In this document: positions 1 to 64,000 of the stretch, piece after piece
How positions within the stretch are numbered: position 1 is the stretch's first letter
How the letters are laid out: every line of letters starts with the position of its first letter
Assembly: GCA_019752335.1 (NCBI GenBank)
Contig: JAIEMJ010000001.1
Span: forward strand, 62,001-126,000
DNA from: Bryobacteraceae bacterium
GTDB taxonomy: Bacteria; Acidobacteriota; Terriglobia; Bryobacterales; Bryobacteraceae
DNA length: 64,000 bases
Direction: 5' to 3'
Program-made: the position numbers and the translations under genes
The notes under the pieces: generated by a model
Database searches by the model: none
Seen by the model: only the letters and a program-made list of their open reading frames with translations
Told to the model about the DNA's origin: nothing

Positions 1-1
1 C

Positions 2-2554
2 AGTGTGGCCCGGGCCACCATCGCCAATAACTCTGGTGTCACCGGGGTCAACGGTCAGTTTACGTCGGGCACCATCACGGCGAATCTGATCGCCGGCACG
101 TACAACATCTCGGCCAGCGTCCCGAGCCTCTCCTCGGTGAACGCCAGCTTCACGAACCTCGCCGGCCCGGCGGCCACCATCACCGCCACCGGCGGCTCTG
201 GCCAAAGCACGAGCGTCGCCACGCCGTTCGGCATCGGCTTAACGGCCTTGGTCCGCGACGCCAACAACAACCCCGTGCCGAATGCCCCGGTGCTCTTCAC
301 GGCTCCCGGCTCGGGCGCTAGCGGCACCTTCGCCGCCGGCGGCGCTACCTTCACCGGTAACACGGACTCTACTGGCTCCGTGAGCACCAGCATCTTCACC
401 GCCAACGCCACGGCCGGTGGACCCTACAACGTAGTGGCGACCTCCGGTTCGGCCACTCCGGCGAACTTCGCTCTCACCAACACGGCTGCGATCATTCCGA
501 ACGTTTTCACCGTCAGCGATGTTACGGTGGGCCGCGATCTGCAGGTTCGTCTCACCATCAACCTGAGCTCGATGCCTCCCGCTGGCGGCATCCGCATGAG
601 CGTCACCAGCGGCAATCAACTCCGCGCGCTGGTCGCTCCCTCGGGCTTCACTTCGGGTAGCGCTTCTCTCACCAATATTCTGGTGGAAAATACCCAGGTC
701 GTTACGGGAGTCTGGGTCCAGGCACTAGGTGCGAACAGCGGCACGGCCACGATTACGGTCAGCGCCGCCGGTTGGACCAGCGGCACGGCTACCGTTACAC
801 TGGCCCCGTCCGGTGTCACTCTCACTGGCCCTGGCGGCAGTTCCTCCTTCTCGGTTCCGGAAGGTGTCAACTCGATTCCTGTCACCGTCACCACGGGCCG
901 CCTGAGCGGTGGCGTCATGGTAGAGGCGCAGGCGGTCCGCCCCGGCGTGGGCACTCTTAGCATTCCTCTTTCGAGTTCCAATACAGCCGTCGGTACTCTG
1001 CCTGGCTCCGTAGGAATTTCGAGTACTTCAGATCCCACCAGCAGCGCCAACGTGAATTTCACGGCGCTGATACCTGGCTCGACGACCCTTACTGTCGGCG
1101 TGCCGACGAATTTCACCGCGCTGACGAACAGCGGCAGTCCGGTGGCGGTCACGGTGACCGCGAAGGGCGTGCTCGCCGAACCGGTTACGGTCGGCAGAAA
1201 CCTGGCAGCGTCCTACCAATTGAAGCTGTCCTCTCCTGCTCAGGGACTAACCCGGATTGCGATCTCTACCACCGATCCCAATCTGCGATTCGCGACATCC
1301 GCCTCGAACCCCGGTACCACCTCGCTAACGACTACGGTGAACAGCCAAACCGTCGCCGCCATCATCGTACCCTCTGGCGGTACGACCAGCCAGGGCTTCT
1401 TCGTCTATGGTTTGGCGAGTAGCGGCAGCGCAAACTTCACCGCCACCGTAGAATCGGTGGATGGAGTTGCCGGTAACGGTGGTTATCTCCCGGCGACAGG
1501 AACGGTGAATTTCGGCAATTCAGCCTTCCTGCTGAATGGGCCCAACGGCTTCGGCGGCGACTTCAACATGATTTCGTCGCAAGCGAACCAAAACCTCGAC
1601 GTGCTTTCGGTTCTTCTCGACGCGAACGGAAACGCTGTTGATGTGCAGCCAGTCCAGGGTGGCCTTACGGTTCCTGTTACGGTGACTAGCTCTAATACCG
1701 CTGTCGGAGTCATTACCTCTTCTCCGCTCAACTTCGTGGGTAATGTCAACACGCTGACCACCGCCTTCGATCCCGTCGGTGTCGGCGTCACCACCATCAG
1801 CCTGAGCACCACTACTCCTGGTTTCACTACGCCCCCGGCCGGTGCCTCCCTCAACGTCACCGTAACCGGTCCGAATATCGGCGTCTCCGCTGGGTTCCCG
1901 GATCCGGCCTTGATCGGTAAGGACCTACAGATCCCCGCTTCGTTCACGCTTGGGGCGAATTCCGTAGGCGTGACCGCCGTCACCATCAGCGTCAGCAGCG
2001 GCTCCGGCTTGCTGCTTTCCACCTCGGCGACCGCTGCGGGCAGCACCTCTATTACCATCAATGTAGCCAACGGAGGAAACTCCGGAAGCTTCTTCCTACA
2101 ATCGACCGCCAGCAGCGGCTCGGCATCGTTTACCGTCTCGGCGACGGGCTACGCCTCCCGAACCGGTAGCGTCAACTTCCAGCCGTCCGGTTTCCTCATC
2201 GTGGGACCGCTTGGCTTCGGAGCGAGTTCGTTTACCACCAATCCGTTCGGCCGCACGGTGCAAGTCTACCCCGCCTTGCTCGCGTCGAACCTCGCCTCGC
2301 AAGGCCAGGCCGGCGTGCAGGATCTGCGCGGCGGTATCTCGGTTCCGATCACCTTTAACAGTTCCGCGGGATTGGGCGTTACCTTCCCTGCGGTTACTGT
2401 GACGGGCGGCTCAGGTGCCGGTGGCGTCTCGGCCACCTTCACCAACTCCTCCACCGGCGCTACCGTGCTGACGATCAATACGCCGTCTGGCTTCTCCACC
2501 CCCACCGGTGCCGCCACGGCTGGTACGTCGGTCACGGCAAACATCAACAACTAG
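2..2554 (+). CDS. Giant secreted Ig-like/beta-repeat protein, C-terminal part (5' end outside window)
   Basis: The reading frame is open from the left edge, so the start lies upstream; 850 codons are visible. The protein is rich in Thr, Ser, Gly, Ala and Val with almost no Cys, typical of extracellular beta-sandwich repeats. Roughly residues 55-160 resemble a bacterial Ig-like domain (Big_1/invasin type, with the phrase RDANNNPVPNAPVLFTAPG). After this come three diverged copies of a module of about 230 residues, each opening with a VTVGRDLQV-like phrase (near residues 170, 395 and 635) and containing SGSASFT, a PSGF/PSGV strand and a GP-G phrase. No C-terminal anchor, sorting signal or TIGR03437 domain is visible; the protein simply ends after the last module. 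Likely exported surface or matrix protein; function unknown. Family-level call only. Confidence 0.75.
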   Translation, partial: SVARATIANNSGVTGVNGQFTSGTITANLIAGTYNISASVPSLSSVNASFTNLAGPAATITATGGSGQSTSVATPFGIGLTALVRDANNNPVPNAPVLFTAPGSGASGTFAAGGATFTGNTDSTGSVSTSIFTANATAGGPYNVVATSGSATPANFALTNTAAIIPNVFTVSDVTVGRDLQVRLTINLSSMPPAGGIRMSVTSGNQLRALVAPSGFTSGSASLTNILVENTQVVTGVWVQALGANSGTATITVSAAGWTSGTATVTLAPSGVTLTGPGGSSSFSVPEGVNSIPVTVTTGRLSGGVMVEAQAVRPGVGTLSIPLSSSNTAVGTLPGSVGISSTSDPTSSANVNFTALIPGSTTLTVGVPTNFTALTNSGSPVAVTVTAKGVLAEPVTVGRNLAASYQLKLSSPAQGLTRIAISTTDPNLRFATSASNPGTTSLTTTVNSQTVAAIIVPSGGTTSQGFFVYGLASSGSANFTATVESVDGVAGNGGYLPATGTVNFGNSAFLLNGPNGFGGDFNMISSQANQNLDVLSVLLDANGNAVDVQPVQGGLTVPVTVTSSNTAVGVITSSPLNFVGNVNTLTTAFDPVGVGVTTISLSTTTPGFTTPPAGASLNVTVTGPNIGVSAGFPDPALIGKDLQIPASFTLGANSVGVTAVTISVSSGSGLLLSTSATAAGSTSITINVANGGNSGSFFLQSTASSGSASFTVSATGYASRTGSVNFQPSGFLIVGPLGFGASSFTTNPFGRTVQVYPALLASNLASQGQAGVQDLRGGISVPITFNSSAGLGVTFPAVTVTGGSGAGGVSATFTNSSTGATVLTINTPSGFSTPTGAATAGTSVTANINN

Positions 2555-2575
2555 CCGGCTCGCAACCCAAGAAAA

Positions 2576-2601
2576 GGGCGCCTCTCCTCGGAGAGGCGCC
2601 C
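2576..2601. terminator. Bidirectional hairpin terminator between convergent genes
   Basis: A perfect inverted repeat, GGGCGCCTCT on the left and AGAGGCGCCC on the right with a six-base loop, sits 21 bases after the stop of the Ig-like protein gene and 3 bases from the stop of the dipeptidase gene. A T-rich stretch follows on the plus side and an AAAA/TTTT stretch on the minus side, so it can serve both genes. Confidence 0.85.
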
Positions 2602-2604
2602 TTC

Positions 2605-3777
2605 TCATTTCCCCGACTCCGTCACCTGACGGAACACCCGCAGCAAGTTGCCCCCCAGGAACTTCCGGATCCGTGCTTCCGGGTAGCCCTTGTTCAGCAT
2701 CGCCTGCGTCAGCCAGGGCAAATCGCGGATGTCGCGCATCGGCTTGGGCAGCGTCGGACCCCCGTCAAAATCCGTGCCCAACATCACGTAGTCATCTCCC
2801 ACCCACTCAATCGCTTTGTCCACCACGCGAAACCACTGCTCGACACTGAGCAGCAACTCCGCCGGCGGACTCCGCAGACCCACCATTGGAAAGCGCGGCG
2901 CCACCAGCCGGTCAATTTCCGCCACGCTCTTCACACCCTGTGCCTCTTCGCGCTCCCAGAACGGCTTCCCCGCCAGCTTTTGCCGGTATTCGAACAACGG
3001 CCGGTGGTGGAACTCGTTCCCCATATGAAAGCCAATCAGGCCGCCTTTGGCCGCCAGCTTGCGCAGCGTGCCCTCGCTCATCGTGCGCGGAATGTCGTTG
3101 AAGTACTTCAGGCCGTCGTGCGTGCTCAGCACCGGGTCCGCCGACGTCTCGATCGCCTGCTCCATCGCTGCTTCGCTTGCGTGCGCGATGTTGATCACCA
3201 TCCCCAGCCGGTTCGCCTCCCGAATTACGGCACGACCCTGCTCCGTCAGCCCTTTCACCGGGCCGGCCGCACAGCAAGACTCGGCGAAGGAGTTGGCGTA
3301 GTTGTGCGCCGGCAACTGGAAGGAGCGCAGACCCAACTGGTACAGCATCCGCAGCACGCCCAGGTCGCCATCCATGTCGAAGCCGCCTTCGAGGTCGAGC
3401 ACCGCGGCGATCCGGCCTTGCCGGTTCAGTTTGACGATGTCGCTCGCGTTCCGCGCCAGTCCGATGCGGTCGCGGTTCAAGTCGAGTTGCCGATGCGCTT
3501 CGGCCAGTAGACGCAGCGTTTGGCGGGTCTCGTGGCGCTGCGGGTAGTAGTCTTCGGGGACGAAGAGGCTGAAGAAAAGCGCATCCAGGCCACTCTCGCG
3601 CATGCGCGGCAAGTCCACTTGTCCCGTAGTCTGGCGATCCCCCAGCGAGCCGCCCTGGTAGAACTGCCGGTTCACCACGTGGACATGCGCGTCGAAGACG
3701 AAAGCGCGCCGGTGCAACTCGCGGGCCTGTGGCGTCAGGCTACCGGCTTGCGCAAGCACCAACAGCAGCGGCAGCAT
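2605..3777 (-). CDS. Membrane dipeptidase, peptidase family M19
   Basis: A 390-residue protein with a hydrophobic N-terminus (MLPLLLVLAQAG), probably a signal peptide, so a periplasmic or secreted enzyme. The M19 (renal dipeptidase) fold is recognisable from the N-terminal FVFDAHVHVV metal-binding strand, the DLEGGFDMDGD segment holding the bridging glutamate, the AHNYANSF segment, and the later INIAHAS and STHDGLKYF histidine motifs, ending with LGTDFDGG. The family hydrolyses dipeptides, including some D-amino-acid dipeptides, with two zinc ions. It lies 3 bases downstream of an IclR-type regulator on the same strand, so the two are probably one transcript. Substrate cannot be read from sequence. 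Confidence 0.88.
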   Translation of the reverse strand: MLPLLLVLAQAGSLTPQARELHRRAFVFDAHVHVVNRQFYQGGSLGDRQTTGQVDLPRMRESGLDALFFSLFVPEDYYPQRHETRQTLRLLAEAHRQLDLNRDRIGLARNASDIVKLNRQGRIAAVLDLEGGFDMDGDLGVLRMLYQLGLRSFQLPAHNYANSFAESCCAAGPVKGLTEQGRAVIREANRLGMVINIAHASEAAMEQAIETSADPVLSTHDGLKYFNDIPRTMSEGTLRKLAAKGGLIGFHMGNEFHHRPLFEYRQKLAGKPFWEREEAQGVKSVAEIDRLVAPRFPMVGLRSPPAELLLSVEQWFRVVDKAIEWVGDDYVMLGTDFDGGPTLPKPMRDIRDLPWLTQAMLNKGYPEARIRKFLGGNLLRVFRQVTESGK

Positions 3778-3780
3778 CGT

Positions 3781-4596
3781 CTAACTCTGCGCCAACCGGC
3801 CGATCTCCCGCGCGGCGCGGCGAAGCGCCTTCAAGAGCTTCTGGTTATGGTGCGGCTGGAAACGATAGGTGGGCCCGGAGACGCTCAGCGCGCCGATCGC
3901 CAGATTCTCATCGTCCAACACGGGCGCGCCGATGCAGGTGGCCTGCAGCGCGCCCTCTTCGCTTTCGATCGCGTAGCCTTGGGTGCGAATCCGCCCGAGT
4001 TCGGCCAGGATCTCCTTGGGGTCCACCAGGGTATGCTCGGTAATCCGCGGCAGCATCTTCTTGCCCAACACACTCTCGGCGACGCCCTCGGGGCTAAAGG
4101 CCAGAATGCTGCGCCCCAGCGCTGTGCAATAGGCTTCGACACTAGCCCCCGGCCGCTCGCTCAGCCGTAAAGCGAATTCAGACGGCACCACTTCGATATA
4201 GACCACCCGGTCATGCATCAGGTGCCCTAAATTCACGGTCTCGCCGAATTCATTCCGCAGTTCGAGCATGAAGGGCAAGGCCGCCCGCCGCAACGCCTCG
4301 GTGCTCGGCAAAGCCAGCGCCTGGCCAGGCGACTTCGCGCTCAACCGGTAAGCCTTCGTCGGTTCGTCCCGCTTCACGATATCGAGATGCTGCAGCGTCG
4401 CCAGCAACCGGAAGACCGTGCTCTTCGGGATGCCCGTCGACACCGACAAGTCATGCAACGACGCGCTGGTGTGGCTCGAAAGGCGGTCCAACAGCCGGAA
4501 GGTCGAGACGACCACCGGAACCAGGTATCGCGAGGGAGGGCCGGAAGCAGCTTTAGGACGTGGCACGCTCGAATGAGTATGGCATATTTGTTTCAT
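3781..4596 (-). CDS. IclR-family transcriptional regulator
   Basis: A 271-residue protein. The N-terminal winged helix-turn-helix is at about residues 25-85 (STFRLLDRLSSH followed by GIPKSTVFRLLATLQH), and the C-terminal IclR effector-binding domain includes LGRSILAFSPEG and YCTALGRS, typical of the family. The first 24 residues before the HTH are non-conserved, so the real start could be a little downstream. It is followed by the M19 dipeptidase gene after a 3-base gap, suggesting control of or co-expression with peptide catabolism. IclR proteins usually bind small catabolites and act as repressors or activators; the effector here is unknown. Confidence 0.9.
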   Translation of the reverse strand: MKQICHTHSSVPRPKAASGPPSRYLVPVVVSTFRLLDRLSSHTSASLHDLSVSTGIPKSTVFRLLATLQHLDIVKRDEPTKAYRLSAKSPGQALALPSTEALRRAALPFMLELRNEFGETVNLGHLMHDRVVYIEVVPSEFALRLSERPGASVEAYCTALGRSILAFSPEGVAESVLGKKMLPRITEHTLVDPKEILAELGRIRTQGYAIESEEGALQATCIGAPVLDDENLAIGALSVSGPTYRFQPHHNQKLLKALRRAAREIGRLAQS

Positions 4597-4646
4597 TAGA
4601 GAAACCAGCTAGGCGCCGCGGGGAGAGTACTAGGTAGGTGGTTGCG

Positions 4647-4676
4647 TTGACAGACTAGCCGGGCATCTGGTTAAAT
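4647..4676 (+). promoter_or_regulatory. Probable sigma-70 promoter of tRNA-Asn
   Basis: TTGACA (4647-4652) matches the -35 consensus exactly. After an 18-base spacer TTAAAT (4671-4676) is a moderate -10 box. The predicted transcription start lies about 35 bases upstream of the mature tRNA. Position and a perfect -35 support the call; it is not experimentally shown. Confidence 0.55.
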
Positions 4677-4717
4677 AAAAGGGTAGTTGAGCGGCGCAAC
4701 GCCGTTCTTTTTCTTGC

Positions 4718-4792
<75 letters not shown>

Positions 4793-5200
4793 ACGTTTTC
4801 ATAAGCTTACGGCCCTCCAGTCCTCCCCCCAAAAGTCGATTCTAGCCCCGTGTGGGGACTTTTGTGGGGATGCTCCTTCAATATCCTTAGCAATCCCTCT
4901 CAATCCAGAGCACTTCTACAATCCACTCTTGCACCTTCCACCGAGGCGTTGATGTGCAAACGGTGCAGCACAGAACTCTGGCTGTGCGAGTCGTTCTTCT
5001 GTTGAAATCGATTCATACCGTCGGACATGAGTGTTCGGCCTCCCACGCGCATACCGTCCCCCCTCATTCCTAGCAATCCAGATCACTCCCTAGTAACAGA
5101 TAACTAGCATCTTTATCAACGCTTTACAGTCTGCGACTATGGGCCGATAATGAAGCTTCGGGGAGCCCCCCCGAAGGGAGATTCTAAGAACCCAACCGCC
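4793..5200. other. Gene-free stretch after the tRNA, probable integration-site remnant
   Basis: No convincing ORF is visible. The stretch contains a palindrome-like segment around GTGTGGGGACTTTTGTGGGG (near 4850-4869) and, at about 5154-5176, a short hairpin (CTTCGGGG pairing with CCCCGAAG) just before the decayed methylase gene. It is less GC-rich than the flanks and is bordered by a tRNA and a phage-type gene. I found no second copy of the tRNA 3' end in this window that would mark an attR site. Confidence 0.4.
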
Positions 5201-5958
5201 ATGGCACACCAGATACGACTCTGGCCGCCGGAGAAGCTGGTGCCATTCGACCGCAACCCGCGAACGCATTCCACAACGCAAGTCGCGCAGATCGCCGCCA
5301 GCATCGCTGAGTTCGGCTTCAGTTAATCCAATCTTGGTCGATACGAAAGCCGGCATCATCGCGGGCCATGGGCGCCTATTGGCGGCCCAAAAGCTTGGCT
5401 TGCAAGAGGTGCCGGTCATCATCCTCGATCACCTGACCGAGGCGCAGAAGCGGGCGTACGTGATCGCCGACAACCAGCTAGCGACTCTGGCGGGCTGGGA
5501 CGAGGGGATTCTGTCCGAGCAGTTGCTGGCACTACAGGGCGAGGACTTCAATCTCGATCTCTTGGGCTTTGATGACGCCGATCTCGATCGTCTGCTGGGC
5601 GGGGAGCTCGATGGTTCCGAGGACGCCCTGCCCGAAACACCCGCGACTGCTGCGTCACGCTTGGGCGACGTGTGGCTGTTCCACGTCAGCATAGGGTGCT
5701 CTGCGGCGACGCCACCAGCGCGGACGCAGTGGCCCAGCTTCTTGGCCAGCGCAAGCCGCGAATCATGATCACCGACCCGCTGTACGGGATCTCGCTCGAT
5801 TCCGAGTGGCGTGACCGAGCAGGCCTCAACGGTCATGGTCCCGCCGAACCCAGCTACATGAAAAGCGCATCAAGGGCCACACGGAAACCAAGATCTCGTC
5901 CGACACCCGCGCCGATTGGTCAGAGGCCTTCGAACTGGTACCGAGCCTCAATGTGGCG
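5201..5958 (+). pseudogene. Decayed ParB-like nuclease/DNA methylase (prophage-type adenine methylase)
   Basis: Conserved pieces occur in order but in changing frames. They are MAHQIRLWPPEKLVPF...NPRTHS (5201-5323), stopped by TAA at 5324; NPILVDTKAGIIAGHGRLLA...VIADNQLA (about 5325-5680); HRVLCGDATSADAV...IMITDPLYGI (about 5684-5860); and GHTETKISSDTRADWSEAFEL (about 5870-5940). Together these are the ParB/sulfiredoxin-like N-terminal domain and the start of an N6-adenine methylase with a DPPY-type motif (here DPLYG) of the kind carried by phages. At least three frameshifts, near 5324, 5685 and 5861, and loss of the C-terminal half make it non-functional. It sits just downstream of tRNA-Asn and is probably what remains of an integrated element. 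Confidence 0.85.
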
Positions 5959-6072
5959 TATGACCGACAGAGCGACCACGAATACGCTAGCGTCGATGTG
6001 ATCTCGGTACGGACCGGCGAGCGGAAGACCGTGACGCGGGGCGCGCCAATAGCACTGAGCCGTAGGACCCGG

Positions 6073-7182
6073 TCACTGCGTTCCTGGCTGGTTGGTAGGT
6101 GGTGAGGCGTTTGACAGCAGGACCGCTTCGAACTCGAAGTAACCTTCGTAGGCAGCGGTACGGCCGTCGAGTGCGAAGCTGGTTCGACCGCGCCCGATGC
6201 TTTGGCGGATGGTGAGTTCGGGGCTGGAGCCCGGGCCGCCGCAGTTACCGGCGGCGGCGTTCCAACAGGCGGTGCCGCGGGCGCTGACGATCTCGACGGG
6301 CAGGCCTTGCGGGTTTGGAATTTCCGCCGGGCGGTGCGCCGGCAGAATGACGCGATACCGCCCTGGGGCGACTGCTTCGATAACGGCTTCGCCGGGAGTG
6401 CACAGGCTCTTGGCCGGCACGCAATCGAACGGCGCAAAGACGATGCTGGAGCTGACGATATAGTTGGGCCGGAAGCTCCAATCCAGGAGATCGTGGTTTT
6501 CGTAGCCCTCACCGGTGGACGCCGTGAAGCCCACGTAGGCGCTGCCGTCCGGGCCGACCATGCGCCCGAGGTCGACCGGCGCGCGGACGGCGGGCTGGCC
6601 GTCGACATAGACCGTCATTAAAGGCGGCGAAAAGACGACGCGGACCTGGTGCGTGCCGCCGTCCTGCAACTGAACGCGGGGCGACCAGTTGATGGCCAAA
6701 CGGGGCGGCGGCCAGCGCATCTGTTTGCGTTTGCCCCCGTTGGTGCAGATGGAGATGGCGTTGCCGGATTCGTCCTCCTGGTTTTGAAAGGTATCGAAGA
6801 AAATAGCCAGGCTATTGGCGATGGCTGGGTTGCGGTCGCCCGGGCTGTAGCCGAGCCCGAACCCGCCGGAAGCGCCTTCGCCGGCCAGTGCGGTGGGGCC
6901 ATTATTCTGGATCACGAAGGCGAAGCCGTCGGCGCCCGGGCCCAGGCCGTCGCGGTCGCTGATCCGGAAACGAAACGCTGTCTCGAAGCCATCGCGAACG
7001 GGGAGCTTGTTCAGATGCCAGACGGCGCCGCGTTGCTTGGCTTTGGACGGCGTGAGCCGCAGCGCCGCATCTCGAGTGCGGGCGGCGCCAACCAGCTTCA
7101 GGCCCGTGGGCGAGGCGAAGTCAGCGTAGGTGAGGTCGCTGGAGAAGCCGAAGGCCGCCAGCAGGAGAAAGGTGATCGCCAT
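6073..7182 (-). CDS. Secreted L-type (legume) lectin-domain protein
   Basis: The start is set at the ATG at 7182, giving a signal peptide (MAITFLLLAAFGFS) and a protein of 369 residues; a longer frame reaches 7218 but adds a charged leader. Residues about 20-235 look like a legume/L-type lectin beta-sandwich. Visible hallmarks are FETAFRFRISDRDG, GADGFAFVIQN, GFGLGYSPGDRNPAIANSLAIFFDTFQN, the strand MTVYVDGQP and GYENHDLLDWSF. The remaining 130 residues include paired cysteines and a segment that may be a second small beta-domain ending in YEGYFEFEAVLL. Likely an extracellular carbohydrate-binding protein. It stands alone with no co-directional partner; the sugar is unknown. Confidence 0.8.
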   Translation of the reverse strand: MAITFLLLAAFGFSSDLTYADFASPTGLKLVGAARTRDAALRLTPSKAKQRGAVWHLNKLPVRDGFETAFRFRISDRDGLGPGADGFAFVIQNNGPTALAGEGASGGFGLGYSPGDRNPAIANSLAIFFDTFQNQEDESGNAISICTNGGKRKQMRWPPPRLAINWSPRVQLQDGGTHQVRVVFSPPLMTVYVDGQPAVRAPVDLGRMVGPDGSAYVGFTASTGEGYENHDLLDWSFRPNYIVSSSIVFAPFDCVPAKSLCTPGEAVIEAVAPGRYRVILPAHRPAEIPNPQGLPVEIVSARGTACWNAAAGNCGGPGSSPELTIRQSIGRGRTSFALDGRTAAYEGYFEFEAVLLSNASPPTNQPGTQ

Positions 7183-7218
7183 TTTTCCAGCGTAAGACCT
7201 GACGCAAGGGCGACACAT

Positions 7219-7785
7219 CCGCCGCAGGGCGGAAAGTGCGCTCCCACTTTTGGGGGAGGATCAGGCGGTTGCGACAGAGTCTCACGGCGTCTCGCACCAG
7301 TTCATGATGCCGCCTCCCGCGAAGCCCTTCCCTGCCGGAGCGTTGCGTCAGAGCATTAGTAAGCCCGCGCGTATTGGCCGTTCAGTTCCACCACCCGCGC
7401 CAACCGTGCCACGGTTCGGGCCGGCTACGCCTGTTTGTCCAGCGCAAACGCTGCGGGGCCAGAATTTGCCGTCTCGCGCCAAAGCCTTCTCCCCGCAAAA
7501 TGCGCGGTGCGATACGCCACTGCTCATTGAGACGGACCGAATAATCACTCTCGTGCGCCACCTCCCGTTGCCAGTCGAACGGCGAGCGGCCCATCCAATC
7601 GAAAGCCCTCTCCTATCCCAATTGAGGATTGCCCGCGGTGCGGCACCCAAGTTAAAACACATCTCCTTCAAACTGCGTCAACCGGAGCCGCGACTTTGGC
7701 CGCGAGTTTTCGCTGCCGATTCTCGCATTGGATGACCCGATATACCGGCGCCTCCCCAGGGGACGCCCCACGTCGCCGAAGTCGG
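7219..7785. other. Gene-poor stretch with a possible toxin remnant
   Basis: No intact gene is visible. On the minus strand at about 7540-7594 a frame reads SDYSVRLNEQWRI, which resembles the core strand of RelE/HigB-type toxins (usually YSIRINDQWRI). Its upstream part is out of frame and no antitoxin follows, so at most this is a broken toxin gene. The rest shows no recognisable signal. Confidence 0.3.
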
Positions 7786-8427
7786 CTAAATATAGCCTAG
7801 TTCGAGACCCTTTAAGACCGCCCGAGTGCGGTCTCGCACCCCAAACTTAGACAGAATGCTGGACGCGTGGGTCTTCACCGTCGCCTCGCCGGCATGGAGT
7901 GATCCGGCGATCTCCTTGTTACTGAGTCCCGCGGCCATCAGCCGCAGCACCTCGATCTCCCTTGGCGTCAACGGGTCCGGCAGGTCGGCCGAAGGGAAGT
8001 TGGCCCTCATCTCAAACAAGCGGCGCTGCGCCCCTTGCGTAATGGCGGGCCGGAAGATCCGGTCGCCCTTCAACGCCGCGTCAATGGCCGCCTTCAAGTC
8101 CTCGAGCGAGATGTCCTTGCGAAGAAAAGCGTTCGCCCCGGCGTGCATAGCCTGCAGAAACGCCGCCTCTTCGTCGAACGTCGTGATTAGGATCGTGGGC
8201 GTGGTGAGACCTTGTGCGCGCATCGCCTTCAGCACCTCCACCCCCGACATCCCCGGCAGGCGGACATCCATCAGGACCACATCGGGTCGCTCCCGCTCGA
8301 TGGCGGATAGCGCCGTGGGTCCGTCCGCCGCATCGGCCACCACTTCGATGCGCTCATCGAAGCCGAGTAGCTGCCGCAGCCCCAACCGCACCAAGGACTC
8401 ATCTTCCACCAACACCAACCGGATCAC
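7786..8427 (-). CDS. NarL/FixJ-family response regulator
   Basis: A 213-residue two-domain regulator. The receiver domain (residues 1-120) has the acidic pocket VEDES, the phosphoacceptor Asp54 in VVLMDVRLPG, the ITTFDEE threonine region and the conserved lysine in FLRKD. The C-terminal LuxR-type HTH (about 150-213) begins LTPREIEVLRLMAAGLSNKEIA and contains EATVKTHASSILSKFGV. It overlaps the upstream histidine kinase gene by 4 bases, so the two are co-translated and very likely partners. It probably acts as a dimeric activator; targets are unknown. Confidence 0.95.
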   Translation of the reverse strand: MIRLVLVEDESLVRLGLRQLLGFDERIEVVADAADGPTALSAIERERPDVVLMDVRLPGMSGVEVLKAMRAQGLTTPTILITTFDEEAAFLQAMHAGANAFLRKDISLEDLKAAIDAALKGDRIFRPAITQGAQRRLFEMRANFPSADLPDPLTPREIEVLRLMAAGLSNKEIAGSLHAGEATVKTHASSILSKFGVRDRTRAVLKGLELGYI

Positions 8428-9425
8428 GCGATTTCTCCCAAAGGAACTTGTATCTCGAGTTGAAAGCCTGCGCCAGGCCCAGTGGTAATGCGCAGCGTGC
8501 CGCCGATTTCCTCCACCCGCGACCGCATCCCCGTCAGCCCATTGCCCGGGCGGACCTCTGCCGCGCCGACTCCATCATCTTGCACCGCTAAGTGCAAAGC
8601 GCCGGACGCGTGGCGCAGGGTTACCTTAATCCGCTTCGCCGCGCCGTGCTTGATGGCATTGGTCACCGCCTCCTGCGTGCACCGAAACAGCGCGTGCGTA
8701 ATCGTGGGCGAAGTGGCCGGGATCTCGGTGGCCACATCAAGCACTAACTGGGTGCCGGCCACGGCACTGGTCAGGGCCTGCAGCGCGTCCGGCAGAGCCG
8801 TCGACGTCTCCTCGCGCCACTCCGAAACCGCCTCGCGAATATCGGCGAGCACCAGCTTGGCGATGAAGCGTGCCTGCTGCAACTGTGGGCGGAGTTGTTC
8901 GTCGGGCAGATGCCCGGCCACTTCAAGTTGCAGACTCAGGCTGGTCAGGTGGTGACCCAACGAGTCATGCAATTCGCGCGAGATGCGCAGACGTTCGGCG
9001 AGCCGCCCGCTTTCGAGCAGCAGAATCTGCGAGCCCTTCAGTTCAGCGTTCACCTGCGCGAGACGGCGGCGGTCCTCGTCGAAGTGGACGATGAGGAAGG
9101 CGGCCACAAAGGCAAAGACGTTCCAGGCCAGCAACTCAAGAGCACCGGCCCCGATCGCCGTGAAGAGTTCCACGCGGCTTACCGACGCCGGGAGTTGCCG
9201 AAACTTGGCCGTGAGAACTGTCGAGCCGACCATATAAATCACACTCGCGAGCAAGAACGCCGGTAGCCAGATGCGCCAGCGACGACGTTCAATCACCAGC
9301 GGAATCGTCGCTGCCGACACAATGGTGAGGCCGGCGAACGGGATCGACACCCCGAACTGAGCCAGCAGCAGCCAGGCCTGCCATGGGTAGCGCCGGGGAA
9401 ACGGCGCGGTGTTTCGCAGGAACAA
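8424..9425 (-). CDS. NarX/DesK-type sensor histidine kinase, N-terminus interrupted by a stop
   Basis: Hydrophobic segments fill roughly the first 110 residues. A HisKA_3 dimerisation domain with RELHDSLGHHLTSLSLQLEVAG follows, and then a HATPase_c domain (AVTNAIKHGAAKRI, then DDGVGA and NGLTGMRSRVEEIGG). The gene overlaps the response regulator by 4 bases. The only available start for this frame is a weak TTG at 9425 without a clear ribosome-binding site. The same frame continues upstream through an in-frame TAA (9432-9434) into an ATG at 9557 that encodes a plausible first membrane helix, so the kinase either starts internally or has a nonsense mutation. Confidence 0.8.
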   Translation of the reverse strand: MFLRNTAPFPRRYPWQAWLLLAQFGVSIPFAGLTIVSAATIPLVIERRRWRIWLPAFLLASVIYMVGSTVLTAKFRQLPASVSRVELFTAIGAGALELLAWNVFAFVAAFLIVHFDEDRRRLAQVNAELKGSQILLLESGRLAERLRISRELHDSLGHHLTSLSLQLEVAGHLPDEQLRPQLQQARFIAKLVLADIREAVSEWREETSTALPDALQALTSAVAGTQLVLDVATEIPATSPTITHALFRCTQEAVTNAIKHGAAKRIKVTLRHASGALHLAVQDDGVGAAEVRPGNGLTGMRSRVEEIGGTLRITTGPGAGFQLEIQVPLGEIA

Positions 9426-9431
9426 GAACGC

Positions 9432-9557
9432 TTATGCGGCGAAGGCCACCACCACCAACCCCGGCGGGTAGCGATCAGGAAGTTCGGACTGTTCCACCAG
9501 CGCGGAAATGCACAGGACTGCGCACAGAGCTACGGCTCCGATGCGCAGCCAGTCCAT
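9432..9557 (-). other. Detached N-terminal segment of the sensor kinase (ends at in-frame TAA)
   Basis: From the ATG at 9557 the frame encodes 41 residues, MDWLRIGAVALCAVL then a short loop (EQSELPDRYPPG) and the beginning of a second helix (LVVVAFAA), before TAA at 9432-9434. The codons right after the stop are in the same frame and continue the hydrophobic run AFLFLRN into the kinase. This pattern is what a single nonsense change in the second transmembrane helix would leave. Confidence 0.65.
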
Positions 9558-9706
9558 CGGCGAACGGCCGGAAACTAAGTTGGGTTCGTTCACTTACCAA
9601 GAAGATTAACGGATCCCGGGGGCCACGCGCGTCCGCCAAAAGGGGGAGACGTGATTCCAACTTCCCGCGGATGAAACTTTGGTACCAGAAGCCCCAATCT
9701 AGGGCT

Positions 9707-11506
9707 ATGAAAACCTTGTTACTACCCCTGATTGCCCTTGCCCTGCTCGGCCAGACCGGCCCTGCCGTGCCCGACCTGGCCCTTTACGACCAGGCCGTCA
9801 CCCGCATCCTGACCAAGTATCAGATCCCCGGCGCGGCCCTCTCCATCGCGAAAGACGGGCGGCTCGTCTACACGCGCGGCTTCGGCGTCGCGGACGTCGA
9901 AACCCGTGAGCCCGTCCAGCCGGACTCGCTGTTCCGCATCGCCAGCGTGAGTAAGCCGCTGACCGCCGTCGGTGTTCTGAAGCTGGTAGAGGACGGCAAA
10001 CTGACCCTCGAGACGCGCGTGCTCTCCTATATCGGCCGTCGCGCCACGGCGGACGCCCGCTACAACGACATCACGGTCCGCCATCTGCTGCAACACAGCG
10101 GCGGCCTCGATCTGGACCTGTGGCAATTTGACCCCTCCTTTCCGGACCGCAAAACCCTGCTCGCTCTGGGCGCCAACTTGCCGCCTTCCCGCGGCGACGT
10201 CCTGAACTTCGTCCTGACGAACCTGCCGCTCGCCTTCGCTCCGGGCACTAAGTACGCTTACTCGAACGTCGGCTATATGTTTCTCACCGAAGTGATCGAG
10301 AAGGCCTCTGGCCAGCCCTACGAAGCCTATATGCGAGAGAAGGTCCTCGCCCCCCTGGGTATTACGCGGATGCGGATCGCGGGCTCGTTGCTGACGGAGC
10401 GGCAGCCTGGCGAGGTCCGCTATTGGGATAAGGGCCGTGTCGACACTTCGATCTTCGCCGGTCTGCCGGAGACAGTCGAGCAGCCGTACGGCACCTTCAA
10501 TATTCGCATCTTTGAGAGCGGCGGCGGCTGGCTCGCCACCATGCCGGACCTCGTGCGGTTTCTCACTGCATTTGACGTCGGCGCGCCGAATCCACTCCTG
10601 CGCCCCGAGACCATCCGCCTCATGACGGAGCGGCCCAACTTCATGCCCGCCACCGCCACCGCCTGGGATGGGCTCGGCTGGGGCATTGAGCGCACACCTG
10701 CCGGCGAACAGTGGTCCCACAGCGGCGCCCTGCAAGGCACGCTCTCGGTCGTCTTCCGCGGTGTCAACGGCATCAGCCTCGCCTTGGCGGCCAATCACCT
10801 GCCAGACGACGACGTTCTCGAGGCGCTCTTCGGTGACTTTCAGGCCGCCTTCGTCGCTGCCAACCCCGCCCGGTGGCCGGCCGGTAGCACCTTTGGCAAC
10901 TACTTCCCCGGCACCGCCCCGCGCATCGCCGACGCGGGTGTCGTCAACGCGGCCACTCTTCGTCAGGGCCCCGTGGCGGCTGGTTCCGTGGTCCGCATCT
11001 TTGGCCTGAACTTAACTCGCGGCACGGTACGCATTAACGGCGCTGTCGCTGACACTCTGTGGACCGACGGCGGCGACCTCAACGTACGCGTGCCGCTCTC
11101 AGCCCGCGGCAACACCCAGTTCCAGGTGGATAACGGCGGCCAGACATCGAACATCGTCACCATCGCCGTCCAACCCGCGGCACCGGGTATCTTTACCGTC
11201 AGCCGCAATGGTTACGGCCAAGCGGCGGCCTTGAATCAGAACTTTACCCTGAACTCGACTGACCGCCCCGCCGCCGCGGGCACCATCGTCGTCTTTTACG
11301 CCACGGGGGTGGGGGCCACACCGACAGCGACTGTCGGTGGGCAGGCAGCGCAAGTCCTCTACAGCGGCCAAGCGCCGGGTCTGCCGCTAGGCATCGCACA
11401 GATGAACGTCCGGCTGCCGGTCGGTTTGGCGGCGGGCGAATGGCCGGTGGTGATCAAGTTTGGAGAAGTTACTTCGCTGAGCGGAGTTACGCTAGCCGTA
11501 CAGTGA
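9707..11506 (+). CDS. Secreted beta-lactamase-fold serine hydrolase with C-terminal TIGR03437 domain
   Basis: The start at ATG 9707 gives a clean signal peptide (MKTLLLPLIALALLG) and 599 residues. The class C beta-lactamase/D-peptidase fold covers about residues 25-390. The nucleophile motif is S80-V-S-K83 in RIASVSKPLT, the second motif YAYSNVGY, and the third HSG near residue 340. From about residue 410 begins the C-terminal module ADAGVVNAATLRQGPVAAGS...VRIFGLNL, the beta-domain (TIGR03437) common at the ends of Solibacter exported proteins. The family includes esterases and peptidoglycan-active peptidases, so antibiotic resistance should not be assumed. It is divergent from the kinase gene and is followed by two hairpins. 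Confidence 0.88.
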   Translation: MKTLLLPLIALALLGQTGPAVPDLALYDQAVTRILTKYQIPGAALSIAKDGRLVYTRGFGVADVETREPVQPDSLFRIASVSKPLTAVGVLKLVEDGKLTLETRVLSYIGRRATADARYNDITVRHLLQHSGGLDLDLWQFDPSFPDRKTLLALGANLPPSRGDVLNFVLTNLPLAFAPGTKYAYSNVGYMFLTEVIEKASGQPYEAYMREKVLAPLGITRMRIAGSLLTERQPGEVRYWDKGRVDTSIFAGLPETVEQPYGTFNIRIFESGGGWLATMPDLVRFLTAFDVGAPNPLLRPETIRLMTERPNFMPATATAWDGLGWGIERTPAGEQWSHSGALQGTLSVVFRGVNGISLALAANHLPDDDVLEALFGDFQAAFVAANPARWPAGSTFGNYFPGTAPRIADAGVVNAATLRQGPVAAGSVVRIFGLNLTRGTVRINGAVADTLWTDGGDLNVRVPLSARGNTQFQVDNGGQTSNIVTIAVQPAAPGIFTVSRNGYGQAAALNQNFTLNSTDRPAAAGTIVVFYATGVGATPTATVGGQAAQVLYSGQAPGLPLGIAQMNVRLPVGLAAGEWPVVIKFGEVTSLSGVTLAVQ

Positions 11507-11525
11507 GTTGGAGCCATGTAATCTT

Positions 11526-11559
11526 TCGCGCTGATCCTTGGCTGGGGGCATCAGCGCGA
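11526..11559 (+). terminator. Hairpin after the serine hydrolase gene
   Basis: TCGCGCTGAT (11526-11535) pairs perfectly with ATCAGCGCGA (11550-11559) around a 14-base loop, 20 bases after the stop codon. No T-run follows (GAGAAAAGAGAG instead), so it may be a 3' stabilising or weak terminator structure. Confidence 0.45.
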
Positions 11560-11580
11560 GAGAAAAGAGAGAAAATGCCT

Positions 11581-11600
11581 GGCACCCCGGCGGGGGTGCC
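11581..11600. repeat. Short perfect palindrome GGCACCCC/GGGGTGCC
   Basis: An eight-base-pair perfect stem with a four-base loop, 22 bases after the previous hairpin. It lacks a T-run. Role unknown; possibly a second processing structure or part of a repeat element. Confidence 0.35.
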
Positions 11601-12585
11601 GTCGGATCACGTGCCAACTGACCCGCCGCCCAAACGGCTATAAAGACGCGTTATAACGCTACCGTCTGGCGGTGCCCAGCCCGAAGGCGGCGGTCCGTAA
11701 CCGGTCTACGGCCCATTGCGGCGCAGGAGACGAAACGTGGCCGGCATCGAGGAGCCGCTGACGCACCCGGGCGTGGCGTCCGAGAAGTGACACGCCGAAG
11801 GCATCGACCTGCGGCCGTCGCGCGGTTTCCAGTCGTTGCGAGCGCCTATTGAGTTTTTTCTTACGGCGTTCTCCTGGCCTCCATTTTCCCACGCGAAACT
11901 GGCAGAAACCAGCATGAAATGGCGTATTGAGTGGCCTTTTCGGTTGATGATGCTGCGCCACAAGAGCGATGCTCATGACGTGCAAGCAATAGGGTATGTT
12001 CGCGTATCAACCGACCGTCAAGCCGAGCAGGGCGTCTCACTGGAAGCCCAAGAAGCCGTCGAGAACATGGGATTCTGGGTGGCAAAAGTTCTAAATACGT
12101 CTAGTTTGGGGAGCCAGCCTAAATCATTCAAAAACCATCTCAGAGACGTCAGGCAAAACTTGTAGACGACACTGTACACACACAGGGCCTGAACGCCCTT
12201 AGGCGACCTTGAGCCTCGAACTCTACCGGCGATACCGATGTCTCTCAGTCCGGCGAGTGCCACCACGCGTTGGAATTCGCGACCGCCGCGAACTCCCCCA
12301 TACAACTCAACAGCCCACAGGCCTTAACCCCGCGGCCCTTCATTTCTGCCGTCTCCCAGTTCGCCCGCAGCGTTTCTCGCGGTCCGCAGGCACAGGCCCG
12401 CGTCCGAAGAGACGCAGCGGGCACGAGCCTCTCCGTAGCCAATATCGTCTCAGCCGATTAATCGGAGGCTTCATTATCTATTGGAATTGGTTTTGTCGAA
12501 GGGCTATCCTGAAGGTTGTTCGCCCAGTTGTTCGCACCGGACCCTCGTTGGCCTGGATTTCACCTTTATCTTTTGAGGTTCCCTG
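11601..12585. other. Degenerate 1-kb intergenic region
   Basis: Apart from the serine-recombinase fragment listed separately, I see no coherent gene. Open frames in both orientations have no recognisable domains, are short, and overlap one another. A region this long, with a recombinase fragment, looks like decayed accessory DNA between two core-like genes. Confidence 0.5.
11914..12165 (+). pseudogene. Truncated serine recombinase (resolvase/invertase N-terminus)
   Basis: The frame contains AIGYVRVSTDRQAEQGVSLE, the signature N-terminal strand of large serine recombinases, with the catalytic Ser in RVSTDRQ. After about 25 further residues homology is lost and the frame ends at 12165, so the rest of the catalytic domain and the DNA-binding region are missing. 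The 20 or so residues before the signature are not family-like. It is an inactive fragment, probably from an integrated element or transposon. Confidence 0.7.
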
Positions 12586-14151
12586 ATGCTCCGTAGAGAC
12601 CTGCTTCTCGGTTCGGCTGCCACTTTGGCGCCCGCCGCTGCCGCGCCTTCGTGGGACGCGGGAAAGCTCTTTCATCTGCTGCCCACGGTCAGCGACCGCC
12701 GGCTACTGATCAAGGCTACCTTCACCGAGCGGCAAAGCCGTCCACCGTCACTACGCGTGGCCGGTCGCCTGGTGACGGGCAAACAGACTGACTACCGCGG
12801 CTCGTGCTGGAGCTTTGACGCCGATGGCCTCGAGCCAGCCCGTCCCTATGAACTCCAACTGCTGGACGCCGCCAAGAAGCCCCTCTGCGCTCCCTGGACC
12901 CTGAAGACCTTTCCCGCCCCCGGCGATCAGCCCAAGAATTTCCGTCTGCTGGTTTACACCTGCGCCGGCGGCGACGAACGGCTGATGGCTGCGAATGGCA
13001 AGCCCAACAATCTGAGCCTGGCGCAACGCGGCCGCTTGCTGGACCGCGCCATGACCTTCTCGCCCGACGCCGTCATCGCCAACGGCGATCACATCTATTG
13101 GGACCTGAAGCAAGGCGACTACCCGCCGCGCCTCGACGGCAAGTTGCTTGGCCTCACCGGCAAGTTCCAGCGTGACCAACCCGTGCTCGGCACGCCGAAC
13201 GAGGACGTGCTGCGCACGGTCGCCGACCAGCAGATCGCTCGCCTCTACGGCACGCGCTTCCGCGGCGTCCCGGTCTTCTTCCTGCAAGACGACCACGATT
13301 ACTTCGAAAACGACGACGCCAACGACCGGATGGTGACCTACCCGCCGGACCACTTCATGCTCCAACTCGGCCGCGCCACACGCCGCATGTACTACCCGGA
13401 GTTTCTCCCTGACGCCCAGCGTCCGGTGGGGCTGCCCGGCGCTTCGGCGTCCGACACGCCCGCGGCCACGGGCGAGGCCTTCGGCACCATCCGCTTCGGC
13501 AGCCTGGCTGAGGTGCTGCTCTACGATTGCCGCCGTTACCTGACCTTGGCTGGCCCCAATGCCGTCGTGATTCCGCGCGAGGCCGAAAACTGGATCACAC
13601 GCCGCCTGGCCGACACCAAGGTGGACCACGTGATTCAAGCGCCCTCGCTGCCTCCGGCCTGGAGTTGCGGTAAGTGGGGCGATTGGTACCCGGACGCTCG
13701 CGTCGGCGACAAGCTCACGCTGGACAAGGCCAAGCCCTACTGGCAATCCGGTTGGCTCGCCCAGCATGACCGGCTGATGAAGGCCGCCTCCGACGTGCGG
13801 ACGCACATCCCTTTGTTCGTCAGCGGCGACATGCACTCGATCGCGGAAGGGCACATCCGCCGCAGCGGGAAACTCGACTTCCGCGCCAACCCAGTCATCT
13901 CCATGCTACCCGGACCGATCGGGACGGGTGAGAATTGGCCGTCCGGTTCGCGCGGCATGCGCGCCGTAGTTCCCCATCATCTGGAGATGGACGAGAAACA
14001 AGCGTGTCTCGAAGAAGATGGCTTTCTCATCCTCGATTTTCTGCCCACCAAAATTGTGGCGAAGTTCTTCCGCTGGCAGCGTTCGCTGGCGGATGCCACC
14101 ATTGATACCTTACAACCCTACCGAGAAAGCGAAATTCCCCGCCAAGGATAA
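12586..14151 (+). CDS. PhoD-like metallophosphoesterase (alkaline phosphatase D family)
   Basis: A 521-residue exported enzyme. The N-terminus MLRRDLLLGSAATLAPAAA looks like a twin-arginine-type leader, usual for PhoD. Metal-binding motifs are visible in order: VIANGDHIYWD (about 165-175), FFLQDDHDYFEND (about 225-237) and LFVSGDMHS (about 408-416). These fit the calcineurin-like fold of PhoD-type phosphatases and phosphodiesterases, which act outside the cytoplasm on phosphate monoesters or diesters. It is the first gene of a tight plus-strand operon, 3 bases before a TonB receptor and followed by an ornithine cyclodeaminase-like gene, which suggests it processes a phosphorylated compound taken up or released at the envelope. 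Confidence 0.85.
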   Translation: MLRRDLLLGSAATLAPAAAAPSWDAGKLFHLLPTVSDRRLLIKATFTERQSRPPSLRVAGRLVTGKQTDYRGSCWSFDADGLEPARPYELQLLDAAKKPLCAPWTLKTFPAPGDQPKNFRLLVYTCAGGDERLMAANGKPNNLSLAQRGRLLDRAMTFSPDAVIANGDHIYWDLKQGDYPPRLDGKLLGLTGKFQRDQPVLGTPNEDVLRTVADQQIARLYGTRFRGVPVFFLQDDHDYFENDDANDRMVTYPPDHFMLQLGRATRRMYYPEFLPDAQRPVGLPGASASDTPAATGEAFGTIRFGSLAEVLLYDCRRYLTLAGPNAVVIPREAENWITRRLADTKVDHVIQAPSLPPAWSCGKWGDWYPDARVGDKLTLDKAKPYWQSGWLAQHDRLMKAASDVRTHIPLFVSGDMHSIAEGHIRRSGKLDFRANPVISMLPGPIGTGENWPSGSRGMRAVVPHHLEMDEKQACLEEDGFLILDFLPTKIVAKFFRWQRSLADATIDTLQPYRESEIPRQG

Positions 14152-14154
14152 TTC

Positions 14155-17100
14155 ATGAACGCAAAATGCCTGCTTACTGTTCTCCTCTGCGTCGCCCTTC
14201 CGGTGGCCGCGCAGAATATCCGTGCCGGCCTCTCGGGGCGGATTACGGACCCGTCCGGGGCGACGGTTGCCAGCGCCCAAGTGACGATCACGAACGACGG
14301 TACCAATCAACGCCGCACCGTGGTGGCCTCGGCCACCGGAGAGTACTCGGCTCCGCAACTCGAACCCGGCACTTACACGGTAATAGTCGAACTGACCGGC
14401 TTCCGCCGCGAAGTCGTTCGTAAGCTCATCCTGGAGACCGGCCAAAATGTCAGAGTCGATGTCAGCCTACAGGTCGGCGCGGTGAGTGAGTCCGTCGAGG
14501 TGGAGGCCGCGGCTCCTCTGGTGAACTCTGACAACGCATCCACCGGTGGTGTCGTCGAGCAGCGCAAGATTGTCGAGTTGCCACTCAACGGCCGCAACTA
14601 CTTACAACTGGCCACGCTCGAAGCGAACGTACTTCCCGCGGCGCAAGGTTCTTCGAACGCATCGCGCGGCGGCTTGAATATCGCGGGCGGCTCGGAAGTG
14701 TCCAATTTATTCATTAAGGACGGCATCAATAACAATTCCGCGTCCTCCGGCTCCACGCACACGCCGATTTTGGACTCAGTGCGGGAATTCAAGGTGCTCA
14801 CGGGTACTTATTCGGCCGAGTTTGGCCGGCAGTCCGGCGCGCAGATCATGGTGACGACGAAAGCCGGCACGAATGACTACCATGGCTCACTCTGGGAGTT
14901 TCATCGGAACTCCGTGCTCGACGCGCGCAACTTCTTCGCGCCTACGAAGCCATCCTTCCGCCGCAATCAGTTCGGCGGCCTGCTCTCTGGAAAAATCTGG
15001 AAAGACAAAACCTTCTTCATGATGGGCTACGAAGGCAATCGCCGCGGCCAACAGGACACCACGTTGCGCGCGCTGCCGCCCGTCGCCTTTCGCAACGGGA
15101 ATTTCAGCTCGCTTACCACTCCCATCCGCAATCCCCGTGGAGGCAATGTTCCCTTTCCGGGAAATATCATTCCCGCGAGCTCTTTTAGCCCCCAGGGCGC
15201 TGGTTTACTGGCTTTGTATCCACAACCGACTAACTCCGGCGTGAATAACTTTAATGCCGCGGCCGCCAGCCGCTTCACGAGCGAACAGTTCATCGTCCGC
15301 GGCGATCATCGCTTCTCGGATCGCGATAGTTTCTACTTGGTGTATGAATTCCAGGATAGCGGCACCGTCACTCCCTTCTCGGGCGTGGGACTTCCCGGCT
15401 ACGGCGTCCTGGCGAGTTCCGGCACGCAGCACGCCGTAGCCAGTTGGCTGCACGTGTTTTCGCCTTCGCTGATCGCCGAAGCGCGCGCCGGTTACTCGCG
15501 GCTCAAGGTGCTCAACGTGCAGGAAGATTACCAGGTCGACGTTGTCAAGCGGCTGGGCATCCAAGGCCTCACCGACGCGGGCCGGACGCCCTTTAACAAT
15601 GGCGCTCCCAGCCTCACCGTGGCTGGTTACTCCGGGATCGGCGGCGGCACCAGCCAACCGCAGGGCCGCGGTGAGAATACTCACCAATACGTTGGCGCCA
15701 TGACGTGGATCCATGGCTCCCACTCCACCAAGTGGGGCGGCGATTACTTCACTTTTCCCTACAACTCCTTCAATACCAGCTTTGGCCGCGGCAGCTTCCA
15801 GTTCGACGGCCGCTTTAGCGGAAACTCCGTCGCTGACTTACTCCTCGGCATTCCCTTCCGCGCCGACCGTACCTTAGGCGAACCGTTCCATAACTCCGTC
15901 GTCAACTCCACCGGCTTCTATTTCCAGGACGATTGGAAAGTAACCCCCAAGCTGACGGTGAACTTAGGCCTGCGTTACGACCTCTTCCCCGCCATCTACG
16001 AGCGAGTGAACAAGCTCTCCAGTTGGGATCCCCGCACCAACACGATCCGTGTCGCCGGGGGACGCGAAGCCTTCCTCAGCCCCACGGGACAGCTCCTCTT
16101 GCGTGACCGCCCCGATGTCGGCCGCACGATCTATAAGACCGACTACAACAACATCTCACCCCGCATCGGCTTTGCCTATCGCCCGTTCGGCAAAACCTCC
16201 ACCGTAATCCGCGCCGGCTTCGGCTCCTTTTACAACATGCAGTCCGCAGGTAACGGTATCACGCCACTCTCGCGCAGTTCACCCTTCCGGGAGGCGCAGA
16301 TCGCCGGGCCGTTTTCGGCGCCCACCATTCCGGATCTCGCCAATATGTTTACCGCCACCAGCAGCACGCCCGTGGCGCCGGGTATTCAGGAAGACATCAA
16401 GACCGGCTACATCAACCAATGGAGCTTTGGCGTACAGCGTGAACTCGCCCGCAACTTAGTTCTCGACGTCTCCTACTTGGGCTCGCAGGGTCATAAACTG
16501 CCCACGGCCTGGAACCTGAACCAGTCTCTGCCCGGCGCGGGCAGCGTCGCGGCCCGCCGGCCCTATCAGGGTTGGGGCGGCATCTCGAGCGGCTTCGGTT
16601 CGTCCATCGGTAACTCGGCCTTTAACTCGATGACCGTTCGCCTGGAGCGGCGCTTTGCCTCCGGCCTCAGTTTCCTGTCGAGCTACTCGTATTCGAAGAT
16701 CATTGACCAGACCAGCGGCGTCGCCACCAGCAGTACGGCCAGCCCGGTCTTCGCGCAGGACGCCCGCAACCTCCGCAGCGAGCGCTCCGTCGCCGACTAC
16801 GACACGCCCCACCGCTGGGTGCTCTCTTCCGTTTACACCCTGCCTTTCGGCAAAGGCCAACGCTTCGCCACCAACCAGCGCGCCATCGACGCCATCGCCG
16901 GCGGCTGGCAGATGACCGCGATCATGACGCTGCAGTCCGGCCGGCCCTTCACTGTCACCTCCGGTCGCGACGAAAGCAACACCGACGGCGGCGCGGATCG
17001 TCCCAACGTCATCGGCAACTGGCGTGTCGCCAACCCCACGCCCGGCCGCTGGTTCAATCCCTGTACGCTCACCGCTGCGGGTGTCCGCCGCAACTGCCTC

Positions 17101-17400
17101 GCCGACGACGTGCCGGCCTGGCAGATTAACGCCATCAATACCTTTGGCAACGCCGGCCGCAATATCCTGCGCGGCCAAGGCTCCGCGAATTTCGACCTCG
17201 GGATCTACCGCAATCTGCGCATCTTTGAACGCCTCAGCGCCCAAATCCGCGCCGAGGTCTACAACGTGGCCAATCGCGCCCAGTTCCTGCTTCCCGTCGG
17301 CAATGCCGCCGGGGTTACCTTCGGACAGGTGACGTCCGCCGCCCAATCGGACTTCGGCGCGCAACGCCAAATCCAGTTCGCTTTGAAGCTGACCTTCTGA
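14155..17400 (+). CDS. TonB-dependent receptor, Oar-like with carboxypeptidase-regulatory-like domain
   Basis: A 1081-residue outer-membrane protein. A ribosome-binding site AAGGA lies 8 bases before the ATG. It has a signal peptide (MNAKCLLTVLLCVALPVAA), then a carboxypeptidase-regulatory-like beta-sandwich (about 25-110: GRITDPSGATVASAQVTIT...GEYSAPQLEPGTY). Next is a plug region with LPLNGRNYLQLATL, FIKDGINNNS and YSAEFGRQSGAQIMVTTKAG, and a long beta-barrel ending in FALKLTF with the terminal aromatic expected for barrel assembly. This is the Oar/Cna-B type receptor expanded in Acidobacteriota. Substrate is unknown; its operon partners are a PhoD-like phosphatase and an amino-acid cyclodeaminase-family enzyme. 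Confidence 0.93.
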   Translation: MNAKCLLTVLLCVALPVAAQNIRAGLSGRITDPSGATVASAQVTITNDGTNQRRTVVASATGEYSAPQLEPGTYTVIVELTGFRREVVRKLILETGQNVRVDVSLQVGAVSESVEVEAAAPLVNSDNASTGGVVEQRKIVELPLNGRNYLQLATLEANVLPAAQGSSNASRGGLNIAGGSEVSNLFIKDGINNNSASSGSTHTPILDSVREFKVLTGTYSAEFGRQSGAQIMVTTKAGTNDYHGSLWEFHRNSVLDARNFFAPTKPSFRRNQFGGLLSGKIWKDKTFFMMGYEGNRRGQQDTTLRALPPVAFRNGNFSSLTTPIRNPRGGNVPFPGNIIPASSFSPQGAGLLALYPQPTNSGVNNFNAAAASRFTSEQFIVRGDHRFSDRDSFYLVYEFQDSGTVTPFSGVGLPGYGVLASSGTQHAVASWLHVFSPSLIAEARAGYSRLKVLNVQEDYQVDVVKRLGIQGLTDAGRTPFNNGAPSLTVAGYSGIGGGTSQPQGRGENTHQYVGAMTWIHGSHSTKWGGDYFTFPYNSFNTSFGRGSFQFDGRFSGNSVADLLLGIPFRADRTLGEPFHNSVVNSTGFYFQDDWKVTPKLTVNLGLRYDLFPAIYERVNKLSSWDPRTNTIRVAGGREAFLSPTGQLLLRDRPDVGRTIYKTDYNNISPRIGFAYRPFGKTSTVIRAGFGSFYNMQSAGNGITPLSRSSPFREAQIAGPFSAPTIPDLANMFTATSSTPVAPGIQEDIKTGYINQWSFGVQRELARNLVLDVSYLGSQGHKLPTAWNLNQSLPGAGSVAARRPYQGWGGISSGFGSSIGNSAFNSMTVRLERRFASGLSFLSSYSYSKIIDQTSGVATSSTASPVFAQDARNLRSERSVADYDTPHRWVLSSVYTLPFGKGQRFATNQRAIDAIAGGWQMTAIMTLQSGRPFTVTSGRDESNTDGGADRPNVIGNWRVANPTPGRWFNPCTLTAAGVRRNCLADDVPAWQINAINTFGNAGRNILRGQGSANFDLGIYRNLRIFERLSAQIRAEVYNVANRAQFLLPVGNAAGVTFGQVTSAAQSDFGAQRQIQFALKLTF

Positions 17401-18389
17401 TGAACACCATCCTCCTGAATCGCGCTGTTCTGGAGCCGCTGCTCACCCTGGACGACTGCATCTCCGCCGTCGACGACGCTTTTCGCGCCCATGGTGAAGG
17501 CCGTGTCGAGCCGCCTGGTCTCCTGCACGCCGAAACGCCGAAAGGCGAGTTCCACATCAAGGCCGGGGTGATGAGCCTGGGCCAGCCGTTCTTCGCAATT
17601 AAGATCAACGGTGGTTTCTTCGGCAATCGCGTGAACTATCAGATGCCCAACATCCAGGGTCTGGTGCTGCTCTGCGACGGTAATCATGGGTACCCGCTCG
17701 CGTTGATGGATTCAAAGGCCATCACCGTGAAGCGCACGGGCGCCGCCACGGCCGTCGCCGCCAAATACCTGGCGCGGCCGGAGTCCAGCGTGGCCACCAT
17801 CTGCGGCTGCGGGACGCAGGGCGCCATCCAACTCGAAGCTCTGCTGCGGCTGTTCCCGTTGCGGAAAGTGCATGCCCACTCCCGCAGCGCCGCTTCGATG
17901 GAACGCTTTTCGCAAGAGTGCTCGGCCCGCTTTGGCGTCGCCGTCACGCCCGCGCCGGACCTCGAAGCCGCTCTGGCGGATACCGATATCTGCGTCACCT
18001 GCACGCCCGCCAAGGGTGCCTTCGTCAAGCAAGCCTGGGTCCGCCCCGGCACCTTTGTCGCCGCCGTCGGCGCCGACAGCCCGGACAAGCAGGAACTCGA
18101 CCCCGCCCTCCTCCAAGGCAACAAAGTCGTCGCCGACATCCTGGACCAGTGCCTGCACGTGGGAGAAATCCATCACGGCGTAAGTGGCGGCTTCCTTACC
18201 GCCGAAGGCGTCCACGCCGAATTGGGCCAGATCATCGCCGGGCTCCGTCCCGGCCGCACCAGCCCTGACGAGATCACCATCTTCGACTCCACCGGCACCG
18301 CCCTGCAAGACCTCGCCGCGGCAATGGTCGTCTACCGCAAGGTCAGCGCGGGCGGCACTTACCCGACCTTCGACTTCTTCGCGGCCTGA
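17400..18389 (+). CDS. Ornithine cyclodeaminase/mu-crystallin family protein
   Basis: A 329-residue NAD-dependent enzyme. The start ATG shares one base with the receptor's stop (TGATG), indicating coupled translation. Visible features are the substrate-side motif VKRTGAATAVAAKYL (about 109-123), the dinucleotide-binding loop ATICGCGTQGAIQLEALLRL (about 132-151) and FVAAVGADSPDKQELDPALL. The family deaminates or reduces small amino acids: ornithine to proline, lysine cyclisation, alanine dehydrogenase and imine reduction. The first Gly of the loop is preceded by Cys, a common variant. A broken second copy of its 3' part lies 0.5-0.6 kb downstream. The exact substrate is unknown. Confidence 0.88.
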   Translation: MNTILLNRAVLEPLLTLDDCISAVDDAFRAHGEGRVEPPGLLHAETPKGEFHIKAGVMSLGQPFFAIKINGGFFGNRVNYQMPNIQGLVLLCDGNHGYPLALMDSKAITVKRTGAATAVAAKYLARPESSVATICGCGTQGAIQLEALLRLFPLRKVHAHSRSAASMERFSQECSARFGVAVTPAPDLEAALADTDICVTCTPAKGAFVKQAWVRPGTFVAAVGADSPDKQELDPALLQGNKVVADILDQCLHVGEIHHGVSGGFLTAEGVHAELGQIIAGLRPGRTSPDEITIFDSTGTALQDLAAAMVVYRKVSAGGTYPTFDFFAA

Positions 18390-18542
18390 GCCGCAACCCT
18401 CTACGGTCCCACGGAGCATTTTGGAGTACCAATGTTTGTGTAGACTGAAGCAGGAGTTAAATGTCGCAAAACTTATTCGTCGAAGATGATGGCTTGCCAT
18501 GTCCAGACGTCGGTTCATGTGCCGAGATAAATGGAGGTCTAG

Positions 18543-18779
18543 ATGGATTCAGTATTCTTACTTTGGCATACCCGCGGGATCGACGACGACACGGACGCAA
18601 AACTCATCGGTGTGTACAAAACTTCGGATGACGCCGAAGCCGCGCTTACGCGTGTTGGCAGCAAACCCGGATTTCGGGATTTCCCCGATTGCTTTGAGAT
18701 CCATGAATATGTGCTCGGGAGAGATGGCTGGACTGAGGGCTTCGTATCACACGATGAAGCCATGCATGTGGATGACTAG
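18543..18779 (+). CDS. Small DUF7336-like protein
   Basis: A 78-residue acidic soluble protein with a strong ribosome-binding site GGAGG five bases before ATG 18543. The sequence MDSVFLLWHTRGIDDDTDAK...LIGVYKTSDDAEAAL, then PGFRDFPDCFEIHEYVLG and WTEGFV, matches the pattern of DUF7336-type proteins, small alpha/beta proteins found scattered in bacterial genomes and often near toxin or immunity genes. Codon choice is less GC-rich than its neighbours. It sits between an intact cyclodeaminase gene and a scrambled copy of it, so it may have arrived with the rearrangement. Function unknown. Confidence 0.75.
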   Translation: MDSVFLLWHTRGIDDDTDAKLIGVYKTSDDAEAALTRVGSKPGFRDFPDCFEIHEYVLGRDGWTEGFVSHDEAMHVDD

Positions 18780-18841
18780 CGGCGATTGAGGTTTGGTGAG
18801 GTTTTGTGGTTTCGTTACTGGCAAGAGGGATTCGTTGTGGA

Positions 18842-19024
18842 ACGTCGCCGTCACACCCACGCCGGACCTCGAAGCGGCACATTAGTACGCCAAAATGCTC
18901 TGTGGGACCTTGGAGGGTTGCGCCTCAGGCCGCGAAAAAGTCGAAGGTCGGGTAAGTGCCGACCATCGCCGCGGCTATGTCTTGCAGGGCGGTGCCGGTG
19001 GAGTATCGGTATCCGCCAGCGCGG
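18842..19024. pseudogene. Scrambled partial copy of the cyclodeaminase gene
   Basis: Two pieces match the intact gene at 17400-18389. On the plus strand 18842-18880 reads VAVTPTPDLEAA, matching the gene at about 17936-17975. On the minus strand about 19024-18924 reads LADTD joined to STGTALQDIAAAMV then GTYPTFDFFAA and a stop, matching the gene's end. The minus copy has lost the stretch between LADTD and STGTAL and a further 24 bases (in frame) after AAAMV. The two pieces adjoin in the intact gene but lie here in opposite orientations, so the copy was duplicated, inverted in part and deleted. Confidence 0.85.
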
Positions 19025-19037
19025 TTGTGTAGCGCAG

Positions 19038-19535
19038 TCAGGCGAAGAACGCTGGACCGGCCGGGAGGCCGGTCTTACAAGAGCCGACGTCCTTCGCCAT
19101 CTTCCAATGCGGAATCTGGTCAAAGAGCAGGCCCGCGAAGCCCAGAATGCGGTAGCCGTGTTTTTCGTAGAAGCCGTTGGCCGATTCCCGCGCATCCAGC
19201 ACCACCCGCGCCGCACCGGACTCCGCCGCACGGCGCTCCAGCTCCCGCAGCAGCGTGCCGCCCACACCGCGCCCCGCGAAGCCAGGCTCTACCGCCATAT
19301 AACGAATCTGCGCCTCTTCGGCCGAGTTGAAGTGCAGCCGGCCTACCCCGATCAGCCGCCCGGAGAGCCAACAACCCAGGTGAATCGCGTCAGCTTCGTG
19401 CTCGTCCCGTTCGCTTTCGCGCAACTGCGCCCACGGCTCGCGCAGGACGCGCCAGCGTAGGTCGTAGTAGGTGGCGAAGGCTTCCGCTCCCTCCAACTCG
19501 CGAACCTCAAGCTTCAGTTGTAAGGACTCCCGCAT
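19038..19535 (-). CDS. GNAT-family N-acetyltransferase
   Basis: The start is placed at ATG 19535 (MRESLQLKLEVRELEG); upstream codons of the open frame belong to the neighbouring gene. The protein has 165 residues. The acetyl-CoA binding motif A is clear in YMAVEPGFAGRGVGGTLLRE, followed by ARVVLDARESANGFYEKHGY. The pattern is similar to YjdJ/ElaA-like small acetyltransferases; substrate unknown. The last dozen residues (KTGLPAGPAFFA) are encoded by a palindromic repeat found elsewhere in the window, so the natural C-terminus was probably near KDVG and the repeat insertion changed it. It is 38 bases downstream of the threonine-synthase-like gene on the same strand. Confidence 0.88.
   Translation of the reverse strand: MRESLQLKLEVRELEGAEAFATYYDLRWRVLREPWAQLRESERDEHEADAIHLGCWLSGRLIGVGRLHFNSAEEAQIRYMAVEPGFAGRGVGGTLLRELERRAAESGAARVVLDARESANGFYEKHGYRILGFAGLLFDQIPHWKMAKDVGSCKTGLPAGPAFFA
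19054..19074. repeat. REP-like palindrome (copy 1)
   Basis: The palindrome GACCGGCCGGGAGGCCGGTC is the reverse complement of the core ACCGGCCTCCCGGCCGGT at 40998-41023 and 41047-41073. All three copies share the flanking GTA(G/A)GACC. Here the copy lies inside the 3' end of the GNAT gene. Confidence 0.8.
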
Positions 19536-19573
19536 AGTGGCGATGTTGACGCCAGTGTAACATCGGCTCGCCT

Positions 19574-20701
19574 TCAGAACCGGCCGGCGAAGTGCCGCGC
19601 AATCGTCTCTGTGCTCTTCAGCCCACTGCCCGTCAGGTACAGCACGACGCTCTCGCTCGCCCCAATCGTCCCCGCCCGCCAAAGGATCCCGAGCGCGGCC
19701 GCCGCCGTGGCCGAGGTCGGTTCCACGTACAGGCCCTGCGCGGCCAACGACTCGAAGGCGCCCCAGATTTCGTCTTCGGTTACCGTCTGCACCACGCCGT
19801 TCGAGCCCCGCAGGGCCTCCAGCATTTCGTGGCCGCGGACGGGTTGGGCCGAGGCGATGCCCTCGGCCACCGTCGGCTGTTTCTCGATTGCCGGTACGTG
19901 GTTCAAACCCTGCTTCCAGGCCGCGTACACGGGGGCACAGTTGGCCGCCTGGGCCATCGCGATACGCGGCATACGCTCAATCACGCCGGCGGCGAGCAAG
20001 TCGCGAAAGCCATAGTAGAGCCCGCCCGCCAGGCCGCCGTTTCCTGCTGGGGTCACCACCCAGTCCGGCGCGACCCAGTTTCGCTGCTCGGCGATCTCAT
20101 ACGCCGCCGACTTCAAGCCCAGCAGAAAATGCGGGCTCCAGTTGTGGCTCGCGTAAAACGTACCCTCGGCGGCTTGCAACGCGGCCGCGGCGCAGGCTTC
20201 CCGGCTCCCCGGGATCTTTCTCAGGTGGCCGCCGTGCAAGCCAATCTGCGCCATTTTGCCCGCCGACGCCGTGTCCGGCACGTAGATATGCGCCCGGATG
20301 CCCGCCAATCCGGCATAGGCCGCCACTGACGCGCCGGCGTTGCCCGACGAATCTTCCACAATCTCCGTCAGGCCCCATGCCTGAAGTTGGGTGAGCATCA
20401 CCGCCGAACCACGGTCCTTGTAGGAGCCCGTCGGGCACAGGTAATCGAGTTTGGCCTGGATCGCATGGCCGCCGAACTGCACGGGCGCCAGTGGCGTGAA
20501 GCCCTCGCCCAGGCTGACGGGGCTGGCGGACTCGCTGAGCTGATACGCTTCGCGATAACGCCACAGATTGCCATCGCGACCGGTTAGCGCCGTCCGGTCA
20601 AAGCGCGGCCCCGCTCCCGGTATCAGCCGGCCACCGCACGGACATCGCCAGATGGGTTGGTGAAGCGGAAACGAACGGGAACAAGCAAGGCAGGAGAACA
20701 T
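19574..20701 (-). CDS. Threonine synthase-like PLP-dependent enzyme
   Basis: A 375-residue protein of fold-type II PLP enzymes. The N-terminus carries a small zinc-ribbon-like CLACSR...CPCGG (Cys4, Cys7, Cys20, Cys22) often found on bacterial threonine synthases. The PLP lysine is in PTGSYKDRGSAVML, followed by EDSSGNAGASVAAYAGL and the phosphate-binding TPAGNGGLAGGLYYGF, then LTGSGLKST near the C-terminus. Threonine synthase converts O-phosphohomoserine to threonine in the cytoplasm. No thrA or thrB is adjacent, and the family also contains paralogues (cysteate or diaminopropionate enzymes), so the symbol is not assigned. It is followed by the GNAT gene. Confidence 0.85.
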   Translation of the reverse strand: MFSCLACSRSFPLHQPIWRCPCGGRLIPGAGPRFDRTALTGRDGNLWRYREAYQLSESASPVSLGEGFTPLAPVQFGGHAIQAKLDYLCPTGSYKDRGSAVMLTQLQAWGLTEIVEDSSGNAGASVAAYAGLAGIRAHIYVPDTASAGKMAQIGLHGGHLRKIPGSREACAAAALQAAEGTFYASHNWSPHFLLGLKSAAYEIAEQRNWVAPDWVVTPAGNGGLAGGLYYGFRDLLAAGVIERMPRIAMAQAANCAPVYAAWKQGLNHVPAIEKQPTVAEGIASAQPVRGHEMLEALRGSNGVVQTVTEDEIWGAFESLAAQGLYVEPTSATAAAALGILWRAGTIGASESVVLYLTGSGLKSTETIARHFAGRF

Positions 20702-20776
20702 GCAAGCTCAATTATCCCGAAGGCGATACCAGCGGACAAATAGATAATTTCCCTCGGCTTTGATTGCCAGCACCGA

Positions 20777-21676
20777 TTAGCCCGCTGCCGCAAAGTGCCG
20801 GATCAGATGCCCCGCCAGTTCCTGCGCCGCCGCCGACTGCCGTTTGGTGGCCGGATAGATCAGGGCCAGCTTCCGGCGCAGATCCTTGCCGCCCACCGGG
20901 ACCGTGCGCAGGTCCGGCCGTTGGCGTCCCGGCGGAAAGGTGCTCGCGGGCAAGATGGAAACGCCCAGCCCGTGGGCCACCATCTCCTTGATTACCTCGG
21001 TATCCGAGAGCTCGAACGCCACGTCCATGCGCACCTGGCTGCGGACGAAGAATTGCTCAATCAGCCGGCGCGTATTCTGGCCCGCGCGATGTAGGATCAG
21101 GCGTTCCTCTGCCAGGTCCCGGGCACTCAGCAGCTTGGCCCGGCCCAGCGCGTGCTTCGCCGGCAACACCGCCACGAAGGGCTCCTCCTGCAGGATGGTA
21201 CGCTTCATGCCGGGCGAACTGAGGGGCAGCACCACCAGCGCCAGATCCAGGCTCTTGTCGCCCAACTGCGCGGCGATCTCCTGCGCGCTGCCGCTGACGA
21301 TGTTGAGCTCCACCTGCGGATACTGCCGCGCGTAGCCGGCCAGAATCGGCGGAAGTTGGTAGAGCAGCGTGGTGGACGCACAACCGAAGGAGACCTTGCC
21401 GCTAAACGGATCGGACTCAGCGCGCGTTGCGGTCTCCGCCTCCTCCAGCATCTGAAAGATGCGACGGCCATGCGCTTGTAGCTTTGCCCCCGCCGGGCTC
21501 AGCGCCACCGTCCGGCGCGTGCGATCCAACAGACGCACGCCGAGCAGGTCCTCGAGTTCCCGCACGTGTTGGCTAACGGTGGATTGCGAGATGAACAGCG
21601 TTTGGCTGGCGCGCGTGAAGCTCAGGTGCTCGGCCACGGCGCAAAACACTTCCAATTGCCGAAAGCTGACGGCCAT
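20777..21676 (-). CDS. LysR-family transcriptional regulator
   Basis: A 299-residue protein with an N-terminal winged HTH (RQLEVFCAVAEHLSFTRASQ then SQSTVSQHVRELEDLLG) and a C-terminal periplasmic-binding-protein-like effector domain from about residue 90 (FGCASTTLLYQLPPIL...). The gene starts 2 bases after the stop of the S9 peptidase gene on the same strand, so it is probably transcribed with it, unlike the usual divergent LysR arrangement. It could also control the threonine-synthase-like gene 75 bases downstream. Ligand unknown; confidence in the family is high. Confidence 0.93.
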   Translation of the reverse strand: MAVSFRQLEVFCAVAEHLSFTRASQTLFISQSTVSQHVRELEDLLGVRLLDRTRRTVALSPAGAKLQAHGRRIFQMLEEAETATRAESDPFSGKVSFGCASTTLLYQLPPILAGYARQYPQVELNIVSGSAQEIAAQLGDKSLDLALVVLPLSSPGMKRTILQEEPFVAVLPAKHALGRAKLLSARDLAEERLILHRAGQNTRRLIEQFFVRSQVRMDVAFELSDTEVIKEMVAHGLGVSILPASTFPPGRQRPDLRTVPVGGKDLRRKLALIYPATKRQSAAAQELAGHLIRHFAAAG

Positions 21677-21678
21677 TC

Positions 21679-23622
21679 CTACTTGGCCTGCACCGGCGGC
21701 GCGGCGCTCGCATTGCCATTCAGAAAACGGTCAAACCAGTACACCTGCCAATTCAGGCTCTCCACGAGCTGGCGGGGGACGCCCGTGCGCGTCAGGTCAT
21801 GGTCCCCGCCGGGAAAAATCACGAACTCCGACGTAACGCCGAAGCGCTGCAACGCGCGGAACCACTGTTCGCCTTGCTCCAGCGGCACGCGCTGATCGTT
21901 GTCCGAATGCAGCACCAGGGTAGGCGTCTTTACCTGCGCCGCATAGCGGATCGGCGAGTACTTCCAGTAGAGGTCGTAGTTCTGATAGAGATCCCCGCCG
22001 AAGTCCTTGGCATGGCTATAGGCGGCATCGCGGGTGCCCTCAATGCTGATGAAATTCGAAATCCCGCGCAACGTGACGGCCGCCTTGAAGCGCTGATCAT
22101 GGCCCACAATCCAATTCGTCATGAAGCCGCCGTAGCTGCCACCGGTCACGCCCAAACGCGCGGGATCAATCCACGGATACCGCTCCAGAGCGACGTCGAC
22201 GCCGCGCAGAATATCCGTATACGCCTTGCCGCCCCATTCGAGTTCCACCATCCGCTCAAACTTCTCGCCGTAGCCTGAGGATCCGCGCGGATTCGTGAAG
22301 AACACCGCCCACCCTTTCGCCGCGTACACCTGAAACTCGTGAAACCAACTCACGCCGTACATGGAGGCCGGTCCGCCGTGAATGGAGAGCACCATCGGAT
22401 AGCGCTGGCCTTCGCGCCAGTCGAGCGGCTTCATGAAGAAGCCATCGATCTCCACGCCGTCGGCCGCGCGATAGCGGACGCGCTCCAGTTCGGGAAACCG
22501 CAGCCCTCGCCAAAGGGCTTCGTTGAAGCGAGTCAGGCGTTTCTCGCCCGTGCCATCCAGCTTGGCCACGAACAGGTCTTCAGGCGCGGTGCTGCCGGCG
22601 GCCGTGTAGAGCATCAGTCCGGCGCCTTCGTGCCGATCCACACCGCGCACCGCGCGCGGCGTCTTGGTGATCTGCGTGAGCGCTCCGCCAGCGATTGGCC
22701 AGGAGAAAATCTGTTCCTCGCCCTTCGCACTCGCCGTGAACCAGAGCGTGCGGCCATCGTCGCTCAACGACATTTCGCTCGGCGTCAGGTCCGGCGGATT
22801 CGGCAGTTGGACCTTCCCCATGGACTCGGCTACGGCCGCCACAAAGATCACCCTTTTCCCATCGCGCGACCAACGCGGCAATTGCGCCGTGGAGAACTTC
22901 TCGGCCACCAGGGTCACGGCGCCGCCCGCTGCCTCCACGGTGTAAACTGCCTGAGCGCTGCAACACTGCCGGTCCGTATGTTCCGCGGTGAAGGCCAGTT
23001 TGGTTCCGTCCGGAGACCACACGGGCTCCCGGTCATTGCGTTGATCGCCGCTCGTCACCTGCTTCACTTCGCCGGTGGCCACATTCATCACCCACAGGTG
23101 CGTCCGCAGCCAGCCAAAGTAACCCCGGCCATTGTATTTGTAGCTGCTGTAGCGATAGTAGCGGGTATCGCTTTCCGGCGCCGACGGTCCCGAACGGCCC
23201 ACTAGCGCCAGCCGTTGCCCATCCGGTGACCACGCCAACGCACTCACGCCATTCGCCAGACTCGTCAACTTTCGAGGCTCTCCGCCCGCCATCAGCGCCA
23301 GGTAGACCTGTCCGCCAGACAGGTAGGCCAGCGCGTTTCCGTCTGGCCGCCAACGAGGGTGCGTCGCCGAAGCCGAGTAGGTAAATCGGCGTGGCTCCTG
23401 GCTGCCGTCAGTTCTGGTAAGCCAAATAGCCGAATCGCGCCCGGTGCGCTTCTCGTTCACCTGTGTCAACACGAACGCCGCCTGCGATCCGTCGGGAGAG
23501 AGGTGCCCGTCCGAGACGTTGCGAAACTGGTAGTAGTCCTCTGCCGTAACCCCGCGGGTTGTCTGAGCGAGGAGGCAGGGGCTGAGCAGCAGGGCAAGGA
23601 AGCGAGAGAACAAGCGCATCAT
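21679..23622 (-). CDS. S9-family prolyl oligopeptidase/acylaminoacyl peptidase
   Basis: A 647-residue exported protein: signal peptide (MMRLFSRFLALLLSPCLLA), then a seven-bladed beta-propeller with TolB/WD40-like repeats (WSPDGQRLALV, WSPDGTKLAF, LSDDGRTLWF) to about residue 380, then an alpha/beta hydrolase domain. The nucleophile is in GVTGGSYGGFMTNW, the acid in LHSDNDQRVPLEQG and the histidine in FPGGDHDLTR. The propeller restricts access to oligopeptides. It is followed closely by a LysR gene. Probably periplasmic or secreted and involved in peptide scavenging; specificity is unknown. Confidence 0.93.
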   Translation of the reverse strand: MMRLFSRFLALLLSPCLLAQTTRGVTAEDYYQFRNVSDGHLSPDGSQAAFVLTQVNEKRTGRDSAIWLTRTDGSQEPRRFTYSASATHPRWRPDGNALAYLSGGQVYLALMAGGEPRKLTSLANGVSALAWSPDGQRLALVGRSGPSAPESDTRYYRYSSYKYNGRGYFGWLRTHLWVMNVATGEVKQVTSGDQRNDREPVWSPDGTKLAFTAEHTDRQCCSAQAVYTVEAAGGAVTLVAEKFSTAQLPRWSRDGKRVIFVAAVAESMGKVQLPNPPDLTPSEMSLSDDGRTLWFTASAKGEEQIFSWPIAGGALTQITKTPRAVRGVDRHEGAGLMLYTAAGSTAPEDLFVAKLDGTGEKRLTRFNEALWRGLRFPELERVRYRAADGVEIDGFFMKPLDWREGQRYPMVLSIHGGPASMYGVSWFHEFQVYAAKGWAVFFTNPRGSSGYGEKFERMVELEWGGKAYTDILRGVDVALERYPWIDPARLGVTGGSYGGFMTNWIVGHDQRFKAAVTLRGISNFISIEGTRDAAYSHAKDFGGDLYQNYDLYWKYSPIRYAAQVKTPTLVLHSDNDQRVPLEQGEQWFRALQRFGVTSEFVIFPGGDHDLTRTGVPRQLVESLNWQVYWFDRFLNGNASAAPPVQAK

Positions 23623-23664
23623 GTATCCCCGATTCTAGCGGATCGGCCACCGTCCGGCACGGCG

Positions 23665-24432
23665 TCAATTTACGGCTTTGCGCGCCAGAACGAAGTAAGT
23701 GACCGGACGGTATCCGTCCTCCACCACGGCGAATCCTGCTTCGCGCAATCGCTCCTTCCACCAGCCCGGGCCCCGGTTGGCGCTGTGCAGCAGTAGGGGG
23801 CCGAAAGTGAATTGGATCCAGGGCTCTTTGCCGACCACCATCAGCAGGAAGTCGCCGCCGGGCTTCAACACGCGAGCCGTCTCGCCGATCGCTTCGGCGG
23901 AACCTTGCCGGCTCAAGTGATCCACCGCGTAGGCGCTCACCACCGCTTCGAAGCTCGCCGCGGGGAAGGGAAGACGGCGCATATCGGCGGTCTCAATCGT
24001 GACGCGCTGCTCCATTCCCGCCGCGCGCAGATTCCTGGCCAGACGCTCCCGGGGGCTGTCGCCCTTGCCAAAATGCGAGTCAAACGACTCGCCGAAGAGA
24101 TCCAGCGCCACCAGTGTCGCCTGCGGCCGGGCCTCGAGCACGGCAATGGCGGAGCGGCCCGTGCCCGCGCCGAGATCGAGCACCCGCCCGGTCCCCGCGC
24201 GGAGGAAGTTTTCCGTCGGGAGCGAGCCCACGTCATTGAACCCGATCACGAGTTGCACCACCAGGAACGACGCCATGCACCAGGCGGCGAAGAGCCCCAA
24301 CAGAATCATCGGCCATCTCTTCCAGCCCAGCTTGCGACCCAGCGCGAGGACGGCTGCGGAGGCAGCCAAGAGAGCCAGATGACCATAGCTGAGCCACCAG
24401 GGGTAGCCGAAATCGAAGTGGGAGTGCGTCAT
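23665..24432 (-). CDS. Membrane-anchored SAM-dependent methyltransferase
   Basis: A 255-residue protein. Two N-terminal hydrophobic segments (about 12-33 and 38-60) are followed by a class I methyltransferase domain: motif I VLDLGAGTGRSAIAVL, LVALDLFGE, the EAVVSAYAVDHLS segment, and TARVLKPGGDFLLMVV. The anchor suggests a membrane or lipid substrate, similar to Acidobacteriota methyltransferases of the UbiE/quinone type, but nothing fixes the substrate. The gene is separated by 42 bases from the S9 peptidase gene on the same strand and diverges from the two-component pair at 24521, with only about 90 bases between them. Confidence 0.85.
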   Translation of the reverse strand: MTHSHFDFGYPWWLSYGHLALLAASAAVLALGRKLGWKRWPMILLGLFAAWCMASFLVVQLVIGFNDVGSLPTENFLRAGTGRVLDLGAGTGRSAIAVLEARPQATLVALDLFGESFDSHFGKGDSPRERLARNLRAAGMEQRVTIETADMRRLPFPAASFEAVVSAYAVDHLSRQGSAEAIGETARVLKPGGDFLLMVVGKEPWIQFTFGPLLLHSANRGPGWWKERLREAGFAVVEDGYRPVTYFVLARKAVN

Positions 24433-24520
24433 TGCTCACCCAGCCTACCGTAGGGTGCCTGAATCGGACCTGAACGGCCCGTTCATCCGCCGTTCATCGA
24501 ATTGGGTTATACCTGATGAG

Positions 24521-25183
24521 TTGCGCATTCTTATTGTGGAAGACGAAGTCCGCCTGTCGGCTGAACTGGCGAAGTCCCTCAGCGCCTCCGGCTACGCCGT
24601 CGACGAGGCTGCCAACGGCGAACGGGCGGACCATCTGGTACACACAGAGACCTATGACGCCATTGTGCTCGATCTCGGGTTGCCCCGCGTCGACGGACTC
24701 ACGCTGTTGCGCCGCTGGCGAGAGGCGGGCTTCGCCATGCCGGTGCTCATTCTCACCGCTCGCGGCAGTTGGCACGAGAAGGTGACCGGCATCGACGGCG
24801 GCGCCGACGACTATGTCGCCAAGCCCTTTCGCGTCGAAGAGATCCTGGCCCGGTTGCGGGCTCTGCTTCGCCGCGCCCACGGCCAAGCCCAACCGGAACT
24901 GCGCCACGGCGCGGTATCGCTCGACGCGAGAACGGCGCGCGTCACGCTGTCCGGAGTGCCCGTCAAGCTCACCAGCCATGAGTACCGCGTGCTGGCCTAC
25001 CTGATGCACCGCGGTAGCCGTATCGTCTCTCGCACGGAACTCAGCGAACACATTTATGCCTTGGATCTGGATCGCGACTCCAATACGGTGGAGGTCTTCG
25101 TGGCTCGTCTGCGGCGCAAGCTCGGCGCGACCTCTATCGAGACCGTGCGTGGCCTCGGCTACCGCATGGGGCCGCCGCTATGA
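24521..25183 (+). CDS. OmpR/PhoB-family response regulator
   Basis: I place the start at TTG 24521 because the receiver then begins MRILIVEDEV, standard for the family, and the product is 220 residues; an alternative GTG at 24455 adds a non-conserved leader. Phosphoacceptor Asp51 lies in IVLDLGLPRVDG, the switch Thr in LILTARGS and the conserved Lys in YVAKPFRVEE. The C-terminal winged helix includes LTSHEYRVLAYLMHRGSRIVSRTEL and RLRRKLGATSIETVRGLGYRM. It overlaps the kinase gene by 4 bases (ATGA), so the two form a cognate pair. Similar to PhoP/QseB-type regulators; targets unknown. Confidence 0.93.
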   Translation: MRILIVEDEVRLSAELAKSLSASGYAVDEAANGERADHLVHTETYDAIVLDLGLPRVDGLTLLRRWREAGFAMPVLILTARGSWHEKVTGIDGGADDYVAKPFRVEEILARLRALLRRAHGQAQPELRHGAVSLDARTARVTLSGVPVKLTSHEYRVLAYLMHRGSRIVSRTELSEHIYALDLDRDSNTVEVFVARLRRKLGATSIETVRGLGYRMGPPL

Positions 25184-26154
25184 AGCCTTTGTCTCTGCGC
25201 TCGCGCGCCTTCCTCGCCTCGCTACTGTGGACCGGCGGCTTGCTGGCGCTGATGCACATGTTGTCGATGCTCGTTATGCACGCCGTGCCGATCGTGCGGC
25301 AGTCGCCTCTCTTGGTAACGGTCGCCATCGGCGTGGGACTCATGTCGGCGGGCTTCGCCGTCGCCCGTCGCGGTCTTACGCCCTTCAGCCGTTTGCGCGA
25401 GCAATTGGTCGCGGTGCGTTCCGGCGCGTCGCCGCGCGTCGCGGGCCAATATCCGGGTGAGGTGCAGCCACTGGTTGACGACGTGAACGCCTTGCTCGCC
25501 GAGCGCGAGAAGACCGTCGAGCGCGCGCTCGCTACCGCCGGCGACTTGGCGCACACGCTCAAAACCCCCTTGGCCCTGCTGCTCCAGGAGGCCACCCGCG
25601 CCGCGCAAACCGGGCATCCTGAACTCGCCAGCGCGATTGAACTCCAAGTCACCAGCATGGCCCGCCAGGTGGACTATCACCTGGCGCGTGCCCGCGCCGC
25701 CTCGGCGGCCAAGGCGTCCGGACGCCGCTCGCTCCAGCCCGATGTGGAAGCGCTGCTCCGCACCATGCGCGCCCTGCACGCCGCCCGCCCGCTGCGCCTC
25801 TCCGCTGACCTTCCCCCGGACTGTCACCTACGCGTCGCCCGCGATGATCTGGACGAGATGCTCGGCAACCTGCTCGACAATGCCTGCAAGTGGGCTCGTA
25901 GTGAGGTTCGCGTCAGCGCCGCCCGGGACGGGAACCTGGTACGGATTCTGGTCGACGACGATGGTCCTGGTTTGCCGCCAGAACTTCGCCAGACGGTTCT
26001 ACAGCGCGGCGTGCGCGCTGACGAGGCTGCGCCAGGACATGGCCTGGGCCTGGCAATTGCGTGCGATTTGGCTGAGGTTTACGGCGGGTCAGTCACGTTG
26101 TCGGCGTCTCCGCTGGGTGGTCTGCGGGCGGGTCTGACGCTGCCTAGCTCTTAA
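25180..26154 (+). CDS. OmpR-partner sensor histidine kinase with minimal sensor region
   Basis: A 324-residue kinase. Two transmembrane helices (about 10-34 and 43-62) are separated by only about ten residues (HAVPIVRQSP), so there is essentially no periplasmic sensor domain. A HAMP-like segment follows (LTPFSRLREQLVAV). Next come the H-box DLAHTLKTPLALL, the N-box DEMLGNLLDNACKWA, and the G boxes DDDGPGLPPE and GHGLGLAIACDLAEVYGG. The short loop points to sensing within the membrane or through a partner. It ends two bases from the stop of the convergent gene 26151-26804. Similar to PhoQ/QseC-type kinases. Confidence 0.93.
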   Translation: MKPLSLRSRAFLASLLWTGGLLALMHMLSMLVMHAVPIVRQSPLLVTVAIGVGLMSAGFAVARRGLTPFSRLREQLVAVRSGASPRVAGQYPGEVQPLVDDVNALLAEREKTVERALATAGDLAHTLKTPLALLLQEATRAAQTGHPELASAIELQVTSMARQVDYHLARARAASAAKASGRRSLQPDVEALLRTMRALHAARPLRLSADLPPDCHLRVARDDLDEMLGNLLDNACKWARSEVRVSAARDGNLVRILVDDDGPGLPPELRQTVLQRGVRADEAAPGHGLGLAIACDLAEVYGGSVTLSASPLGGLRAGLTLPSS

Positions 26155-26804
26155 TTCGGCTCGCCATGTTTCTTCTTCACGGGCTCCATCGAGTTGCTCT
26201 TCAAAGGCTCAATGGCCAGGAATTCGAAGAACTCGCCGCCCGCGTTCACCGTCAGTTTTCCGGCGGGCAACGGCTTTCCTCCGGTCGCGAAGAACACCGC
26301 GCCGTCCGTGGATTCGCCCGGTTTCAGCTTCGTCCCCACAAAGGCGATCGCGCTGGCGGCGGCCGCGGCCTTGATCTTCGCGCTGGTGAGTTCGGCCAGC
26401 ATCTGCTGGCGCCGCTGCTCGTAGCCGCTGGTGCTCTTGATCCGGCTCAGCCCGTAGAGGCCGGCTTCGTAGGTCGTCATTAAACGAATAGCGTCGTCGC
26501 GGCCGCCCCGGTCGATCAGCCGGTTCACCACGATGCGCGGCGCTTCCGGCTTCAACGGCTCGGTTTCGGTGGGGCGAAACGTGAAGTCTTCGGGCTTCAC
26601 GTTCCAACTGGTCTTCGCGCCGTTCGAGACGGCCACTTGCAGCACCGCATAGTCCTTGGTGTGCATCGGCAACTGCGCGAACATGATGGTGAGCCCGCCT
26701 TTGGTGAGCGTCTGGTAGTTCAAGCCGTTCGTCTCAAACGTAATCACCTGCGCCCGGGCCAGCAGGCCCAGCAGGAGGAGTAACGTTAGCCGGATAAGCG
26801 TCAT
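26151..26804 (-). CDS. Secreted protein of unknown function
   Basis: The start is taken at ATG 26804, which gives a clean signal peptide (MTLIRLTLLLLLGLLARA) and 217 residues; an ATG eight codons upstream is possible. The mature protein has no cysteines, a central helical segment (YEQRRQQMLAELTSAKIK) and flanking beta-like stretches such as YAVLQVAVSNGAKTSW and SIAFVGTKLKPGES. The order (strand region, conserved pairs of aromatic and acidic residues, then a C-terminal FFEFLAIEPL) recalls acidobacterial secreted hypotheticals, but I recognise no domain. It is convergent with the kinase gene and diverges from 26862; possible start-region overlap with a shared promoter. Function not assigned. 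Confidence 0.6.
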   Translation of the reverse strand: MTLIRLTLLLLLGLLARAQVITFETNGLNYQTLTKGGLTIMFAQLPMHTKDYAVLQVAVSNGAKTSWNVKPEDFTFRPTETEPLKPEAPRIVVNRLIDRGGRDDAIRLMTTYEAGLYGLSRIKSTSGYEQRRQQMLAELTSAKIKAAAAASAIAFVGTKLKPGESTDGAVFFATGGKPLPAGKLTVNAGGEFFEFLAIEPLKSNSMEPVKKKHGEPN

Positions 26805-26861
26805 GATCGTCTGTAACCAGCTTCGCATGACCGCGCCCGCTAGGCTATCCTGCAAGAAGTT

Positions 26862-27599
26862 ATGTTCGCTCTTCTCCTGCTGTCCCTCCTTAGCGAAGTG
26901 CCTCAGCCCGAAGCGCTGGTCCGGCAGGCCATGGCCGCCAAGGAGGCGCAGCAGAGCAAGAACTGGCAGTTTACTTGGCGCGAGGACGAGGAACAGCGTC
27001 CGCTCAACGGCGCCGTCCGGGCGTCGACTTACGACGTCATCATGCTGGAAGGCGAGACCTATCGGAAGAAGATCCTCGTTAACGGCCAGCCGCTCGACGC
27101 CAAGGAGCAACAGCGCGTGGACGAGGATCTGGCCAAGACGCGGGCAGAGCGTCAGAAACGGGGCCGGCGCGCCTTCACCCGCACCGTCAGCTTCGGCGGA
27201 CTCGAAGAGCTCATCCCGCTCTTTGACCTGCGCCTGGCCGGTGAAGAGACCGTAGGCGGCCGTCCGGCCTGGAAGGTAATTGCTGAACCGAAGCCCAACC
27301 TGAAGCCGAAGACGCCGAAGGAGACGGCCGCCTTGAATAGCCGCCGGACGCTGTGGTTTTGTCAGAAGGAAGGCGTCGAACTCCAGCGGCTCGATCAGTT
27401 CCTCCGCGCGACCAATGGCTTCCAGCCGGGCAGCGAAATCGAGATGCAGTTTGGCAAGATGGGCGAAGCCTGGCTCATTGAGCGCCTGATTCTCCGCTAT
27501 CGCCTGAAGGCGATGGCCGTGGTGCGCGGCCAAGGCGAGACGCACTATCGCTACTCAAATTATCAGCGCTTCACTGCGGAAAGCACGCTGATTCCTTAG
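26862..27599 (+). CDS. Secreted LolA-like or DUF-type hypothetical protein
   Basis: A 245-residue protein starting with a short hydrophobic leader (MFALLLLSLL), so probably exported. The body is charged with strands separated by KE-rich segments (TWREDEEQRPLNGAV, KKILVNGQPLDAKEQQRVDE, then TVGGRPAWKVIAEPKP). The pattern MLEGETYRKKI...LFDLRLAGEE...WFCQKEGVELQRL resembles outer-membrane lipoprotein-sorting proteins (LolA/LolB-like half-barrel), as in several acidobacterial hypotheticals. There is no lipobox. It diverges from the secreted gene at 26804 with 57 bases between starts, so the two may share regulation. The fold assignment is tentative. Confidence 0.5.
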   Translation: MFALLLLSLLSEVPQPEALVRQAMAAKEAQQSKNWQFTWREDEEQRPLNGAVRASTYDVIMLEGETYRKKILVNGQPLDAKEQQRVDEDLAKTRAERQKRGRRAFTRTVSFGGLEELIPLFDLRLAGEETVGGRPAWKVIAEPKPNLKPKTPKETAALNSRRTLWFCQKEGVELQRLDQFLRATNGFQPGSEIEMQFGKMGEAWLIERLILRYRLKAMAVVRGQGETHYRYSNYQRFTAESTLIP

Positions 27600-27738
27600 A
27601 AACTACTCATGACATCCAGCCACGCGCCGCCGTGCTAGTTCAGCCGGGAACGATAGTGACCGGGTGGTTCTCAGCGGTGGTCGCTCGCGCCGAGTTTTAT
27701 TCTCCCTGCCGCCCACGGCGGTGACCAGTTCCGTAGCC
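27600..27738. other. Intergenic region holding a dispersed repeat (copy A)
   Basis: From about 27647 the sequence reads GGAACGATAGTGACCGGGTG, then a short segment, then GTTCTCAGCGG and GGTCGCTCGCGCC. Both halves recur at 51461-51500 and 51545-51572. No gene fits here; it separates two convergent genes and holds no obvious terminator. Confidence 0.6.
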
Positions 27739-28473
27739 TTAGCCAAACTCAAATCCCGCTCCGCAATACTCGTGCGGATTCGTTGGCTGGTACTTGCCCC
27801 GGTACATGCGTGTCAGCTCTCGCGCCGGACGAAAGCCCTCTGGCGCCTCGCCCATCCGGTCAAAGAAGAATTCGGCTGTCTCCCGTATGGCGTAGTGCCG
27901 CAGCAACTCTTCGCCGCGCTCCGCACTGCCGACGCAAGGCCCAAAGAAGGGCAGCACTCGACCGGGCCGCGCATAGCTGAAACTACCATCGCTCAGGCAG
28001 AACGGCTCGCCCAGCGTGCGGAGTAGCTCCGCGCGTTCGTAGACGTCCGGGCCAGGATGGTCTCCCAGTTGTGCCACCTTTGGCTCGGGCCTTCCTCGAT
28101 AGCGGGTGATCGGCCCCTCATCAAGGAAGCCGAAGCGCCGGTAGAGCGGCGCGCCTTGCTCCGTGGCGTCGAGCTTCACCAGCGCGCAGTCCGCCAAATC
28201 ATTGAGGGCGGCTTCGAGCAACTGGCTGGCGAAGCCACGTCCGCGCTGGCTTTCCGCCGTCAGGACCATGCCAATCCAGGCGAGTTCATCGCCATAGCGG
28301 ATCGCGGTTGTCGTCGCCACCAGTTGGCCCTCGGCTTCGATTCCGTACGCCTGTACGCTAGGCAAGGTAAGGAGACGATGCCAGTCTGCCTCGGTTTGGT
28401 TCCAGCCGCTGGCCGTCGAAAGAGCGAGCCCCGCGCCGAGGTCTTCGAGCGTGAGCCGTCTTAGGCCAGCCAC
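27739..28473 (-). CDS. GNAT-family acetyltransferase with C-terminal YitH/HolE-like extension
   Basis: The start is placed at GTG 28473 (VAGLRRLTLEDLGAG), giving 244 residues; it overlaps the upstream aldolase gene by 13 bases. The N-terminal GNAT domain has ELAWIGMVLTAESQRGRGFAS as motif A and then CALVKLDATEQGAPLYRRFGF. The C-terminal half (RGRPEPKVAQLGD...FGPCVGSAERGEELLRHYA) resembles the second GNAT-like domain of YitH/HolE-type acetyltransferases. It ends the receptor-epimerase-aldolase operon, so it may modify a sugar or an intermediate from that pathway, or act independently. Family is secure, substrate unknown. Confidence 0.85.
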   Translation of the reverse strand: MAGLRRLTLEDLGAGLALSTASGWNQTEADWHRLLTLPSVQAYGIEAEGQLVATTTAIRYGDELAWIGMVLTAESQRGRGFASQLLEAALNDLADCALVKLDATEQGAPLYRRFGFLDEGPITRYRGRPEPKVAQLGDHPGPDVYERAELLRTLGEPFCLSDGSFSYARPGRVLPFFGPCVGSAERGEELLRHYAIRETAEFFFDRMGEAPEGFRPARELTRMYRGKYQPTNPHEYCGAGFEFG

Positions 28474-29423
28474 CGGTGTAAGTGCTCCCGGACAAAGTCG
28501 TCGTCGTGTAAGTGGGGATACGTCCGGTAGACGCGGTCGATCTCGTCGAGTTGGCCCGGTGACAGATCTTCGTTTGGATCCAGGCACCAGCGCCCAGCCA
28601 GCAGACCCTGCCGCCGCAGAACTTCATGCAGCCCCGCGATACAGCCATGGAACTGATTCGCCACATCGAAGAATGCCGCGTTCGCGTCCGTCACTTCGCG
28701 ATTCAAACGAATCCAGCTTCTCGGCACATCACCGTCGCCGATGGCGCGGGCTTGCGCCAACTGCTCCACCGCGCGCCGCGTCCAAACCGACCAATGCCCG
28801 AGTAAGCCACCCGTGCAGCCACTTACTAAGTCGAGCAGGATATTGTCGTCGTTGCCGGTGTAGAGCACTACGCCAGTGCCCGCGTCTTCCACGGCTCGTT
28901 GGACGTCTAACGTCTGGTACCGGTTAAACGGCGCGATCTTAATGGCGACGACGTTCTCGATTTCGGCGAATCGACGCCAGAACTCATAAGGCAGCACATG
29001 GCCACCCACCGCTGGTTGTAAGTAGAAGCCAAAAACCGGCAGGATCCGGGCTATTTCGCGTGAGTGGGCGAGTAAGCCGTCGATGCTGCCCGTAGGCAAG
29101 CGCAATAAGACCGCATCGTAGCCAAGCTCACGGGCCAGGGTCGCTTCTTGGATGGTTTGCGGTAAGCTGCCGCAAACGCCGGCGACCTTCACCAGATCAG
29201 TCGCCTCCTGTGCCGCCAATTCCAGAACGGGTCGCAGCAAGCCTCGCTCGCGAATCGCAAACTGCGTGGTATGTACCGCCACTGCCACGCCGCCCGCGCC
29301 CGCATCCCGGTAGTAGCGGGTGAGAGCGCGTTGCCGGCGCTCGTCTAACTTGCGTTCCGCTGTCAGGGCCAGTGGATGCGCCGGAATCACTAGGCCCTGC
29401 CGTAGGCGATCACGTAACTCCAT
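28461..29423 (-). CDS. DapA/dihydrodipicolinate synthase-family aldolase
   Basis: The start at ATG 29423 overlaps the upstream epimerase stop (TGATG) and gives 320 residues. The class I aldolase family (DapA, N-acetylneuraminate lyase, KDG aldolase) is visible from GAGGVAVAVHTTQ, KVAGVCGSLPQTIQEATLARELGYDAVLL and the Schiff-base lysine in VVAIKIAPFNRYQT. The catalytic Tyr would be in GFYLQPAVGG, and YTGNDDNILLDLVSGCTGGL matches the distal strand. The neighbouring epimerase suggests a sugar-acid catabolic role over lysine synthesis. Substrate is not determined. Confidence 0.88.
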   Translation of the reverse strand: MELRDRLRQGLVIPAHPLALTAERKLDERRQRALTRYYRDAGAGGVAVAVHTTQFAIRERGLLRPVLELAAQEATDLVKVAGVCGSLPQTIQEATLARELGYDAVLLRLPTGSIDGLLAHSREIARILPVFGFYLQPAVGGHVLPYEFWRRFAEIENVVAIKIAPFNRYQTLDVQRAVEDAGTGVVLYTGNDDNILLDLVSGCTGGLLGHWSVWTRRAVEQLAQARAIGDGDVPRSWIRLNREVTDANAAFFDVANQFHGCIAGLHEVLRRQGLLAGRWCLDPNEDLSPGQLDEIDRVYRTYPHLHDDDFVREHLHRWLA

Positions 29424-30436
29424 CAGAATTTCCCGTCCCGCACGGCGAAGTGCGTGGGCTTGGTGAGTAGGCGGCCGCCTTGTGTCACCCACTGCGCCAC
29501 CCAGTCGATTAACTCGCTGCTACTCACGCGCGGCGGTCCAAAGAGTCGCTGACTCAATCCCGAGTTACTCAATAGCGCCGTGCCGGCCGGTGTGCCCGTG
29601 AATCTGGCAGTTACTCCCAACCGTGCGGCGAGTGCCTCGGCGGCCTCGCGTACGCTGAGGACCTCCGCACCTGTCACATTCAGCGCCGCCGGCGGCGAAG
29701 CGCATAAATCAAAGGCCCGCAGGCAAATCGAATTCGCGTCGCCTTGCCAAATCACATTCACGTGGCCCATCTCCAACGGAATCGGCTCTCCCGCGAGTAA
29801 CTGCCGCGCCAGATCCACCAGAACGCCATAACGTAAGTCCACCGCGTAGTTCAACCGCAACATCACCACCGGCGTACCCTGCGCCCGCGAGTAGTATTCA
29901 AAGACCCGCTCGCGCCCCAACGCCGACTGGCCGTACTCGCCCACCGGAGCCAGCGGAGTATCTTCGGTGGCTCCGCCACCATCGACAGCCACGAACGGAT
30001 AGACGTTGCCGGTGGACCAGGAGATGATGCGCGAACCGGCATAGCGCTGCGCCACGAGGCCAGGCAGCACCGTATTCGTCGCCCAAGTCGGCGACGCATC
30101 GCCGGCCGTGCCAAACTTACGCGCGGCTAGGTAGATCACGTTATCCGCATCCGGCAAAGAATCGAATGCGCCCCGTGCGAGTAAGTCACCAGCGATCGTC
30201 TCCACGCCGTCGCGTTCGAGTTCTGGACGCAAGTGGGCTTCGGAGAATCGCGCCACCGCCACCACCCGCAGATGCGGCGCGGCACGCTTTGCCAGGCGAG
30301 CTAGACTTGGACCCATCTTGCCACCAGCGCCCAGCAGCATCAGGGTACCGCGGAGTTTGCTGAGCGCTTCGCGCTCAGCCTCCGATGGCGTCGACAATAG
30401 TTCTTCGAGTTCAGCTTCCGTGCGGGGGCAGGGCAT
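29423..30436 (-). CDS. NAD-dependent epimerase/dehydratase family protein
   Basis: A 337-residue short-chain-dehydrogenase-type protein. The NAD(P)-binding loop is GTLMLLGAGGKMGPSLARLA (about residues 30-49), then IAGDLLARGAFDSLPDADNVIYLAA. The active-site area reads STGNVYPF and YGQSALGRERVFEY; the usual YxxxK Tyr-Lys pair is replaced by YGQSALGR, with Ser and Leu and no lysine at that position. An N-terminal extension of about 28 residues is acidic. It lies 3 bases after the receptor stop and is coupled to the aldolase gene by TGATG, so it belongs to that operon. Possibly acts on a nucleotide sugar or sugar acid; specificity is not evident. Confidence 0.82.
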   Translation of the reverse strand: MPCPRTEAELEELLSTPSEAEREALSKLRGTLMLLGAGGKMGPSLARLAKRAAPHLRVVAVARFSEAHLRPELERDGVETIAGDLLARGAFDSLPDADNVIYLAARKFGTAGDASPTWATNTVLPGLVAQRYAGSRIISWSTGNVYPFVAVDGGGATEDTPLAPVGEYGQSALGRERVFEYYSRAQGTPVVMLRLNYAVDLRYGVLVDLARQLLAGEPIPLEMGHVNVIWQGDANSICLRAFDLCASPPAALNVTGAEVLSVREAAEALAARLGVTARFTGTPAGTALLSNSGLSQRLFGPPRVSSSELIDWVAQWVTQGGRLLTKPTHFAVRDGKF

Positions 30437-30439
30437 ACT

Positions 30440-33400
30440 CTAGAATTGTAGCCGCGCCCCCACCTGGCCCGTCCGGCCACCGCCGAAGTCGACCCCGCGG
30501 GCGCTGCGGATCACGCCGAAGGCGCTGTCGTTCAGGTTCAACACCGGATCACCCAGATTATTCCAATTCGCGACATTCGTGAAGCTGCCTTCCACGCGGA
30601 ACACCAGCTTCTCCGTCAGCCGGACCTGCTTCATCAATCCCAGGTTCCAGCCGAACGTGCCGGGGCCATTTACGATGCCGACGCCCGAATTGCCGAAGCG
30701 CCCGATCGGCGCGATGTCGCGCCCGGGCGCCACGCCCACCAGGCAATCAAACTGATTCGCCGCTCCGGCCGCGCGCCCGGGGCAGAAGAAGTCCGAGCGA
30801 TTCAGCCAACTGCTGGCCGTCGGATTGGCCAGGCTGCCATTCGCCGCGCCGACGCGGTCCGGCCGCTGACTCCCGCGGCTGGTCGCCAACGTGCCCGACG
30901 GGTCGCCCACGCTCACCGTGGGCGTCAAGAATGGCCCGCTTTGCAGCGTCACAATCGAAGAAAGCTGCCATCCGCCCAGCAAGGCATCCGTCAAGCGATT
31001 GGCGCCGTTCATGAATTGGCGGCCTTTGCCGAACGGAAATTCGTACACCAGGTTCAGCAGCGCGCGATGGCGGCGGAAGGCGTAAATGTCGCCGCGGTCC
31101 GCCGCGCGGTTCAGCGAATTCGTCACCCGGCCACCGCCGGTCTCCCCGGCATAGCCACCCGGCGCCGGACCCGCGTTGTCGCCCAACGCCTTCGCCAGCG
31201 TGTATGCGCCCGTGAACGAGAGCCCTTTCGAAAAACGCCGATTCACTTCCGCCTGCAGCGAATGATAGTTCGTGTTGGCGCCCGCGTCGCGGCTGAAAAT
31301 CAGTCCCCAGTTGGGGAAAGGCCGGTCGGTATTGGGGCGCTGCGAGAAAAAGCGCGTGTCGGGCGTCATCTGGTTCAGGTCCGGCGCCCAGGGCATGTGC
31401 GAACTCTTGTTGCCGATGTAGCTCAGGCGCAATCCGGTGTCGCGGCTCAACTGGCGATCAATGGTGAAAGACCACTGGGTCATTTGCGGCGGGCGGAAGT
31501 CAATCTGGTTGGCCGTACGGAATTCAAAGCTGCCGACGGAGCCGGCGCGGATGCCGCTGCCCGGCGTGCGCGTATCCGGCAACGTGAAGATGGGCCGGCC
31601 GTCGGTGCCCACGTTGTTGAAGAAACGCACGTCGCTTTGCACGGTACCCGTCAGCGAGAAGAACACGCTGCCCAACGTGATCATGTTGTAGAGCCCGGCG
31701 CTGGCGCGGACCGTGGTCTTGTTGTCCAAGCGGTAAGCGAAGCCCAAAGCGTGGCAGGAACTGGGTGTAGTAATTCTTGCGCAACCCTTCGGGCAAACCG
31801 GCTTCGGCCGCCGTGACGATTGGCGTGCAGGCGATGCCGTTGATCGGCGCGCCCGGGCAGCCGTTGAACGAGGTGATCGCGCCCGGTGCCACCAACGTGC
31901 GCGCCTTCGGGTCGCTCATCGTGATCACGCGGCCCGTGCGCGGCACCGTGCGGTCAAAGTTCGCGATGTTGAAGCCGGCGTCGTAGTAGCCGGGGTGGAA
32001 TTCCCAGCGCACGCCATATTCCATGGTCAGCCGGTTCGTGATGCGCCAGCTATCCTGCGCGTAGAACTTATAGTGCGTCGCGCGCCCGTCGTTGTCGGAG
32101 GACAGCACCGCCACTTGGCTCGACGCTGGCGCCCCCAGCAGGAAGTCGCCCCAGGAGTTGCCGCTAAAGGCGCCGGTGAAGGAAAAGTCGCCGTAGTTAT
32201 TGCCCGTCGTGAAACCCAACGCGCTCTTCGCTTGCAGGTTACGAATATCGCCCCCGAACTTAAACGTATGCTTACCGCGAATCCAGGTCAGGTTGTCGAT
32301 AAATTGAATATTGCGCGAGATACTAAATCCGGGGCGGCCCTTACTGAAGCCCGTGTATTGGTCGATGCCGAAGTTCGGCAGCCCGTTGAAAAAAATGTCG
32401 CGTTGGATATCCTTCAAGTTCAAGCCATTCGTAAATGCCCGGCCATCGAAAGGGAATTCCGTGCGGGACTCGGCGTAGCTGATGCCACCCCGAATCTCAT
32501 TGAGTAAGTTCGGCGGGATCGTCCAGGTGTGATTCGCCACTAACTGCTGATGGTCGTTGTTATTCGTATCGGACGGCAAGTTAAGGTTATTCGGGCTCAG
32601 CGTCGGATTCTTCTTCCAGGTGTACCGGCCAAAGATACTGTGCTTGGCGCCGAAGTTCTGGTCAATCCGCAAGTCAAACTGATTGCTCTCAATATTCGCC
32701 ACCCGGTTATCGACGAAGTTATTGACTGACCGGCGCGCCCCGTCGCCGACGTTGATTTTCGGGTAGAACGGAATCACGGCCCGGGCCACCGGGTTAATCC
32801 GGCTGGCCGGAATGGTGTTACCCGGAAACGGCAGGCCCGTGGCGGGGTCGCGCACGGTGACGCCAGTCTCGGCGGTGAAGTCGCCCGCGCGCAGCCGTTC
32901 CGTGGGGAGCGTGTTCTGAATCGTCGATTGCCGGGGATAACGCAGGCTCTCCCAGGTGAACTGGAAGAAAGTCTTGCTCGATCCGTTGTAGAGCTTAGGG
33001 ATCCGCACCGGCCCGCCGAACGTGCCGCCAAAGTTATTGCTCACCTTGGCCCAAAGGTGAGCGCATCCATGGCGCGATTCTGGTGATACCAGAACAAGGC
33101 GCCGTGGTAGTTGTTCGAGCCGCCCTTCGAGATGATCGTGACATCGCCCGGCTGGCCAAACTCCGCCGCGTTGCCCACCCCCTGCACCCGGATTTCGCCG
33201 ATCGACTCAATCGACGGAAACAGGTTCCGGTTCGGGCTATTCCCCGTCACGCTGGTAATCGAAATGCCGTCCGAACTGGACTCGCTCTGCGCCGGCAAGC
33301 CACCCTGAATCGCCAACCCGCCGCCGTTATCGGCCTGCGCTCCGGGCAAGGTCTGCAGCAGGCTGTAGGGAGTCGTATTCGTGCTCGCGCGGAAGTTCGC

Positions 33401-33829
33401 CGGCAAAGACGCCACCTTCTCGGGCGTCAAGCTGGAAGACACCGCCGGCGAGTCCGTCGCAATCACGCCAGCCTCGGCGCTCACTTCCACGCGCTGCGAC
33501 ACATCGCCCACTTCGAGCCGCGCATCCACGCGCAACGTCTGCCGCGATTCCAGGACCACTTCTTTCAAGATAAAGGCGCGAAAGCCCGCCTTCGTCACTT
33601 CCACCGAGTAAGTGCCGGCCTTGACGTTCTGAAACTCGTAAGCGCCATCGTTAGCCCCGGTGGTCTCGCGCGCCGTGGTCTCACCCAGGTTGACGATCCG
33701 CACCTTGGCGCCGCCGATAGCCGCGCCCGTCGGGTCCGTCACTGAGCCTAAGATAACCCCAAGAGTCGATTGCCCAAAGACCGGGAGTCCGGCGAAGAGA
33801 AGTAAGCCGAAGAGCCTTAGATTTCGCAT
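30440..33829 (-). pseudogene. Oar-like TonB-dependent receptor with two frameshifts
   Basis: From ATG 33829 the product begins MRNLRLFGLLLFAG (signal peptide) and a carboxypeptidase-regulatory domain (SVTDPTGAAIGGAKVRIVN), then the plug. At about 33050 the frame breaks (TTTGGG then stop): the family sequence DALTFGAKVSNNFGG needs one extra base. At about 31744 the frame breaks again, where TTTGGGC has one base too many before FAYRLDNKT. The C-terminal barrel follows to the last residue (GARLQF). Summed, the coding content is a normal 1.13-kilo-residue receptor, so either the gene was recently inactivated or the consensus has two homopolymer errors. It heads an operon with the epimerase, aldolase and GNAT genes. 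Confidence 0.85.
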
Positions 33830-33904
33830 ATTGATCCAGGGTAATCCGCTGACATGAAGATTGCCACATCTTTTTGGAGACAATTGCATGACAGACTAAG
33901 GCTC

Positions 33905-34699
33905 ATGCGGACTCTGCTCTGTTTGCTGCTGGCGCAATCGATGTATTTGCCTACGCAAGAGCCATTACCCTCGCGCATCGAGCGCGCCCCTTTGGAGCAA
34001 CCACGGCGGTTGCCCATGGATCCGGACCGCGTCTTCGCCGCGTTCATTTCTCCCGACGCCGCTGAGCGCGCGAAACTCGCCGAGGCGTTAGAGCTGGATC
34101 ACGTCGGTGACGACACATTTGGCGACGTCCGGCAAGTCGCCGTCAACCTCGACGAGCAGCCGGATCGCGAGCGCCTGCTGATCGCCAAGGGGCTCCGGGG
34201 CGGCGTAGCCTTCGTGCTGAAGCAGCGATCCGATGGCTGGTGGTGCATCGGCACTTTCCTCAGCTACGCGCCGAACCGCAGCGTAGTTCCGGACGCCTGG
34301 CTGGAGACGAAGGAGACCGTATTCCTTGGCACCCAGGACATCGTTCTGCGGGACGGCGGCGCGTTCGGTTCTGGCATCGGACAGCACAACCTCGCCATCT
34401 ACCGGGTATGGCAAGGCAAGCTCTATGAAGTGTTCAACGTCATTGAACACGCCTATACGCTTCCCATCGCACCGGAAGACGAGCGGGCCATCGTTCAACT
34501 CACCGACTTTGGCGAGATCCTCGTGGACCAGACCAGGACGGCAGCCGGACGCACCAAGCGACTCTGCACACCCTATCGCTGGGACGTGGCGCAGTTTTCT
34601 TTCGTCGCCCAACGGCCAAACGGAACCCGCTGTCCGGCTAAGCCCGGTCGGCAAATTCTCTCTTCTCCTTCGCAAGAAACCGGGCTAGCCCGTCGATGA
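33905..34699 (+). CDS. Secreted protein of unknown function
   Basis: The start at ATG 33905 gives 264 residues with a short leader (MRTLLCLLLAQSMYLPTQ) that may be a signal peptide. The mature part contains a hydrophilic, proline-rich start, then mixed alpha/beta segments (GDVRQVAVNLDEQPDRERLLIAKGL, GWWCIGTFLSYAP) and FGSGIGQHNLAIYRVWQGKLYEVFNVIEHAY. Some of these stretches look like VCBS/FG-GAP-type quantity proteins or conserved acidobacterial hypotheticals, but I recognise no family. The last 4 bases overlap the start of the Uma2-like gene (ATGA), so they are co-translated. Role unknown. Confidence 0.6.
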   Translation: MRTLLCLLLAQSMYLPTQEPLPSRIERAPLEQPRRLPMDPDRVFAAFISPDAAERAKLAEALELDHVGDDTFGDVRQVAVNLDEQPDRERLLIAKGLRGGVAFVLKQRSDGWWCIGTFLSYAPNRSVVPDAWLETKETVFLGTQDIVLRDGGAFGSGIGQHNLAIYRVWQGKLYEVFNVIEHAYTLPIAPEDERAIVQLTDFGEILVDQTRTAAGRTKRLCTPYRWDVAQFSFVAQRPNGTRCPAKPGRQILSSPSQETGLARR

Positions 34700-35223
34700 T
34701 ACCCTCGGGCATGGCTGCCGCTTCAACCATGATCTCGGTGGAGGACTACCTCGCTCAAGAGACGAAGCCCGCCAGTGAGTATGCGGACGGAGTACTGCGG
34801 CAGAAGCCTAAGCCAACTTGGAAACACGGACTGATCCAGAAGCGAATCGGGCAGTTGCTGGATCATGCGGCGCCAACCCTCGTGTCTGCCTCGGAGGTTA
34901 CCGTCCAGATCAGACCGGGCAGGTTTCTGGTGACGGATGTCATTGCGCAGCGGCGAGACGCGATCCAGGATCCCTATCCGGTGGAGCCGGTCCATGTTTG
35001 TGTGGAGGTCCTCTCGCCGGCTGACCGGTTTAGCCATGCGTTGGCTAAGTGCGAGGAATACCATGCCTGGGGGGTGGTGATGACGTGGATCCTCGATCCC
35101 CACGAACGCCGGGCTTGGCTCTTTCAGAGGCAACATCGTCCCCAGGAAGTTGCGGCGCATGGCGACTTGGTTGCGGAAGGCGTGTCGATTCCCCTCACCG
35201 AAGTCTTTGCGGCGCTCGACTAG
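34696..35223 (+). CDS. Uma2-family (DUF820) putative endonuclease-fold protein
   Basis: A 175-residue protein; a second possible start is ATG 34711 (MAAASTMISVEDYL). The Uma2 pattern is clear: ISVEDYLAQE, EYADGVLRQKPKPTWKHGLIQ, then catalytic-type acids in RFLVTDVIAQRR and VHVCVEVLSPADRF, and the later Lys in ALAKCEEYHAWGV, followed by TWILDPHERRAWLF. These form the PD-(D/E)xK nuclease-like core. Many copies exist in Cyanobacteria and Planctomycetes with unknown biological role. It is translationally coupled to the secreted protein upstream and convergent with efp, with only 2 bases between the stops. Confidence 0.88.
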   Translation: MIPSGMAAASTMISVEDYLAQETKPASEYADGVLRQKPKPTWKHGLIQKRIGQLLDHAAPTLVSASEVTVQIRPGRFLVTDVIAQRRDAIQDPYPVEPVHVCVEVLSPADRFSHALAKCEEYHAWGVVMTWILDPHERRAWLFQRQHRPQEVAAHGDLVAEGVSIPLTEVFAALD

Positions 35224-35225
35224 CG

Positions 35226-35801
35226 CTAGGCCCGGCCAGCGAACTCTCGCTTCTCCGTCGCGACCTTGATCTTCTCGCCTTGCTTGATAAACAGCGGGAC
35301 CTTGATCTCCAAGCCCGTCTCCAACGTCGCCGGCTTGGTGACGCTGCCGCTCGACGTGTCACCGCGCACACCGGGTTCCGTCGCCGACACCGTCAGTTCC
35401 ACGAACATCGGCAGGTCCAAGCCAATCGGATTGCCGTTGTACTTCAGGATCTCCACCAGCGTGCCTTCAATCAGGCATTCAAGCGCCGAACCGGTTACGT
35501 CTTCCGACAGCGTTAACGTCTCAAAGCTCTCCTGATCCAGGAAGTGCGACCCGTCGGCGTCGCTGTAGAGATACGACGACGGCACCTTCTGGAGGTCCGG
35601 CTCCTTGAACTTGTCGCCGGCCTTGAACGTCTTCTCGAAGACGGCGTTGGTGAGCAAATTGCGAATCTTCAAACGGACCAGCGTTTGGCCCCCGCGCGCC
35701 GTGGGCGTGCTCACTTCCGCTTCCAGGCACGCGAAAGGCGTGTTCTCGTGCTCGAACAGCGTGCGGCGCTTGACGTTGATTGCTTCGATCAGTGAGGCCA
35801 T
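35226..35801 (-). CDS. efp: Elongation factor P with atypical tip loop
   Basis: A 191-residue EF-P, all three domains present: the KOW-like domain I (MASLIEAINVKRRTLFE), then EKTFKAGDKF, the OB-fold domain II, and domain III with GVRGDTSSGSVTKPATLETG and VPLFIKQGEKIKV. EF-P rescues ribosomes at polyproline stretches. The domain I tip, PGKGQ with the modified Lys in E. coli, here reads TPTARGGQT with Arg36 and no Lys, so the standard lysylation cannot occur at the canonical site. It is the last gene of an operon with accB and accC and a peptidase, an order known in several bacteria. The start is consistent with the family. Confidence 0.92.
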   Translation of the reverse strand: MASLIEAINVKRRTLFEHENTPFACLEAEVSTPTARGGQTLVRLKIRNLLTNAVFEKTFKAGDKFKEPDLQKVPSSYLYSDADGSHFLDQESFETLTLSEDVTGSALECLIEGTLVEILKYNGNPIGLDLPMFVELTVSATEPGVRGDTSSGSVTKPATLETGLEIKVPLFIKQGEKIKVATEKREFAGRA

Positions 35802-35802
35802 C

Positions 35803-37173
35803 TCAGTGCGCTCCTCCGGCGGCGGCTTTGGCGTCGGCCAGGAAACGGCCGACGAAATTCGTATCGAACTGCGCGGTGCGGAATTCGGGCGTGTTCAGCA
35901 GCCGCTTGTGCAGCGGAATGATGGTGTGGATGCCTTCCACGATAAACGTGTCCAGCGCGCGCTGCATGCGGGCGATGGCCTCCGTGCGGTCCGGCGCGTG
36001 GACGATCAACTTCGCCACCAACGAGTCGTAGTAAGGCGGAATCACGCCGTCGGTATAAGCGGCGGTGTCGACACGCACGCCGATGCCGCCGGGCACGTTC
36101 CAGCCGGTGATGCGGCCCGGTGAAGGTGCAAACGTCTCGGGATGCTCGGCGTTGATGCGGCACTCAATGGCGTGGCCGCGCATCGGAATCGGGTCCGGCA
36201 GAATGTCCACCAGTTTGGCGCCGGCGGCGATGAGAATCTGGCTCTTCACCAGGTCAATGCCGCTCACCATTTCGGTCACCGGATGCTCCACCTGGATGCG
36301 CGCGTTCACCTCAATGAAGTAGAGATTCTGCTGCTCGTCCATCAGGAATTCCACCGTGCCCGCGTTGGTGTAGCCAATGCTGCTGAGCGCCTTTTCGAGC
36401 GTGGCGATGGTGCGGGCCCGCAACTCGGGCGTCATCACCGGCGACGGCGCCTCTTCGATGATCTTCTGATGACGGCGCTGCAGACTGCACTCGCGCTCAC
36501 CGATCACCTTGACTGACCCATGCTCGTCGGCCAGTACCTGGAATTCGATGTGGCGCGGCGCGCCAATGTACTTCTCGATGTAGACGTCCGGCACGGCAAA
36601 GGCGGCGCCGGCTTCGGCCTGCGCCTGCTTCAGCAGCGGCGGCAACTCCTCGGCCGTTTGCACGACGCGCATGCCGCGTCCGCCCCCGCCGGCCGAGGCC
36701 TTGATGATGACGGGATAGCCGATCTTGCCTGCCACCTCCAGCGCTTCTTCCTCGCTGGCGATAATGCCTTCGGAGCCCGGCAGCGTCGGCACGCCGTGGG
36801 CCTTCATCGCCGTGCGGGCCTCTTGCTTCAGGCCCATCATGCGCGTAATCTCCGGGCGCGGACCGATGAACTTGATGCGCGAAAGCTCGCAGACTTCGGC
36901 GAAGTCGGCGTTCTCGCTCAAGAAGCCATAGCCCGGATGAATGGCGTTGACGTTGGTGATCTCGGCCGCGCTAATCACGCTGGGAATGTCGAGGTAACTG
37001 CGCGCGCTCTTGGCCGGGCCAATGCAGATGGCCTCGTCGGCGAAGCGCACGTGGAGGCTGTTGCGGTCCGCCTCGGAGTAGACGGCCACTGTCTTAATGC
37101 CGAGTTCCTTACAGGCACAGATCACCCGCAGGGCAATCTCACCGCGATTGGCGATCAGGATCTTGCTGAACAT
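35803..37173 (-). CDS. accC: Biotin carboxylase subunit of acetyl-CoA carboxylase
   Basis: A 456-residue protein, normal for AccC. The N-terminus [18 protein letters not shown] is the biotin carboxylase hallmark; the ATP-grasp region has [17 protein letters not shown], and the catalytic area includes [18 protein letters not shown]. The enzyme carboxylates biotin on AccB using ATP and bicarbonate, the first step of fatty acid synthesis. Its start directly abuts the accB stop (accB ends at 37174), and it is separated by one base from efp. No accA or accD is in this window. All catalytic motifs I can see are intact. Confidence 0.97.
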
Positions 37174-37644
37174 CTACTTGTTGGGCTTCAGCGCGAAGAG
37201 CGCTTCGCCATATTCCACGGGCTTGGTGTTCGAAACGAGCTTCGCGACGATGGTTCCGGCGTACTCGCTTTCGATCTCGTTCATCAGCTTCATGCTTTCA
37301 ATGATGCAGAGCACCTTGCCGACCGTTACCGTGTCGCCCACCTTGATGAAGGGCGCGGCGTCGGGCGAGGGCGCGTCGTAGAAGGTGCCCACGATGGGGG
37401 ACTTGATCATGACGAGGCTGGGGTCGGCTAAGGGGTCGGCCGGAGCGGCTGGCTCTGGGGCGTGCGCCGCCGGAGCGCTAGCCACCGGCACGGGACCGGG
37501 GACGGCAATCGCGGCCGGCACGACGTCTGTCGTGGCGCCCGCCAAGCGGATGCGCACCCGGTTCTCGCCGCGTTGGACTTCAAGTTCGGCCACGCGGGAA
37601 TCTTGTGCGAGGCGGATTAACTGCTGAATCTCTTCGTTGGTCAT
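37174..37644 (-). CDS. accB: Biotin carboxyl carrier protein of acetyl-CoA carboxylase
   Basis: A 156-residue protein with an N-terminal helical domain (NEEIQQLIRLAQDSRVAELEVQR), an Ala/Pro-rich linker (about 50-80) and a C-terminal biotinyl domain. The biotin attachment site is CIIESMKLMNEIESEYAG; the usual EAMKM is ESMKL here, keeping the lysine. It carries CO2 between AccC and the carboxyltransferase. It lies 14 bases after the M24 peptidase gene and abuts accC. The start is at the expected family position. Confidence 0.96.
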   Translation of the reverse strand: MTNEEIQQLIRLAQDSRVAELEVQRGENRVRIRLAGATTDVVPAAIAVPGPVPVASAPAAHAPEPAAPADPLADPSLVMIKSPIVGTFYDAPSPDAAPFIKVGDTVTVGKVLCIIESMKLMNEIESEYAGTIVAKLVSNTKPVEYGEALFALKPNK

Positions 37645-37658
37645 GGGCTTTCGTGGAG

Positions 37659-38756
37659 TTAGATAATGAGTAAATCTTTCGGCGTGGGCGTGAGTACATC
37701 GCAGCCGGTGGCGGTGACGAGCACCGTATCCTCAATGCGAATGCCGCCCTCACCGGGCAAATAGACGCCGGGCTCAATGGTGATCACCATGCCGGGCGCG
37801 AGGCTTCTTACTTCCGTACGGCCCAGGCGTGGCGGCTCGTGAATTTCGAGCCCCAGGCCGTGGCCGGTGGAATGAATAAATTGCTGGTGCAGGCCATGCC
37901 GCTTGAGGGTGATGCGCGCGCGACGGTCAACCTCCGCGCAGAGCACGCCGGGCCGGACGGCGTCGATGGCGGCCAGTTGCGCCTCCAGCACCGCGCCATA
38001 AAGCTGGCGCATGCGCCGCGTGGCCTTGCCGGTAACGACAGTCCGCGTCATGTCGCTCATGTAGCCATGTTGCCGCGCACCCATGTCCACCAATAGTAGC
38101 CGATTCAGGCCAATGGCTTCGTGCCGGGGCTGCGCATGGGGCAAGGCGGAATGCGCGCCCGAAGCGACGATGGTGGAAAACGCCGTACCCTCGGCGCCCA
38201 GCTTGCGCTGCTGGTAGTCGAGCTCCGCGGCGAACTCGCTCTCGGTCATGCGCGGCCGCAGGCTGCGTAAGGAGCGGTCAAACGCCAGCGAGTTCGTCAC
38301 CACGGACTCTTGAATCAGCTCAATCTCGCTCGCCGACTTCACCAGCCGCGCCTCTTCCACCCAAGCCTCCAGCGGCAGCAACTTCGCCCGCTTGGGCAAC
38401 TCCTCGGTGAGCCGGGCGTGTTGCTCGTAAGAGAGGTGCGTCTTCTCGAAGCCCACCTTGCGATACTTGCCGCGCGTGATGCGCGCAATCGCTTCGGTGA
38501 GCAGCGGACGCTTCCGGACGATACTCACCGACGTGGAACTCTCGGCCGCGGCCTGCGTGGTGTAGCGCGGATCGGTGATGAGGCGGGCGGAGGAGGGGGT
38601 GAGCAGCAACAGGGCGTTACTGCCAGTGAAGCCGGTTAAGTAGCGGATGTTCACCAGTGAGGTCACCAGCAGGGCATCCACTTTTTCGGCCGTCAGACGG
38701 CTGGCTAGAGCCGCGCGCCGGGCGGTGGCTTCATCTCGGGTCGCAAGCTTCGGCAA
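37659..38756 (-). CDS. M24B-family Xaa-Pro peptidase
   Basis: A 365-residue protein starting at TTG 38756 (MPKLATRDEATARRA); no in-frame ATG is available upstream. A creatinase-like N-terminal domain (about 1-135; ALLVTSLVNIRYLTGFTGSNALL) precedes a pita-bread metallopeptidase domain with metal ligands in LLVDMGARQHGYMSDMTRT, FIHSTGHGLGLEIHEPP, VITIEPGVYLPG and GIRIEDTVLV. Such enzymes (PepQ/YpdF/PepP-like) release N-terminal residues before proline. Its position at the head of an accBC-efp operon is widespread. A distinction from proline dipeptidase cannot be made here. Confidence 0.92.
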   Translation of the reverse strand: MPKLATRDEATARRAALASRLTAEKVDALLVTSLVNIRYLTGFTGSNALLLLTPSSARLITDPRYTTQAAAESSTSVSIVRKRPLLTEAIARITRGKYRKVGFEKTHLSYEQHARLTEELPKRAKLLPLEAWVEEARLVKSASEIELIQESVVTNSLAFDRSLRSLRPRMTESEFAAELDYQQRKLGAEGTAFSTIVASGAHSALPHAQPRHEAIGLNRLLLVDMGARQHGYMSDMTRTVVTGKATRRMRQLYGAVLEAQLAAIDAVRPGVLCAEVDRRARITLKRHGLHQQFIHSTGHGLGLEIHEPPRLGRTEVRSLAPGMVITIEPGVYLPGEGGIRIEDTVLVTATGCDVLTPTPKDLLII

Positions 38757-38772
38757 ATCAGCATTTTAGCAT

Positions 38773-39630
38773 TTAGCCCTTTGCCGCCGCCACTTTCTCC
38801 AGCAACTTGCGCGCTTCCTCGCGCGGGCGATCCTCGGGGGTCAGCTTCGCTTTCAGGTAGCGTTCCAGCAATTTGCGGGCTTCGCCCAGCCTCTGTCCCT
38901 GCTCCACGTAGGTCTCGGCGCGCTCGATCAGCAGCTTCGGGCTGTCGGGATTGATCTGCGCGGCCCGGACGAACGCGGCTTCGGCCTCGGTCGGCTTGCC
39001 CCGCTTGGCGAAGAATTTGGCCAGGTCAATCAGCCGGCCGATCTGGTTCGGCGCCAGTTCCGCGGCGCGCCGCAGTTGTAGCTCCGCCTGGTTCCAATCC
39101 TTCTTCTCTTCCGCCAAGCGAGCCTGGGCAAAGTACTTCTCCGCCGGATCGAGTGTCGCGATTCTGTCGATCAGCGCCGCCGCGCGGTCATGCCCGCCGC
39201 CCAAAAAACCGGGAGCCTGCAGGTAATATTCGAAGAGATCGCCGAGCGCCTCGCTGTTCTTGGGGTCCAATTCCACGGCCCGCTCAAAGTTCTGCCGCGC
39301 CTTCGAGGCGTGCGCGGGCGCCGTAAGGAAAGACGAAGTCTCGGCGCGGCGGCCGTAGGCGCGGCCGAGCCACAGGTAGCCTTCGGCTGAGTTTGGCTCA
39401 GCCTTCACGGCGCGCTCGAGGAGCTCCGATGCGCGACGGAAGTCGTTCTGCATGAAGAAGTTGCGTCCACGGAGCCGGAGCACCGCCCCAGACTCTGGCA
39501 GGGCGCTAAGCGCCTTCAGGGACTCCTCATAATTGGTCTGATCGTACAGCGTCTTGGCGCGGTCCAAAGCCGGATCCGCGGCCATCACCCCTAACGCAAA
39601 AGCTAACCCAAACAATCCACGAACGAGCAT
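38773..39630 (-). CDS. Exported TPR-repeat protein
   Basis: A 285-residue protein with a signal peptide (MLVRGLFGLAFALGVMAADP). It then contains tetratricopeptide repeats: for instance ASELLERAVKAEPNSAEGYLWLGRAYGRRAET, NFERAVELDPKNSEALGDLFEYY, and EAEAAFVRAAQINPDSPKLLIERAETYVEQG. TPR arrays bind partner proteins; here it would act in the periplasm or outer membrane. It is 17 bases upstream of the M24 peptidase gene on the same strand, so may begin that transcript. It diverges from the TPR protein at 39790. Function unknown. Confidence 0.85.
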   Translation of the reverse strand: MLVRGLFGLAFALGVMAADPALDRAKTLYDQTNYEESLKALSALPESGAVLRLRGRNFFMQNDFRRASELLERAVKAEPNSAEGYLWLGRAYGRRAETSSFLTAPAHASKARQNFERAVELDPKNSEALGDLFEYYLQAPGFLGGGHDRAAALIDRIATLDPAEKYFAQARLAEEKKDWNQAELQLRRAAELAPNQIGRLIDLAKFFAKRGKPTEAEAAFVRAAQINPDSPKLLIERAETYVEQGQRLGEARKLLERYLKAKLTPEDRPREEARKLLEKVAAAKG

Positions 39631-39789
39631 ATGTACTATTTTGATTCAAGTTGACGCCCTTTGGTTGCGAATTCTGGTAACGCGGGGCGGGGCTGCACTC
39701 GTCGAAAAGTTGAACTCATTGTAGTATCCTGAGAAAGTTTGCGTTACGGTCCTAGTCAAGACGACCTAGTAAAGAAGAGGGTAAGTTCG

Positions 39790-40995
39790 ATGAAGAAGAT
39801 GATGCGGAATGTTTTCGCCTTAGCCAGTTTCGTGGCGGGAATCGCCTTTGCGCAGACGGGCGCGATTGAAGGCGTGGTGAAAGGGCCAGACGGCAACCCG
39901 CTAGCCGGCGCCTGGATTCGGATCGAACGCACCGACATCAAGGGCGAGTACCTCTGCGACTCCAAGAAGAAGGGCGACTTCTTCCACGCCGGCCTCCCGC
40001 TCGGCACCTATAACGTGTATCTGTACACGGGCGCCAAAAAGGTGAAGAACAAGCTCGAAGGCGGCGAATTGGTTGACCAGGTGAAGGGCGTCCGCACGCG
40101 CCTCGGCGACCCCGTACCCGTCAACTTCGATCTCGCCGAGCGCGCCGCGCGCCAAGCCGCCGTCCAAAAGGCCGCCGAGACCGGTAAAGTCACCGAAGAA
40201 GTTGCCCGCGATATGTCGCCCGAGCAGAAGGCCGCCCTCGACAAAGCCATGAAAGAGCGCTCCGCCGCCATGGCCAAGAATAAGGAATTGAACGACGCCT
40301 TCAACGGCGGCATGAATGCCCTGAAGGAACAGAACTTCCCCACCGCCGTCGAGCAGTTCACGAAGGCCTCCACCATGGATCCCAAGCAGCACGTCATCTG
40401 GGCGCAACTCGCGGAGAGCTACTCCGGCTTGGCTCGCGGACAGAAGGGCGAAGAGGCCGACGCCTCGCTCGCCAAGACCTATGAAAGCTTCCAGAAGGCC
40501 ATCGAACTGAAGCCCGACGATGCCTCCTACATCAACAACTACGCCCTGGCCCTGGCCCGCGGCAAGAAGTTCACCGAAGCGCAGCAGGAACTGGAGAAGG
40601 CTGCCACGCTCGATCCGACCAACGGCGGCAAGTACTTCTACAACCTGGGCGCCCTGCTCACCAACGCCAACCAGACCGAAGCCGCCGGCGCCGCCTTCAA
40701 GCGCGCCATCGAGTCCGACCCCAACTACGCTGACGCCCAGTACCAGTACGGCATCTACCTCACCGGCAAGGCGCAGACCAAAGCCGACGGCTCGCTCGTC
40801 TTCCCTCCCGGCACTGCCGAAGCCTTCCAGAAGTACGTTGAACTAAAGCCGGACGGCTCGTTCGCCGAGTCCGCCAAGGGTATGCTGCAGGCGATGGGCC
40901 AGAAGGTTGACACCACCTATCAGAACCCGGCCGCCAAAAAGGGCACCGCTCCGGCGAAAGCCCCAGCCGCGGCTCCCGCGAAGAAGAAGGGCTAA
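39790..40995 (+). CDS. Exported protein with carboxypeptidase-regulatory-like and TPR domains
   Basis: The start at ATG 39790 gives 401 residues with a signal peptide (MKKMMRNVFALASFVAGIAFA). Residues about 22-110 form a carboxypeptidase-regulatory-like beta-sandwich (GVVKGPDGNPLAGAWIRIE, then GDFFHAGLPLGTYNVYLY). A helical linker follows, then TPR repeats (NGGMNALKEQNFPTAVEQFTKASTMDP, SFQKAIELKPDDASYINNYALALARG, AAGAAFKRAIESDPNYADAQYQYG). The tail is Ala/Pro/Lys-rich (KKGTAPAKAPAAAPAKKKG). The domain pair is frequent in Acidobacteriota. Probable periplasmic scaffold or adaptor; no partner is evident nearby. Confidence 0.85.
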   Translation: MKKMMRNVFALASFVAGIAFAQTGAIEGVVKGPDGNPLAGAWIRIERTDIKGEYLCDSKKKGDFFHAGLPLGTYNVYLYTGAKKVKNKLEGGELVDQVKGVRTRLGDPVPVNFDLAERAARQAAVQKAAETGKVTEEVARDMSPEQKAALDKAMKERSAAMAKNKELNDAFNGGMNALKEQNFPTAVEQFTKASTMDPKQHVIWAQLAESYSGLARGQKGEEADASLAKTYESFQKAIELKPDDASYINNYALALARGKKFTEAQQELEKAATLDPTNGGKYFYNLGALLTNANQTEAAGAAFKRAIESDPNYADAQYQYGIYLTGKAQTKADGSLVFPPGTAEAFQKYVELKPDGSFAESAKGMLQAMGQKVDTTYQNPAAKKGTAPAKAPAAAPAKKKG

Positions 40996-40997
40996 CC

Positions 40998-41073
40998 GGT
41001 AGGACCGGCCTCCCGGCCGGTCCAAGAGTCTTCCCCGCGAGGGACCGGTAGGACCGGCCTCCCGGCCGGTCCA
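40998..41073. repeat. Tandem pair of REP-like palindromes (copies 2 and 3)
   Basis: Two copies of GGTAGGACC followed by GGCCTCCCGGCCGGTCC lie at 40998-41023 and 41047-41073, spaced by AAGAGTCTTCCCCGCGAGGGACC. They start 3 bases after the TPR gene's stop codon and lie 17 bases ahead of the next gene. A third copy in inverse orientation is at 19054-19074. These are the kind of short dispersed palindromes often seen in intergenic regions of this lineage. Confidence 0.8.
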
Positions 41074-41089
41074 GAAGGGCGGCTAACCA

Positions 41090-41329
41090 ATGATTCGTGT
41101 CGTGCTTTTATTCCTCGGCGGAATTCTCGCAATTACCTTTATCCGCATGGTGATGGGGCTGATCGGCAAGGCCGTCGGCGACTTGGTTACCCAGCCGAAG
41201 GCCGGTTCGCCTGCGGCCGCCACGCGAGGCGCCCTGAAGAAGTGCGCCGTCTGTGGCATTCATGCACCGCCGCACTCCTCTCGCGGAGAACTGCACTATT
41301 GTTCGCCGGAGTGCGCTGCGAAAGCATAG
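41090..41329 (+). CDS. Small membrane protein with zinc-ribbon tail (PP0621-like)
   Basis: A 79-residue protein with one N-terminal membrane helix (VVLLFLGGILAITFIRMVMGLIG), a short polar linker and a cysteine-rich tail KKCAVCGIHAPPH...HYCSPECAAKA, giving a four-cysteine zinc-binding knuckle. The layout fits PP0621-family small proteins. It lies between a REP pair and the sugar-isomerase-like gene, 10 bases upstream of the latter on the same strand. Its role is not established. Confidence 0.72.
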   Translation: MIRVVLLFLGGILAITFIRMVMGLIGKAVGDLVTQPKAGSPAAATRGALKKCAVCGIHAPPHSSRGELHYCSPECAAKA

Positions 41330-41339
41330 AATATCCCCT

Positions 41340-42185
41340 ATGCTCAGCCGTCGTGATTTTCTCCCCTTGCTTGCCCTGCCGGCCTTTGGCGCGAAGGGCC
41401 GTCTGCGGACGGCCATCTGCGCTTACTCCTTCCGCGAGGCCTTGCAGAAGAAGACCCTCACCTACGAGGACCTCGTCCCCTTGGCCGTCGAGAACGACGT
41501 CGACGGGCTCGACCTCACCGTCTACTGGTTCCCCTCCACCGAAGCCTCCTTCCTGCTGCCCCTGAAGCGTTTGGCCTACCGCAACGGCGTCGAAATCTAC
41601 TCGATCTCCGTCCGTACGAACATGTGCCAGCCGACCGCCGAGTTGCGCGACAAAGAGCTCGCCGATGTGAAGAAATGGGTGGACGTGGCGGCGGCGCTGG
41701 GCGCGGGCCACATTCGCGTGTTCGGCGGCACGGTTCCCAAGACGTCCAGCGAGGACGAGGCCGCCAAGTGGGTGGTGGACGTACTCGCGCGCGGCGCCGC
41801 CTACGCCGGGCAGCACGGCGTCATCCTGGGCCTCGAAAATCACGGCGGCATCACAGCCCGGGCGTCGCGCATCGTCGACATCGTCAAGCAGGTAAACTCG
41901 CCTTGGGCCGCGGTGAATCTGGACACCGGCAACTTCACGTCGGACGCCTATCGCCAGATCGCCGAGATCCTGCCCTACGCGGCGAATGTCCAATTCAAGC
42001 GCGACATTCGCGTTACAGAAGGCAAGCTCGAAACCGCCGACTGGGACCGCCTGACGAAGATGCTCACCGAAGGCGGCTATCGTGGCTACTTGGCGCTAGA
42101 GTACGAAGAGAAAGAAGACCCCCTGGTGAGCGTGCCCCCCTTGCTCAAGAAGCTGAATGCGCTGGCTCGCAAGTATTCGGTGTAA
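41340..42185 (+). CDS. Sugar phosphate isomerase/epimerase-like protein (AP endonuclease 2 family fold)
   Basis: The start at ATG 41340 gives 281 residues; upstream codons of the open frame belong to the preceding gene. The N-terminus MLSRRDFLPLLALPAFGAKG has a twin arginine before a hydrophobic run, a Tat-type signal, so probably exported. The TIM-barrel follows: RTAICAYSFREAL, NDVDGLDLTVYWFPS, LGAGHIRVFGGTVP, GVILGLENHGG (a metal-ligand glutamate), NLDTGNF and YLALEYEEKEDP. Such proteins act on sugars or inositols. Its stop abuts the GTG of the next TonB receptor gene, suggesting joint expression. Substrate unknown. Confidence 0.85.
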   Translation: MLSRRDFLPLLALPAFGAKGRLRTAICAYSFREALQKKTLTYEDLVPLAVENDVDGLDLTVYWFPSTEASFLLPLKRLAYRNGVEIYSISVRTNMCQPTAELRDKELADVKKWVDVAAALGAGHIRVFGGTVPKTSSEDEAAKWVVDVLARGAAYAGQHGVILGLENHGGITARASRIVDIVKQVNSPWAAVNLDTGNFTSDAYRQIAEILPYAANVQFKRDIRVTEGKLETADWDRLTKMLTEGGYRGYLALEYEEKEDPLVSVPPLLKKLNALARKYSV

Positions 42186-44363
42186 GTGGTTCTCCTATTC
42201 ACCATTTTGGGGATCGCCGTCGAGGGCCGCGTCACCGACGCGCGGACCGCGGAGGCTCTGGCCGGCGCCGAGGTCCGCGCCGGGGAACGCGTCGTTGTGA
42301 CGGGCCGCGACGGCCGTTTCCAGATCGAGGCCGCGCCGGGCAGCCTCCTGAAAGCCACCCTGGTCGGCTATCGGCCGCTCTCGGTGGTGGTGGCCGCCGA
42401 GGCCAAGACCGTCGACTTCGCCCTCCACTCCGACACCCTGCGCCAAAGCGACTCGGTCACCGTCGCCGCCGGCCCCTTCGACGCGGCCCCCGCGGGCGGC
42501 TTTGACCTCGCCGGCACCGAGTTGCGTAACTTGGGCTCCGTGCTGGCTGACGACCCCTTCCGCGCCGTCCAAAGCATGCCCGGCGTGGGCGCCTACAGCG
42601 ACTTCCAAAGCCAATTCACCGTCCGTGGCGCGAACTACGAGCGCATGGGGATCTACCTCGACGGCGTCTTGCTCCATCAACCCTTTCATGCCGTGCAAGG
42701 CGACAATACCTCCGCCTCGTTGGCCCTGCTCCAGGGCGAGTTACTCGAAAGCGCCGCGTTGGAGGCGGGTCCGCTGGCGCCGCGCTACGCCGACCGCACA
42801 GCCGGCGCGGTCGATTTCCGCCTCCGCGAAGGAGACCAGACCAAGCGCCATTTCCGCGCCAATCTCTCCGCTTCGAACGCCGCCTTCACCGCCGAGGGTC
42901 CGTTGGGCAAGCGCGTGAATTGGGTCGCCGGCGTCCGCAAGAGCTACGTGCAATACATCATCAGCCGCACCGCCGACGAGCCCGGCATCGCCTTCGCGTT
43001 TTGGGATGCCCAAGGCAAAATGACGGCCACCCTGTCGCCGCGCCAGCAGCTCTCGCTCACCCTCATGCGCGGCCAATCCGGCCTGGACCGCTCGGCGAAT
43101 CTGGCCAACCTCGGCCTGAACGGGCTGCGGGACAGCAGCTACCACTCCGCGCTGGCCATCGCCACCTGGCGCTGGACGCCCAGCCCGCGCTTTCTGGCCA
43201 CCCAGCGCTTCGCCTGGCTGAGTGAAGACTTCCGCAACGAAAATCGTGACCGGCGCCCGCTGGCCGAAAGCCGCTACGGCGAGCGTGTCTGGAACGGCGA
43301 TCTGTCCGCGTCCTGGTCGCCGCGCTTCGTCACCGAGGGCGGCTGGAGTTGGCGGCGCGTGCAGGACGCCGGAGCCCTGAATCAGTTCTTGGCCACCGCG
43401 CTGCGGCCCTTGGAGCGCTACGCCGGCCACGCCGGCCGCGCCGGTGGCTACGTGCAGCAGACCTGGTCACCGGGGCGTGGCGTCGAACTGCGCGCCGGTG
43501 GCCGCCTGGATGCGCACTCCTTGGCCCCAGGCATACTCCCCGCTCCCTTCGCCGCCATCTCCATGCCGCTTCCTGGCCGGGTTCGCCTGGCGCTCTCCTG
43601 GGGGCAGAATACCCAGTTCGCCGAGTTGCGCCAGTTCCTATCGCCCATCCGCACGCCTTGGCCCGCGGAACGCTCGCAGCATTTGCAAGCCGTGCTCGAA
43701 CGCCTGCTGGGCGAACGCTCGCGCCTGCGCTTCGAACTCTTCGAACGGCGTGACCGAGACCTGCTCTTTCGTCCGCGCTTCGACCCCCGGTTGAACACCG
43801 CGGGCAACGTAGTTACGCCGCTGAATCCAGCGCCGTGGGAGAGCTCGCTGCGTGGCCGCGCGCGCGGTTGGCAAGCCATGTGGCAACGCCGCTCGGCGAA
43901 CGGCGTAACGGGCTGGGTCGCCTATACCTACACCCATACCCAGATGGACGAGCGCTTCACCGGCGCCCGCTTCATCTCGGACTCTGACCTCCGCCATCAA
44001 GCCCAAGCCTTTCTCAGCTATCGCTGGCGCCCCACCATCAACCTGAGCGGCCGCTTCTCCTACGCCACCGGCTTACCCATCCCTGGCTTCCTGCAGCAGC
44101 GCGGCCAGCAGTATTTCCTCGCCGCCCAGCGCAATCTCTTCCGTCTGCCGGACTACCAGCGCACGGACCTGCGCCTCAACAAAGCCTTCGTCCGCAAACG
44201 CTATCAGGCCACGCTCTTCGCCGAAGTGGTGAACGTCACCAATCGCCGCAATCTGCGCGTTGACGAGACACAAAGCTTCGACGCACGCACCCGCCGGGTC
44301 TTCGTGCGGCTGGAACGCACGTTTCCAATTCTGCCGTCCGCGGGCGTCGTCTTCGATTTCTAG
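42186..44363 (+). CDS. TonB-dependent receptor with carboxypeptidase-regulatory-like domain
   Basis: A 725-residue outer-membrane protein starting at GTG 42186, right after the previous stop. The leader (VLLFTILGIAVEG) leads into a carboxypeptidase-regulatory-like domain (about 12-90; GRVTDARTAEALAGAEVRAG...GRFQIEAAPGSLLKATLVGY). The plug contains VQSMPGVGAYSDFQSQFTVRGANYERMGIYLDG, and the barrel runs to SAGVVFDF. It is shorter than the Oar-type receptors and more like FecA/BtuB-style ones. Upstream is the isomerase-like gene, downstream an alpha/beta hydrolase, forming a plus-strand operon. The substrate is unknown. Confidence 0.9.
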   Translation: MVLLFTILGIAVEGRVTDARTAEALAGAEVRAGERVVVTGRDGRFQIEAAPGSLLKATLVGYRPLSVVVAAEAKTVDFALHSDTLRQSDSVTVAAGPFDAAPAGGFDLAGTELRNLGSVLADDPFRAVQSMPGVGAYSDFQSQFTVRGANYERMGIYLDGVLLHQPFHAVQGDNTSASLALLQGELLESAALEAGPLAPRYADRTAGAVDFRLREGDQTKRHFRANLSASNAAFTAEGPLGKRVNWVAGVRKSYVQYIISRTADEPGIAFAFWDAQGKMTATLSPRQQLSLTLMRGQSGLDRSANLANLGLNGLRDSSYHSALAIATWRWTPSPRFLATQRFAWLSEDFRNENRDRRPLAESRYGERVWNGDLSASWSPRFVTEGGWSWRRVQDAGALNQFLATALRPLERYAGHAGRAGGYVQQTWSPGRGVELRAGGRLDAHSLAPGILPAPFAAISMPLPGRVRLALSWGQNTQFAELRQFLSPIRTPWPAERSQHLQAVLERLLGERSRLRFELFERRDRDLLFRPRFDPRLNTAGNVVTPLNPAPWESSLRGRARGWQAMWQRRSANGVTGWVAYTYTHTQMDERFTGARFISDSDLRHQAQAFLSYRWRPTINLSGRFSYATGLPIPGFLQQRGQQYFLAAQRNLFRLPDYQRTDLRLNKAFVRKRYQATLFAEVVNVTNRRNLRVDETQSFDARTRRVFVRLERTFPILPSAGVVFDF

Positions 44364-44364
44364 T

Positions 44365-45078
44365 ATGTGGCTCCCGTTGCTATTTTTCGCTTTGGCGCCG
44401 GAGAAGTTCACCGTGGTGGAGCGTCCGGCCTTTCTGATTCCCGCGCCGGTACCCGGGGCAGGGAAGCCGTGGGTCTGGTACGCGCCGAACTTACCGCAGT
44501 ATCCGGGCCCGGAGGAGCGCTGGATGTTCGAGCGCTTCGCCGCGGCCGGTATCGCCGTGGCCGGCATCGACGCGGGCGAAAGTTACGGCAGTCCCGCGGG
44601 CAACGCCGTCTTCACCGCGCTCTACGAACACCTGGTCGCCCGGGGCTACTCGACGCAGCCGATTCTCTTGGGCCGCAGCCGCGGCGGCTTGATGCTGCTC
44701 TCCTGGGCGGCCAGCCATCCGCAACAGGTGGCCGCCTTTGCCGGTATCTACCCCGTGACGAATCTCGAGAGCTATCCGGGCCTGGCCAAAGCGGCCACGG
44801 CGTATCAGCTAACCGCCGAGGCGCTCAAGGAGCGTCTCAAAGAGTTCAATCCGGTGGATCGTCTCGACGCGATCGCCGCCGCCCGCGTCCCCCTCTTCGC
44901 CCTTCACGGCGACCAGGATCGCCTAGTGCCGCTGGAGGCGAACTCCGGTCTCCTGAAAGCGCGTTACCGCGGCCCGATGCAGTTGGTCGTTTGCCCGGGG
45001 CAAGGCCACAATATGTGGAAGGGCTTCTTCGAAAGCCAGGAATTAGTCGACTTCGTCCTCGCGCATGTCCGGCCTTAA
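44365..45078 (+). CDS. Alpha/beta hydrolase (exported)
   Basis: The start is at ATG 44365, one base after the receptor stop (44363), giving 237 residues with a short hydrophobic leader (MWLPLLFFALAPEK) that could be a signal peptide. The nucleophile elbow is ILLGRSRGGLMLLSWA, the acid is in FALHGDQDRLVPLE and the histidine in CPGQGHNMWKGF. This is a small esterase or dienelactone-hydrolase-like enzyme, usually cleaving esters. As the last gene of the isomerase-receptor operon it could de-esterify a compound brought in by the receptor. Confidence 0.85.
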   Translation: MWLPLLFFALAPEKFTVVERPAFLIPAPVPGAGKPWVWYAPNLPQYPGPEERWMFERFAAAGIAVAGIDAGESYGSPAGNAVFTALYEHLVARGYSTQPILLGRSRGGLMLLSWAASHPQQVAAFAGIYPVTNLESYPGLAKAATAYQLTAEALKERLKEFNPVDRLDAIAAARVPLFALHGDQDRLVPLEANSGLLKARYRGPMQLVVCPGQGHNMWKGFFESQELVDFVLAHVRP

Positions 45079-45134
45079 CGACAAGCTCCGCCAACGGCAG
45101 GCACCGTGGCCTGCGAAACAGACCCCACGCCCGT

Positions 45135-48100
45135 CTAAAACGTCAGCCGAGCCTGCACCTGCAGCCACCGGTTCGTCGCCGCCGTCTGACTGGTAATGCG
45201 CCCGAACAACGTCGAAAACGGATCGACGTTCGGCCCCGCCATCTGCGACCGGTTCTGCACATTCAACGCATCCAGCCGCAACTGCATCTTCACCCGCTCC
45301 GTTACCGCGAAGTTCTTGCCGAAGTTAGCGTTCCACTGGCTGGTAGAGTCAGCCCTCAGGCCAGGGATGCGCGTTGGGAAAACGCGCACGTGCGGTCCGT
45401 TCGGACCCCGCGTCGCCGTACGCTCGAAATTCGCGGTATTGAACCACGTATCCCAGTTGCGCGTCACGTTGTTCAAGTCATTCGGGTTGTTGCCGTAGTA
45501 AAAGAGATTCCCGAAATCCAGCAGCGGACCCGGCTGATACTCATAAGTCGCCGACGCCTGCCAGCCCCCCACCACCATGTCCACCGCCCGCGACGCGTTT
45601 CCCAGGAAACGGTGCTTCTTGCCGAACGGCAATTCATACACCGCCGTCATCGTAAAGCGATGCGGACGGCCATCGTTCGAAGGGCGCTCCGTGCGTACCG
45701 TGTCAAATTCATTGGCGAAAAAATCAGCTTCGCGCAGCTTCAAGGCCGTGTAACCCACGTTCAAATTCCAGCCCGCCGAAAAGCGCTTCTCAAACGAGAA
45801 CTGGAATTCGTCGGCCCGCGTATACGACGAGAATTCCGTATTATTCGTCACGCCATTCATCTGCGGGAAAGCCCGTAGTAACTGGCTCTTCCGGATCGTC
45901 GGCGACGTAAAAAATCCATTCGTATTCATGTCCGCCCAGACTGGGGCCGGGTAGTCCGCCCGGTTCAGGCTCCCGACGAAAAACGGATTCGCCACATTGG
46001 CGTTCATGTTGTTCGCGTTCGCGTCGTTGCGCACCGTGCCCGTGGCAAAATACTGGCTGGCCAGCGGCGTCTGGGTCTGGCCCAGTGAAATCCGGTCCGA
46101 GTAGGATCCCTGGTAGAAGGCCGTAATCACCATCCGCTCGCCGATCTGCCGCTGCAATCCCACCTGCCAGCGCTGCTGGCGTGCGTGCGGTTGATTGAAC
46201 GCGGTGTAGCCAAATCCGCGACCCTGCCGCGCGAAGCCGCCCAGCAAGTCCCGCGTCGGCGTGTCGAACCGCGTGCCATCCGCCCGCACCGGGAAAGGAT
46301 CGCGCAACGGGCTACCGCCGTTACCCGGGTTCGCATTTCCAGAAAAATTCCACGTCTGGCCGAAGTCGTTCGACACAATCATGCTCGTGGACCGCGAGTA
46401 GCCGAATTGGTCGGGCCCGAAATTCAGCACGTTGATCGTATCGAAGAACGTACCATAACCGCCACGCAACACCGTCCTCTTGTTCAACTGATACGCGACG
46501 CCCACGCGCGGCAGCCACATCAATTCGTTCTTGTAAAGCTGACGGGGCTTGCCGCCCGAACCGACGTAAGTATTCCCCCCCATCACCTTGAATTGGCTCA
46601 CCGGTAACTCCGGTATCGGATTGCGGGCATAATTCGCCTCTGCCGCTTTGGCGAACGGCGGTACGTAATTGGGATCGAAATTGCCAATCATCCGGTTGTA
46701 GCGTTCCGTCGCGCCCCGCTCATACTCCATGCGCAAGCCCAGGCTCAGCGTCAGCTTGCTCGACACCCGCCACGTATCTTGGACGAACGAAGCGTAGTAG
46801 GGGCTATGCGTCGCGTAAGTATCATTGATCGCGACGCTGCCGCTGCTCGGAATGCCGAGTAAGAACGCCGCCATACCTAGGCCCAGATCGCTCGCCGGCG
46901 TAAAGCCGTCGTCGTTGCGCCGCACATAGTTCTGGTTAAAGTTGAAATTCCCCGACGTATTGCCGCCTCCGCCTCCCGTCCGGTACTGGTTGCGATTGTC
47001 AAAGGCCACCCGAATCGAGTGGCTGCGCCGGATAAATGTGCCCTCCAGCTTCACCGTCATCTGACGCGTCCGCGTCGGCGTGCTAAAGCCGCCCGGGCTG
47101 ATCGTCGAGTATCCGGCAATCGCCATCTGCGGCAGCATCGTCAACGCGCCGGCCTGCGCATCCAGATAAGCAGGCAGGCCGATGCCCGAAGGCTTGTACT
47201 CCAACGCCTTCGGTTGGATATTCAATTCGCGGAATTGATTCATCGCCACATTCAGGTTCCACAAAGTCGTCGGCGACTGCGTATACACCACGTCAATATT
47301 GCCGCCCTTGTTATTCCGCACCAGGCCGCCCAGGTTCAAGCCCCGCGCGCTCTCGTAAGTCCAATCGCCGCGGTCCTCGGGTCCGAAGTTATTGATGGAC
47401 CAACGGCCGAACATCCGCCACTTATCGCTGATCTGGTAATCCATCCGGTTGGAGTAGGCGTAGTAGTCCCAGTTATACGGCGTCTGCGAAGCTAAGTAGT
47501 TAAACACCGGATCCTGCCCCGGAGCGATCGCCTGGTTCGGCTTCGGATAGAGCGCCAGAATCGCGTCCAGTGACGGATTCGCAAAACGGCTCTTCGGAAT
47601 GATATTGCCCGGGAAGGGCGTCCGGACAAAGTTATTCGGCCGGTTAGGGTCGCGAATGATCGAAGCCGGATCATGCACGATATATCGGCTCCCGTTGGGA
47701 ATGGCCAACATATCGCTGAAGTCGCCTTCGCGGGCGCGCAGGCTCGGCACGGTGCGATTGAACTGTGAGGCATCCTCCACCTTCACGTCCTTAAACGCGT
47801 TGTATGTGAAAAACCAGAAAAGCCGATTGCGTCCGTTGTAGAGTTTGGGAATAATTACCGCCCCGCCGCCCGACGCGCCCCAGTTATTCGACCTTCCCGT
47901 CGGCTGCTGGTCCGTCGCGCGTAGCCGATTGGCCAAAGTCGTGTTGCCCGCCGCCTCGGCCGCGGCGATATTGTCGAAGTAGCGCTTCTTCACGAAGAAA
48001 GGCGTGCCTTGCCAGCGCTGCTGCCAGTGCTGCCAGGTGGCGGTGCCATGAAAGTCGTTCGACCCCGACTTCGAAATCATCGAAATCGCGCTCCCCGTGG

Positions 48101-48779
48101 ACTGCCCGATTCCTGCGTCGAAGTTATTCGTCTCCACCTTGAATTCGGCCACCGCATCCGTATAAGGCAAGTAAGCCGTCCGGCGCCCGGGACCCTGATT
48201 CGGCGATCCATCCAGTGTCCAGGAATTACCACCGATATTGCCGCCTACCGAGTAATCCGATCCGCCCGCGTTCGAGTGCAGCGCCAAATAGTTATTCACG
48301 CCACCCGTCTGAATGCCCGGCGCGAGCTTCACCAGTAACATCGCCGAGTTTCCCATCACCGGCAACTCCATCAGCGACTTATTGTCGATTACCCGGCCCG
48401 AACTGACGGCGTTCGTCTCGAGCAACGGCGCCTCCGCCGTCACCGACACCGTCTCCGTGCCGCCGCCCACCTCCATCGTCAAGTCCACCTCCAGCCGCGA
48501 CGAGACCGGCAGCGTCACGCCCTTCCGCAGCAAACGCTTGAACCCAGCGTTCTCCGCGATCAGTTCATAGGTGCCGGGCAGTAGCAGGTTGGCTTCATAG
48601 TAGCCGGTGTCATTGGTCGTCAGGCTAATGCCCACGCCCGTCTCGGCGTTGCGCACCCTCACCTTGGCGCCCGCGATGGACGCCCCTTGCGAATCCAGCA
48701 CCCGGCCAAACATCATGGACCGTGTCTCCTGCGCATAGCTCAGCGCGCACACGGATAAGAAAAAGCAGACGAGACGCAT
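45135..48779 (-). CDS. Oar-like TonB-dependent receptor
   Basis: A 1214-residue protein, the longest in the window. Signal peptide (MRLVCFFLSVCALSYA), carboxypeptidase-regulatory-like domain (FGRVLDSQGASIAGAKVRVRN...GYYEANLLLPGTYELIA), plug with LMELPVMGNSAMLLVKLAPG and STGSAISMISKSGSNDFHG, then a long beta-barrel ending with QVQARLTF. It is intact, monocistronic by position, and convergent with the alpha/beta hydrolase gene (57 bases apart). Family is Oar/Cna-B type; substrate unknown. Confidence 0.94.
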   Translation of the reverse strand: MRLVCFFLSVCALSYAQETRSMMFGRVLDSQGASIAGAKVRVRNAETGVGISLTTNDTGYYEANLLLPGTYELIAENAGFKRLLRKGVTLPVSSRLEVDLTMEVGGGTETVSVTAEAPLLETNAVSSGRVIDNKSLMELPVMGNSAMLLVKLAPGIQTGGVNNYLALHSNAGGSDYSVGGNIGGNSWTLDGSPNQGPGRRTAYLPYTDAVAEFKVETNNFDAGIGQSTGSAISMISKSGSNDFHGTATWQHWQQRWQGTPFFVKKRYFDNIAAAEAAGNTTLANRLRATDQQPTGRSNNWGASGGGAVIIPKLYNGRNRLFWFFTYNAFKDVKVEDASQFNRTVPSLRAREGDFSDMLAIPNGSRYIVHDPASIIRDPNRPNNFVRTPFPGNIIPKSRFANPSLDAILALYPKPNQAIAPGQDPVFNYLASQTPYNWDYYAYSNRMDYQISDKWRMFGRWSINNFGPEDRGDWTYESARGLNLGGLVRNNKGGNIDVVYTQSPTTLWNLNVAMNQFRELNIQPKALEYKPSGIGLPAYLDAQAGALTMLPQMAIAGYSTISPGGFSTPTRTRQMTVKLEGTFIRRSHSIRVAFDNRNQYRTGGGGGNTSGNFNFNQNYVRRNDDGFTPASDLGLGMAAFLLGIPSSGSVAINDTYATHSPYYASFVQDTWRVSSKLTLSLGLRMEYERGATERYNRMIGNFDPNYVPPFAKAAEANYARNPIPELPVSQFKVMGGNTYVGSGGKPRQLYKNELMWLPRVGVAYQLNKRTVLRGGYGTFFDTINVLNFGPDQFGYSRSTSMIVSNDFGQTWNFSGNANPGNGGSPLRDPFPVRADGTRFDTPTRDLLGGFARQGRGFGYTAFNQPHARQQRWQVGLQRQIGERMVITAFYQGSYSDRISLGQTQTPLASQYFATGTVRNDANANNMNANVANPFFVGSLNRADYPAPVWADMNTNGFFTSPTIRKSQLLRAFPQMNGVTNNTEFSSYTRADEFQFSFEKRFSAGWNLNVGYTALKLREADFFANEFDTVRTERPSNDGRPHRFTMTAVYELPFGKKHRFLGNASRAVDMVVGGWQASATYEYQPGPLLDFGNLFYYGNNPNDLNNVTRNWDTWFNTANFERTATRGPNGPHVRVFPTRIPGLRADSTSQWNANFGKNFAVTERVKMQLRLDALNVQNRSQMAGPNVDPFSTLFGRITSQTAATNRWLQVQARLTF

Positions 48780-49228
48780 CCCAAGTTAACCCCTTGTAAT
48801 AGTCGTAACAACTGGAAAACAGCATATCTTAATCGGGCGCGAAAGTGTGAACCACCTCAGAATTCGGCTGCCGAAAACCGGAAAGCCCGCCGGGTCAGCA
48901 ACTCAGAAAAGACAGGCGCCCCAAATGAACCCCGACCGTAAGGGAGGGGATTGCTCAGCCAGCGTCCCACCTTCGCCGATCAGCGAGTGAAATCACAAGA
49001 ACGCCAATATTGCTGGGCTTGTTGCGGAAAAATAATGAAGGGCGGGTGGGGCCATCCCCTCCCTTACGATCGGGGTTCGTTTGGGGCAGAATACCGCATA
49101 GAAGTCGATTTTTTCTGGGCTTCAAAGGGCGCGTTTCGACGATTTACAGCGAAAATCCGTTCTGCTTGCGCGGCTGACGCGATCGGCGCTTCAGATCACG
49201 CGCGACCATGCGCATTCTTACGACGCCG
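48780..49228. other. Intergenic region with inverted-repeat element
   Basis: It separates the receptor from the cytochrome gene and contains the inverted repeat at 48916-49088 listed separately. I see no gene. The part before 48916 probably holds the receptor's promoter and the rest the end of the cytochrome transcript. Confidence 0.6.
48916..49088. repeat. Long inverted repeat, REPIN/MITE-like
   Basis: The left arm (48916-48954) reads GCCCCAAATGAACCCCGACC then GTAAGGGAGGGGATTGC. The right arm (49050-49088) is its reverse complement with three mismatches (ATCCCCTCCCTTACG then ATCGGGGTTCGTTTGGGGC). The arms of about 37 bases enclose about 95 bases. Short palindrome pairs of this kind are dispersed in genomes of this lineage and are mobilised by RAYT-type or other transposases; no transposase is nearby. 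Confidence 0.8.
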
Positions 49229-49705
49229 CTATCTCTTGGCGAACGTATGCACCGTATGGCATCCCGCGCAAGAAACCCGCGCCGCGACCCTTGGTTTGCC
49301 CGCGCAAGCCGCCGGTAGCGTCGTGTGGCAGCTCTGGCAACGCGCCGCCATCGCCGCCAGCGGACGCGGTGCATGATTCCCATGGCACGTCGCGCAATGG
49401 GCGCTCTTCTGCCCCGCCGCTAGCACCTTTGCGTGCGCGCTCGTCTCGTAGCTCTTCCGCTCCGCCACGTGGCACCCGCCGCACAGCACCGGCACCTGCT
49501 CCCGCGTCGCGACTCGGTCCGGCGCCGCGCCGCCCGCCGCCAGCCGATGCTTCTCGCTCGTCCCGTGGCAAGCATCGCAACTCACCTGCTTCGCGAAATG
49601 CTTGTGCGATTCCACATCCCCCGCCGCTTCCGTATGGCAAGGCTGGCAAAGCTGATGCACCTGGCCACTTACGCTCAGCGCCAGCAGCCACAGCAAGTGC
49701 CTCAT
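49229..49705 (-). CDS. Hexaheme c-type cytochrome
   Basis: A 158-residue protein with a signal peptide (MRHLLWLLALSVSG) and six CxxCH heme-binding motifs: CQPCH (20-24), CDACH (43-47), CGGCH (75-79), CATCH (104-108), CQSCH (123-127) and CAGCH (146-150). Extra histidines (HKHF, SEKH, HAK, GNHAP) can serve as distal ligands, giving a bis-histidine multiheme cytochrome of the c3/c7-like class. It would be a periplasmic electron carrier. Its ATG overlaps the stop of the FMN dehydrogenase gene (ATGA, 49702-49705), so the two are made together and likely pass electrons to each other. Confidence 0.93.
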   Translation of the reverse strand: MRHLLWLLALSVSGQVHQLCQPCHTEAAGDVESHKHFAKQVSCDACHGTSEKHRLAAGGAAPDRVATREQVPVLCGGCHVAERKSYETSAHAKVLAAGQKSAHCATCHGNHAPRPLAAMAARCQSCHTTLPAACAGKPRVAARVSCAGCHTVHTFAKR

Positions 49706-50871
49706 GCCGTGTGCTTCCTCACCAACCGACGCGTGATCGTCCCCAAGTGTGGTTGGCCCGCCAGCGCCATCGCGAGCTTGAGCTCGGCGTTCAGCATCCA
49801 CAGCACTCGTTCGACGCCCGGCTGGCCGAACGCCCCCAAGCCCCACAGCGGCGCGCGGCCCACCAGCACCGCTCGGGCGCCCAGGGCCAACGCCTTCAGG
49901 ATGTCGTTGCCCCGCCGCAGTCCGCCATCCACCAGCACCGGGATCCGGCCCGCCACCGCGTCCACCACCTCCGGCAAAGCGTCCAGCGTACCGATGGCTC
50001 CGTCCAGTTGGCGCCCCCCATGGTTCGAGACGCTGATTCCCGAAGCGCCCCGCTGCACGGCCAACTCGGCGTCCTCGGGCGCCAGAATGCCCTTCAGGAT
50101 AATCGGCAGATTGCTGGCGCTACGCACCCAGTCAATGTAGTCCCAGGTCAGGTTCGGCGTATGCGGTTGCCACATCGCGGCGCGCGCCGGATTCACGGGC
50201 TTTGGCGCCGGTTCGCCCGGTTTCGGGGTGCCCCGGCTCATCATCCCGTAGTCGAAGCGGTTGCGGTTATTCCGGTCCCGGTTGCTCTGATAAGCGTTAT
50301 CTACCGTGAGGACGATTGCCTTGCCGCCCGTGTCCTCGGTCCGCTTGGCAAAATTCACCGCGGCCTCTTTGTTCGGCTGGCCGATGCCGTTAATCCACCA
50401 TTGCAGCGGTTCGCCCGCGTCCAGCAGTTTCTTTGCGCCCGTGGCCGAACACAACACTGTCTTCGCGGCCAGTGCCGCCTTCGCCACCACCTCCTCGGCC
50501 CCCGGCATCACCAGGTCCTTGCCGCCCGTGGGAGAAATGATGATCGGCGACGCTAGCTTCTGCCCGAACAGTTCCAGCGACAGGTCCACGTTGCTCACGT
50601 CCACCATCACGCGCGGCACCAGGTCCCAATGGCCGATCGCTTCGAGATTGGCCCGCAGCGTGCGCTCGTCCTCCACGCCGCCCGCGATAAAGTCGTAAGC
50701 CAATTTGTGCAGCTTGCGCTTGGCCACCTCCTCGAACTCGTGGACATTCACGGGTCCCGTCACGTCCTCATCCATCACGTCGGCCCGCAGGAAGGGCGAA
50801 AACAGGGGCGATCCGGCAGTGTGTGCGGCGAACAAACTAAGCGCGGTGCGTCGATTCATCTCGCTAGTCAT
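49702..50871 (-). CDS. FMN-dependent alpha-hydroxy acid dehydrogenase, probably exported
   Basis: I place the start at ATG 50871 (MTSEMNRRTALSLFAA; ATG 50859 is equally possible); further upstream frame extends but is non-conserved. The product has about 389 residues. The leader NRRTALSLFAAHTAG looks like a Tat signal. FMN-dehydrogenase family motifs (lactate, glycolate oxidase): KLAYDFIAGGVEDE, SPTGGKDLVMPGAE, ILKGILAPEDAELAVQRG and the catalytic SNHGGRQLDG near residue 280, then PVLVDGGLRRG. It oxidises a 2-hydroxyacid such as L-lactate. Coupling to a multiheme cytochrome suggests a dehydrogenase, not an oxidase. It diverges from the cytochrome c' gene. Confidence 0.88.
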   Translation of the reverse strand: MTSEMNRRTALSLFAAHTAGSPLFSPFLRADVMDEDVTGPVNVHEFEEVAKRKLHKLAYDFIAGGVEDERTLRANLEAIGHWDLVPRVMVDVSNVDLSLELFGQKLASPIIISPTGGKDLVMPGAEEVVAKAALAAKTVLCSATGAKKLLDAGEPLQWWINGIGQPNKEAAVNFAKRTEDTGGKAIVLTVDNAYQSNRDRNNRNRFDYGMMSRGTPKPGEPAPKPVNPARAAMWQPHTPNLTWDYIDWVRSASNLPIILKGILAPEDAELAVQRGASGISVSNHGGRQLDGAIGTLDALPEVVDAVAGRIPVLVDGGLRRGNDILKALALGARAVLVGRAPLWGLGAFGQPGVERVLWMLNAELKLAMALAGQPHLGTITRRLVRKHTA

Positions 50872-50895
50872 CATATCCCGATTAATGACTATTGG

Positions 50896-50923
50896 TTGCA
50901 CGCTGGTACTGACGGGTGATACT
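50896..50923 (+). promoter_or_regulatory. Candidate promoter for the cytochrome c'-like gene
   Basis: TTGCAC (50896-50901) and GATACT (50918-50923) are spaced by 16 bases, upstream of ATG 50933. The fit is moderate and the transcription start would be very close to the ATG, so this is tentative. The same 61-base gap must also hold the promoter of the divergent FMN dehydrogenase. Confidence 0.3.
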
Positions 50924-50932
50924 CTCTTTGGC

Positions 50933-51343
50933 ATGACTAAGCGTTCTCGCATTTTACTCGCTACCGGCTTTCTAGCCGCTTTCACCGTGTTCGCCGTCAC
51001 CGAAGCCGAATTGGCCACGGCGATGAAGGCGACTCAGAAGTCCATGGGCGCTCTGAAGAAGGGCGGCAAGACTGGCCCCGACGCGGAAGCCGCCGCCACC
51101 ACCATTCAGAAGAGCATGGTCGCAGGCGCCGCGTTCTTTAAGGAACACAAGATGGCCGAAGCCGAAGAATGGTCCATGAAGGCCGCTAAGAGCGCGGGCG
51201 AATTGGCCGCTGCCGCCAAGGCCAACGACGAAGCCGCCGCCACCGCCGCTTTCGGCGGAGTCGCTTCCAGTTGCAAAACCTGCCACACCGCCTACCGCGA
51301 GCAAACCGCCGAGGGTGGCTACAAAGTGAAGATGTCGCACTAA
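50933..51343 (+). CDS. Cytochrome c'-like protein
   Basis: ATG 50933 gives 136 residues with a signal peptide (MTKRSRILLATGFLAAFTVFA). The mature part is Ala/Lys-rich and entirely helical in appearance, with one C-terminal heme motif C114-KT-C117-H118 followed by TAYRE. This layout, four helices with CxxCH near the C-terminus, is that of cytochrome c'/c-556-type proteins, which act in electron transfer or bind small gases. It diverges from the FMN dehydrogenase/hexaheme cytochrome operon with a 61-base gap, which suggests shared regulation. A strong hairpin terminator follows. Confidence 0.85.
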   Translation: MTKRSRILLATGFLAAFTVFAVTEAELATAMKATQKSMGALKKGGKTGPDAEAAATTIQKSMVAGAAFFKEHKMAEAEEWSMKAAKSAGELAAAAKANDEAAATAAFGGVASSCKTCHTAYREQTAEGGYKVKMSH

Positions 51344-51365
51344 AAGACATCCATCTTTTTTCAAA

Positions 51366-51398
51366 AAGCCCCGCTTCCAGTCACCGGAAGCGGGGCTT
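51366..51398. terminator. Strong hairpin terminator
   Basis: AAGCCCCGCTTCC (51366-51378) pairs perfectly with GGAAGCGGGGCTT (51386-51398) around a 7-base loop, 22 bases after the cytochrome c' stop. On the minus strand it is followed by TTTTTGAAAAAA, so it can also act in that direction. Confidence 0.8.
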
Positions 51399-51419
51399 GT
51401 GACGTTTATACGGCGGACC

Positions 51420-51710
51420 CCCAGGTCCGTCAACCGAATCCTGCCGCATTCTCTCCAGAAGGAACGATAGTGACCGGGTGGTTGCCGGCGTTGGTCGCTC
51501 TCGCTCGTATCTGTCGCACACCCGCCCGCCACGCACCTAAGTGGCTCGTTCTCAGCGGTCGTCGCTCTCGCCTTGTCTCATCCTCCGTTGCCGCCCCGGC
51601 GGTTCCCAACAATTTCAAGAAATCGCAACTCAAAACAAAATAACCACTTAACCCCAATTCGCCAGCCCAAAACCAGCCGTCGATTTGGCCGCGCATGTCA
51701 CCCTAAAGTC
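51420..51710. repeat. Intergenic stretch with dispersed repeat (copy B) and partial copy
   Basis: GGAACGATAGTGACCGGGTG at 51461-51480 and the following GGTCGCTC repeat the element at 27647-27692. A second partial match (GTTCTCAGCGG...GTCGTCGCTCTCGCC, 51549-51572) follows. No gene is visible before the ATG at 51711. The repeat is directly upstream of the STGPRTEAGK-type ORF. Confidence 0.65.
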
Positions 51711-52421
51711 ATGCCCAGGCCCTTAACCGAAGCCCAGCGCGCTGCCTGCCAACGCAATGCGCAACACTCCACCGGTCCTCGCACCGAAGCTGGCAAATCC
51801 CGCGCTCGCCTCAATGCCGTCAAGCACGGACTCACCGCCAAGCTCCCCGTCCTCCCCTTCGAGAACGAACAAGACTTCATCGAACTCCGCGACGGCTTCC
51901 TCCAGGACTTCGCCCCGAGAAATACCTACGAAAAATTCTTAGTCACGCAGTTTGCCACCCAAGCGTGGCGCATGCTCCGCTGCCAACAAATCGAAGTCGG
52001 CCTGCACACGCTGATGATGAAGCAAACCCTCCATGACCTCCGCTCCCGCGGACTCAACCCCGACCAAGCCCTCGCCGAGACACCCTTCACCGGTCTCGCC
52101 GGCACCCTCGAGGAAAAACAGATCCACCACACGTTTTTCCGCTACCAGAACGAGGTCAACCGCTCCTTTGAGCGCGCTCGAAAGGCTGTAGAATCAACCA
52201 CTCGCCGGTCCGTTTCGTCACCGCCGAGCGCCCCGTCAACTCTGGCAGTCAATCAGGATCTTCATCACGTCTCCCCCAGTGGCCATCTGGTCCAACCCGT
52301 AACGGAGTTCGTCGATCGGCAGCACGTTAGTGATCAATTCGTCGCCGGGGATCGCTTTGGCCGCGACGAGGTCGATAGCCTCGGCGAAGTCTTCCCGCTG
52401 GTAGACGCGGGCTCCGAATAG
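51711..52421 (+). CDS. STGPRTEAGK-type repeat-associated hypothetical protein, probably 3'-truncated
   Basis: ATG 51711 opens with MPRPLTEAQRAACQRNAQHS then TGPRTEAGKSRARLNAVKHG, the N-terminus of a family present in many copies in Acidobacteriota and Planctomycetes. A middle region (ELRDGFLQDFAPRNTYEKFLVTQFATQAWRML) is helical and also family-like. From about residue 175 the frame is antisense to the convergent alcohol dehydrogenase gene (starting at 52236), so the last 60 residues are unlikely to be native. The likely native end has been lost by insertion or rearrangement. Function unknown. Confidence 0.6.
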   Translation: MPRPLTEAQRAACQRNAQHSTGPRTEAGKSRARLNAVKHGLTAKLPVLPFENEQDFIELRDGFLQDFAPRNTYEKFLVTQFATQAWRMLRCQQIEVGLHTLMMKQTLHDLRSRGLNPDQALAETPFTGLAGTLEEKQIHHTFFRYQNEVNRSFERARKAVESTTRRSVSSPPSAPSTLAVNQDLHHVSPSGHLVQPVTEFVDRQHVSDQFVAGDRFGRDEVDSLGEVFPLVDAGSE

Positions 52422-53255
52422 CCGCAGTTCGCGCGCGAAGATCTTGTAGATATCCACCGGCGCTGGCTTCGCAAAAACACCTACAATCACAATCCGCCCG
52501 CGCACCTTGGCGGCCTTCGTCATCATCTCCGCGCCCGCGGCGACGCCGGTCACTTCGAACACGACGTCAGCTCCTGCGCCGCCGGTCTCCTCCATCACCC
52601 GCTCCACCCAGCCCCCCTCTCGCGGGTCCACCACTTCCAGGCCCAGCCGCCGCAGCATCGCGATGCGGAACGGATTGATCTCCGTCACTAGCACCCGCGC
52701 ACCCTTGTGCTTCGCCACCAGCGCAATCAGCGCCCCGATCGGTCCGCCGCCCAGCACCAGCGCATACTCTCCAGCCCGCAGTTCGCCCATGCGGATGTCG
52801 TGGCACGCCACGGCCACCGGTTCCACCAGCGCGGCCTGCTGTAAGTCCAGCGTCGCTGGCAGCGGAAATACCAGATTCGCCGGCACCGTCCAGGAGGCCT
52901 GCATCGCCCCCGGGGCTTCAATGCCGATCACCTTCAATTGGTGGCAAACGTGATAGTTGCCCGCCCGGCAGGCCGGGCACTGGCCGCACGACATGATCGG
53001 CATCACCGCTACCGGATCCCCGGCCGCAAACCCGGTCACCCCAGGTCCCACCTCGGCCACGGTGCCGGAGCCCTCATGGCCAATCACCTCGGGCAGGCGA
53101 ATGCGATGGTCAAGGTCCCCCAGGTAAACGTGCAGGTCTGTCCCGCAGATGCCGCAGTGCGACACCCGCACCCGAATCTGGCCCTCGCCCGGCGTCACCG
53201 GCACGCAAGGACGGATCTCGATCTGGCGGGATCCGCCGTAGTAAGCTGCTTTCAT
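52236..53255 (-). CDS. Zinc-dependent medium-chain alcohol dehydrogenase
   Basis: The start at ATG 53255 (MKAAYYGGSRQIEI) gives 339 residues; the open frame continues 6 codons further but MKAAYY fits the family. Catalytic zinc ligands are in HCGICGTDLHVY and VIGHEGSGTVAEVGPG. Four structural-zinc cysteines are in CGQCPACRAGNYHVC. The NAD-binding loop is LVLGGGPIGALIAL, then LVTEINPFRIAMLRRLG. The sequence resembles threonine dehydrogenase, sorbitol dehydrogenase and butanediol dehydrogenase types; substrate is unknown. It converges with the repeat-associated ORF, overlapping by 186 bases, and diverges from the permease gene at 53365. Confidence 0.92.
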   Translation of the reverse strand: MKAAYYGGSRQIEIRPCVPVTPGEGQIRVRVSHCGICGTDLHVYLGDLDHRIRLPEVIGHEGSGTVAEVGPGVTGFAAGDPVAVMPIMSCGQCPACRAGNYHVCHQLKVIGIEAPGAMQASWTVPANLVFPLPATLDLQQAALVEPVAVACHDIRMGELRAGEYALVLGGGPIGALIALVAKHKGARVLVTEINPFRIAMLRRLGLEVVDPREGGWVERVMEETGGAGADVVFEVTGVAAGAEMMTKAAKVRGRIVIVGVFAKPAPVDIYKIFARELRLFGARVYQREDFAEAIDLVAAKAIPGDELITNVLPIDELRYGLDQMATGGDVMKILIDCQS

Positions 53256-53364
53256 TGCCCTTAGTTTATCCAAACACTTGACCGTGTATGATGAAGGTTA
53301 ACCAAAGTAACCGTTTTTTTCGGACTTAGTCCTCCGATTACGCTTACAGTTTTGAGGAATTGGC

Positions 53365-54459
53365 ATGATTGTCCCTTCGAGTTATGAGATGGCCCTGCTG
53401 CTGGGCCTGCTGGCCCTAATCTGCGGCGCCCTATGGACCGCCACTTACAAGCTAGGCGGCGACTGGCGCTTTGAGCTTTATTACTTCGACTTCGCCTTCG
53501 GCACCATCGTCGCGGCGCTGCTCGCCGGCCTCACCTTTGGCTCCATGGGGAACGACCTGAGCTTTTGGGACAACATCTCCCTCACCGCCGGCAAACGCGC
53601 CATCGTCACTGCTTTCGCCGCCGGCTGCCTTTTCAATCTCGCCAACCTGCTCATCTTGGCTGGGTCGTCGATCGGAGGAATCTCTCTAGCCTTCCCCGCC
53701 AGTTTTTCGATCGCCCTTCTCGTGGAGAGCGTCTGGGCCCTCCTCAGCCATCGTTCGGTGAATTTCGTCTTTCTCGGCATCGGCTGGCTCCTGTTGTTGA
53801 TTGCCGTGGGACTCTGTGTCTCGGCCGCCAATCGCGTCACGCCCACCGTTGAGACGGAAATCGTCACCAAGACCGAGGCGGTTCCCAGCGCCCAACCCGG
53901 CGGGCCCAAATACTACCGCCGCCGGCGCGAAGAGAAAAAAGACGCCGGTGACCAGGCTCAGATGTGGAAAACCGTGCTCTTTGCCTCGCTCGGCGGGTTG
54001 CTGCTCGGCTTCGTGCCCGGCGTCGGACAACTGGCGCGCGCCGCGGACATCGGGCTCGGCTCTTACTCCTTCGTCTTCATCTTTTGCCTTGGCATCTTCA
54101 TCTCCACCTTCGTCTTCAATCTCTATTTCATGAATCTGCCCGTGCAGGGTCCGGCGGTACAGTTTTTTCGTTACTTCCAGGGTGGCTGGAAGGAGCATGC
54201 GTTGGGGATGTTGGGCGGGCTCCTGTTTGCCTGCGGCGCTCTCGCCGCGCTCCTCATGGGCTCGGCTCCCTCTGCTGAAAGCCCCAGTTCGCTGGTGCAG
54301 TATGTCCTCACCCACGGCGCCCCTCTGCTCGTGGCTGGCCTGGGCATTGTCGTCTGGAAAGAGCTATCCGAGTCTCCGCCCGCCCGCGGGATGGCCGGCA
54401 TCGCCGCCATCATCTACACGGTTGCGGTGGCGCTCGTCGGGTCTTCAGGTCAGAACTGA
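53365..54459 (+). CDS. DMT-superfamily permease, ureide/sugar type
   Basis: A 364-residue integral membrane protein with about ten hydrophobic helices. The N-terminus ALICGALWTATYKLGGDWRFELYYFDFAFG resembles the ureide permease/GRP-type sugar transporter family (WRFELYYxDFAxG is a signature there). A charged hydrophilic loop (about 175-200; KYYRRRREEKKDAGD) divides two halves of five helices each, the usual internal duplication. It is divergent from the alcohol dehydrogenase, with 109 bases between starts, so both may be induced by the same substrate. Substrate unknown. Confidence 0.75.
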   Translation: MIVPSSYEMALLLGLLALICGALWTATYKLGGDWRFELYYFDFAFGTIVAALLAGLTFGSMGNDLSFWDNISLTAGKRAIVTAFAAGCLFNLANLLILAGSSIGGISLAFPASFSIALLVESVWALLSHRSVNFVFLGIGWLLLLIAVGLCVSAANRVTPTVETEIVTKTEAVPSAQPGGPKYYRRRREEKKDAGDQAQMWKTVLFASLGGLLLGFVPGVGQLARAADIGLGSYSFVFIFCLGIFISTFVFNLYFMNLPVQGPAVQFFRYFQGGWKEHALGMLGGLLFACGALAALLMGSAPSAESPSSLVQYVLTHGAPLLVAGLGIVVWKELSESPPARGMAGIAAIIYTVAVALVGSSGQN

Positions 54460-54466
54460 GTAGGGG

Positions 54467-54622
54467 CTACTTCCGGCGTGGCGCGGGCTCGGGTTCCGCC
54501 GTCTCGTTCGCTTCCATCTCTTCGCCGGAAAGCTTCGCCAACCACTGCGTCGGGGGATTCAGGATCGCGCCAAAGACGATCACAACAAACACGGTGAAAA
54601 TGGCGGCTACTACGTACATCAT
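54467..54622 (-). CDS. Small single-pass membrane protein next to the symporter
   Basis: Read by hand: two consecutive ATGs (54622 and 54619) start a 51-residue protein MMYVVAAIFTVFVVIVFG followed by AILNPPTQWLAKLSG and an acidic Glu/Pro-rich tail ending in RRK, stop TAG at 54467. It has one N-terminal membrane helix and a charged cytoplasmic tail. It begins 22 bases after the symporter's stop on the same strand, so it is in the same transcript as the symporter and DUF485 genes and may be a small accessory subunit. No known family recognised. Confidence 0.6.
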   Translation of the reverse strand: MMYVVAAIFTVFVVIVFGAILNPPTQWLAKLSGEEMEANETAEPEPAPRRK

Positions 54623-54644
54623 GCTTTCATGGTCGCACTTCTTT

Positions 54645-56201
54645 CTAGTGCAACGACGCCGCTTCCGCTCCCAGCCCCGTATGGGCCCGTACCTGCATCT
54701 CGACGAACTTCGCTTCGCTCGCTGGTTCCCGCCCCAGCAAGCTGCCCAGTAACGCCGCCGCGAAGCCCAGCGGGATGCTCACGATGCCCGGGTTCTCCAG
54801 CGGGAATAGTGCCTGCGCCGCGCCCCGCACGCTGGGGCCCACCAGGATCAGGAGGATGGAACTCGCCAAGCCCACGCCCAGGCCGCAGACGGCGCCGGTC
54901 GTGTTGAAGCGCTTCCAGAAAAGCGTCAGCAGGATTACTGGCAGATTCGCCGACGCCGCCACCGCAAAGGCCAGTCCCACCAGGAACGCCACGTTGGCCG
55001 AAGGCCCCAAGGCAATGGCGCTGGCGATGGCCAGGACGCCCACGACGAGCGCGGTGACTCGCGCCACGCGCACCTCGGTCTCCGGGCTCAACTCGCGATC
55101 CCGAAAGAGGAAGCCGGCGTAGAAGTCGTGCGCGAAGGAGGTCGAAGCGGTGATCGTCAGGCCGGCCACCACGGCCAGAATCGTCGCGAACGCCACGGCG
55201 CAGATGAAGGCGAAAAACACCTCGCCGCCCAGGGCCTGCGCCAGCAACGGCGCGCTCATGTTGATGCCGCCGCCGCGCTTGATCGCGTCCGGCCCCACGA
55301 TCGTCGCCGCGCCGAAGCCCAGAAAGGTCGTCATGATGTAGAACGTGCCGATGATGGCCATGGCCCACACCACGCTTACCCGCGCCGTGGGCGCGTCCGG
55401 CACCGTATAGAAGCGCACCAGAATGTGCGGCAAGCCGGCCGTGCCGAATACCAGCGCCAGCCCTAATGACAGCAGGTTCCAGGTGCCATAAGGCGGCCTG
55501 TAGTACCAGCCTGGCAGCAGGAAGTCGCGCGTGACGGGCGCGCCATCCACGGTGAAAGTGACATGCGCTACGGCGTCGAAGAAGCGGGCGAAGGAGAAGT
55601 CGAAGTGGGCCAGTACCAGCATGCTCAGCAGCAGCGTGCCGCCCATCAGCAGCACGGCCTTCACAATCTGCACCCAAGTGGTGGCCAGCATGCCGCCAAA
55701 GACCACATAGAGCACCATCAGCAACCCGACGCCTGCCACGGCCCCCTGGAACGACACGCCCGACTCCTTCAACAACAGCGATACCAGCGTACCCGCGCCT
55801 ACCATTTGCGCGATCATGTAGAACGTGCTCACGGTGAGCGTGCTCAAGGCCGCCATCGCCCTTACCGGCCGCGCCTGCAAGCGGTAAGCGAGGATGTCGG
55901 CCATCGTGTACTTGCCAATGTTCCGCAGCGGCTCGGCCACCACCAACAGCACCGTCAAATAAGCCACCAGCCAGCCCACCGAGTACATAAAGCCGTCATA
56001 GCCATAGAAGGCGATCAGCCCGGCGATGCCCAGAAACGACGCCGCCGACATGTAGTCGCCCGCCACCGCGAGCCCGTTCTGCCATCCCGTAATCCTCCGC
56101 CCGGCGGCAAAGAACGCGCCCGCGCCCTGGCTCTTGCCCGCGCTCCATAGCGTGATCCCCAGCGTCAATAGCACAAAGCCGACAAAGATGGCCAGCGTCA
56201 T
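54645..56201 (-). CDS. SSS-family sodium:solute symporter (acetate/monocarboxylate type)
   Basis: A 518-residue membrane protein with about 13 helices. Family features include [32 protein letters not shown] (sodium-site helix 1 region), [17 protein letters not shown] and [33 protein letters not shown]-type signature (here [18 protein letters not shown]). The match is to ActP-like symporters that import acetate and related acids. Its N-terminal end overlaps the DUF485 gene by 4 bases (ATGA), an arrangement typical of actP-yjcH pairs, and a third small gene follows. Substrate is inferred only from family and neighbours. Confidence 0.92.
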
Positions 56202-56491
56202 TCGCCCTCCTTCAGCAGCTCTTGCGCCGCCGCGTCAAAGGCCGCCGCGCGCCGGACGTAGAGCCAAGCCAGCACCCAGGCCATCACAAACTGCGAGAGC
56301 GCGAACCAGTAAGCCAAGGTGACGCCGCCGACGCGCTGGCGCATCACCTCGGGAAACAGGCTCACGCTCAACGGCAGCGCGAAGTAATAGAGCACGAAGA
56401 AGACGAAGCTCGGCACGATGAAGCTTCTCTTGGCGGCAAGCAGCCGGGCAAAGCCCGCTGAAGCGCCGATGCGTTGGACGCGGTCTGGCAT
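56198..56491 (-). CDS. DUF485 small membrane protein (YjcH-like)
   Basis: A 97-residue protein with two membrane helices ([20 protein letters not shown], about 23-42, and [19 protein letters not shown], about 64-82), matching the DUF485 pattern. Such proteins are regularly encoded immediately before acetate-type SSS symporters; the exact role is not settled. It overlaps the symporter gene by 4 bases, so translation is coupled. There is a 16-base gap to the upstream-lying dienelactone hydrolase end on the same strand. Confidence 0.93.
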
Positions 56492-56507
56492 CCTGGCAGT
56501 GTAGCAG

Positions 56508-57401
56508 TTAAGCGCGCAGATGCTTGTTGAACAGTGCGAGCGTCCGCTTCCAGGCCAGCTTCGCCGCGGCTTCGTCGTAGCGCGGGGTGGTGTCGTTGTG
56601 GAAGCCGTGGTTGGCGCCTTCGTAGGTGAACACCTCGTAGTCCACCTTGTTCGCCTTCAGCGCCTCTTCAAAGGCGGGCAATTGCGCGTTGATACGTGTG
56701 TCGAGCCCGGCCAGTTGAATCGACAGCGCGGCCTTGATCTTCGGCACCTCGGTAGCCGGAGGCATCGCGCCGTAGAAAGGGGCGGCGGCCGCGAGGTCAG
56801 CGCCCATGCGCACGGCCAGCGTGTTGGCGACGCCGCCGCCGAAGCAGAAGCCCACCACTCCCACTTTGCCGTTCGAGTCCGGACGCGCCTTCAGCCAGCG
56901 CGCCGATGCGATGAAGTCCTCGTTCATCTTGGCCCGGTCCACCTTGGCGAAGAGCTTGCCGCCCTCTTCGTTATCGCCCGGAAAGCCACCCACACTGGTC
57001 AGGCCATCCGGAGCGAACGCAATAAAGTTCTCGGCGGCCAAACGCCGCGCGACGTCTTCGATATAGGGGTTCAAGCCCCGGTTTTCGTGGACCACCAGCA
57101 CCACCGGCAGCTTCCCCTTGGCGTTCGCTGGCTTGGCGAAGTGGCCCTTGATGGTCCCATTTCCCAGCGGCGACTGCACCGTCACCGTTTCCACCTTGAT
57201 CCGGGCATCGGTTACCGGCACTTGCTGGGCCCAGGCGTAATTGGGCCGGAGGCTCTCCCAGATCGCCGTAGCGGTAAGCCCGCCCACGGCGAAGCGCTGG
57301 GCGCCGTCGAGAAAAGCACGGCGGTCAATGTCGCCGTGTACGTAGCGGTCGAAGAGGTCGAGTAGTTCTTGCGGGAAGTCCGAAGCTTTTTTGCGTTCCA
57401 T
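56508..57401 (-). CDS. Dienelactone hydrolase family protein
   Basis: A 297-residue alpha/beta hydrolase. An N-terminal extension (about 1-60) contains DRRAFLDGAQRFAVGGLTAT, resembling a twin-arginine motif preceded by an unusually long hydrophilic part, as seen in exported DLH paralogues. The active site is formed by the cysteine in VGVVGFCFGGGVANTL, an acid and the histidine in ANHGFHNDTTPRY. The family hydrolyses dienelactones in aromatic-ring degradation but also other esters. It is followed on the same strand by DUF485/symporter genes, so may supply the symporter's acid from an ester. Substrate unknown. Confidence 0.88.
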   Translation of the reverse strand: MERKKASDFPQELLDLFDRYVHGDIDRRAFLDGAQRFAVGGLTATAIWESLRPNYAWAQQVPVTDARIKVETVTVQSPLGNGTIKGHFAKPANAKGKLPVVLVVHENRGLNPYIEDVARRLAAENFIAFAPDGLTSVGGFPGDNEEGGKLFAKVDRAKMNEDFIASARWLKARPDSNGKVGVVGFCFGGGVANTLAVRMGADLAAAAPFYGAMPPATEVPKIKAALSIQLAGLDTRINAQLPAFEEALKANKVDYEVFTYEGANHGFHNDTTPRYDEAAAKLAWKRTLALFNKHLRA

Positions 57402-57474
57402 CGTAGGCGAAAGATATCACACTTATTTTGCCTGCCGGGAATATTTGTGGCGCCCCTGGTCATTTCCTTTCCAG

Positions 57475-58077
57475 ATGATGCAGAAGCACCCACTCGCGAT
57501 TCGCTGGTTCCACTGGCTGAACTTCCCCCTACTCTCCTTAATGATCTGGAGCGGCCTGCTCATCTACTGGGCCAACGACGCCTTTTTTGCCTTCCCGGAC
57601 TGGTTCTACAAGCGCGCCAACCTCGAGTTCCGCCTCTCCGACGGCATGCAGTATCACTTCCTTTTCATGTGGCTCTTCGCCATCAATGGCGTCGCCTACG
57701 TCACCTACACGGCGCTGAGTGGCGAATGGCGAGCCCTGATCCCCGGCCGGGGCGCCTTTGCCCAGGCCTTCCAGGTCGTCCTGCATGACCTGGGGATTCG
57801 CAAAGAGCCCCTTCCTGTGGCGAAATACAACGCCGCCCAGCAGTTCGCCTACACCGGCGTCGTGCTGATGGGCCTCGGCTCGTTAGTCACCGGTCTCGCG
57901 ATCTACCGGCCAGTCCAGCTTGGGTTTCTGCATGCACTGGTGGGAGGCTATCAGAACGCTCGCACCATTCACTTTCTGCTGACTGTCTCCTACGTCGGCT
58001 TCTTCCTGGTCCACATCGCGCAGGTCGTCCGCGCGGGTTGGTCCAACTTTCAGGCAATGGTGACGGGCCATGAGTAA
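57475..58077 (+). CDS. Membrane cytochrome b561/thiosulfate-reductase-type cytochrome b
   Basis: The start at ATG 57475 or 57478 gives about 200 residues with four hydrophobic helices. Probable heme ligands are histidines in IRWFHWLNFPLL (helix 1), GMQYHFLFMW (helix 2), RTIHFLLTVSYV and FFLVHIAQV (last helices). The sequence resembles the cytochrome b subunits of the Ni-Fe hydrogenase/formate dehydrogenase type. Its end overlaps the start of a molybdoenzyme gene by 8 bases, so the two form a membrane-anchored redox pair in which the cytochrome connects the enzyme to quinones. Confidence 0.88.
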   Translation: MMQKHPLAIRWFHWLNFPLLSLMIWSGLLIYWANDAFFAFPDWFYKRANLEFRLSDGMQYHFLFMWLFAINGVAYVTYTALSGEWRALIPGRGAFAQAFQVVLHDLGIRKEPLPVAKYNAAQQFAYTGVVLMGLGSLVTGLAIYRPVQLGFLHALVGGYQNARTIHFLLTVSYVGFFLVHIAQVVRAGWSNFQAMVTGHE

Positions 58078-58720
58078 TCCGCGCCGCTCTTTCCTTAAGT
58101 TCGGCCTTGGCGGCGTGGCGCTCGGGTTCGGGCTTCGCCAAGCCTTGAGCATCAATCCGCACGAGTGGAATGAAGCGGTGACCCGCCGCCTCTTCGGCGC
58201 GCGCCGGCTCACGCCCACCTTTCCGGCTTCCCAAGCCAAGGACCCTCGCGCTAACGGCGACGTTGGCCTGGAGGAGGAGGTGCAGGACTGGCAACTGCGG
58301 ATCGAAGATCCCTCCGGACAGCGCCAATTGACTCTGGCGCAACTGCAAGCATTGCCCACCAATTCCATGACCACCGAGTTGATGTGCGTCGAAGGCTGGA
58401 GCCAGGTGGTGAGTTGGAAAGGGACGCCTTTGCGGAACATCGCACCGGCCCAGGCACCCGAGTACGTCAGCCTCAAAACCCCCGACGAGTTGTACTATGT
58501 CGGGCTCGATCTCGAAAGCGCGCTGCATCCGCAGACGCTCCTGGCCTGGGAGATGAATGGGCAACCGCTCACTCCCGAACACGGAGCACCGCTTCGCCTC
58601 GTGATTCCAGTGAAGTACGGAATCAAGAACATCAAACGGATCGGCACCATCCAATTTACGCCGCATCGTCCCAAGGACTATTGGAACGATCGCGGCTACG
58701 ACTGGTACGCCGCTCTGTAA
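58070..58720 (+). CDS. YedY/MsrP-like molybdopterin-dependent oxidoreductase (exported)
   Basis: A 216-residue protein. The N-terminal MSNPRRSFLKFGLGGVALG is a textbook Tat signal (RRSFLK). The sulfite-oxidase fold is recognised from LRIEDPSGQRQLTLAQLQAL, the molybdenum-coordinating Cys in ELMCVEGWSQVVSWKG, DELYYVGLDLESALHPQTLLAWEMNGQPL and HGAPLRLVIPVKYGIKNIKRI. It is shorter than plant sulfite oxidase and without dimerisation domain, like YedY-type enzymes. Substrate is unknown (sulfoxides or sulfite-type compounds). It overlaps the cytochrome b gene and precedes an MxKDx-repeat protein gene. Confidence 0.92.
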   Translation: MSNPRRSFLKFGLGGVALGFGLRQALSINPHEWNEAVTRRLFGARRLTPTFPASQAKDPRANGDVGLEEEVQDWQLRIEDPSGQRQLTLAQLQALPTNSMTTELMCVEGWSQVVSWKGTPLRNIAPAQAPEYVSLKTPDELYYVGLDLESALHPQTLLAWEMNGQPLTPEHGAPLRLVIPVKYGIKNIKRIGTIQFTPHRPKDYWNDRGYDWYAAL

Positions 58721-58757
58721 CCCGCAACCAATCAGTACTGAGAAAAGGAACCCCCCA

Positions 58758-59039
58758 ATGTTGAAGAACCTCGCTTTCGTCCTGGCGCTTGCTGTCGCCG
58801 CCGTCTCCGCTCAAGACAAGCCCAAGGATAAGATGGACAACAAGATGGACAAGATGGAGTCCAAAGATAAGATGGACTCCAAAATGGACAAGATGGAGTC
58901 CAAGGACAAGATGGACCACAAGATGGACAAGATGGACTCCAAGGACAAGATGAAGAAGAAGGCCAAGAAGAACGACAAGATGGACAAGATGGATAAGATG
59001 GATAAGATGGACAAGATGGAAAAGAAGCCCGGCGCTTAA
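58758..59039 (+). CDS. Exported pentapeptide MxKDx repeat protein
   Basis: A 93-residue protein starting at ATG 58758 with an AAAAGGA ribosome-binding site. Signal peptide (MLKNLAFVLALAVAAVSA), then the whole mature chain is Lys, Met, Asp and Ser only, in units such as KDKMD, NKMDKMES and MDHKMDKM, followed by KKKAKKND and four MDK repeats. It matches the pentapeptide MXKDX repeat family (TIGR02953 type). Methionine-, acidic- and basic-rich chains of this type are candidates for metal or methionine-redox roles; here the neighbour is a YedY-type enzyme that could reduce methionine sulfoxide. That link is an inference. Confidence 0.88.
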   Translation: MLKNLAFVLALAVAAVSAQDKPKDKMDNKMDKMESKDKMDSKMDKMESKDKMDHKMDKMDSKDKMKKKAKKNDKMDKMDKMDKMDKMEKKPGA

Positions 59040-59059
59040 GCGCCATCGCCTACAGTTTT

Positions 59060-59092
59060 GAGTGTCCTTCGCCGATAGTACGAAGGACACTC
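59060..59092 (+). terminator. Hairpin after the MxKDx gene, adjoining the next start codon
   Basis: GAGTGTCCTTCG (59060-59071) pairs perfectly with CGAAGGACACTC (59081-59092) around a 9-base loop. It lies 20 bases after the MxKDx stop and ends one base before the GTG (59094) of the next gene. There is no T-run, so it may be a stem that masks the start region of the next gene or a processing site, more than a true terminator. Confidence 0.5.
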
Positions 59093-59093
59093 A

Positions 59094-60608
59094 GTGGGCA
59101 ATTTCCCCATCCGCTATCTTCTGCTGCTGGCGCTACCGGCCTTCTATCCGCTGGGCCATTCTCTGTACGCGGCCTGGTCGCAAGGACTGGTGCCGACCGG
59201 CTTTGTCCAATACGATCTCCCCTACTACCTCGCCAACGCCCGCGAACACTTTGACCACGGTTGGCGCTGGATGTACGGCAACCCGTACGCCCCGCTGGGT
59301 ACGCCAGGCATCTACTTCCAACCTCACATCTTCGTTCTCGCCCTCCTTCAAGCCGCCGGACTCCCTCCCGCTTGGGCCCTGCACCTCTTCGGCGTCTTCG
59401 CCGTCGCCCTCGCTTCCTATGCCGCTCTTCGCCTCTACGCTGAGCTAGTGGGCGTCGAGACGCGCGGCCAGCGTCTGGGCTTTCTGTGCTTCTTCTGGGG
59501 TGGTGGGGTGCTCTCGTTGCTGGGCCTCCTCTTCGGCAAACTCGCTGGATTCCCCCTGGCCAAAGCGCTCTTCGCCTTCGACCCCAACGACGGCTGGTGG
59601 ATGCTCAACTTCGGCCGCAACCTCATCTATCCTACCGAAGCCTATTACCATGGCGTCTTTCTTCTGGCGATCTACTTCCTTCTGCGCCACCGCTTTGGCG
59701 CTGCCCTGGCCCTCACCGCGTTGCTGTCGGCGAGCCACCCCTTCACCGGACTCAGCCTCGCCCTCATCGTCGCCTCCTATGCGGCGCTCGAACTCATCGA
59801 GCGCAGCGGCGCGGCGACCTGGCGGCTGGCGTTGGGGGCTGGCGCTATCGTCACCGCTCATGTACTCTACTACCTGGTGTATCTGAGCCGCGCCGCCGAT
59901 CACCGCCTCTTGCGCAGCCAATGGGAAATCGATTGGCCCTATACGGCATGGACCTATGGGCCGGCCCTTTACCTGGTTGGCTTTCTAGCGCTCACTCGCT
60001 TCACGCGCTGGGCCAGCGCCTGGGCCATCCTCACCGATCCCCGCTCGCGCCTGCTGCTGGTCTGGTTCGCTGTCGTCTTCGGACTGACCCAACACGACGT
60101 ACTCGTTAAACCCATGCAGCCGATTCACTTCGCCCACGGCTACGACTGGATTGCCCTCTTCTTCCTGGCCGCCCCGGTGCTGATCCCACTGCTGGAGCGC
60201 CTGCGGCCGATTCCTCTCGCGGTCTGCGTGCTGCTCCTGCTCTCGGATAACTTACTCTGGTTCGCTTCCTTCGCGTCCGCCGAAGTACAGCGCTACGCCA
60301 TCGCGCTGACTCCGGCCGAAGACGAAACCCTCCAGTGGCTGCGCCGCGAGGGTAAGTCGACCGATCTAATCGCTGCTGATGACCCGCAAATCAATTACCT
60401 CACCAGCACTTACTCTGCCGCGCGTACCTGGCATGGTCACGTCCACAATACGCCGCAGACTAAGCTCCGGCAGACACAGATCGATACGCTGCAATTCCCT
60501 GCGCCCGGACCCAATCTCTTTATTCTGCGAGACGCCTCGCGCGCTCCCGCCGGCACTCAACTCATCCAGCACTTTGGTGAATTCCAAGTCTTCCGGAGAA
60601 ACCCATGA
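59094..60608 (+). CDS. Polytopic membrane protein, GT-C-like
   Basis: A 504-residue integral membrane protein starting at GTG 59094. It has about ten or eleven hydrophobic helices with a large first periplasmic loop (QYDLPYYLANAREHFDHGWRWMYGNPYAP) and a C-terminal soluble tail of about 100 residues (DETLQWLRREGKSTDLIAADDPQINYL...). The loop with acidic residues and the tail recall glycosyltransferase family C/DUF-type polytopic enzymes, but I do not recognise a defined family. It overlaps the first SPFH gene by 4 bases, so is co-translated with a pair of SPFH proteins. Confidence 0.75.
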   Translation: MGNFPIRYLLLLALPAFYPLGHSLYAAWSQGLVPTGFVQYDLPYYLANAREHFDHGWRWMYGNPYAPLGTPGIYFQPHIFVLALLQAAGLPPAWALHLFGVFAVALASYAALRLYAELVGVETRGQRLGFLCFFWGGGVLSLLGLLFGKLAGFPLAKALFAFDPNDGWWMLNFGRNLIYPTEAYYHGVFLLAIYFLLRHRFGAALALTALLSASHPFTGLSLALIVASYAALELIERSGAATWRLALGAGAIVTAHVLYYLVYLSRAADHRLLRSQWEIDWPYTAWTYGPALYLVGFLALTRFTRWASAWAILTDPRSRLLLVWFAVVFGLTQHDVLVKPMQPIHFAHGYDWIALFFLAAPVLIPLLERLRPIPLAVCVLLLLSDNLLWFASFASAEVQRYAIALTPAEDETLQWLRREGKSTDLIAADDPQINYLTSTYSAARTWHGHVHNTPQTKLRQTQIDTLQFPAPGPNLFILRDASRAPAGTQLIQHFGEFQVFRRNP

Positions 60609-61585
60609 CTTACCTGATCGGCTGCCTGCTTGGCGCCGCGCTGTGGTTTGTACTTCGCGTGATTCTGCTCGGTATTTATACCGTTGACCAAAACGAACGC
60701 GCCGTCAAGACGGTCTTTGGCCGGGCGGAGCGTTTGCCCGGCACCACCCTGGACCATCCCATTGCCGCGCTGCTCCGCGACGAAGAGAAGCCCCGCTACA
60801 CCTATCCGCAGGTGCGCGTAATTCCGCCCGGGGGGCCTTATTTTAAGCTGCCCTGGGAGAGGATCTACAAAGTCTCAATCGCTACCGTAACGCAGAGCAT
60901 GGCGCTTGACCCCGAGGATAAGTCGGCCAATGGCAATGGCACCCGGCTGGAGGCGGTGACGAAGGATCAATTGAATACCGGGCTGGTGGGTCAGATCCGC
61001 TATCACGTCAGCGAAGCCAATCTCTATGGTTATCTCTTCGGCATTAAGCAGCCCATGGTCCACGTGATGGGCTACTTCGTGAGTATCTTACGCCAACGCA
61101 TCGCCAACTTTGAAGCGAAGAAAGAGGCCGACTTACCGGCCGCTTTGGCCAGTGCCGAAATGACGGGCGTTTCGATTAATGACTTACGCAAGAATCTGCG
61201 GGATCTCAACGAATACATGGACCAGGAATGCCGCTCGGCCACGGCTCGTTACGGCGTGGTACTCGACGCTTCGCTGATCACCGGGATCGACCCGCCGCCG
61301 GAAGTGGAATCGGCGCTCGCGGCGATCAATACCGCGCATAACCAGGTATCGAGTGACATCAGCTTGGCCCAAGCGGCGGCGGACCAGAAGATCGTGCAGT
61401 CCAAACGGGCGGTGGAAATTGAGACCCTGAAGGCGCAAGCGGAAGTAGAGCCTATTAAGCTACTGGCGGCCGAGCTCTCGGAGTTACACCGCGCCGGACC
61501 CGCCGTGTTGGCGGCTTACCTGCGCAACGTCAAGTTACGTCTTTTTGAGAAGGTCCGCGACGTCTATCAGGTGGTGCCGCAATGA
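60605..61585 (+). CDS. SPFH/Band 7-domain protein (first of pair)
   Basis: A 326-residue protein: N-terminal membrane helix (about 5-25), then an SPFH/prohibitin-like domain (IYTVDQNERAVKTVFGRAERL, IRYHVSEANLYGYLF), followed by a long coiled-coil (SSDISLAQAAADQKIVQSKRAVEIETLKAQAEVEPIK). SPFH proteins form large membrane ring-like complexes such as HflK/HflC and prohibitins. It overlaps both the polytopic protein (ATGA at 60605) and the second SPFH gene (61582-61585). The tandem makes a heteromeric complex likely. Target unknown. Confidence 0.88.
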   Translation: MTYLIGCLLGAALWFVLRVILLGIYTVDQNERAVKTVFGRAERLPGTTLDHPIAALLRDEEKPRYTYPQVRVIPPGGPYFKLPWERIYKVSIATVTQSMALDPEDKSANGNGTRLEAVTKDQLNTGLVGQIRYHVSEANLYGYLFGIKQPMVHVMGYFVSILRQRIANFEAKKEADLPAALASAEMTGVSINDLRKNLRDLNEYMDQECRSATARYGVVLDASLITGIDPPPEVESALAAINTAHNQVSSDISLAQAAADQKIVQSKRAVEIETLKAQAEVEPIKLLAAELSELHRAGPAVLAAYLRNVKLRLFEKVRDVYQVVPQ

Positions 61586-62496
61586 TCGAGTTACTCCTGG
61601 GTGGCGCCACCACCTTCTTTGCTTTATTCATCGGCCTGCCGATTTTCCTCACGGTGTGCCGGATCTTCGGCCTGTTCACCACGGTGGAAGAACGGACCTG
61701 CAAGGTTTACGTCCTATTTGGCAAGGTGATCGGTGTGATTGACCAGCCGGGGTTGCATTTCCTACTGTCGGAACTGGGCCCATCGGCGCTGATCGTGAAC
61801 TTACTCGGACGTTGCTACACGCTCGATATGCGGCTGGACCAGGAGTATCGCCGTAGCGAAGCGGTTAACTCCGAGGAAGGTGCGCCGATGGGGATCGGCA
61901 TCTGGTACGAGATGTGGATCTGCGATCCGGTAGCGTACTTATTCAAAAATACTGACCCGCGCGGGTCGCTGCGCGCCAACGTGAGTAACGCCACCGTCCG
62001 CTGCCTGAGTAACATGAAGCTCGCGGATATGCTCGAAACGCGGCACACGATGTCGGCGACGGTACGGGACGAGGTTTCGCCGCAGTCCGCTGCTTGGGGC
62101 TATCAGTTGGGCTCAGTGTATATCCGCAAAGTGCATTTCCGTGACGTGGGCATGATTCGCCAGATCGAAGAGAAGGTAGTGAATCGCTTGCGCCAGGTGA
62201 CGTCGGCGATTCATCAGGCCGGGGCGAATCAGGTGAGCGTGATTGCCAGCTCAGCGGAACGCGAGTCCTCGATCGAGTTCGGCAAAGCGGCGGCGATTCG
62301 CCCGAATACCTTGGGCAACGCGCTAAAGGAGATCACCCAGGAACCGGCGGTGGCGAGCGCGCTGTTCGAGATTCTCGAAACGCAGAAACTGCTGGCCAGT
62401 GACGCGCGGATCACCTTACTTCCGGAGGGCCAGTTACTCTTGCCCGAGCTACTGGCCGCCCAATCACGACCGCCCGCCAAGCTGCCCAAGCAGTAA
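61582..62496 (+). CDS. SPFH/Band 7-domain protein (second of pair)
   Basis: A 304-residue protein with an N-terminal membrane helix (TTFFALFIGLPIFLTV), an SPFH domain (FTTVEERTCKVYVLFGKVIGVIDQPGLHFLL, DMRLDQEYRRSEAVNSEEGAPMGIGIWYEM) and a shorter coiled-coil (QVTSAIHQAGANQVSVIASSA) than its neighbour. It has no other known domain. It overlaps the preceding SPFH gene by 4 bases and is convergent with the PIG-L gene, sharing 33 bases at the ends. The pair resembles the HflK/HflC arrangement but is not closely similar to either. Confidence 0.88.
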   Translation: MIELLLGGATTFFALFIGLPIFLTVCRIFGLFTTVEERTCKVYVLFGKVIGVIDQPGLHFLLSELGPSALIVNLLGRCYTLDMRLDQEYRRSEAVNSEEGAPMGIGIWYEMWICDPVAYLFKNTDPRGSLRANVSNATVRCLSNMKLADMLETRHTMSATVRDEVSPQSAAWGYQLGSVYIRKVHFRDVGMIRQIEEKVVNRLRQVTSAIHQAGANQVSVIASSAERESSIEFGKAAAIRPNTLGNALKEITQEPAVASALFEILETQKLLASDARITLLPEGQLLLPELLAAQSRPPAKLPKQ

Positions 62497-63219
62497 CTCC
62501 TGCAGTTTGGGAGTCCGCGGATAAGGATGACCGAGATACTGGCGGAAGCCTTCGCCCATGGTCAGGCCGGCTGAGGCGCCGCGTTTGCGGGTCCACTCTT
62601 CCATGGTGGTGAGGTAGTTGTCCATGCCGTGATGCGCCTTCAGCCAATTGCGCTGGCTCTCATGGCAGGCGAGCAGGTCGCGCTTTGTGGCGAAGACCTC
62701 GGCGACGTCGACGACGAAGTCCGGCGGCACGGGGCGGCCTTCGCGGTCGAGGCCTTCTACGGGGTCCATGAAGTAGAGGTGCGGAATCCAGTCGAGGGCC
62801 GGGGCGTTCTGCGGCGTGTGGTAGTTGGGTGCGCCGGCGGCGAAGCAGGCGTCGCGGACCAGCAGCGAGACCATCTCGTGGTCGGCCAGATAGTCCGAGG
62901 GGGCGGAGGTGAGGACGATCTCCGGGCGCAGTTCGCGGAGGAGGCCCGTGGTCTGGCGGCGACTCGGGTCGTCGTTGAAGATGGCCAGGTCGTGGAAGCC
63001 GCCCCAGCGGTACTGCGCGCCGATCATGGCCGCGGCTTTGGCGGCTTCGCCCTTGCGGATCCTCGCGGTCTCTTCCGGGGTGTACTCCCGGCTACCGCAG
63101 TTGCCGTCACTCATGGTGACGAAGGTGAGTTCGTGGCCGAGCGCGGCGAGTTTGGCGCAGGTACCGCCGGCCAGGATCTCGATATCATCCGGGTGTGCGT
63201 GGATCGCTAGAATTCTCAT
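62464..63219 (-). CDS. PIG-L family (LmbE-like) deacetylase
   Basis: A 251-residue zinc-dependent N-acetylglucosamine-type deacetylase family member. The metal-binding N-terminus MRILAIHAHPDDIEILAGGT contains the HPDD signature, and the later VLTSAPSDYLADHEMVSLL supplies the third ligand and HYLADH-type histidine. The family acts on sugar N-acetyl groups, for example in mycothiol or bacillithiol precursors; the C-terminus with GMDNYLTTMEEW is like BshB-related proteins. It starts at a CATG that is also the start of the divergent radical SAM gene and overlaps the SPFH gene end by 33 bases. Confidence 0.92.
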   Translation of the reverse strand: MRILAIHAHPDDIEILAGGTCAKLAALGHELTFVTMSDGNCGSREYTPEETARIRKGEAAKAAAMIGAQYRWGGFHDLAIFNDDPSRRQTTGLLRELRPEIVLTSAPSDYLADHEMVSLLVRDACFAAGAPNYHTPQNAPALDWIPHLYFMDPVEGLDREGRPVPPDFVVDVAEVFATKRDLLACHESQRNWLKAHHGMDNYLTTMEEWTRKRGASAGLTMGEGFRQYLGHPYPRTPKLQELLLGQLGGRS

Positions 63220-64000
63220 GTCTCTTCCTTACTCTAAAGCCTTTGCGGACGCCCGCATGATCCTGAGCCGCACCAGCGGCTTTATCGCCGAGGCGGGCTT
63301 CACGCATTCGCTCACCCCGGCGCGGAACTGCACCTTCGGCTGCAGCTACTGCTACGTGCCGACGATGCGCGTCCAGGGCGGGCTGAAGCCGGAGGACTGG
63401 CAGCGCTGGGGCCAGTTTACGACCTACAAACAAAACGCGGCGGTTTTGTTGCGGCGCGAACTGCGGCCCGGGCAAGTGATCTACTGCTCCCCGCTGGTGG
63501 ACCCGTATCAGCCCGGCGAAGCGTTGATGCCCGAGGTGCTGCGGGAACTGATCGCGCAGCCGCCGGCGGTCTTCGTGATTCAGACGAGGTCACCGGGGAT
63601 CCTGCGCGATCTGGAGTTGCTGCAGGCCCTCGCTGCGCGTTGCACGCTGCGAGTGAGCTTCTCCATCACCAGCAACCGGGCCGACGTGCTGCGCCGCTAC
63701 GAGCCGAAGTGCGCGCCTTACGCGGAGCGCTTGCAAACGGTCGCGGCTTTGCATGAACACGGCATCCCGACGTTCGTCACCCTGGCGCCGCTGTTGCCTT
63801 GCGACGCCGAGGCTTTGCTGTCCGACGTGATGCGGGTGTCGCCCAATGGCCTGATCGCGGACCCGCTGCACATTCGCGCGACCAAGCCGCGCGGCGCCAC
63901 GACGCGCGATATTGCCCTGGTGATCGCGGACCGGCAAAACGAGGGAAAATGGTTTGACGCCTCGTTTCAGGCGGCCCTCGTGGACGACTTACGCACGCGG
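63218..64000 (+). CDS. Radical SAM protein of the SPL/Rv2578c-like type (3' end outside window)
   Basis: ATG 63218 opens a frame that runs to the right edge (261 codons visible). The start MSLPYSKAFADARMILSRTSGF leads to the iron-sulfur cluster motif C-TFG-C-SY-C (CTFGCSYCYVP). Next come the strands VIYCSPLVDPYQPGE, VFVIQTRSPGILRD and LRVSFSITSNRADVLRRYEP, typical of spore photoproduct lyase-like radical SAM proteins. These bind a [4Fe-4S] cluster and SAM; the substrate here is unknown. Its ATG overlaps the divergent PIG-L ATG in the palindrome CATG. Confidence 0.9.
   Translation, partial: MSLPYSKAFADARMILSRTSGFIAEAGFTHSLTPARNCTFGCSYCYVPTMRVQGGLKPEDWQRWGQFTTYKQNAAVLLRRELRPGQVIYCSPLVDPYQPGEALMPEVLRELIAQPPAVFVIQTRSPGILRDLELLQALAARCTLRVSFSITSNRADVLRRYEPKCAPYAERLQTVAALHEHGIPTFVTLAPLLPCDAEALLSDVMRVSPNGLIADPLHIRATKPRGATTRDIALVIADRQNEGKWFDASFQAALVDDLRTR

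Follow-up and report, generated by a model that had tools for sequence, protein, structure and literature searches.

The window, a stretch of 64,000 nucleotides from a Bryobacteraceae bacterium, carries a gene for an FMN enzyme that is followed on the same strand by a gene for a hexaheme c-type cytochrome (Table 1). The two reading frames share the bases ATGA, the TGA of the enzyme gene and the ATG of the cytochrome gene giving a four-base overlap. The enzyme has 385 to 390 residues, depending on the start, and the cytochrome has 158. PF01070 is the sole full-length Pfam match of the enzyme (347.2 bits, cut-off 24.9, E = 1.3e-103, profile positions 1–349 of 350), and its N-terminus, MNRRTALSLFAAHTAGSPLF, lies about 15 to 20 residues ahead of the conserved part and contains twin arginines. 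On the other side, a cytochrome c' gene (E = 1.4e-08) diverges from the enzyme gene at a distance of 58–61 bases from the ATGs at 50874 and 50871. The original prediction had described this layout correctly, naming an FMN enzyme gene with a Tat-type leader, a hexaheme gene overlapping its 3' end by ATGA, and a divergent cytochrome c'-like gene 61 bases away; its overall interpretation of the locus is partly supported.

Table 1. Features of the locus, in positions of the window
Feature	Position	Strand	Basis or remark
FMN-dependent dehydrogenase (PF01070), twin-arginine leader MNRRTALSLFAAHTAGSPLF	49702..50874	-	candidate starts 50874, 50871, 50859
Leader-coding stretch of the FMN enzyme gene	50800..50859	-	ortholog alignment and our own Tat rule
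Hexaheme c-type cytochrome, six CxxCH, Sec-type signal peptide (by eye)	49229..49705	-	start ATG 49705
Cytochrome c' (PF01322)	50933..51343	+	divergent; genus-specific neighbour, outside the conserved unit
Monocarboxylate-type sodium symporter (SSF)	54645..56201	-	MctC model 641.6 bits, cut-off 670

The leader of the enzyme withstands a change of start codon. All in-frame candidates, including a GTG at 51018 in addition to the three ATGs, lie 5' of the arginine pair, and each therefore retains the leader; the next methionine is residue 29, counted from the ATG at 50859. A later start that removes the leader had been foreseen as a possibility, and we found none that does not also lose the conserved stretch. 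Among 37 aligned orthologs, Arg3-Arg4 and Ser17-Pro18-Leu19 are invariant, while many other leader positions vary. An approximate Tat rule of our own was passed by 55 of 60 orthologs versus 10 of 180 other genes. The five failing orthologs are close relatives of the window protein whose hydrophobic stretch contains a histidine, and the window leader itself passes just at the threshold and has no clear AxA site. Given the invariance across the family and this threshold-level score, the sequences make the twin-arginine leader well supported as a family trait and less so for the window protein alone. Four of 72 leader rows were unassigned: L083 and L106 are cut by a contig end, and L014 and L105 are the same protein, whose raw leader sequence contains the arginine pair. 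The choice of starts favoured overlaps of about four bases and leaders with an arginine pair, which biases the overlap and leader counts in that direction; raw leaders and the alignment served as a check. Some of the ten other genes that pass the rule resemble genuine Tat substrates.

The cytochrome begins with MRHLLWLLALSVSGQ, which by eye is a Sec-type signal. Across 41 aligned hexahemes, all six CxxCH motifs and six further histidines (His34, 36, 53, 91, 111, and 153) are invariant, as are Gly48, Gly58, Pro62, and Gly76. From six proximal and six distal histidines we predict six bis-His hemes, and such ligation throughout would mark the protein as an electron carrier and not a catalytic heme protein. 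The TIGR03508 (DmsE) profile matches 40 of the 41 sequences weakly; the window cytochrome, with six CxxCH and 26.1 bits against a cut-off of 192, falls outside the DmsE decaheme family. DmsE and MtrA are decahemes, whereas the window protein would carry six hemes in its 158 residues and resembles them weakly. Other weak profile matches include small tetraheme carriers, among others, and the best PDB profile match is chain 6r2q_A, which we take to be MtrA despite a different label in the match listing. The AlphaFold2 model is modest (pLDDT 77, pTM 0.58), and a fold search with a model of this quality gave no match at E < 0.001.

Conservation and surroundings of the gene pair

Gene order, which the original prediction had proposed to check in relatives, is conserved. 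We searched 61 related genomes and took the ten best enzymes (one per genome, >380 bits, window included); the hexaheme gene comes directly after nine of them. The window's genome is Bryobacter-like, its nearest relative, a Bryobacter sp., having an enzyme 91% identical to that of the window. A scan of a genome collection with the ten-enzyme alignment, run through two peptide patterns that relatives without them escape, returned 62 loci, 59 of which are titled as Acidobacteriota. Among 63 non-redundant orthologous loci (window included; nine duplicates, L006–L014, left out), 54 carry an intact hexaheme gene downstream of the enzyme gene and in its orientation, one carries a broken copy, and eight carry none (L050, L051, L072, L091, L095, L096, L097, and L101, the last with a downstream sequence of only 1.7 kb). 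The broken gene, in L071, retains three CxxCH in frame and carries a tetraheme label in our tree. With the chosen starts, the 54 intact pairs overlap by four bases in 45 cases, by one base in four, and by ten bases in four, and the remaining pair is separated by 359 bases. The eight loci without the cytochrome indicate that the enzyme is able to persist without an adjacent partner.

The two genes also co-occur across the class. In 250 class genomes the enzyme was found in 17, the hexaheme in 15, and both in 14, where they are adjacent by coordinates in every case, one pair being separated by 434 bases (Fisher p = 3e-19, kinship ignored). The enzyme cut of >500 bits was placed in the gap between 516 and 439, and scoring was confined to the top 14 and 7 first-look candidates in each genome, so that some may have been missed. 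Three of these genomes (G208, G240, and G014) have the enzyme without the hexaheme, and G027 has the hexaheme without the enzyme, beside atp genes. In the set of 61 relatives, nine of the ten enzyme genomes give a strong hexaheme match (>120 bits), and so do G027 and G010; G010, whose cytochrome sits at a contig end, is perhaps another case of a hexaheme without the enzyme. No other open reading frame with at least four CxxCH occurs in the 424 kb sampled of the window's own genome (window included), and this rarity together with the order kept in 54 of 63 loci means that the pairing exceeds chance. Sequence comparison thus makes a convincing case that the pair of enzyme and hexaheme is real.

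The genes around the pair are less constant. The cytochrome c' had been included in the proposed system, and we reject it as a conserved part of the unit because it stands beside the pair in only two of the 63 loci, the window and L045, both from one genus. A third, weak cytochrome c' match lies about 4 kb off on the same strand in L063. Downstream of the pair and in its orientation lies atpB, the gene for the ATP synthase a-subunit, in at least 31 of 63 loci; hemD precedes the pair in at least 24, and both are present in at least 21, these counts being lower bounds as several loci end early. Our earlier view from ten loci, that the flanking genes differ everywhere, was too strong given these counts. 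Neither atpB nor hemD lies within the 64 kb around the window pair, which shows that the pair stays together outside that cluster too.

Active site and relatives of the FMN enzyme

The enzyme belongs to the PF01070 superfamily but should not be annotated as an L-lactate or glycolate dehydrogenase. Its AlphaFold2 model, which holds no FMN, is a TIM barrel (pLDDT 84) that matches glycolate oxidases at E of about 1e-27. We take the seven active-site residues of the family to be Tyr24, Tyr129, Asp157, Arg164, Lys230, His254, and Arg257 of glycolate oxidase. By profile alignment the window enzyme has five of the seven, retaining Asp157, Arg164, Lys230, His254, and Arg257; relative to the spinach enzyme, Tyr24 is replaced by Phe57, Tyr129 by Gly158 (Thr in most orthologs), and in addition Gln127 by Ile156 (Ser in most). 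According to PMC8491902, seven active-site residues are conserved in all family members, and the electron acceptors within the family are oxygen, cytochrome c (in flavocytochrome b2), or quinone; in one survey reported there, at least one of the seven residues was lacking in 8 of 10 inactive members versus 2 of 14 active ones. The NCBIfam lactate models score the window enzyme below their cut-offs (PRK11197, 215 of 376 bits; LldD, 183 of 550; lactate oxidase, 206 of 645.5). The designation as a 2-hydroxyacid dehydrogenase of the L-lactate/glycolate type therefore goes too far. With two catalytic tyrosines replaced, the substrate may perhaps be no ordinary 2-hydroxyacid.

A more radical alternative is that the partnership with the cytochrome is as proposed while the reaction itself has changed, with, e.g., an amine, a sugar-derived compound, or a peptide as the substrate. 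We regard this as rather unlikely. It would account for the replaced tyrosines, for Ser or Ile at position 156, and for the new conserved residues Lys114, Trp155, and Asn157. The pre-mycofactocin synthase MftD is a superfamily member with a changed reaction, and its model gives 212 bits, about equal to the 215 bits of the lactate dehydrogenase model, both far below cut-off. Against a changed reaction, all 79 enzymes without Tyr129 that we compared retain His280, Arg283, Asp187, Lys256, and Arg194, and all 17 rows of the sister clade among them retain Tyr24. Oxidation of a small hydroxylated compound is the reading that we prefer.

These enzymes form a clade of their own. A tree of 106 PF01070 proteins separates 27 with Tyr129 from 79 without it (support 100/97; L133_4741 was left out of the residue table and the tree), and the latter comprise 62 hexaheme-linked enzymes and the sister set of 17. 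Since the loci were gathered with hexaheme-linked enzymes as the query, the group sizes are not natural proportions, and the rows are not independent of kinship; the paralog sample consists of 40 stretches (three of them obtained for other questions) plus loci from other genome searches and is a subset of the listed matches. In the sister set, a tetraheme gene lies downstream in 12 of 17 cases, in some of them past a beta-propeller-like gene. Of two proteins encoded by this middle gene that were compared with Pfam, one had matches only below the cut-off and the second had no match, and we assign the gene no role.

A gene with at least four CxxCH lies downstream on the same strand within 2.2 kb in 65 of the 79 enzymes without Tyr129 versus none of the 27 with it, where the downstream sequence ends within 2.2 kb in 8 of the 27 and in 3 of the 14 partnerless rows without Tyr129. 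When both sides and strands are counted, a pentaheme open reading frame lies 41 bases upstream of the Tyr129 paralog L120 and another lies 49 bases upstream of L127, also a Tyr129 paralog. These two cases refute a strict rule that a multiheme partner occurs only without Tyr129, so that multiheme pairing is typical of the group without this residue but not exclusive to it; the pairs with a pentaheme add another variant to the flavoenzyme–multiheme idea. Lys114 is found in 78 of 79 rows without Tyr129 and in none of the 27 with it, and Gly113 is likewise present in 78 of the 79. Gly112, which presumably corresponds to Gly81 of mandelate dehydrogenase, occurs in all 79; it was rejected as a dehydrogenase marker since it also occurs in 15 of the 27 Tyr129 rows and does not discriminate. 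The leader is no distinguishing feature either, as the arginine pair is also present in the leaders of 26 of the 27 Tyr129 paralogs.

Proposed electron transfer from flavin to heme

The pair probably encodes a periplasmic FMN dehydrogenase:cytochrome c system of two genes, built on the design of a Tat-exported flavoprotein plus cytochrome. The FMN enzyme would fold in the cytoplasm with its cofactor and then be exported by Tat; the hexaheme apocytochrome would leave through Sec and be loaded with heme by the cytochrome c maturation system. Once in the periplasm, the enzyme would use the usual His/Arg/Asp/Lys residues to oxidise a small hydroxylated compound, either a 2-hydroxyacid or something closely related. 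The reduced FMN would then be re-oxidised by the bis-His hexaheme, one electron at a time, and electrons would pass to the cytochrome c pool and on to c-accepting terminal oxidases. The window's own genome encodes TatC, gives three matches to cytochrome c assembly proteins, and has two genes for heme-copper oxidase subunit I. Each of the latter adjoins a gene with one CxxCH, which makes a c-type entry of electrons plausible.

The proposed mechanism is modelled on a precedent in another flavoprotein family, in which the joint presence of a Tat signal and a cytochrome c gene in the operon predicted enzymes that measurement showed to be cytochrome c dehydrogenases (PMC12224317). By gene content, the window pair has both the leader and the adjacent cytochrome of this functional class. 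The NicA2/CycN-type amine dehydrogenases of that family are alike in their Tat-exported flavoenzyme and neighbouring cytochrome c gene, and their family, like that of the window enzyme, includes members without a cytochrome; they differ in combining an FAD amine oxidoreductase with a cytochrome c, whereas the window has a PF01070 FMN barrel and a predicted bis-His hexaheme (PMC12224317). The LldD lactate, glycolate, and mandelate dehydrogenases and oxidases have the fold and five catalytic positions in common with the window enzyme, from which they are set apart by its leader, its hexaheme partner, its replaced Tyr24 and Tyr129, and its scores far below the NCBIfam cut-offs. Yeast flavocytochrome b2 is located outside the inner membrane, a likeness to the location proposed for the window enzyme. 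This L-lactate:cytochrome c oxidoreductase also shares the PF01070 barrel and passes electrons to cytochrome c (PMC8491902). It differs in its fused cytochrome b5 domain, of which the window enzyme has none (PF00173 gave no match among the eight Pfam families listed), as well as in lacking a separate c-type hexaheme and in keeping the two catalytic tyrosines. Enzymes of the gluconate dehydrogenase type are membrane-bound and resemble the window pair in that an exported flavoprotein and a multiheme subunit are encoded together; they differ in using FAD, in their fold, and in having a third subunit. In the titles and abstract openings searched, which covered little subscription literature, we found no description of a PF01070 enzyme that is exported by Tat and combined with a separate multiheme cytochrome. 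The single elements are known already, and the combination seems to be new.

A bolder proposal, which we advance only tentatively and consider somewhat doubtful, is that the whole clade of 79 enzymes without Tyr129 stands apart as a class of exported FMN dehydrogenases specialised for multiheme acceptors, with a substrate new to PF01070. The hexaheme would then be a respiratory wire of six hemes, distantly MtrA/DmsE-like, that carries electrons from small soil organics either into the cytochrome c pool or out to the cell surface, and gene order would link it with heme synthesis and ATP synthase at between a third and half of the loci. Few bacteria are commoner in soil than the Acidobacteriota, whose electron donors are poorly known. 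The pair, conserved in Bryobacter-group soil bacteria, looks like a respiratory entry point that has apparently escaped study. If the proposed system is true, it would show Acidobacteriota burning small organic compounds without prior uptake, add a second heme-coupled branch to a textbook flavoenzyme family known mainly through flavocytochrome b2, and offer a compact flavin-to-heme pair usable in bioelectrochemistry. The residue changes that mark the clade open the substrate question to direct testing.

The two genes might merely be co-expressed, with the cytochrome serving another donor and the enzyme reducing oxygen or quinone in the periplasm, which we think improbable. Most of the Tat-only amine oxidoreductases assayed were oxidases (PMC12224317). 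The enzyme also occurs alone in 8 of 63 loci and the cytochrome alone in G027, and many paralogs have a leader but no multiheme neighbour, most of them keeping Tyr129. Co-expression alone is hard to reconcile with the overlap in 53 of 54 intact pairs (with the chosen start), inside and outside the hemD/atp cluster, or with sister enzyme clades that pair with six-heme and four-heme cytochromes, respectively.

A reversed flow, in which the cytochrome feeds the FMN enzyme and an oxo compound is reduced, is very unlikely. Multiheme donors do feed flavin reductases in other systems, as in the flavocytochrome c3 fumarate and urocanate reductases. Against this, PF01070 enzymes are known to oxidise (PMC8491902), and the own genome encodes heme-copper oxidases. 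It is equally far-fetched that the leader goes unused and a cytoplasmic or membrane-bound enzyme reduces quinone: the window leader is a weak Tat match, but its twin arginines and Ser-Pro-Leu stay invariant in orthologs amid a variable leader, a methionine just 5' of the arginine pair is the first possible start in many loci, and the CxxCH motifs and leader of the partner imply a periplasmic site. A periplasmic dehydrogenase remains the preferred reading, and the symporter about 4 kb from the pair could possibly import its product, a link that we purely infer.

Surroundings of the FMN_dh–hexaheme pair

Among the 63 non-redundant orthologous FMN_dh loci, window included, atpB lies 3' of the pair formed with the hexaheme cytochrome gene in 31 (e.g., L069, L061, and L082), hemD, encoding uroporphyrinogen-III synthase, lies 5' of it in 24, and the two occur together in these positions in 21. 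Neither atpB nor hemD is present in the window, where a beta-barrel gene is situated downstream of the pair. Three loci (L089, L104, and L101) come from records titled Acidimicrobiia and Limisphaerales, and their genes nest among Acidobacteriota sequences; these records probably carry a wrong label or belong to a wrong bin.

Features in the window and at related loci
Feature	Location	Strand	Details
Outer membrane beta-barrel protein	window 45135-48779	minus	1214 aa; carboxypeptidase-regulatory-like domain; PF13620, PF25183
Hexaheme gene	L112, G027:C5, 7405-7899		
Multi-CxxCH cluster	L114, G014:C36:1-10000		proteins with 5, 10 and 10 CxxCH, then 641 aa protein
Tandem FMN_dh and FMN_dh-like genes	L002 and L004, G000:C3:112049-114075		
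Pentaheme ORF	L120 2967-3467		41 bases upstream of FMN_dh paralog
Pentaheme ORF	L127 4529-5611		49 bases upstream of FMN_dh paralog

Unpaired and tandem genes

In genome G027, a hexaheme gene without FMN_dh adjoins atp genes, and elsewhere in this genome an FMN_dh with a broken frame (L147) is similar to the tetraheme type. The FMN_dh of genome G014 has no hexaheme partner, and a multi-CxxCH cluster in this genome resembles a porin-cytochrome conduit. Two tandem FMN_dh copies, one of them fragmented, are followed by a single hexaheme gene at L043/L105. The window's own genome encodes another leader-bearing FMN_dh, directly followed by a shorter second FMN_dh-like gene (L002 and L004), and similar tandem matches were found again in several relatives when related genomes were searched.

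Other FMN_dh/multiheme neighbourhoods

The unit of the tetraheme-linked sister clade (L119, L121, L137, L139, and neighbours) comprises a leader-bearing FMN_dh, a protein of ~255-265 aa, and mostly a tetraheme cytochrome. The ~255-265 aa protein looks like a beta-propeller, with Pfam matches sub-cut-off at best. The arrangement at L120 and L127, where a pentaheme ORF precedes a leader-bearing paralog that keeps Tyr129 (glycolate-oxidase numbering), is a third kind of FMN_dh/multiheme neighbourhood.
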